A DNA stretch of 23,180 bases from a virus: positions 1 through 23,180 of the IMG/VR virus record IMGVR_UViG_3300031857_001453. The stretch is one strand, 5' to 3'. The notes below the pieces were generated by a model. The model had not been told where the DNA came from, did not search any database, and saw only the letters and a list, made by a program, of their open reading frames with translations. Below, piece after piece: positions 1-23,180 of the stretch (position 1 is the first letter of the stretch; the number at the start of each line of letters is the position of its first letter). The position numbers were made by a program, and so were the translations under genes.

Positions 1-1
1 C

Positions 2-223
2 TTCTTTGATGAAATTGCTGAAAGTTTGGATACGGAGTCTCTCCACGGACTCTATATATTACTACAGAATCTAAAGAAAACTAAGACTTTATTTATAATT
101 ACACACAATAATGATCTTAAAAATTTAATAGATGCCCCTACTATAATTACGGTCACCAAGAAGAATGGTGTATCTACAATAGGTAATCAGAAAGTAAAGA
201 AGAAACAAAATGTCAATAGCTAA
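2..223 (+). CDS. gp46/Rad50/SbcC-like recombination ATPase, C-terminal fragment
   Basis: The reading frame is open from the window edge, so only about 73 C-terminal residues are visible. They begin with FFDEIAESLD, a Walker B plus D-loop signature of ABC-type SMC/Rad50/SbcC ATPases, and continue with FIITHN, the H-loop histidine. Spacing between the two is as expected for the head domain. In T4, gp46 with gp47 forms the Mre11/Rad50-type nuclease that resects DNA ends for recombination-dependent replication, and the downstream helicase, ssDNA-binding protein and recombinase fit that role. Its end overlaps the ribonucleotide reductase start by 14 nt, suggesting translational coupling. An ABC ATPase of another SMC-like type cannot be excluded from this fragment alone. 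Confidence 0.75.
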   Translation, partial: FFDEIAESLDTESLHGLYILLQNLKKTKTLFIITHNNDLKNLIDAPTIITVTKKNGVSTIGNQKVKKKQNVNS

Positions 224-2114
224 GTTAACAGGACTAGGTCAAGAAATATTTGAGAAGCGTTATGCATACCCCGGCGAAAAAAATTGGTCCGAGCGTGCGA
301 GAGTTATCGCAAAGACTGCTGCTGGTGCAGAGCGTGATGAGGATAAGGAAAGAGTTGAGCAAAGGTTCTACGAAGCCCTATCATCAGGCGACCTAGTTCC
401 CGGTGGTAGAATCATTTACGGCTCTGGCCGTAACGCTGGTCGCCAAAACCTACTCAACTGCTATGTGATCAACCCACAAGACTCGGTTGAATCCATCGGC
501 AAAACCATTCAGGATATGTACAAGATCTCTTGTGCAGGTGGTGGTATCGGGTTCAATTTCTCTGATATTCGCCCCAAGGGTGACCACATTCAGCAGCAGA
601 AGAACTCTGCCCCCGGTTCAGTCTCTGTTATGCGTATGCTAAACGAGATAGGTAACCATGTTCGTGCAGGCAAGAATCGTCGCACAGCATTGATTGCTAT
701 CTTGAATGTTACACACCCTGACCTACTAGAGTTCCTCCATGTTAAGCTAGACATGAAGGAGTTGAATAACTTTAACATCTCGGTAGGTATTACTGATCGT
801 TTCATTGAAGCGTGCAAGAATAATGAAGATTGGTACTTTACCTTTGCAAACCGTAAGTATCAGATCTATACAGTCAATCGTGTAAATGAAGCGCACCCAA
901 CTCCAGCTACAATTGAGGTAGTTGCTAACTCAGCAGAGGATGCTATTTCTCGTGCTAAGGAACAGTACAAGATTCACTTCACGGACGACTTTACATCTGC
1001 TGAAATTAAGCCATTGAAGGCTCGTGAGCTTTGGGATATGATTTGGGAGAACTCAGTTAAGTCTGGAGATCCCGGCATATTCAATCTAGATCTAGCTAAT
1101 CGTCATACGAATGTATCTTACTTTGAGGAGATGCGTTCAACCAACCCATGCGGTGAAATTCCACTACCTAACTATGGAAACTGCTGCCTAGGTAACATTA
1201 ACTTAGCTAACATGGTTACTGACGGTGAGTTTGACTGGAAGAAGTTTGCTCACACAGTCCGCACTGGCATTCAGTTCCTAGACAATATTCTAGAAGTAAA
1301 TTACTTCCCAACTCCTGAGTGCAGAGAAGTAGGTCATCGTTCACGCCGTATCGGTCTTGGTGTTCTTGGTTATCATTACATGCTAATCAAACTCGGAATC
1401 CGTTATGGTAGTGAGAAGTGTATCGAACTAACTGAGCGTATTGCGATGGCTATGCGGGACATTGCATATATAAAGTCTGCTTATCTTGCAAGAGATAAGG
1501 GTGCTTTCCCTGCATTTGATAGAAAGAAATATCTAGATGAAGGATTTGCAAGAACTTTACCTGCCCGTATCCGACTTCTTGTTAAGGAGCATGGCATTCG
1601 TAACGCTGTTATGCTTACTATTCCCCCTACTGGCACTATCTCTATGCTATGGGGTGTGTCAAGTGGCATCGAGCCTATGTTTGCTCCTATTTACATTCGT
1701 AGATACCGGGATGCAAATGTGTGGAAGGAAGTTATCGTGGTTGATCCTCTACTCCGTGAATACTTTGATTCAGGCAAGTCAATCGAAGGATTCGTAGGGG
1801 CATACGACATAACTCCTGAACAACACCTAGCTGTACAGGCTGCTTGGCAGAAGTATATTGATTCTTCAATCAGCAAGACAATTAACTTGCCAAAGCATGC
1901 AGAAGCTGCCGAACTTAGCACCGTAGCTTTGGATTATGTTGAGTATCTAAAAGGACTTACCATTTATCGTGCAGGATCAAAAGGCAATGAGCCTTTGGAA
2001 GCCGTACCCATGACACCAGAAAACATCGCTAAGTATGTTGGTGATCGTTCAGTAGAGACAGGCATGGCTGATGGTGGTGCTTGCTCTCTGAATGGTGGGG
2101 ACTGCGGAGCTTGA
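210..2114 (+). CDS. nrdJ: Adenosylcobalamin-dependent (class II) ribonucleotide reductase
   Basis: Reduces ribonucleotides to deoxyribonucleotides for phage DNA synthesis. The 634-residue protein has the reductase landmarks: NCYV with Cys84 (first redox Cys), GGGIGFNFS at 110-118, NPCGE at 312-316 (Asn312, radical Cys314, Glu316), Cys325 eleven residues after Cys314 (the short spacing of class II enzymes; class I is longer), and PPTGTIS at 472-478. The C-terminal tail carries Cys625 and Cys632, the likely shuttle pair. No small radical-generating subunit gene is nearby, which supports class II and dependence on host B12. Residues about 211-266 look like an extra segment between the catalytic blocks. 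The start has a weak AAGAAG element upstream and overlaps the previous gene. The next gene starts 2 nt after its stop codon. Confidence 0.93.
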   Translation: MSIAKLTGLGQEIFEKRYAYPGEKNWSERARVIAKTAAGAERDEDKERVEQRFYEALSSGDLVPGGRIIYGSGRNAGRQNLLNCYVINPQDSVESIGKTIQDMYKISCAGGGIGFNFSDIRPKGDHIQQQKNSAPGSVSVMRMLNEIGNHVRAGKNRRTALIAILNVTHPDLLEFLHVKLDMKELNNFNISVGITDRFIEACKNNEDWYFTFANRKYQIYTVNRVNEAHPTPATIEVVANSAEDAISRAKEQYKIHFTDDFTSAEIKPLKARELWDMIWENSVKSGDPGIFNLDLANRHTNVSYFEEMRSTNPCGEIPLPNYGNCCLGNINLANMVTDGEFDWKKFAHTVRTGIQFLDNILEVNYFPTPECREVGHRSRRIGLGVLGYHYMLIKLGIRYGSEKCIELTERIAMAMRDIAYIKSAYLARDKGAFPAFDRKKYLDEGFARTLPARIRLLVKEHGIRNAVMLTIPPTGTISMLWGVSSGIEPMFAPIYIRRYRDANVWKEVIVVDPLLREYFDSGKSIEGFVGAYDITPEQHLAVQAAWQKYIDSSISKTINLPKHAEAAELSTVALDYVEYLKGLTIYRAGSKGNEPLEAVPMTPENIAKYVGDRSVETGMADGGACSLNGGDCGA

Positions 2115-2115
2115 T

Positions 2116-2529
2116 ATGCCGACATACGAGTTTAGCTGTCACAAGTGTGAACTAATTTTCGAGCACATATATCAATCCGTACCAAAGAATATTCCTAAAA
2201 AGAAAAAGTGTCCTGAATGTGGAAAACTTGCAGAGAAGATGATTTCGGCTGGAGTTTTCCACATGAAGGGAATGCCTTACAGGTTAGGAAAAACTGAGGT
2301 CACTGCCTTCTATAATGAGGCCATACGGGATAGCAAGGAGCGACTCAATGTTGATAACACACCTAGCCCGTACAGAAGATATGTTCCTACACAAAACGCT
2401 GTAAAAAGTGGTATGATGCGTGTAATGTCAGAATCTGAGATTAGCAGGAAACAATCCCTTACCCATAAGGTAGGGGAGAACATCAATAACATCAAAGACA
2501 AACTGGTTAAGAAAAAGAAAAATGTATAA
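2116..2529 (+). CDS. FmdB-like zinc ribbon protein
   Basis: A 137-residue protein starting MPTYEF, the usual opening of the FmdB-type putative regulatory zinc ribbon family. Cys8/Cys11 and Cys32/Cys35 form two CxxC knuckles that would bind one zinc. This is followed by the ISAGVFHMKG stretch, also typical of the family, and then a Lys/Arg-rich C-terminal half. The ATG at 2116 is preferred over an upstream in-frame start at 2092 because it restores the family N-terminus and begins 2 nt after the reductase stop codon, with GGAG upstream. The exact role of FmdB-like proteins is poorly defined; nucleic-acid or protein binding is inferred from the ribbon. It overlaps the helicase start by 8 nt. 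Confidence 0.72.
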   Translation: MPTYEFSCHKCELIFEHIYQSVPKNIPKKKKCPECGKLAEKMISAGVFHMKGMPYRLGKTEVTAFYNEAIRDSKERLNVDNTPSPYRRYVPTQNAVKSGMMRVMSESEISRKQSLTHKVGENINNIKDKLVKKKKNV

Positions 2530-3823
2530 TTTCGCAGAATCAATCCAACGAGGCATTTTGTATCTAGTGAAGTCTAACCGAGACTTCTACCTAGAGATTG
2601 TGAACCTCGTAAAGCCTGAGTACTTCGAAGCCAAGATCCATTCTCAGATTTATACCATCGTAACTGAATATTACGAGAAGTATAAGGAAATTCCAACTGA
2701 TGATTTGATCATTGAAGAGGCCAAGAAGTTTAAGCGGCAGGGGCAGGATCTATCTGATTACGCTGATGAACTAGAGTTTATCAACAAGTTGGATGTCCAG
2801 TCGATTGGTCACCAGCAATATTATCTTGATATCATTGAAAACTTCGCCAAACGGGAAGCAATGAAGGGTGCGATTGTAGATTCGTTAACCCTGATTAAGG
2901 AAGATAAGTTTGGTGAGGTAGAAGATCGTGTTCGTCAGGCATTGATGATTTCTCGATCTGTTGATAACGGTCAGGTTTATTTTGATGATTTACAGGACCG
3001 TTGGGATCGCACATATAATGTTGCAAAGAGAGACTCATTCAAGACTATTTTGCGCTCCCTGAATCGTAACATGGAGGGTGGATCTATGCGAAAGGAGCTA
3101 TGTATGGTTGTGGCTCCTGCTGGTGTAGGTAAGTCCTTATACCTTGTGAATCAAGGAGTTACCTCTTTGATGGAGAACCGCAAGGTTTTGTATGTATCTC
3201 TAGAAATGAGTGAGGATCGTCTTGCACAGCGGTTCGACTCTGTAATGACTTTGTTGCCTCAGTCCCGTCTAAAGGACTATACAGGCGAAGTTAAGGAACG
3301 CTTGGATATCTTCTGCAAGGAATTCCCTGATGGTAAGTTGGTAATCAAGGAATTCCCAACGGGTCGTGCTAATGTTAATAACATTAGAGCACTTCTTAAT
3401 CAGCTAAAGAACTATGAAAACTTTACCCCTGATGTTCTCATTGTTGATTATCTTGAGTTACTACGCCCTATTGCTGAAGGTATGCCTGAATACCAAGCAC
3501 AGGAAAGGATCGCGCAAGAGCTTCGTGGACTTGCTGTAGAGCATAATATCCTAGTCTGGACGGCCACACAAACAAACCGTGCTGGTCGCAGGGCAGAGAT
3601 TATTACAGATGCCGAAATGGCAGACAGCTACGGTAAGGTTCGTCCTTGTGATTTCGTGGTTAGTTTAAACCAGAACGAGGAAGAGTACGAAGATGGCAGA
3701 ATAAGGGTTTATGTCATTAAGTCTCGTAACGCTCGTAAGGGATTTATCGTACCTTTAGATGTGGACTATAATACTCTTAGAATGACGGAAGGAGTCATGG
3801 AACAAAATGAAGCGGAAGCCTGA
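2522..3823 (+). CDS. Replicative DNA helicase, DnaB/T4 gp41-like
   Basis: A 433-residue RecA-fold hexameric helicase that would unwind DNA at the phage fork. The N-terminal 150 residues resemble a DnaB-type helical domain. The C-terminal ATPase has Walker A APAGVGKS at 198-205, the DnaB-type SLEMSEDRLAQR segment starting near 226, Walker B VLIVDY at 305-310, an ATQTNRAG sensor-type region and a SRNARKG arginine region near the end. Length matches T4 gp41/DnaB enzymes. No primase domain is fused and no primase gene is seen in the window. The 8-nt overlap with the upstream gene and 17-nt overlap with the downstream gene suggest co-translation in one operon. Confidence 0.9.
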   Translation: MYNFAESIQRGILYLVKSNRDFYLEIVNLVKPEYFEAKIHSQIYTIVTEYYEKYKEIPTDDLIIEEAKKFKRQGQDLSDYADELEFINKLDVQSIGHQQYYLDIIENFAKREAMKGAIVDSLTLIKEDKFGEVEDRVRQALMISRSVDNGQVYFDDLQDRWDRTYNVAKRDSFKTILRSLNRNMEGGSMRKELCMVVAPAGVGKSLYLVNQGVTSLMENRKVLYVSLEMSEDRLAQRFDSVMTLLPQSRLKDYTGEVKERLDIFCKEFPDGKLVIKEFPTGRANVNNIRALLNQLKNYENFTPDVLIVDYLELLRPIAEGMPEYQAQERIAQELRGLAVEHNILVWTATQTNRAGRRAEIITDAEMADSYGKVRPCDFVVSLNQNEEEYEDGRIRVYVIKSRNARKGFIVPLDVDYNTLRMTEGVMEQNEAEA

Positions 3824-4181
3824 TCATCTTATGAACCAAATAATTGACGCTAAAATTACCCATGTGGATGCTGGGTGGGCTAAGTTTCAATTAAAATTTA
3901 CTAATGACATCCCATGTTCTCCTGACGAATGTGCTGGGTTTACAAACTTAAACTCATACATAATCTATGTCGATGATAGATTGCCTAGTGAATACTTTAG
4001 AGAAGTCCTGCTCCACGAGATGACACATTTGATGATGGAAATCTCTGGATACACAGATCCTGATGAGGACAAAGAATTTAATCCAACCAACGAACAGCTA
4101 ACAACTAATTTAAGCAGGAGTCTCCTATTATTGATGAGGCTCAATCCCAAACTGTTTAAAATACTAGTGGACACACAATGA
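3807..4181 (+). CDS. Putative zinc metallopeptidase (HExxH)
   Basis: A 124-residue protein with LLHEMTHLMM at 68-77, giving the zincin motif His70-Glu71-x-x-His74. A downstream NEQL segment near residue 94 could supply the third zinc ligand, as in small ImmA/IrrE- or SprT-like phage peptidases. The substrate is unknown; small phage proteins of this shape are usually annotated only as putative metallopeptidases. The ATG at 3807 has GGAAGGAG about a dozen nt upstream and overlaps the helicase gene by 17 nt; an in-frame ATG at 3831 is an alternative. Its end overlaps the next start by 4 nt (ATGA). Confidence 0.65.
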   Translation: MKRKPDHLMNQIIDAKITHVDAGWAKFQLKFTNDIPCSPDECAGFTNLNSYIIYVDDRLPSEYFREVLLHEMTHLMMEISGYTDPDEDKEFNPTNEQLTTNLSRSLLLLMRLNPKLFKILVDTQ

Positions 4182-4618
4182 AGTCTGAAATTATAAAGAA
4201 CATCGCAGACAAGCTCGACATGGAACTCTATATCAGCCTATGCGATAATCTAACTTTGATAGACAAACATCAAGTTGATCATGAACTGGAGCGTCAATCT
4301 TCTATTTATGCGTACTATGCTGGAGCCATGGTACTTGTAAAACAGAAGATGGATTCCGTAGAAGTACAAATAGAACAAAAGTCTGCACAAGTACGCCTTG
4401 CTGCTGTAGATGGTGCAGATAAAAAGATCACGGATAAAAACCTAGAGGCAATCGTTTCAGCAGACCCTGAGATTTTTGTACTCAAACAGGACTATAACAA
4501 CCTCACAACACGCTACTCCCTCTTGAAGTCGCTAGTGACTGCTCTCGACCACAAGAAGGATATGCTAATTCAACTGTCTAGTAACCAAAGAGCAGAAACC
4601 AAGCTATACGCTAAGTAA
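4178..4618 (+). CDS. Helical protein, possibly UvsY-like recombination mediator
   Basis: A 146-residue, charged, largely helical protein with no Cys-rich or enzymatic motif. Residues 35-70 and 105-140 look like long amphipathic helices, separated by a KKITDKNLEAIV segment. The overall pattern (tyrosine-rich helix, short linker, second long helix) and its place immediately before the gp32-like gene recall T4 UvsY, which loads the recombinase onto gp32-coated ssDNA. This is an inference from architecture and neighbourhood, not from a diagnostic motif. It could equally be an unrelated coiled-coil protein. Start overlaps the previous stop codon in ATGA. Confidence 0.5.
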   Translation: MKSEIIKNIADKLDMELYISLCDNLTLIDKHQVDHELERQSSIYAYYAGAMVLVKQKMDSVEVQIEQKSAQVRLAAVDGADKKITDKNLEAIVSADPEIFVLKQDYNNLTTRYSLLKSLVTALDHKKDMLIQLSSNQRAETKLYAK

Positions 4619-4632
4619 CGGAGAAAACTAAC

Positions 4633-5409
4633 ATGGGAAAAGTAGATCTAGATGCGCTTCGTAAGAAGCATGAAGCCCTTCAGTCAGGTAAGACGGGCGG
4701 TGGCGGTCAGGACTTCCTCAAGAACTTTGTTCAGCTAGAGGAAGGTACAACAACTCTTCGCATTCTTCCCCCTAAGGGCGAGAACGATCCTTTGTTCTAT
4801 GCGGAGACTAAGATTCACCGCATCGGAGAGGGTGAGAATGTAAAGAACTTCCATTGCCGTAAGGTACACAATGAAAAGTGTCCTCTCTGTGATGCCTACT
4901 ATAAGTTGTGGGATTACAGCAAGAAGACTGGCAAGGATGGCAAGGATCAGTATGCGACTCTCGCTCGCTTGATCAAGCCTCGTGAACGCTACTACTTGAA
5001 TGTAGCTGTCCGTCCTGCTAACGAGGTCAAGATTCTTTCAATCGGTCAGATCGTCTTTAAGAAGATCTTGAATACGATGATGGATCCTGACTACGGTGAT
5101 ATCACCGACTTGAAGACTGGATACGATTTCAAGATCGTAAAGGAAATGGACGGCGGGTTCCCGAAGTACGACCAATCTAGCCCTCGTCCCAAGTCATCTC
5201 CAGCAGGAACAGGTCAGGAGATCGCTGCCTTCATGGAATCACTCCATGATATTCACGCACTAGTCAAGTTGGAAGACTTTGAAGAAATGCGTAAGAGCGC
5301 AGACATCCTGCTTGCTGAGATTGGTATTGCTTCACTCTCACCCAGAGTTGTGTCTTCTCCAGCAGAAGGTAACGATGACGGTGATTATTTATCAAAACTA
5401 AAAGGATGA
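4633..5409 (+). CDS. Single-stranded DNA-binding protein, T4 gp32-like
   Basis: A 258-residue protein with the gp32 plan. It has a basic N-terminus for cooperativity, then a core starting around LRILPP (42-47) with a compact zinc-type cluster His74, Cys75, His79, Cys83 and Cys86 (motif HNEKCPLCDAYYK). The end is acidic (EGNDDGDYL), like the gp32 tail that binds partner proteins. It would coat ssDNA during replication and recombination and work with the helicase and RecA-like recombinase here. Ribosome binding site GGAG lies about 10 nt before the ATG. It sits in the replication operon right after the possible recombination mediator. Confidence 0.85.
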   Translation: MGKVDLDALRKKHEALQSGKTGGGGQDFLKNFVQLEEGTTTLRILPPKGENDPLFYAETKIHRIGEGENVKNFHCRKVHNEKCPLCDAYYKLWDYSKKTGKDGKDQYATLARLIKPRERYYLNVAVRPANEVKILSIGQIVFKKILNTMMDPDYGDITDLKTGYDFKIVKEMDGGFPKYDQSSPRPKSSPAGTGQEIAAFMESLHDIHALVKLEDFEEMRKSADILLAEIGIASLSPRVVSSPAEGNDDGDYLSKLKG

Positions 5410-5411
5410 TT

Positions 5412-6035
5412 ATGATTAAAAACTTTATACTAGGTGTGGTACTTTCGCTAGGTTTAGCTTCCTGTCCCGGATTTACATTCGGAGGGGGCAACACCGAGGA
5501 TCCTGTAGCACCTCTAGTTATCACAGAGACAAGTAATGTTACGCCCGAATCACTAGAGAGTAAACAATCTGTAGTGATTCCTATTGAGACTCTTGGTGGT
5601 GATGTAGGTGATGCCCTTAAGCTCGAATTTGAGAAGCGTGGTACTCAACCTGTAATCACTACAAAGGATCATCTCAAGGATACCCCGGGCGCAATGGTTG
5701 TAACCTTGGATGCAAACGCAACGCAAGAAATTCTATCCCCGAGTGTGGTTAGTTTGATTGCAAATGTGTTTGGGTCTACGATTCCGGGATCAGCACCATG
5801 GATGCAGCTACTTGTTGTGGTTCTACCCTTCCTGTCTAGTAGATTCCGCAAACACACCGTTACAGCAGCCAAGCGTGTAATTCCCGGTGTTGAAGGGCCT
5901 AACCATGATGGTAAGATTCCCAACTTGGATGACTTGCGTGAAGCTCTCATTGACTTGAGCAAGGCTGTCACACTAGCTCCCAAGGAATCTGGTGATGTGA
6001 TTACTCAACAAAAATCACAGCAAATCAACGGCTAA
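5412..6035 (+). CDS. Predicted lipoprotein of unknown function
   Basis: A 207-residue protein with an N-terminal signal: Lys3, a hydrophobic run and LASC at 15-18, a lipobox with Cys18 as the predicted lipidation site. A second hydrophobic stretch (SAPWMQLLVVVLPFLSS, roughly residues 124-140) could be a membrane segment, followed by basic residues (RFRKH). The rest is not recognised. The ATG at 5412 is chosen over 5406 because AAAGGA at 5401-5406 is then correctly spaced. It is the last gene before an intrinsic terminator. A lipoprotein in a replication operon could be an outer-spanin, superinfection-exclusion or envelope protein; nothing decides between these. Confidence 0.62.
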   Translation: MIKNFILGVVLSLGLASCPGFTFGGGNTEDPVAPLVITETSNVTPESLESKQSVVIPIETLGGDVGDALKLEFEKRGTQPVITTKDHLKDTPGAMVVTLDANATQEILSPSVVSLIANVFGSTIPGSAPWMQLLVVVLPFLSSRFRKHTVTAAKRVIPGVEGPNHDGKIPNLDDLREALIDLSKAVTLAPKESGDVITQQKSQQING

Positions 6036-6050
6036 TTTAAGTTAGAAAGA

Positions 6051-6063
6051 CTATTATGGATGA
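6051..6063 (+). promoter_or_regulatory. Candidate -10-type promoter, CTATTATGGATGA
   Basis: TATTAT at 6052-6057 within a 13-mer that recurs, with small changes, at 12746, 14427 and 17819. No convincing -35 is seen. A start 7-8 nt downstream would fall inside the terminator hairpin and give a leader of about 26 nt to the glycosyltransferase gene. Confidence 0.4.
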
Positions 6064-6090
6064 GAGGCTAATACCCTCTCATCTTTTTTT
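6059..6090 (+). terminator. Intrinsic terminator
   Basis: A perfect 9-bp stem, GATGAGAGG (6059-6067) with CCTCTCATC (6075-6083), a 7-nt loop and seven T residues (6084-6090). It ends the replication operon. The next start codon begins at 6091, directly after the T tract. Confidence 0.88.
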
Positions 6091-7344
6091 ATGCACAAAG
6101 AAATACTTAACGATACATATTCAATTGATTTTTGGAAATCACAACAAGGATTTCCGGGGCTAAACAGACCACTACGAATCGCTGTGGCACTACCAAACAA
6201 AGGTGGTTGTGCTTATTACCGTGCGATAGTTCCATATGCCAAATTAGCACAGCTATACCCAAATGTAGTTGAAGTTAGATTTACTGAAAACATATTGGGA
6301 TTGAATGAGGAAGCTGCCAAGAAGGGTGTGTTCTCTTGGATTACTGATTGGCAGTGGGATGATATGGATTGGTCTGATGTCGTGATGACCAACAACATAT
6401 CCAACTATGGTGGGCAGTATACTGCTCGCATATGTGGCAAGGCAAAAGAACGGGGCAAGGTATTCCATTATGACACGGATGACTTGCTTACTCAGTTGTA
6501 TAAGGGGCACAGACTAGAATCCGTTTATGAAAACGGATTGTCCGATCTTACTAAGTTTATATACAACAATAGTGATATTGTTACAGTTACTCAGCGTAAG
6601 TTCCAAGATAGAATTAAAGAGTATATGGGTAGTGGCATCTTGGCTGTAGTCAAGAATGCTATTGATTACACTTTACCCTGTTGGAATTCTCCAAGATCTG
6701 TAGTGCCAAAAGACAGATTTGTTAGAGTTGGCTGGGCAGGAGGCATTCACCATGAGGAGGATGTCAAAGAGTTCGCGGGAGTTCCTAATCTCGTTAACCA
6801 AAGAGCAGGAAAAGAAAAAGTTCGTTGGGACTTTTATGGTAAGCCTCCAGTAGACCCAAACACAGGCCCTGATTGGCAACAAGATGTATGGAAGAACTAC
6901 GAGCGTATAATCATGATGGGTCTAAAGGGTAGTCGCAACTACACTATCAATCCTGCTATGCCTACAGACCAATATGGTGTAATGTATAGCCATATGGAGA
7001 TGGCTATAGCACCTTTGCAGATGAACGAATTTAACGACTCCAAGTCTGAGATCAAGGTTGCAGAGGCAGGCAGATATTGTGTTCCCCTGATTGCATCTAA
7101 TGTTGGGTGCTATGATGAAACTATAATAAATGGTAAGACAGGATTCTTAATTCCTCACGATGCTCCAAAGAGTGAGTGGGTATCTACACTGGCTAAGGTG
7201 ATCAAGGATCGTGATCTACGAATTGAAATGGGTAAAAACCTAAATCAAGTCACTGAACAGTACTTTGATCTTAACAAGGTCGTACACCATAGACTAACCA
7301 TGTACAAGAAATTTTATGACTGGAAAAACTCAACCAAAATTTAG
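6091..7344 (+). CDS. Glycosyltransferase, GT4/GT-B-like
   Basis: A 417-residue GT-B-type transferase that would move a sugar from a nucleotide-sugar donor to an unknown acceptor. The N-terminal half opens with RIAVALPNKGGCAYYR (29-44), a Rossmann-type strand and loop. The C-terminal half has DSKSEIKVAEAG (316-327) followed by PLIASNVGCYDE and NGKTGFLIP, the donor-binding pattern of GT4 enzymes with the E-x7-E spacing (Glu318 region is Lys; Glu320 and Glu325 are visible). The start codon directly follows a terminator T tract and has no Shine-Dalgarno sequence; no alternative in-frame ATG lies close by. It is first in the accessory cassette and overlaps the next gene by 29 nt. Confidence 0.82.
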   Translation: MHKEILNDTYSIDFWKSQQGFPGLNRPLRIAVALPNKGGCAYYRAIVPYAKLAQLYPNVVEVRFTENILGLNEEAAKKGVFSWITDWQWDDMDWSDVVMTNNISNYGGQYTARICGKAKERGKVFHYDTDDLLTQLYKGHRLESVYENGLSDLTKFIYNNSDIVTVTQRKFQDRIKEYMGSGILAVVKNAIDYTLPCWNSPRSVVPKDRFVRVGWAGGIHHEEDVKEFAGVPNLVNQRAGKEKVRWDFYGKPPVDPNTGPDWQQDVWKNYERIIMMGLKGSRNYTINPAMPTDQYGVMYSHMEMAIAPLQMNEFNDSKSEIKVAEAGRYCVPLIASNVGCYDETIINGKTGFLIPHDAPKSEWVSTLAKVIKDRDLRIEMGKNLNQVTEQYFDLNKVVHHRLTMYKKFYDWKNSTKI

Positions 7345-7963
7345 TATTATAGTACCTCACTACGATAAGTCTATATCAGATGAATCGTTTATTCAAGGTA
7401 TGACTAGTTTAAAAAATCAAACTTTTAAAGATTTTGAGGTTTTATTATATCATGACGGTCCAACAAGCCGACGAATTCCTGATATAAATATAACCAATCT
7501 AAAAATAAAGATAACTGAAAAAAGATACAACAACTGGGGGCACTCTCTTCGTGACATGGGTATTCGAGAAGCATCTGGAGATTATATAATTCACTTTAAT
7601 CCAGATAACATCTTGTATCCATACGCACTACAAATTATTCACGAAAAAACGGAAGAGGTGATTCCATTTCAGCCAACTAATGAGATTGTAATCTTTCCTA
7701 TTTTGATGAAAGGAATGCAATGCAATGGTAAGGTTGTATGGAGAGAAAAGCAAAATGCAGATCATAAAGACATGATTTTTACAGGTTACCCAACCATAAA
7801 GTATAATATTGACTGCATGCAGTTAGTTATGAAAAAAAGCACTTGGTTGTATCATAATGGATGGTCTGATAAAACAGAGGAATCTGATGGTAATATGTAT
7901 CCTTTGTTTGTTAGAATGTATGGGGCACGGTATTGTAGCAAAATTTTAGGAGAACACAAATGA
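7316..7963 (+). CDS. Glycosyltransferase, GT2-like (GT-A fold)
   Basis: A 215-residue protein with FSIIVPHYDK at the N-terminus, SLKNQTFKDFEVLLYHDG (31-48) and HFNPDN (93-98), a layout typical of GT2 family transferases in which the last motif replaces the usual metal-binding DxD. It is shorter than many GT2 enzymes, and the C-terminal acceptor region is reduced. Substrate unknown. From here to 12290 the DNA becomes clearly more AT-rich than the replication genes, suggesting separate origin. It overlaps the upstream gene by 29 nt and the downstream one by 4 nt. Confidence 0.75.
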   Translation: MTGKTQPKFSIIVPHYDKSISDESFIQGMTSLKNQTFKDFEVLLYHDGPTSRRIPDINITNLKIKITEKRYNNWGHSLRDMGIREASGDYIIHFNPDNILYPYALQIIHEKTEEVIPFQPTNEIVIFPILMKGMQCNGKVVWREKQNADHKDMIFTGYPTIKYNIDCMQLVMKKSTWLYHNGWSDKTEESDGNMYPLFVRMYGARYCSKILGEHK

Positions 7964-9276
7964 AATCATTACATGAAATAGGTATGGCTTGCAACACAGA
8001 TAAAGCGTATGATCATAATTTTTGTAATTTTTATGATTATCATCTATCTTCTCTACGAGATCAGCCTTTGAAAATACTAGAAATAGGGATATGGAAAGGA
8101 GAATCTCTACGAATGTGGAAAGAGTATTTTCCTAATGCAAAAATACATGCAATAGATATAAACCCAGCATTCTTATTTCAAGAAGATAGAATCAGTACTT
8201 ATTTAGTTGATCAAGGAAATATAGAGCAACTAACTAAATTTAAGAATGAGCATGGTCCATTTGACATTGTAATTGATGATGGATCTCACTTTACTTACCA
8301 TCAATTTATTAGCTATTCTCTATTTAGTGAAACCCTCATATTTATTTGGGAGGATTTACATACATCTAGAATGCCACATTACCTGACTGCAAAAAACTCT
8401 ACTGATGAATACCCTCTTGATGTAGCGAAAAGATTGTGTGCATCGGAACCTAACTGCTATCTGTTTGATAGAGATGGTGATGAAGCACATGTTACTTTTA
8501 TAAAAATTAATAACACTAATCTAAAAAAAACATATAGTGATACAGCAGTTTTAATGTCAACATATAATCGAGTTGATTTAACTAAAAAAACAATTGACAA
8601 TATTTGTAATTCCGCAGGGACAGATTTTGATTTATACTTGATTGATGATAATTCATCGGATGAGACTAAAAATTATTTATCATCATTACAACCTTTTAAT
8701 TTTTGTAAGTCCATAAATATTAAGTATAATACAGAAAATTTAGGGAAGGCAAAAAATCTTAACTACTGGCTTAAGCATGTGTACAATTTAGATTACTCCC
8801 ATTATTGTGTAATGGATAATGATGTGCTTCTTCCAAAAAATTGGTTAGTTAAAACAACAAGTACCGTAAAAAATAATAGTGAAGTTGGCATCTGTTCAGT
8901 CCTAGTAGAAACTGATCTAATTACTAAGTATAAAGATAGGTTTGTTTTTACATCCAAGTACATAGATTCTAACTTAATGGGCGGTCCTTGTATGGTTTGG
9001 GGGACAGATGTAAAAGATAAAATAGGTTTATTCTGTGAAGATTATGGAAAATATGGTCATGAAGATGCAGACTTCACTTTTAGATGTCAATTACTAGGAA
9101 AAAAGACGGTGTATATACATGATTTTGGGGAACACACGGGGGAAGACAATACACCAGAAATGCATAAAACCATATATAGAATAGAAAAAACAAAACTTTT
9201 TGAAAGTTCTAAGGGCCTATTATTTGATAACATCTTTAAGTACAATAATGGAATAAAGTCAATTTTAATAAAATAA
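7960..9276 (+). CDS. Fusion of SAM-type methyltransferase-like domain and GT2 glycosyltransferase
   Basis: A 438-residue two-domain protein. Residues 1-183 resemble a class I SAM methyltransferase of the sugar O-methyltransferase/cephalosporin hydroxylase-like group: ILEIGIWKGES (39-49) as motif I, HAIDIN (63-68) as the acidic second strand and IDDGSH (105-110). Residues 194-400 form a GT2 domain: VLMSTYNR (197-204), LIDDNSSD (227-234), MDNDV with DND (286-288) as metal site, and GHEDADF (366-372) as the acceptor/catalytic motif. A single protein could add a sugar and methylate the same glycan; this coupling is inferred. The start overlaps the preceding stop in ATGA and follows a good AGGAG. 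Confidence 0.78.
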   Translation: MKSLHEIGMACNTDKAYDHNFCNFYDYHLSSLRDQPLKILEIGIWKGESLRMWKEYFPNAKIHAIDINPAFLFQEDRISTYLVDQGNIEQLTKFKNEHGPFDIVIDDGSHFTYHQFISYSLFSETLIFIWEDLHTSRMPHYLTAKNSTDEYPLDVAKRLCASEPNCYLFDRDGDEAHVTFIKINNTNLKKTYSDTAVLMSTYNRVDLTKKTIDNICNSAGTDFDLYLIDDNSSDETKNYLSSLQPFNFCKSINIKYNTENLGKAKNLNYWLKHVYNLDYSHYCVMDNDVLLPKNWLVKTTSTVKNNSEVGICSVLVETDLITKYKDRFVFTSKYIDSNLMGGPCMVWGTDVKDKIGLFCEDYGKYGHEDADFTFRCQLLGKKTVYIHDFGEHTGEDNTPEMHKTIYRIEKTKLFESSKGLLFDNIFKYNNGIKSILIK

Positions 9277-9282
9277 AAAATC

Positions 9283-10389
9283 ATGAGTAATCCTTATAAT
9301 CCACATAAAATAGTTCATCATCAAGACAAGATAAATGAGATGCGCTCTGGGGGTCAACCAGTTCCTCTTCAGGTTCAATTAATTATATCTGATTTGTGTA
9401 ATCATAATTGTTCATTCTGTGCATACAGAATGGAAAATTACACATCTAATCAGTTGTTTGGGGAAAAAGATGCAGAGACTGGCATGATAAACAATAACCC
9501 CAATAGAATGATTCCATTTTCTAAATGTATGGAAATTTTAGATGATTGTAGTAAGATGGGAGTCAAAGCTATCCAGTACACTGGGGGAGGTGAACCAACA
9601 GTCCATCCGAAGCACAAGGAACTATTTCAAAAAACTATTGATCTAGGTTTGGATTTAGCTCTTGTAACTAATGGAACTAGAATGCTTGATGGAGTTCCTG
9701 AAATCTTGGCTCAAGGTTCTTGGGTAAGGTTTTCTATGGATGCTGCTACAAAAGAGACATACTCGGCCATTAGAGAAGTCCCCATCCATTACTTCGATAA
9801 AGCAATTGAGAACATTAAAAAAGTAGTCTCTGCCAAAAAAAATAATCCCAATAGTAAACTTATAATTGGTGTGGGTTTTGTTGTAACAAAAGAAAACCAC
9901 AAAGAGATTTATGATGCAGTAAAACTTTTTTCATCTCTTGGAGTAGACAATGTACGCATAAGCGCAGTGTTCACCCCTGATGATTTTGAATACCATAGAG
10001 AAATCTATCCAGTTGCACGAGAACTTGCTGTTAAAGCAAAACAAGATTTTAGTACTAACAAGTTTACTGTCTTTAATTTGTTTGGTGATCGTGTTCAAGA
10101 TCTAATTGATGAACGGCCTGAATACGAGTATTGTGGGTATATGCATCTAAACACTTACATTGGTGGAGATCAAAATGTATACACTTGCTGTAACAATGCC
10201 TACAATAAATTAGGATTGATGGGGTCTATCAAAAATCAATCGTTCAAAGATTTTTGGTTTTCTGATGAGAAAGTCAAGAATTACTTAAAGTTTAAAGCAT
10301 CTTCGTGTGAAAGATGTATGTTTAATAATAAAAATAGATTCATAAATTATATGTTAGAAAAAAACCCATTACATGTGAACTTTATATGA
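9283..10389 (+). CDS. Radical SAM protein with SPASM/twitch-like C-terminus
   Basis: A 368-residue protein with DLCNHNCSFCAY, giving the CX3CX2C cluster ligands Cys39, Cys43 and Cys46. GGGEP (101-105) is the SAM-binding motif of the radical SAM TIM barrel. The C-terminus has Cys284, Cys302/303 and the Cys342-x2-Cys345 pair around GGDQNVYTCC, resembling a SPASM or shortened twitch domain with an auxiliary cluster. Family members modify peptides, sugars or other small substrates by radical chemistry; the substrate here is unknown. Placed among glycosyltransferases and methyltransferases, a sugar substrate is the simplest guess. It starts 6 nt after the previous gene and overlaps the next by 4 nt. 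Confidence 0.82.
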   Translation: MSNPYNPHKIVHHQDKINEMRSGGQPVPLQVQLIISDLCNHNCSFCAYRMENYTSNQLFGEKDAETGMINNNPNRMIPFSKCMEILDDCSKMGVKAIQYTGGGEPTVHPKHKELFQKTIDLGLDLALVTNGTRMLDGVPEILAQGSWVRFSMDAATKETYSAIREVPIHYFDKAIENIKKVVSAKKNNPNSKLIIGVGFVVTKENHKEIYDAVKLFSSLGVDNVRISAVFTPDDFEYHREIYPVARELAVKAKQDFSTNKFTVFNLFGDRVQDLIDERPEYEYCGYMHLNTYIGGDQNVYTCCNNAYNKLGLMGSIKNQSFKDFWFSDEKVKNYLKFKASSCERCMFNNKNRFINYMLEKNPLHVNFI

Positions 10390-10952
10390 TAAATTATTTA
10401 ATTAATAAGGCGTTATACGGTGAGGGAGATAGTGATCAACATTTATTAGTGTTATTTTCATTAGTTGTAGCGTCTCGATCAAAAAATATTTTAGAATTAG
10501 GTGTAAGAAATGGCGACAGTACTATGCCATTATTAATGGGAGCCAAGGCTACTGGAGGCATTTTAAACTCTGTTGATATAACTAATACAACATTTTCTCC
10601 AAATGAAGATTACAAATCACATTGGAATTTTCATCAAATGAACGCTATAGATTATTTAAAATCTGTAAATCAAAAATTAGATTTCGTTTTTATTGATGAT
10701 TGGCACGATGGTCTTCATGTTTTTAATGAAATCAATTTAATTGAACCTTGGGCTACAAAAGAAACAATTATTGTTTTGCATGATACTATGCATACTTTTA
10801 GACATCCTAACTACAATAATGATCCCGGGGATCCTGTTTATTTTAGTAATTATGGTCCTTATGGAGCTTTGTTAAAATTAGATAGACAAAAATGGGAATA
10901 TGCCACATTACCGTATAATCACGGATTAACCTTACTCAGAAAATATGAATGA
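10386..10952 (+). CDS. Class I SAM-dependent methyltransferase (Methyltransf_24-like)
   Basis: A 188-residue protein with ILELGVRNGDS (35-45) as SAM-binding motif I, SVDI (62-65) as the acidic end of the second strand, VFIDDWHDG (101-109), which matches the FIDGdH-type motif of this group, and VLHDT (130-134). This pattern is typical of small sugar or natural-product O-methyltransferases such as CmcI/Methyltransf_24 relatives. Acceptor unknown; the neighbouring glycosyltransferases suggest a glycan. Starts in ATGA overlap with the radical SAM gene and overlaps the next gene by 8 nt. Confidence 0.72.
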   Translation: MINYLINKALYGEGDSDQHLLVLFSLVVASRSKNILELGVRNGDSTMPLLMGAKATGGILNSVDITNTTFSPNEDYKSHWNFHQMNAIDYLKSVNQKLDFVFIDDWHDGLHVFNEINLIEPWATKETIIVLHDTMHTFRHPNYNNDPGDPVYFSNYGPYGALLKLDRQKWEYATLPYNHGLTLLRKYE

Positions 10953-11559
10953 TAAAATATCAAGAACAGTTGATTCTGTTTTCTGGGATGCTAAACATCA
11001 AGAAAGTAGTAATTTTTGGCTAACAGGATCTGATTTAGAAGAAATAAAACGATGGCACTCTATTAGCGATTCTTTATTAAGAGAAAAAGATGTTTTAGAA
11101 ATTGGTGTTGGTCTTGGTAACTGTACAGCAGAATTGTCACAAATAGCAAAAAATCTTTATGCTAGTGATATATCTGAAGTTGCACTAACCAAAATAAATC
11201 ATCTTGTAAAAAAGACTATTAATACAAAACAATTAAAATCATTGCCATCAGTGGATGTTGCTATAGCACATTTAGTATTTCAACATAATACGAATGAAGA
11301 AATTTGTAGAATTATAAATGATGTTAATTTAAAACGAGACACAGGTATATTTTTTTTCCAATTTGCAGAATATCCTAATCCAATTTCTGATCCAATAAAT
11401 AGTTTTATAGAGCAAAAAAACCATTTTTTTAGGTCTAGATTAGAAATTGAGGATATTGTACAAAAAACTAATAAAAAAATAATAAATATTAGTTCTCCAC
11501 ATTATTTTGGTCATCCTTGGTATTTAAATTGGTATTTTGTTCAAGTTAATCAACCATGA
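10945..11559 (+). CDS. Class I SAM-dependent methyltransferase
   Basis: A 204-residue protein with VLEIGVGLGNCT (50-61) as motif I and an acidic ASDIS segment as motif II. VDVAIAHLVFQH follows at the position of motif IV/post-motif, similar to Methyltransf_11/25 enzymes. It is short and has a quite divergent C-terminal half. Acceptor unknown. It differs from the preceding methyltransferase in motif pattern, so the two are not recent duplicates. Overlaps both neighbours by a few nt, consistent with one AT-rich operon. Confidence 0.65.
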   Translation: MNDKISRTVDSVFWDAKHQESSNFWLTGSDLEEIKRWHSISDSLLREKDVLEIGVGLGNCTAELSQIAKNLYASDISEVALTKINHLVKKTINTKQLKSLPSVDVAIAHLVFQHNTNEEICRIINDVNLKRDTGIFFFQFAEYPNPISDPINSFIEQKNHFFRSRLEIEDIVQKTNKKIINISSPHYFGHPWYLNWYFVQVNQP

Positions 11560-12290
11560 GCAATAAAATTTCAATTGTAATGGCTCACTACAATAGATTC
11601 CCTCTATTATACAATACATTATGTAGTATATACAAAAAACATGGGCACAACGACATTCAGACAGTTGTAGTTGATGATGGGTCTACACTATTAGAGGGTA
11701 AGGAAAAAATATTTGAATTTCCCATAACTTATGTGCAGTTACCTCAAAATAAATGGTATGTAAACCCATCTATCCCTTACAATGTAGGAATAGAATATTC
11801 AGAAAATGATATTGTAATAATTCAAAATCCTGAGTGTTACCATTTTGATGATGTTATATCTCATACATTATCAAACTTAAATGATAGTGACTACTTTGCA
11901 TATTCTTGTTACTCCTTACCAGAGAAAAAATCTTGTTATGATATAAAAACTGCACAAGATTTTCAACAGAGATCAGCGCATCATGACGGTGATGACGGTT
12001 GGTACGCGCACAGTAAATATAGACCAGTACACTATCACTTTTGTGCCTCTACAAAAAGAAGCAATTTAAAAAAGATAGATAATTTTTCTAGGGAATACGC
12101 ATACGGGATTGGATATGATGATAATGACCTTGTTTATAAATTAACTAAAGCTAAGTTAAATTTAAAATTAATTGATAATGTGTCTGTTTTACACCAATTT
12201 CACTATTTTGGAAATAAAACATCGGCACAGAGGGAAGAACTTTGTCGAAAAAATGAAAATATCTATTTTAACAAAATCAGGGGCCTATAG
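11556..12290 (+). CDS. Glycosyltransferase, GT2-like (GT-A fold)
   Basis: A 244-residue protein with ISIVMAHYNR (5-14), VVVDDGST (37-44), and NPEC (91-94) at the place of the DxD metal motif. GYDDND (186-191) resembles the ED-type motif of GT2 enzymes, and a WHxF-like segment (LHQFHYF) follows. Domain order is that of galactosyltransferase-type GT2 proteins. It is the last gene of the accessory cassette and is followed by a strong terminator. Its start overlaps the previous gene stop in ATGA. Substrate unknown. Confidence 0.75.
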   Translation: MSNKISIVMAHYNRFPLLYNTLCSIYKKHGHNDIQTVVVDDGSTLLEGKEKIFEFPITYVQLPQNKWYVNPSIPYNVGIEYSENDIVIIQNPECYHFDDVISHTLSNLNDSDYFAYSCYSLPEKKSCYDIKTAQDFQQRSAHHDGDDGWYAHSKYRPVHYHFCASTKRSNLKKIDNFSREYAYGIGYDDNDLVYKLTKAKLNLKLIDNVSVLHQFHYFGNKTSAQREELCRKNENIYFNKIRGL

Positions 12291-12339
12291 TGATCTATAT
12301 AACTTTGGGACCGTCATAGTTCAACCCTGAATAGGGTAG

Positions 12340-12380
12340 GGTAGGAAGAGGGGGATCGTGCGCTCTTCCTACCTTTTTTT
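12340..12380 (+). terminator. Intrinsic terminator ending the glycan cassette
   Basis: An 11-bp perfect stem, GGTAGGAAGAG (12340-12350) with CTCTTCCTACC (12363-12373), a 12-nt loop and seven T residues (12374-12380). Confidence 0.92.
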
Positions 12381-12392
12381 ATTTTAATAGAA

Positions 12393-12405
12393 CTATCATG
12401 TTGGC
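12393..12405 (+). promoter_or_regulatory. Weak -10-like element before the mazG-like gene
   Basis: CTATCAT, with TATCAT at 12394-12399, lies 6 nt before the ATG at 12406. There is no good -35 and no Shine-Dalgarno sequence. It resembles the CTATTAT elements elsewhere. If real, the transcript would start at or near the ATG. Confidence 0.3.
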
Positions 12406-12726
12406 ATGAACTTTAATCAATACCAACAAGAAGCTAAGAAGTTTGCAATTTACAGAGATCGAATCCTTTACCCCACTCTTGGCCTAGCATCAGAGGCAGG
12501 AGAGGTTTGTGGGAAAGTCAAGAAGGTAATGAGGGATTCGCAAGGATTCTTTTCCCCTGAAGATAAAGAAAAGATTAGATCGGAGCTAGGTGATGTACTT
12601 TGGTATGTTGCAGCTATCTGCTCAGATCTAGACCTAGACATGACTACAGTAGCTTCAGACAACATCATAAAGCTACAGGACAGGATGAGCCGTAATAAAA
12701 TCCAAGGGTCTGGGGATAATCGTTGA
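12406..12726 (+). CDS. MazG-like nucleotide pyrophosphohydrolase
   Basis: A 106-residue all-alpha NTP pyrophosphatase-type protein. LASEAGEVCGKV carries Glu30 and Glu33, and SELGDVLWYV carries Glu60 and Asp63; together they form the ExxE...ExxD magnesium site of the MazG/dUTPase-like superfamily. The length fits single-domain phage MazG-like enzymes, which hydrolyse NTPs or dNTPs, or lower (p)ppGpp in some hypotheses. The gene follows the terminator of the glycan cassette and opens the recombination/nucleotide gene group. No Shine-Dalgarno sequence is visible before the ATG. Confidence 0.82.
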   Translation: MNFNQYQQEAKKFAIYRDRILYPTLGLASEAGEVCGKVKKVMRDSQGFFSPEDKEKIRSELGDVLWYVAAICSDLDLDMTTVASDNIIKLQDRMSRNKIQGSGDNR

Positions 12727-12752
12727 ATTTTTACCTCTGTCAGTTCTATAAT
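12723..12752 (+). promoter_or_regulatory. Promoter TTGAAT-N18-TATAAT
   Basis: TTGAAT at 12723-12728, an 18-nt spacer and a perfect TATAAT at 12747-12752. The ATG at 12761 is 8 nt after the -10, so this transcript could be leaderless. The -10 lies in CTATAATGGATGA, a one-base variant of the motif at 6051. Confidence 0.62.
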
Positions 12753-12760
12753 GGATGACC

Positions 12761-13084
12761 ATGAGAAACTGCACAGAGAATGATGTAAGAGTCAAAAACC
12801 CCAAGGATGGTTTTAAGGCCGATTACGAAGGTAGTCGGTCTGCTGCTATTGAGATCTTTTGTACATCTTGCTTTGGTGGATCTCGATCAGATGCTCGTAA
12901 CTGTAAGTCCTATGTATGCCCCTTATGGCGTTATAGGCCGGGGTCTGACAAGGCAGAAGCACCTAAAGGTCACATTCCTAGCAAGCAAGAGTATGATACT
13001 ATGATTGCCAAGATGGAAGCGTCTGATGGTCGTGTTGCACAGGGCAAGCGTCTCGCTGAAATGCGTAAAAATAAAAATGCCTGA
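12761..13084 (+). CDS. Cys-rich phage protein of unknown function
   Basis: A 107-residue protein whose centre has IEIFCTSCFGGS, then Cys48, then CPLWRYRPG at 53-61. Cys34, Cys37, Cys48 and Cys53 probably bind one zinc. This CxxC...C...CPLW-Y-R-G pattern is widespread in phage and prophage proteins without known function. The ATG at 12761 is preferred over 12755 because it lies 8 nt after a perfect TATAAT, while 12755 would be upstream of the expected transcription start. It overlaps the deaminase start by 8 nt. Confidence 0.62.
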   Translation: MRNCTENDVRVKNPKDGFKADYEGSRSAAIEIFCTSCFGGSRSDARNCKSYVCPLWRYRPGSDKAEAPKGHIPSKQEYDTMIAKMEASDGRVAQGKRLAEMRKNKNA

Positions 13085-13481
13085 TATGCAAGATTCCCTG
13101 TGCAGATTTCTTCGTATTGCGAAGAAAGAAAGTCTTAAGTCTCATGCACCCTACAAGTTAGGGTGTGTGATTGTACAAAAGCGCAAGATCATTGGTAGAG
13201 GATTTAACCTTTACCGTACTGATCCCCAGATGGGTGTAGGATATCATCAGTACTATCATGCAGAGACAAAGGCATTGAAGGATGCACTCTCAAAAGGTTA
13301 TGATGTTGAGGGTGCAACAGCGTACATCTATCGTGAAGGAGGACTTCTTGCTAAACCCTGTGCTAATTGTCAAAGGGTACTCAAGAGTTTTGGTATCACG
13401 AAGTTTGTGTATACACAAGGAATAAACTATGAATCAAATGGACATTCTCAAGAAGCTCAACAGCGCAGGATTGCTGTCTGA
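13077..13481 (+). CDS. Cytidine/deoxycytidylate deaminase-like protein
   Basis: A 134-residue protein of the CDA fold with the zinc motifs HAE (61-63) and PCANC (94-98, Cys95 and Cys98). These bind catalytic zinc and the proton-shuttling Glu62. In phages such enzymes usually make dUMP from dCMP, feeding thymidylate synthesis, though residue-level specificity cannot be read here. The ATG at 13077 overlaps the previous gene by 8 nt; 13086 is an in-frame alternative. The 3' end overlaps the recombinase gene by 53 nt in another frame, longer than other overlaps in this window. Confidence 0.75.
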   Translation: MPDMQDSLCRFLRIAKKESLKSHAPYKLGCVIVQKRKIIGRGFNLYRTDPQMGVGYHQYYHAETKALKDALSKGYDVEGATAYIYREGGLLAKPCANCQRVLKSFGITKFVYTQGINYESNGHSQEAQQRRIAV

Positions 13482-14406
13482 GCGTGAAGTTAATCTAGGG
13501 TATGTTGATAGTGGCAGCTATGCCTTGAACAAAGTCATATCTGGAAAGTATAACGGAGGATGGCCTATTGGTCATATCTCTGAGATCATGGGAGACTCGT
13601 CTACGGGTAAAACTCTATTCTTGACGCACGCATTTGCATCAGCGCAGAAGAATGGTTGGTTTACCGCAATGTACGACAATGAGTTCTCATACAATGCATC
13701 TTTCGCTAAGTCAATGGGTGTAGATCCTGCGAAGCTAATCTACGATGATCCAGAGACTGTACCTGAGTGCTTTAGCCGTATGGAGATTCTAATTGAAGAA
13801 ATCCGTAAGCACGACAAGAATACACCTATTGTCATTGGGTTAGATTCTATGGCAGGCCAATCTGATAAAGAAGCAGAAAAGAAGATTGGTGAGTTTGATA
13901 ACATGGACGGTGCTGTACGAGCCAAGGAGATTGGTCAGTGCTTGCGCCACATTAATCCTATCTTGCGTAAGAACAAGGTAGCACTTATCGTTATCAATCA
14001 AGTAAGATCTAAGCCGGGGGTCATGTATGGGGATCCTACGACTCGTTCTGGTGGTGGTAAGTCTTTGGAGTTCTATTGTGGTGTATGCATCCGTACACAC
14101 TCGAATAAAACTTCAGATGTTCTCCGTGATAGCAAGGACAACCCTCTAGGCATCAAGGGTAAACTTAAGAATACCAAGAATAAGGTTACAACTCCATTCC
14201 AAGAGTGCGAGTTTGAGTTGTACTTTAACCAAGGGCTTACACGGTACTGTGGCCTAGAGCAGGTCGTGCTGGACTGTGGCTTGATTGAAAAGAATGGTGG
14301 TTGGTATACTGAGAAGTCCACAGGAAATAAGTTCCAAGGAGAGGATAAGCTAATGTCTTATATCCAATCTTCGCAAGCAGTTAAGGATTTCTTGGAAAAT
14401 AACTAA
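13429..14406 (+). CDS. RecA/UvsX-like recombinase
   Basis: A 325-residue strand-exchange ATPase. Walker A is GDSSTGKT (55-62), followed by AMYDNE with the catalytic-type Glu, IVIGLDSMAG as Walker B (about 134-143), and ALIVINQVRSK, the L1-preceding strand with the sensor Gln. GGGKSLEFY is near L2. Length and motif order agree with phage RecA/UvsX proteins. It would pair DNA ends and start recombination-dependent replication with the gp32-like and gp46-like proteins upstream. AAGGA lies about 8 nt before the ATG. The gene starts inside the deaminase gene and is followed by a promoter-like region. Confidence 0.88.
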   Translation: MNQMDILKKLNSAGLLSEREVNLGYVDSGSYALNKVISGKYNGGWPIGHISEIMGDSSTGKTLFLTHAFASAQKNGWFTAMYDNEFSYNASFAKSMGVDPAKLIYDDPETVPECFSRMEILIEEIRKHDKNTPIVIGLDSMAGQSDKEAEKKIGEFDNMDGAVRAKEIGQCLRHINPILRKNKVALIVINQVRSKPGVMYGDPTTRSGGGKSLEFYCGVCIRTHSNKTSDVLRDSKDNPLGIKGKLKNTKNKVTTPFQECEFELYFNQGLTRYCGLEQVVLDCGLIEKNGGWYTEKSTGNKFQGEDKLMSYIQSSQAVKDFLENN

Positions 14407-14413
14407 ATTTAAG

Positions 14414-14453
14414 TAGCCGGAATATGCTATTATAAATGAGCCAAATCCGGCTA
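14414..14453 (+). promoter_or_regulatory. Extended -10 promoter flanked by an inverted repeat
   Basis: TGCTATTAT at 14425-14433 is an extended -10. It is flanked by a perfect 8-nt inverted repeat, TAGCCGGA (14414-14421) and TCCGGCTA (14446-14453). The repeat could be an operator covering the promoter or form a hairpin in a read-through RNA. No -35 is seen. Confidence 0.42.
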
Positions 14454-14459
14454 ACAACC

Positions 14460-14696
14460 ATGAATGAAAAGGATCTAAAAACTATGATTAACCAAGCCTT
14501 TGACAATGCTTTTGGGTCGCCTCAAGAATCTACCCAAATGCAATCGTCCTCACAGCTATATACTGATGTAGAGGACTACCGCCAGAAGACAGGCAAACGC
14601 TTCCGTATGACCAAAGCAGAGATGATCCAGTATGGAAAAACTGAAGAAGGTCGTCAGCAAGCGTTTAATGCTCGTCAACAAGCGGGAACACTCTGA
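14460..14696 (+). CDS. Small protein of unknown function
   Basis: A 78-residue, polar, Gln-rich protein. The N-terminal DLKTMINQAFDNAFGS and the C-terminal FRMTKAEMIQYGKTEEGRQQAFN segment look like helices. No known motif. The ATG at 14460 is chosen rather than 14436 because 14436 lies only 2 nt after the TATTAT element and would not be transcribed from it. No clear ribosome binding site. It stands alone between the recombinase and a terminator. Confidence 0.5.
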   Translation: MNEKDLKTMINQAFDNAFGSPQESTQMQSSSQLYTDVEDYRQKTGKRFRMTKAEMIQYGKTEEGRQQAFNARQQAGTL

Positions 14697-14717
14697 TACC
14701 ATCAGTCGCTCTTTTGA

Positions 14718-14755
14718 AAGGGGTCTAGGCTAAAATCTAGACCCCTTCGTTTTTT
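14718..14755 (+). terminator. Intrinsic terminator
   Basis: An 11-bp stem, AAGGGGTCTAG (14718-14728) with CTAGACCCCTT (14737-14747), an 8-nt loop, then CG and six T residues. Confidence 0.92.
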
Positions 14756-14766
14756 AGGAGGTTACA

Positions 14767-15093
14767 ATGTTTAGAGATCCAATACTCATAGAAGAAGAAA
14801 CAGGGTTATACATCACACAGGGGCAGCTTCAATTCTTTTTGAATCGCCCTAATGGTGATAGTAAATTTGAACATAATGTTCCAGAGTATCAAGACTGGGA
14901 TATCATGTGCAAAATATATAACTTGGTCTATGATATGTCAGAGACGGATCCTAAACTAGGACACATTTATTGGGATCATATGGAAGAGTGTGTAGCATTC
15001 TATTTCCCAAGAGATGGTGTCATCCACAATAAAATAAAAGAGTACGGGATCGAATTAGACTTTGAAGACAGAGATGATGAAAACTCTAATTAA
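14767..15093 (+). CDS. Protein of unknown function
   Basis: A 108-residue acidic protein with a perfect AGGAGG Shine-Dalgarno sequence just before the ATG, the strongest in the window. It is rich in aromatic residues (IYWDHMEECVAFYFPRDG near the end) and has an acidic C-terminus. No motif recognised. It begins a run of overlapping small genes leading to the Clp-like ATPase, directly after a terminator, so a promoter should lie in or near 14756-14766 or read-through supplies it. Confidence 0.6.
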   Translation: MFRDPILIEEETGLYITQGQLQFFLNRPNGDSKFEHNVPEYQDWDIMCKIYNLVYDMSETDPKLGHIYWDHMEECVAFYFPRDGVIHNKIKEYGIELDFEDRDDENSN

Positions 15094-15352
15094 TTTATTC
15101 AAGTGGGGAGTCTATTACATACTGGACTGGATTTCCCGTGCAGGAAATATCATACTTAAACTAGTTGGGTATGATTCAGATATGGAATTGGATCTTGGAT
15201 TGAACTGGCTTGTATGGTTAGAAGCTCGTCGTGTAAAACGAGACATACAAAACAGTCAAACTCGGAGGCTGAATAAACAAAAGGAGGCAGAAGAGAAGAT
15301 ACAATTCGCAAAGGAAGATTTAGATGGGCAGAACATTCAGAACCAACAATGA
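15074..15352 (+). CDS. Small protein with hydrophobic N-terminal region, unknown function
   Basis: About 92 residues. The N-terminal part (LINLFKWGVYYILDWI, then IILKLVGY) is hydrophobic and aromatic, possibly a membrane-associated helix. The C-terminal half is highly charged and helical (RRLNKQKEAEEKIQFAKEDL). Start codons ATG at 15074 and 15077 are adjacent and cannot be separated; GAAGACAGAG upstream is a weak site. Overlaps the previous gene by 20 nt and the next by 29 nt. No family recognised. Confidence 0.5.
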   Translation: MMKTLINLFKWGVYYILDWISRAGNIILKLVGYDSDMELDLGLNWLVWLEARRVKRDIQNSQTRRLNKQKEAEEKIQFAKEDLDGQNIQNQQ

Positions 15353-15518
15353 GGATAGTTTTAAATTTCGTAACAAAAAGAAAGCAGTTGAAGCTCGTAA
15401 GAAACAACGCCAAATAAAAAGACACAAACAAAATGAAGAAATCAGAAACGAACGCAACATCGGAGAATTCCTTACAGACAACTTTGAACGATTTGGACGC
15501 GATCAGAATGTTAAATAA
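15324..15518 (+). CDS. Small basic protein of unknown function
   Basis: A 64-residue protein dominated by Lys, Arg, Gln and Asn (NKKKAVEARKKQRQIKRHKQ), predicted to be a single long helix. It could bind nucleic acid, but no motif shows this. AAGGAAG lies at good distance before the ATG, supporting translation despite a 29-nt overlap with the upstream gene. The following gene may start inside it. Confidence 0.5.
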   Translation: MGRTFRTNNEDSFKFRNKKKAVEARKKQRQIKRHKQNEEIRNERNIGEFLTDNFERFGRDQNVK

Positions 15519-15654
15519 TCCATTCTGGAACACTCCCGTAGATTTCAAAGTAACTACCTTTGATAGCTTTTTGGGTGTAAGCATGAAAGTATACGAAGAT
15601 CAGCTTATGTTATGGGCTGAAGATATGGGAGATAGATATGGTAACAAACTATAA
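15433..15654 (+). CDS. Small protein of unknown function, start uncertain
   Basis: Up to 73 residues. From the ATG at 15433 it overlaps the basic protein gene by 86 nt, unusually long here. An internal ATG at 15508 gives a 48-residue version overlapping only 11 nt. No clear ribosome binding site marks either. The sequence after 15508 (NPFWNTPVDFKVTTFDSF and an acidic C-terminus) looks protein-like. The next gene starts at 15638 with a good GGGAGA site inside its 3' end. Confidence 0.4.
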   Translation: MKKSETNATSENSLQTTLNDLDAIRMLNNPFWNTPVDFKVTTFDSFLGVSMKVYEDQLMLWAEDMGDRYGNKL

Positions 15655-15976
15655 ACTAAAGAAGTCTCCTGTTGAACCTAACAGGATTCGCAAAGTTGTT
15701 AAGCAGTTGATGCAAGACTCTACGGATGACCGTAAACTTGCATTGGATGCTTATACTAAGTTCAAACGGGATGCCGATGATGAAGCTCTCGATATGCAAC
15801 TTAGAACAAACGCACAAAAGTTGATGGTTGAGTCACTAAAGTTAGCTCAGTCATCTAAGGTTTCTGTAGCAAAACTAATGGATCTACTGGTCAAGTACGA
15901 AATCCATAATGCTACAGTTAAGGATGGAACTGGAGAGTCAAAGAAGGAAGAAGTAGACTTTTTCGAGGAAGACTGA
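15638..15976 (+). CDS. Helical protein of unknown function
   Basis: A 112-residue charged protein with two long predicted helices (RIRKVVKQLMQDSTDDRKLA and MQLRTNAQKLMVESLKLAQS) and a very acidic C-terminus (EEVDFFEED). GGGAGAT upstream of the ATG supports the start. It ends in TGATG overlap with the Clp-like gene, so it is probably co-translated with it and might act with it as an adaptor; that is a guess from position. A terminase small-subunit-like role is another possibility without motif support. Confidence 0.52.
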   Translation: MVTNYKLKKSPVEPNRIRKVVKQLMQDSTDDRKLALDAYTKFKRDADDEALDMQLRTNAQKLMVESLKLAQSSKVSVAKLMDLLVKYEIHNATVKDGTGESKKEEVDFFEED

Positions 15977-17340
15977 TGACATCGGGAATCGACAACTACA
16001 GAATTGTACTAGAGCCTATCCGCAAGGTAGTCTTCATCAAGTGTTTAACCACAGATCAGGACACCGAGCTATTTAATAAGATAGCTACAGGGATCAGTAA
16101 GAAGACCAAGCAATTCTCAATCAAATCTTATCAGCATAAACTCCTAACAGAGTTCGTTGTAGATTATGCGGACTTGCTTGCTATTCTCAGCCCTGATGAG
16201 GAGCCTGTAGTTATCTCTTCATTGTATAACTCAGTTGTCGAGTTATATCCACATTACAAGTTAGAAAATGTTTGCTTAAATCTAAATCTACTAAACCACA
16301 TAAGAGCTAGAGTCAGCACACTAAAGTCAGAACTAGATTTTGATAAATTAGATTTGCTGGAGGAGGAAGCTAGCGCACCTACAGGAGTTGATTCTGATAT
16401 GGAGATTGGTAGGATCTTGGCTACTGAACTAGATAAGACAAGGAAATTCCTCAAGAAGAAGATCATAGGGCAGGATCAAGCCATTGATGTGGTCATGGAG
16501 ACTCTGGAGCTTCATACTGCTAACATGGCTGATCACTCTGCTCTTTTGTTCGTTGGGCCTACAGGTGTGGGCAAGACAGAGCTTGCAAAACTGTTAGCTC
16601 AAAGATATGGGAATAAGTTCTTCAAGGTAGACTGTGGTACTTTAAGTGACAAGCACGAAAAGTCAAGCCTCACAGGATCACCCCCCGGATACATTGGATC
16701 AAATGAAAAGAGTCTTTTATATGAAAAGTCAAAGGAGGGTAATCGTTGGGTTATCTGCTTTGACGAGATTGAAAAGACTTCAGATAAAATGTATGATGCC
16801 CTTATGAACTTGATGGATGAGGGCACGATCATGGACTCACAAGGTCATACTTGTGATTTCAAAAAGTCGATCTTTATCTTCACATCAAACTTGGGCATGA
16901 AGGATATCCGGCGTGACAAGGATATAGGTTTTGCACAGAAGAATAAGACTTTCGATGAGCAGAGATACAAGATAACTGATGCAATAGAGGGTCACTTTAA
17001 ACCCGAATTTATCAACCGTATAGACGATATAATTATCTTTAATTCTCTAACCAAGGAGAATGTACGGGAGATAGCAGCATTGGAATTAAAGAACCTCCCT
17101 GTAACCAAAAACAAGGATATCCTAGACTATATTGTGGATAATGGGTATTCTGAGAAGTACGGAGCAAGAAATATAAAGAGGTTTATCCGTAAGAATATAG
17201 CCAAGAAGATTGCTCAAACAATTATTTCTGGGAAAGTGCCTGACAAGAGTAAATACTATAAGATAGATGTGATTGACGGAAACCCAATCATAACTAACGC
17301 TATTGATTTTAAACTTAAATCTAAGGAAGTCAAGGAATGA
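15976..17340 (+). CDS. Clp/Hsp100-type AAA+ ATPase with one ATPase domain and an IGF loop
   Basis: A 454-residue unfoldase-like protein corresponding to the second (D2) ATPase of ClpA/ClpC. Residues 1-150 are a non-Clp N-terminal region. The AAA domain starts at IIGQDQAI (163-170), with Walker A GPTGVGKT (194-201), pore loop GYIG (238-241), Walker B VICFDE (259-264), arginine finger in FINRID (Arg348) and sensor-2 GARN (396-399). Ile317-Gly318-Phe319 lies exactly where ClpA has the IGL and ClpC the VGF tripeptide that dock ClpP; ClpB lacks this loop. No ClpP gene is visible here. The protein could recruit host ClpP or remodel phage proteins. It is coupled to both neighbours by 1- to 4-nt overlaps. 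Confidence 0.85.
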   Translation: MTSGIDNYRIVLEPIRKVVFIKCLTTDQDTELFNKIATGISKKTKQFSIKSYQHKLLTEFVVDYADLLAILSPDEEPVVISSLYNSVVELYPHYKLENVCLNLNLLNHIRARVSTLKSELDFDKLDLLEEEASAPTGVDSDMEIGRILATELDKTRKFLKKKIIGQDQAIDVVMETLELHTANMADHSALLFVGPTGVGKTELAKLLAQRYGNKFFKVDCGTLSDKHEKSSLTGSPPGYIGSNEKSLLYEKSKEGNRWVICFDEIEKTSDKMYDALMNLMDEGTIMDSQGHTCDFKKSIFIFTSNLGMKDIRRDKDIGFAQKNKTFDEQRYKITDAIEGHFKPEFINRIDDIIIFNSLTKENVREIAALELKNLPVTKNKDILDYIVDNGYSEKYGARNIKRFIRKNIAKKIAQTIISGKVPDKSKYYKIDVIDGNPIITNAIDFKLKSKEVKE

Positions 17341-17525
17341 ACCCTTATCAAAGAATATATGATCTTTTAAGTGAAGAGAAGCCTGTAAGCCCTTTTTGGG
17401 CAAAGGTAAGACAAGCCGCAATGGGTCCAACGGGTGAGGGGCCAAAACCAAATCCAAACTTAGGTCGTCCCAAAGATCCTAAATTAAAGAAAAAAGAAAT
17501 AAAAGCTGGTAGAAGACCGTCATGA
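17337..17525 (+). CDS. Small basic protein, YQRIxDLL N-terminal tag (copy 1)
   Basis: A 62-residue protein whose first 13 residues, MNPYQRIYDLLSE, match the next gene (MSLYQRIHDLLLE) in 9 positions. The remainder is Pro-, Gly- and Lys-rich and looks disordered (GPKPNPNLGRPKDPKLKKK). The N-terminus resembles T4 capsid-targeting sequences (M-x-x-YQ-x-I-x-E) in shape and length, and Leu11-x-Glu13 fits the L/I-x-E site of T4-type prohead protease. A role as an internal head protein is therefore proposed but not shown. The ATG overlaps the stop of the Clp-like gene and its own stop overlaps the next ATG. Confidence 0.6.
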   Translation: MNPYQRIYDLLSEEKPVSPFWAKVRQAAMGPTGEGPKPNPNLGRPKDPKLKKKEIKAGRRPS

Positions 17526-17719
17526 GTTTATATCAAAGAATACATGATCTTCTTTTGGAAGCTAACAAGAAGCCCTTACCTAAGAATTTAGCAAAAAGAC
17601 AAAGAGCTAAATTAGCTGCACAAGGTAAACTTCCTCATAGAAAAGGATCTCCTCCACCTCATGAAGGGGAACCTTATGATATAGAAGATCATGCTAGATT
17701 ACATTTTGGGGATAAATAA
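17522..17719 (+). CDS. Small basic protein, YQRIxDLL N-terminal tag (copy 2)
   Basis: A 65-residue protein with N-terminus MSLYQRIHDLLLEA shared with the preceding gene. Leu11-Leu-Glu13 followed by Ala matches the T4-type L/I-x-E protease cleavage pattern. The body is basic (KNLAKRQRAKLAAQGKLPHRKG), then Pro-rich, with an acidic His-containing end (YDIEDHARLHFGDK). The bodies of the two proteins are not similar beyond base composition, so only the tag is conserved. It is the last gene before a strong terminator. Confidence 0.6.
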   Translation: MSLYQRIHDLLLEANKKPLPKNLAKRQRAKLAAQGKLPHRKGSPPPHEGEPYDIEDHARLHFGDK

Positions 17720-17741
17720 CTTTTAATCTTTCCTAATAGTC

Positions 17742-17787
17742 AAAAGACACCATTTTGTTACCGTCAACAAAATGGTGTCTTTTTTTT
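17742..17787 (+). terminator. Intrinsic terminator before the tRNA array
   Basis: An 18-bp stem from AAAAGACACC... (17742-17759) to ...GGTGTCTTTT (17766-17783), a 6-nt loop and a T tract to 17787. It separates the Clp/tag operon from the tRNA genes. Confidence 0.93.
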
Positions 17788-17816
17788 GTTGTCACCATTA
17801 AAAAAGTCAAAGGTCA

Positions 17817-17831
17817 TGCTATTATGGTAGA
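17817..17831 (+). promoter_or_regulatory. Extended -10 promoter for the tRNA array
   Basis: TGCTATTAT (17817-17825) is an extended -10, and CTATTATGGTAGA resembles the 13-mer at 6051. A start near 17832 leaves about 8 nt before tRNA-Ile. No good -35 is seen at 17 nt. Confidence 0.48.
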
Positions 17832-17839
17832 CCGAACAC

Positions 17840-17916
17840 GCGCTCGTAGCTCAGTTGGTTAGAGCAGAGTTCTTATAAAGCTAAGGTCGATGGTTCAAAT
17901 CCATCCGAGCGCACCA
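17840..17916 (+). tRNA. tRNA-Ile (anticodon TAT)
   Basis: A full cloverleaf with acceptor GCGCTCG/CGAGCGC, D stem GCTC/GAGC, T stem GATGG/CCATC and encoded CCA. The anticodon TAT is at 17874-17876 and reads the rare Ile codon ATA, common in AT-rich phage genes. The first anticodon-stem pair (27-43) is a G-A mismatch. Confidence 0.92.
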
Positions 17917-17920
17917 ATCA

Positions 17921-17970
17921 GGTAGGAAGAGTCAAACCGTAAGGCTGACTGACAGAACTCACTTCCTACC
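17921..17970 (+). ncRNA. Structured hairpin element between tRNA genes
   Basis: A 50-nt spacer element closed by a perfect 9-bp stem, GGTAGGAAG (17921-17929) with CTTCCTACC (17962-17970). It contains a second 5-bp stem, AGTCA (17930-17934) with TGACT (17946-17950), whose loop includes CC-GTAA-GG, a GNRA-type tetraloop. No T tract follows. The left arm shares the 11-mer GGTAGGAAGAG with the terminator at 12340. It may be a processing element, a decayed terminator or a small RNA. Confidence 0.4.
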
Positions 17971-17986
17971 ACTTCTTTCACAACAT

Positions 17987-18062
17987 GGCCTAGTAGACCA
18001 ATGGCAGAGTCAACAGACTTAAAATCTGTCAAGTGTGAGTTCGAGTCTCACCTAGGCTACCA
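17987..18062 (+). tRNA. tRNA-Leu (anticodon TAA), short variable arm
   Basis: Acceptor GGCCTAG/CTAGGCT (first pair G-U), anticodon stem ACAGA/TCTGT, T stem GTGAG/CTCAC, discriminator A and encoded CCA. The anticodon TAA at 18020-18022 reads TTA (Leu). The variable region is only 5 nt, whereas bacterial Leu tRNAs normally have a long arm. D stem has a C-A mismatch at 13-22. Confidence 0.87.
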
Positions 18063-18068
18063 ATACAC

Positions 18069-18145
18069 GGCTCCATAGCTCAACAGGATAGAGCAACGGT
18101 TTTCTAAACCGTAGGTTGCAAGTTCAAGTCTTGCTGGAGCTACCA
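18069..18145 (+). tRNA. tRNA-Arg (anticodon TCT)
   Basis: Acceptor GGCTCCA/TGGAGCT (first pair G-U), D stem GCTC/GAGC, anticodon stem ACGGT/ACCGT, T stem GCAAG/CTTGC and encoded CCA. The anticodon TCT (18103-18105) reads AGA. This tRNA is common in large phages. Confidence 0.93.
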
Positions 18146-18150
18146 AACAT

Positions 18151-18225
18151 TCCCCGATAGCTCAATGGTAGAGCATCTGACTGTTAATCAGAGGGTTGTA
18201 GGATCGTGCCCTACTCGGGGAGCCA
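18151..18225 (+). tRNA. tRNA-Asn (anticodon GTT), unusual T loop
   Basis: Acceptor TCCCCGA/TCGGGGA, D stem GCTC/GAGC, anticodon stem TCTGA/TCAGA, T stem GTAGG/CCTAC, discriminator G and CCA. The anticodon is GTT (18183-18185). The T loop is ATCGTGC, with A at position 54 and T at 58, the reverse of the normal T54-A58 pair. Confidence 0.9.
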
Positions 18226-18226
18226 T

Positions 18227-18300
18227 GTGAGTATCGTATAAAGGCATTACCTTAGCCTTCCAAGCTAATGATAAGAGTTCGAATCTCTTTACTCACTCCA
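18227..18300 (+). tRNA. tRNA-Gly (anticodon TCC)
   Basis: Acceptor GTGAGTA/TACTCAC, anticodon stem TTAGC/GCTAA, T stem AAGAG/CTCTT, discriminator T typical of Gly, and CCA. The anticodon TCC (18259-18261) reads GGA. Only 1 nt separates it from tRNA-Asn. The D stem has only three good pairs. Confidence 0.9.
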
Positions 18301-18305
18301 TACAC

Positions 18306-18381
18306 GAGTTCGTAGCTCAGTCGGAAGAGCAACTGGCTTTTAACCAGTAGGTCGAGGGTTCGAACCCCTCCGAACTCACCA
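18306..18381 (+). tRNA. tRNA-Lys (anticodon TTT)
   Basis: Acceptor GAGTTCG/CGAACTC, D stem GCTC/GAGC, anticodon stem ACTGG/CCAGT, T stem GAGGG/CCCTC and CCA. The anticodon TTT (18339-18341) reads AAA and AAG. Last gene of the array; a protein gene starts 10 nt later. Confidence 0.94.
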
Positions 18382-18391
18382 GAAAGATATC

Positions 18392-18643
18392 ATGCAGAAG
18401 AAACATAAATACTCATTCAAAATCTACAACGGTAGAATTAAAGTATGTATTGACGGATATGTAGCATTTACATTCAATCAGTTAGATTTCAAAGGATACT
18501 ATGCTTACAAGGATGATACAGACTTGTATGGCCTTGACATCTATCTTATGAATGATAAGGGAGGAGCAACAACCATGGAGATTTACTTTAAAACTAAAGA
18601 GAACTGGTTGGCTGTGCTTAAGTTGTTAGATGAGAACCTCTAA
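18392..18643 (+). CDS. Small protein of unknown function after the tRNA array
   Basis: An 83-residue protein with alternating hydrophobic and polar residues (YSFKIYNGRIKVCIDGYVAF), suggesting a beta-rich fold, and a helical C-terminus (ENWLAVLKLLDENL). No motif recognised. It starts 10 nt after tRNA-Lys, with a weak AGAAAGA element, so it is probably cotranscribed with the tRNAs. No terminator follows; a promoter for the next gene begins 19 nt after its stop. Confidence 0.58.
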   Translation: MQKKHKYSFKIYNGRIKVCIDGYVAFTFNQLDFKGYYAYKDDTDLYGLDIYLMNDKGGATTMEIYFKTKENWLAVLKLLDENL

Positions 18644-18661
18644 AAATAACTTAAAAAAAGC

Positions 18662-18690
18662 GTGACTTGGTGTCAGTAGTCGGTTATAGT
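18662..18690 (+). promoter_or_regulatory. GTGACT-N17-TATAGT promoter
   Basis: GTGACT (18662-18667), a 17-nt spacer ending TCGGT, and TATAGT (18685-18690), with an A tract directly upstream. The ATG at 18701 is 10 nt after the -10, 3 nt more than in sister promoters. No Shine-Dalgarno sequence is present. Confidence 0.78.
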
Positions 18691-18700
18691 ATGCACGACC

Positions 18701-19117
18701 ATGCAGACCTTCCTACCCTACGCTGACTTTGTAGAGTCCGCACGCTGCCTAGACTATCGCCGTCTTGGTAAGCAGCGTGTTGAGGCTATGCAACTTCATA
18801 ATATTCTTACTAACCGAACGACCACCAAAGGCTGGCGCAGTCATCCCGCACTTAAGATGTGGGAAGGATATGCTCCAGCCCTTGCTCATTACATGAATGT
18901 ATGTATTGACGAGTGGGTTCGTAGAGGCTACAATAACACCATGGAGAAGCGTGACGAAACCAACCTCGTACTACCTCCTTGGCTGCAAGATCAGCGTATC
19001 TGGTATACGCATCGTGCTAACCTGATTCGCAAAGACCCCAACTACTATTCCCAGTTTAACTGGGGCATCGACTCCGAAAACGCAGTAACCATCGAATACT
19101 TCTGGCCCGTACAATGA
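18701..19117 (+). CDS. MSMEG_6728/endonuclease V-like protein (putative pyrimidine-dimer glycosylase family)
   Basis: A 138-residue protein opening MQTFLPYADFVESARCLDYRRLGKQRVEA, then HPALKMWEGYAPAL and CIDEWVRRG. This order matches the MSMEG_6728-type family, which is grouped in databases with pyrimidine-dimer glycosylase/endonuclease V-like proteins. The N-terminal LDYRRLGKQR is the most conserved stretch. The enzymatic role in DNA repair is known for T4 DenV, but this branch is less studied, so activity is inferred. It is expressed from its own GTGACT-type promoter, nearly leaderless, and overlaps the sigma-like gene by 4 nt. Confidence 0.65.
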   Translation: MQTFLPYADFVESARCLDYRRLGKQRVEAMQLHNILTNRTTTKGWRSHPALKMWEGYAPALAHYMNVCIDEWVRRGYNNTMEKRDETNLVLPPWLQDQRIWYTHRANLIRKDPNYYSQFNWGIDSENAVTIEYFWPVQ

Positions 19118-19704
19118 ATCAAGAACAATACCAATTTATCCAAGAAAAGTACGGCAATCTTATTCATATGATTGCCCAAAAGATCAACGGAGATGTTGCA
19201 AGATGCGATCCTGATGATAATGTGCAAGACCTTTGGATCTCTGCCTTAGAAGCTATCAAAGGCTATGAGGCTCAGGACAATGGTAAGAATGGTAAATTTG
19301 AAGACTTCAAAGATACCAAAGGCTTTGATAAGTACATCAAGACCTGCTTGTGGCACAAGAAAGGTAAGAAGGGATCAGATGTAACTAAGAAACTAGGTAT
19401 TACATCTACCTATTCAGTCGATGGTCACAATTATTCTATGCAGGATGAAAAACTGCTGTTGGATGTTGTTGACCCTAAAGTTGTAAACATGAACATTGCG
19501 GACAATGTTCTTGAAGATATCAGAGTCAAACTACTACCCCAAGAAAAGTTGATCGTAGAAAACATCGTAGGCAACCCTGATTGTATGAAAGATAACGGCA
19601 GGGTAAATGTTGCTAAACTCTGTAAGGCTACAAAGTTAAAAGTCGAAGAGGTGAGATATTATTTAGATTACATTAGATCTCGCTACAACATGACTATGAT
19701 GTGA
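19114..19704 (+). CDS. Sigma factor-like protein
   Basis: A 196-residue protein with a sigma-2-like segment, DPDDNVQDLWISALEA (32-47), as in the (D/E)DxxQDxW helix that binds core polymerase. A region near 140-190 (LLPQEKLIVENIVGN, then VNVAKLCKATKLKVEEVRYYL) looks like a sigma-4 helix-turn-helix. Size is close to T4 gp55 and small phage sigma factors. It could direct RNA polymerase to phage promoters such as the CTATTAT set, but this is inference. The start overlaps the upstream stop in ATGA. Confidence 0.6.
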   Translation: MNQEQYQFIQEKYGNLIHMIAQKINGDVARCDPDDNVQDLWISALEAIKGYEAQDNGKNGKFEDFKDTKGFDKYIKTCLWHKKGKKGSDVTKKLGITSTYSVDGHNYSMQDEKLLLDVVDPKVVNMNIADNVLEDIRVKLLPQEKLIVENIVGNPDCMKDNGRVNVAKLCKATKLKVEEVRYYLDYIRSRYNMTMM

Positions 19705-19719
19705 CGGAGGAAAAGTCAA

Positions 19720-20106
19720 ATGAGACTAACTGCAAAAATCTACAACAAAGATACTGGTGAAATCGTTGATGTTTGGTTCCGAGTCAAACATATCCGCAAC
19801 AGAACAGAAGTAAGTGCGGGTAAATTTGATATTGACCGTTACGGTGGCGTAACAGTCATGTCATATGGTGACACAGGACTACTTACATTTGCAAGATGCC
19901 GTGATAACGAAGAATATGATCGAAAGGCAGGAACCATGGTTTGCCTGCAAAAGATTGTATGGAAGCATCTTGGACACGATCTTTATATCGAAGAGTTTGA
20001 TGCTCGATTCTCCAAAGATGGTGTTTTAAATGTAGTGATCACAAAAGACAAGTCTGTAGCTTTTAAGTGGCTACATTACGGATACCAAGGGGAGCTTCCA
20101 GAATGA
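19720..20106 (+). CDS. Protein of unknown function
   Basis: A 128-residue protein with a strong GGAGGAAAAG site before the ATG. Alternating hydrophobic residues (VDVWFRVKHI, GLLTFARC, VCLQKIVWKHL, LNVVITKD) point to a beta-sandwich-like or mixed fold. No catalytic motif is visible. It overlaps the DUF4406-like gene by 4 nt, so the two probably share a transcript with the sigma-like gene. Confidence 0.6.
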   Translation: MRLTAKIYNKDTGEIVDVWFRVKHIRNRTEVSAGKFDIDRYGGVTVMSYGDTGLLTFARCRDNEEYDRKAGTMVCLQKIVWKHLGHDLYIEEFDARFSKDGVLNVVITKDKSVAFKWLHYGYQGELPE

Positions 20107-20468
20107 AGATTTACATTGCAGGCCCGATTAGCGGGGAAGTCAAAGCAGAAGAAAACTTTAAGAAGGCTCACATTCTATTAGCTAGAATGTATCCTAACGC
20201 TGAGATTAAAAACCCAATGCTAATTCCCAGCCCAAAGTTTACACAAGACGATTGGGGTAAGGATGGGTTGTGGTCATACTATATGCACGAATGTATCAAA
20301 CTTATGATGGAGTGTGATACTATCTTCCTATTGAGAGGTTGGAGTTCAAGTCGGGGCGCAACTATTGAACACGACCTAGCTTGGAAGTTAGAAATGAACA
20401 TTATGTACGAAGAAGAGATAATTGATATCTACGAAAATAATTCTGAAAAAGAGAGTGACTTTAGCTGA
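20103..20468 (+). CDS. DUF4406-like nucleoside 2-deoxyribosyltransferase fold protein
   Basis: A 121-residue protein starting MKIYIAGPISG, then EENFKKA, NPMLIPSP, YMHECIKLMMECDTIFLLRGW and SRGATIEHDLA. This succession is that of DUF4406 proteins, related by fold to nucleoside deoxyribosyltransferases. Glu99-type in ATIEHDLA corresponds to the conserved E of the family. Activity in phages is unproven; nucleotide salvage is plausible. The ATG at 20103 restores the family start and overlaps the upstream stop. The 3' end contains the -35 of the next promoter. Confidence 0.75.
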   Translation: MKIYIAGPISGEVKAEENFKKAHILLARMYPNAEIKNPMLIPSPKFTQDDWGKDGLWSYYMHECIKLMMECDTIFLLRGWSSSRGATIEHDLAWKLEMNIMYEEEIIDIYENNSEKESDFS

Positions 20469-20483
20469 CCAACTGGTTATACT
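20455..20483 (+). promoter_or_regulatory. GTGACT-N17-TATACT promoter
   Basis: GTGACT (20455-20460) and TATACT (20478-20483) are separated by 17 nt. The ATG at 20491 lies 7 nt after the -10, predicting a leaderless mRNA. The -35 is inside the end of the DUF4406-like gene. Confidence 0.78.
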
Positions 20484-20490
20484 GTATATC

Positions 20491-20754
20491 ATGAGCGCAC
20501 ACAGCAACAACAAAACGATCTGGCAAGTAGAAATCACCTTCAACGACTCGAAGCCTCCGTACCTATATATGATGACGAACTTCTCCAATACCAAGGAGAA
20601 GGTCTTGGAGCAAATGATGCGACAAGTCAAATGGTTCAAGCCTGAGACTATCAAGTCAGTCCAAGTAGTCAAGTATAAACTAGAGGCTGTGGATACTATC
20701 GACTGTACAGATAGTCTGCCCAAGCTCGTAGTCCAACCCATCGAAGGAGATTGA
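20491..20754 (+). CDS. Small protein of unknown function
   Basis: An 87-residue protein (MSAHSNNKTIWQVEI...). A longer frame from 20422 would run upstream of the promoter and is rejected. The TIWQVEITFNDSKPPYLYMM start and SVQVVKYKLEAVDTI suggest beta strands around a helix. No family recognised. Start codon is at the expected transcription start. Ends 1 nt before the next ATG. Confidence 0.6.
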   Translation: MSAHSNNKTIWQVEITFNDSKPPYLYMMTNFSNTKEKVLEQMMRQVKWFKPETIKSVQVVKYKLEAVDTIDCTDSLPKLVVQPIEGD

Positions 20755-20755
20755 T

Positions 20756-20983
20756 ATGAAAGAGAAGGATCCGTACCAGCAACTGGTAGAATCAGCTACC
20801 AATCTAAAGGCAGCTTGCAAACATATCATCGAAAACGAGAAAGTCAAACCCAACTACGAGCCAACAATCAACTACTATCATCAGGTAGTTATGGAATGCC
20901 TAGAGCTTATGGAACATATGCAAGCTAGGATCGAGAATTACAATCAATGGAATGCAAGATATGGCGAAGATTTCGAGGACTAA
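20756..20983 (+). CDS. Small protein of unknown function
   Basis: A 75-residue helical protein (VESATNLKAACKHIIENEK, then YYHQVVMECLELMEHMQARI) with a good GGAGAT site before the ATG. Probably cotranscribed from the promoter at 20455. No motif recognised. Confidence 0.58.
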   Translation: MKEKDPYQQLVESATNLKAACKHIIENEKVKPNYEPTINYYHQVVMECLELMEHMQARIENYNQWNARYGEDFED

Positions 20984-20984
20984 T

Positions 20985-21200
20985 ATGACACTTAACTACG
21001 AGAGATTTGGGGCTGTAACGGCAACAAGAGACTTTCTTCGGCATCTCTTGAATCCGAAAGTCACACCCAAAGTTCCTCGTAAAGTTAGAGAAGAAGCTAG
21101 ACGATTGTTAAAGCACTACCCAGACGATGTAGTTATGGATACGGTATCAAAGCAAGTTCCTACCCTGTTTGGTAGGGATTGGCGAGATCAATACAAATGA
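20985..21200 (+). CDS. Small protein, possibly BPSL0761-like
   Basis: A 71-residue protein (MTLNYERFGAVTATRDFLRHLL...). The pattern YERxxAVxxTRDFL, VPRKVREEARRLLKHYP and TLFGRDW recalls the small phage/prophage family labelled BPSL0761-like, which has no known function. GAGGAC before the ATG at 20985 supports this start over 20952. Its stop overlaps the ATG of a tiny membrane protein (ATGA). Confidence 0.55.
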   Translation: MTLNYERFGAVTATRDFLRHLLNPKVTPKVPRKVREEARRLLKHYPDDVVMDTVSKQVPTLFGRDWRDQYK

Positions 21201-21319
21201 AACTTACAAAGGTAGCCACAATAATTTTGAGAGCAATCTTAGTATTGTTCCTCGTGATAGGGTTACCTTTGTTAGTTATTAAATGGCTGGTAACATACCT
21301 ATGGATTACGAGTTTGTAG
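21197..21319 (+). CDS. Tiny single-pass membrane protein
   Basis: A 40-residue protein (MKLTKVATIILRAILVLFLV...) with one clear membrane segment at about 8-29, followed by KW and a second short hydrophobic end (TYLWITSL). The ATG overlaps the previous stop in ATGA, so translation by coupling is likely. Function unknown; small phage membrane proteins may act in lysis control or superinfection exclusion. Confidence 0.5.
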   Translation: MKLTKVATIILRAILVLFLVIGLPLLVIKWLVTYLWITSL

Positions 21320-21405
21320 AACTTTATTTTTGGATTCCGTATGCACTAATTTTGCTATGGTTCTTATATACGGCAACCAAAGATTCTGAAAAAAAAGATA
21401 AATAA
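21283..21405 (+). CDS. Tiny membrane protein, start uncertain
   Basis: Up to 40 residues from the ATG at 21283, or 34 from 21301 (MDYEFVELYF...). It has a hydrophobic segment (YFWIPYALILLWFLY) and a Lys/Asp-rich tail (TKDSEKKDK). It overlaps the preceding tiny membrane gene in another frame, an arrangement seen in some phage membrane-protein pairs such as spanins; but no lipobox or coiled coil is seen. Ribosome binding site weak at both starts. Confidence 0.42.
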   Translation: MAGNIPMDYEFVELYFWIPYALILLWFLYTATKDSEKKDK

Positions 21406-21408
21406 AGC

Positions 21409-21437
21409 GTGACTATTGCCTAGTCATCGGTTATAGT
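21409..21437 (+). promoter_or_regulatory. GTGACT-N17-TATAGT promoter
   Basis: GTGACT (21409-21414) and TATAGT (21432-21437) are separated by 17 nt ending ATCGGT. ATG at 21445 lies 7 nt after the -10, predicting a leaderless mRNA. Confidence 0.82.
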
Positions 21438-21444
21438 AGGTAAC

Positions 21445-21897
21445 ATGAGCAAGCAATGCCGAGTCTACTGGAACTTCCACAAGAAGTGTTGGTCTGTTCA
21501 AACCAAGACTGACAAGGGTTGGCGTGTTACGAGCCATAAGGAACATTTGTTACTTAAGAACCCTAAGTTCAAAGTATCCGAGAGTGGTCGTAACAAAGTT
21601 CTTTCTGAGCGTAGGAAGAATGTTCATGCTTTCATCTATGGTAATCTTGTAGATGATAATTCAATTGCTTGTAAGTTTCGCGGTAATGTTAACTACAATC
21701 CCTACAAGCACTTAGAATTTATGCTAGAGAATGATGGTAACTGTAATCCCATCAACTCGCATCCTGAGTATGTTTCAAACTCAGGTTATGTCTTCTTTGC
21801 AGTAATTGCAAAGCTAGTTTTAACGCAAGTGTCTGACAATAAAGCAAAAGCTAACTATAACTCTATCAATGTTCCCAAAGTTATTTGGGCTAACTAA
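21445..21897 (+). CDS. Protein of unknown function
   Basis: A 150-residue basic protein whose N-terminal half (VYWNFHKKCWSVQTK, GWRVTSH, ESGRNKV, RRKNVHAFIYG) follows a pattern seen in unannotated phage proteins. The RKNVHAF stretch is the best marker. The C-terminal half is Asn-rich. No catalytic residues recognised. Transcribed alone from its own promoter; the next promoter begins 16 nt after its stop. Confidence 0.62.
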   Translation: MSKQCRVYWNFHKKCWSVQTKTDKGWRVTSHKEHLLLKNPKFKVSESGRNKVLSERRKNVHAFIYGNLVDDNSIACKFRGNVNYNPYKHLEFMLENDGNCNPINSHPEYVSNSGYVFFAVIAKLVLTQVSDNKAKANYNSINVPKVIWAN

Positions 21898-21912
21898 TTT
21901 CTCAAAAAACCC

Positions 21913-21941
21913 GTGACCAAATCCTGCTGATCGGTTATAAT
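21913..21941 (+). promoter_or_regulatory. GTGACC-N17-TATAAT promoter
   Basis: GTGACC (21913-21918) and a perfect TATAAT (21936-21941) are separated by 17 nt. ATG at 21949 lies 7 nt after the -10. The stretch 21927-21952, including the ATG, is repeated exactly at 23056-23081. Confidence 0.85.
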
Positions 21942-21948
21942 ACCTACC

Positions 21949-22239
21949 ATGAGACTCTCACAACTGATCCGTGATCTAACCGTCCTAGAACAACAAGTTG
22001 GCGGCACTTACGATGTTAAGTTGCGCGTCGATGATAACAATGGCTTCGGCCATGAAATGACTAATTTCTGGATCGAACAACGAGTCAATGATATTGCCCT
22101 TGTTGCCGATACTGCTGAACTTATCTACGAAGACGAAGATACCCAAGACTCGCCTAGGATCATTCAGGTAGCAACCAAGACAATCCAAAACGGCAGGGTT
22201 TGGAATGGTGATGAAATCAAATCGGAACCTCACCAATGA
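21949..22239 (+). CDS. Small protein of unknown function
   Basis: A 96-residue acidic protein. The N-terminal LIRDLTVLEQQVGGTYDVKLRVDDN resembles the start of small phage proteins with a helix followed by a strand and turn. It has no known function. First gene of a three-gene coupled unit: its stop overlaps the next ATG (ATGA). No Shine-Dalgarno sequence; leaderless start predicted. Confidence 0.6.
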   Translation: MRLSQLIRDLTVLEQQVGGTYDVKLRVDDNNGFGHEMTNFWIEQRVNDIALVADTAELIYEDEDTQDSPRIIQVATKTIQNGRVWNGDEIKSEPHQ

Positions 22240-22433
22240 ATAATAAAGCAACATATATCCTGCTTGATTCTGGTTTGGAAGATACTTGGACTAAGTGTCC
22301 TATCTGTAACCAAACAGAATCTTGGAATGGAGAATTTCGTAGAAGTTTCGATACCTCTGCCGACTTCTTCGGTTATGTAGAAGACTTCTACAACAACGAA
22401 CACCCCTGTGCTTTTATCGAGTGCCACAAATGA
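22236..22433 (+). CDS. Small Cys-containing protein of unknown function
   Basis: A 65-residue protein with CPICNQ at residues 21-26 and two more Cys near the end (CAFIEC). A four-Cys zinc site is possible but spacing is wide. Acidic and aromatic otherwise. Start and stop codons both overlap neighbours in ATGA, so translation likely depends on coupling within the unit driven from 21913. Confidence 0.58.
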   Translation: MNNKATYILLDSGLEDTWTKCPICNQTESWNGEFRRSFDTSADFFGYVEDFYNNEHPCAFIECHK

Positions 22434-22684
22434 GTAACAACGAAACAACCTTCTCCCTCAACTACTCCCAAGTTTGGAATCACGGCTGGGAGGAAGGCGT
22501 GCGATACGCTGAAGTATCTAGGAAACTAGAGATCGCTGAATTGGAACTTAAGCTGAAGGAAACTGAAGAGAAACTTAATTATTTCCATGGTAGGTATGTA
22601 GAGGTTGCTGATCTCTGCAATCTTCGTTCTATCGAGATCGAAAACTTAAAGAAGCAGTTAAATAAATTCCCAAAAAACCCGTGA
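22430..22684 (+). CDS. Small coiled-coil protein of unknown function
   Basis: An 84-residue protein. Residues 26-50 (EVSRKLEIAELELKLKETEEKL) and 66-78 form a Leu/Glu/Lys heptad pattern typical of a coiled coil, so it may oligomerise. The ATG at 22430 is chosen over GTG at 22421 because it overlaps the upstream stop codon in ATGA. Its stop lies just inside the next promoter region. Confidence 0.58.
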   Translation: MSNNETTFSLNYSQVWNHGWEEGVRYAEVSRKLEIAELELKLKETEEKLNYFHGRYVEVADLCNLRSIEIENLKKQLNKFPKNP

Positions 22685-22709
22685 CTATCACCCGCTGATC
22701 GGTTATACT
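22681..22709 (+). promoter_or_regulatory. GTGACT-N17-TATACT promoter
   Basis: GTGACT (22681-22686) and TATACT (22704-22709) are separated by 17 nt ending GATCGGT. ATG at 22717 lies 7 nt after the -10. An A tract precedes the -35, which begins at the last codon of the upstream gene. Confidence 0.85.
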
Positions 22710-22716
22710 AAGCATC

Positions 22717-23022
22717 ATGAAGACCGCAACCTACAACAAGCCCTTGTCCGAGTCCACTATCCTGCAACTGGAAGCACAGCGTGATCATCTGATCAATACT
22801 AAAGAGGATAACTATCTTCTTAATCATATCAATAAAGTTCTTACTACTCCTACGGTAGGTGCATTGTCCGAAGAGTGGGCAGTCCGTGATTATCTAAATG
22901 ATATGGTAATCTCTCTCAAGGAGGAAGCTCAGAATCTGAATCACAGCCCTGAGACTCGTGAAGATTTTATCCGAGATGCCAAGAACATGAAAAAAGATCT
23001 AGAGTACGGCAGCAGAGGTTAA
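22717..23022 (+). CDS. Small protein of unknown function
   Basis: A 101-residue helical, charged protein (LSESTILQLEAQRDHLINTKEDNYLLNHI..., EEWAVRDYLNDMVISLKEEA). No motif recognised. Single-gene unit with its own leaderless-type promoter and another such promoter directly after it. Confidence 0.6.
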   Translation: MKTATYNKPLSESTILQLEAQRDHLINTKEDNYLLNHINKVLTTPTVGALSEEWAVRDYLNDMVISLKEEAQNLNHSPETREDFIRDAKNMKKDLEYGSRG

Positions 23023-23041
23023 ATAAATTCTCAAAAACCTC

Positions 23042-23070
23042 GTGACTGTCCCTTCCTGATCGGTTATAAT
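23042..23070 (+). promoter_or_regulatory. GTGACT-N17-TATAAT promoter
   Basis: GTGACT (23042-23047) and TATAAT (23065-23070) are separated by 17 nt. ATG at 23078 lies 7 nt after the -10, identical to the promoter at 21913 from CTGATCGGT through ATGA. Confidence 0.85.
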
Positions 23071-23077
23071 ACCTACC

Positions 23078-23180
23078 ATGAACGACAAAGCAACAAACCT
23101 ACTGATTGATCTCATGTCGGAAAAGATGCAAAGCAAGGATAAGGAGATCGCAGAGATGCGTATTATGCTGCGTAAGCAGA
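23078..23180 (+). CDS. Small protein, 5' part only
   Basis: The frame is open from the ATG at 23078 to the window edge (34 codons: MNDKATNLLIDLMSEKMQ...). The visible part is a charged helix with Met- and Lys-rich heptads, possibly coiled coil. It belongs to the same promoter-gene cassettes as its upstream neighbours. Function cannot be assigned from this fragment. Confidence 0.55.
   Translation, partial: MNDKATNLLIDLMSEKMQSKDKEIAEMRIMLRKQ

Follow-up and report, generated by a model that had tools for sequence, protein, structure and literature searches.

The window analyzed here, which is the entire 23,180 bases of IMG/VR record IMGVR_UViG_3300031857_001453 (a linear fragment), almost certainly carries a fixed cassette-exchange locus that, based on genome comparison, belongs to a family of uncultured tailed phages whose replication and structural genes are T4-like. 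The locus is flanked on the left by a conserved GT4-family glycosyltransferase gene (hereafter GT4) and on the right by a noncoding terminator element before mazG; between these flanks, blocks of ~0 to >10 kb of glycan-tailoring genes have been replaced whole and reshuffled between phages. We regard as evenly balanced the fuller statement that such a locus exists and that its enzymes glycosylate a soluble acceptor, a phage virion protein being the likeliest one. The features of the window are as follows:

4633..5409, + strand: gp32-type ssDNA-binding protein gene (Pfam gp32, E 9.7e-20), syntenic in relatives; left backbone landmark
5406..6035, + strand: predicted lipoprotein (N-terminal signal segment ending LGLASC); backbone, usual gene upstream of GT4
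6058..6084, + strand: hairpin and T-run directly 5' of the GT4 ATG; backbone feature kept in relatives
6091..7344, + strand: GT4-family glycosyltransferase, core gene and exchange-site anchor; its last codons form the left breakpoint
7316..7963, + strand: cassette gene 1, GT2-family glycosyltransferase (PF00535, E 1.5e-10), with 43-51% relatives in other cassettes
7960..9276, + strand: cassette gene 2, methyltransferase-GT2 fusion (PF00535, E 2.3e-16; phrog_21658, E 3.5e-26)
9283..10389, + strand: cassette gene 3, radical SAM/SPASM protein (PF04055, E 4.7e-19; PF13186)
10386..10952, + strand: cassette gene 4, Methyltransf_24-type methyltransferase (PF13578, E 3.1e-13)
10945..11559, + strand: cassette gene 5, Methyltransf_11/25-type methyltransferase (PF08241 above the curated cut-off)
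11556..12290, + strand: cassette gene 6, GT2-family glycosyltransferase (PF00535, E 5.4e-10), with a 79% relative in locus L030
12296..12380, + strand: right-boundary element, ~85 noncoding bases with a strong terminator at the end (scan hairpin 12349-12370)
12406..12726, + strand: mazG-type pyrophosphatase (phrog_229, E 1.1e-34; synteny), where the backbone resumes right of the slot

A sequence-only reading of the window had described GT4 and the six genes after it as one AT-rich island bounded by terminators. All seven open reading frames lie where that reading placed them, and profile searches recovered the assigned domains: a GT4/Glyco_trans_1_4 protein, three GT2 proteins (one fused to a methyltransferase), a radical SAM protein with a SPASM domain, and two methyltransferases. 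The genes had been called overlapping, which holds at five of the six junctions; the sixth is a 6-base gap (9276/9283). AT-richness from about position 7316 was also borne out, as the six genes there have a GC content of 27-34% and GC3 values of 0.11-0.28, and every other measured gene of the window has a GC3 of ≥0.34. The cassette as a whole has 31.3% GC versus 41.6% for the rest of the window; it is the lowest-GC stretch of its length, and elsewhere equal-length stretches never fall below 39.9%.

Comparison with a near-identical phage genome, G001 (99,866 bases), revealed replacement of the whole block. The two sequences share 97.6% nucleotide identity up to position 7333 and 97.8% from position 12296; between these points, their cassettes have no homology to each other. 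The G001 slot holds eight genes unrelated to the window's cassette. Three encode GT2-like proteins (one matching only weakly), two encode methyltransferases, one encodes a DUF5672 protein, and one weakly matches polysaccharide deacetylase; the remaining gene, without a Pfam match, possibly encodes a GT9-like protein, judging from its motif. The left breakpoint falls within the last codons of GT4, and the right breakpoint lies at ~12291-12296, at most 6 bases past the stop codon that closes the window's cassette. In both alleles, the gene that follows GT4 starts within its 3' end, so coupling to GT4 has been kept across the swap.

The same left break, in the last codons of GT4, was found in two further pairs of genomes. 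Loci L184 and L185 have flanks with 99.8% identity, and each 100-base block of the kilobase before the break is 99-100% identical, whereas loci L013 and L126 have flanks with 95.8% identity. Three independent pairs of near-identical genomes therefore hold non-homologous content at one fixed site. An assembly chimera is unlikely, as the arrangement of the window occurs in other contigs (L005 and L029/L121), the swapped genes recur elsewhere, and all three pairs share one left breakpoint; this assessment was made on contigs rather than reads. No integrase, transposase, or HNH gene was identified in the window's cassette or among the top insert families, and we rejected carriage of the cassette by a site-specific mobile element on this basis. 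Replacement would proceed by homologous recombination in GT4 and in the right-hand element or neighboring genes.

We gathered relatives using gp32, radical SAM protein, uvsX, and GT4 queries. GT4 is present in the relatives whose contigs cover the gp32-to-uvsX stretch, where its position is immediately 3' of gp32 and, in the majority of loci, of the predicted lipoprotein (additional genes intervene in loci L030 and L025). Because it is syntenic after gp32 in these relatives, with 82-84% identity in close relatives and 47-64% in distant ones, we consider GT4 a backbone gene; gene content downstream of it is not conserved among relatives. The base composition of GT4 is also backbone-like (GC 0.41, GC3 0.39), and its GC3 and its synteny in the relatives examined rule out all seven genes as a single mobile unit. 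GT4 is thus a core gene rather than the island member that it had been taken for; the earlier reading had set a vertically inherited core of seven genes as the alternative to its island, and the genes divide between the two, one being core and six exchangeable. The proposed bounding terminators (hairpins 6058-6084 and 12349-12370) likewise proved to be part of the phage backbone.

The left flank is conserved in noncoding sequence as well. The hairpin at 6058-6084 abuts the GT4 start codon, is conserved in relatives with compensatory changes, and is preceded by a conserved GACTATWATGG motif. The lipoprotein upstream has one predicted hydrophobic segment, at residue 1. On the right, the ~85-base element is near-identical in the window, G001, L126, G004, and G005, and its fold has a z of -3.2. 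A search for the 21-base core of this element identified only five IMG/VR contigs, all from this clade and all with the core at this position. Rfam analysis matched only tRNAs, and no known RNA family was identified at the boundary element.

GT4 matched PF00534/PF13692 above the cut-off, and its predicted model (mean pLDDT 86) is that of a GT-B enzyme, with a GT-B fold and a Glycos_transf_1 domain. Fold comparison identified BshA, sucrose-phosphate synthase, HepE, and PglA as the nearest solved folds, with Z scores of ~29 to BshA and sucrose-phosphate synthase and 26 to PglA; the modeled structure does not fix a substrate. No DNA glycosyltransferase was among the fold matches listed, which is not evidence of absence.

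GT4 relatives are encoded by at least 541 IMG/VR stretches. We analyzed 86 loci, some from the same record, which have the same gene order with variable inserts; slot length ranges from 0.19 kb (L035, nearly empty) to >10 kb. Clustering of the 502 insert proteins at 40% identity gave 244 clusters, of which 136 are singletons. Among 144 representatives, the commonest Pfam families are GT2, NDP-sugar epimerases/dehydratases, methyltransferases (including FkbM), radical SAM, DegT aminotransferases, B12-binding, TPP enzymes, GT10, and GT11. The sequence-only reading was correct that the cassette itself holds no nucleotide-sugar or polymerase gene; because NDP-sugar epimerases/dehydratases are among the insert families of relatives, nucleotide-sugar synthesis is encoded by those relatives and not by the cassette in the window. 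The same slot often does hold nucleotide-sugar genes in relatives.

The very fast gene turnover evident in the 136 singleton clusters would suit a passenger island, or one for general auxiliary metabolism, that has no target of its own, whether genome filler or a source of soluble glycan or metabolite products, and "stuffer DNA" was raised by Sullivan et al. for cyanophage LPS clusters (PMC3037559). However, the inserts are mostly intact, lie on the same strand, are tightly packed, belong to one functional class, and always follow the same core glycosyltransferase; a passenger island appears improbable.

Third-codon-position identities indicate that individual genes have moved between phages. 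Between the window and L030, this identity is 36-40% for core genes but 69% for the radical SAM gene and 70% for the GT2 gene designated GT2b. Among L002, L012, and L021, core genes have 43-60% third-position identity, and several cassette genes have 89-99%; other genes of the same cassettes have only 53-76%, and because of this difference we consider these cassettes mosaic. Gene variants have thus recombined between lineages, with shared genes in new combinations. Other phages of the family have a radical SAM gene with ~70% identity, in many cases directly 5' of mazG or uvsX. Together with allelic replacement in near-identical phages, the third-position identities strongly support the earlier proposal of a horizontally acquired glycan-modification cassette. 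As for a bacterial donor, one scan of genome contigs was empty, and another identified only distant radical SAM relatives, the best of which (42%) is from Candidatus Laterigemmans; these two scans yielded no donor. No close isolate phage was identified, as core genes all align to those of isolates with <60% identity, and ribosome-binding-site usage was uninformative on the host.

The radical SAM/SPASM protein has an intact CxxxCxxC motif (C39, C43, C46) and SPASM cysteines, and its cysteines are conserved in relatives. Its predicted model (pLDDT 81) and profile are nearest to BlsE, DesII, MoaA, SkfB, and SuiB, which represent sugar-nucleotide and peptide chemistry alike; neither model nor profile fixes a substrate. 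None of the listed NCBIfam radical SAM equivalog models (BlsE, MoaA, PqqE, and others) reached its cut-off, the best score being 91.5 bits to TIGR04317 (cut-off 380). The earlier suggestion that radical SAM chemistry points to a new pathway was not upheld: radical SAM genes recur beside glycosyltransferase genes in phages and have also been described from pelagimyophage islands (PMC7029224). The methyltransferase half of the fusion protein has relatives with 25-35% identity in mycobacteriophages, and in those of the McProf type, these relatives adjoin a glycosyltransferase gene.

Three targets had been proposed for the enzymes, namely phage DNA, host surface glycan, and virion proteins. Phage DNA is disfavored, and the other two remain candidates. 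In a DNA hypermodification scenario, GT4 and the cassette would glycosylate modified bases of phage DNA and elaborate the glycans as a defense against restriction; phage glycosyltransferases able to glycosylate DNA have been described (Pyle 2024, as cited in PMC12619734), and the neighbors of the locus include gp32, mazG, a dCMP-deaminase-like gene, and uvsX. Such a system requires a modified base, for which a hydroxymethylated pyrimidine would have to come from a hydroxymethylase or from a C5-methyltransferase together with TET. However, PF00303 (thymidylate synthase/hydroxymethylase), PF00145 (C5-methyltransferase), PF01702 (TGT/DpdA), and above-cut-off PF06508 (QueC) were all absent from seven GT4-bearing contigs of 99-131 kb, the completeness of which is unproven. 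An unrelated phage matched PF00303 in the same search, and the positive control of a TET search was silent. We consider DNA modification very improbable.

In a host-surface scenario, the enzymes would alter LPS, O-antigen, or capsule against superinfection, using host lipid carriers and transporters, and different cassettes would suit different surface types. The same reading has been given to the glycosyltransferase-rich pelagimyophage islands (PMC7029224), and cyanophages carry LPS gene clusters (PMC3037559). Some slot variants carry nucleotide-sugar, fucosyltransferase-type, and DegT aminotransferase genes typical of surface polysaccharides, a predicted lipoprotein is the usual upstream neighbor, and a position among replication genes would fit early expression. 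Flippases, polymerases, initiating transferases, and Gtr-type membrane proteins are typical of O-antigen conversion modules. However, none of these was identified among the 502 insert proteins, and none of the 502 has two or more predicted membrane segments based on a simple hydropathy scan (many inserts end at contig ends); as controls, the E. coli O16 flippase and polymerase gave nine and six segments, respectively. The hydropathy result speaks against a self-contained O-antigen conversion module, whether of GtrABC type or a cluster with an integral membrane flippase, polymerase, or transferase. A lack of membrane proteins would also be expected if the enzymes used a host lipid carrier and flippase. 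Host-surface remodeling is the main rival reading, possible albeit doubtful.

We place a virion-protein target first because of the membrane-segment result, the absent DNA-modification families, and the mycobacteriophage parallels described below, and we infer the link from these enzymes to a virion protein. GT4 would prime or extend a sugar on a soluble acceptor in the cytoplasm, for which a phage structural protein is the likeliest candidate; glycosyltransferases of the cassette would then lengthen the glycan, and the methyltransferases and the radical SAM enzyme would decorate its sugars. A cassette swap would then yield a new virion glycotype. Two observations weigh against a virion target: the genes around the locus serve replication rather than the virion, and the nearest solved folds of GT4 act on small molecules or lipid-linked glycans.

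Arrays of O-methyltransferase and glycosyltransferase genes are reported to glycosylate the mycobacteriophage capsid and tail tube (Freeman 2023, as cited in PMC11600133 and PMC12363180). Judged by gene content against PMC11600133, the cassette resembles these arrays in having phage glycosyltransferase genes beside a methyltransferase gene, the methyltransferase substrates being putative. The mycobacteriophage arrays are short, whereas the locus described here is a multi-gene exchange locus. To our knowledge, there is no exchange locus for the mycobacteriophage arrays, and virion glycosylation enzymes have been proven in mycobacteriophages Che8 and Corndog. Bacterial O-antigen and flagellin-glycosylation loci have conserved flanks around exchangeable blocks of glycosyltransferase and tailoring genes. 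The phage-borne locus shares this layout and differs from O-antigen clusters in lacking a polymerase or flippase; its proposed mode of action would resemble that of bacterial flagellin-glycosylation islands and the mycobacteriophage capsid/tail-tube arrays.

Several elements of the locus are already known from other phages, including glycan/radical SAM islands in pelagimyophages, LPS clusters in cyanophages, and interchangeable phage islands. The pelagimyophage host recognition cluster resembles the present locus in being a hypervariable, glycosyltransferase-rich island with radical SAM cassettes in marine T4-like phages (PMC7029224); however, that cluster lies in the structural region with tail fibers, and its divergence was described as gradual, whereas the present locus lies between gp32-lipoprotein-GT4 and mazG/uvsX, contains no tail fibers, and undergoes whole-block replacement. 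Cyanophage LPS clusters (PMC3037559; SynMITS9220M01) also combine glycosyltransferases, a methyltransferase, and a radical SAM relative, but they sit elsewhere (near hli03, phoH, and tRNAs), and heptose genes are part of the SynMITS9220M01 region; the portions of these sources that bear on the clusters describe no conserved anchor glycosyltransferase, which is present here. Metaviromic/metagenomic islands similarly pair a stable core with interchangeable modules that recombination shuffles (PMC7468147), but these were mostly described as short flexible regions and gene variants, whereas here whole multi-gene glycan cassettes follow one anchor gene. New here are the anchoring of the locus by a conserved core glycosyltransferase, replacement that is complete rather than gradual, and a defined right-boundary element. 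We found no earlier description of this locus in the literature searched, most subscription papers being outside that scope.

Block replacement in this family is resolved to the base level in near-identical genomes, with a conserved anchor enzyme and right boundary. Glycan-coat switching by phages, and the choice between virion and host targets, thereby become directly testable, as phage pairs differing only in the cassette would isolate the cassette's effect. The cassettes also represent a rich source of soluble glycosyltransferases and tailoring enzymes, among them a radical SAM/SPASM subfamily scoring under the cut-off of every listed NCBIfam model. More tentatively, and with somewhat less than even confidence, we propose that an abundant uncultured phage family may possess its own glycotype locus, in which a universal anchor glycosyltransferase and a docking site swap whole glycan pathways, radical SAM sugar chemistry included, to re-coat the virion. 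If true, this glycotype locus would represent a viral equivalent of serotype switching.

Between gp32 and GT4, the conserved backbone glycosyltransferase gene, lie:

window 5406-6035, predicted lipoprotein gene
window 6047-6093, GT4 5' leader or terminator (GACTATWATGG motif, hairpin and T-run)
L030:5959-7711 (locus in phage contig G002), two NAD-epimerase-like genes

The G002 gene pair suggests that insertions also occur at a second site, to the left of GT4. Most relatives have a recognisable counterpart of the predicted lipoprotein, which may act like a spanin or in superinfection exclusion. The hairpin before GT4 shows compensatory changes, and no obvious Shine-Dalgarno sequence was identified ahead of the GT4 ATG in window 6047-6093; this region is an unusual 5' leader or terminator, kept in relatives. 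The T-run stops exactly at the ATG.

Across the diverged phages compared, the noncoding right-boundary element (window 12296-12380) is more conserved than its adjoining coding flanks, and it folds better than shuffled sequences (z -3.2). Short direct repeats occur in window 21888-23100, several times in common with the near-identical contig G001.

A small protein (GELVDRLSIxNxK...) recurs across phage glycan islands, in these stretches:

L099:7640-8002
L103:7646-8002
L105:3355-3630
L107:13277-13528

In Candidatus Laterigemmans (L089:7974-9806), a radical SAM relative (42%) is followed by a GT2-like gene; this pair is the closest bacterial counterpart among those found.
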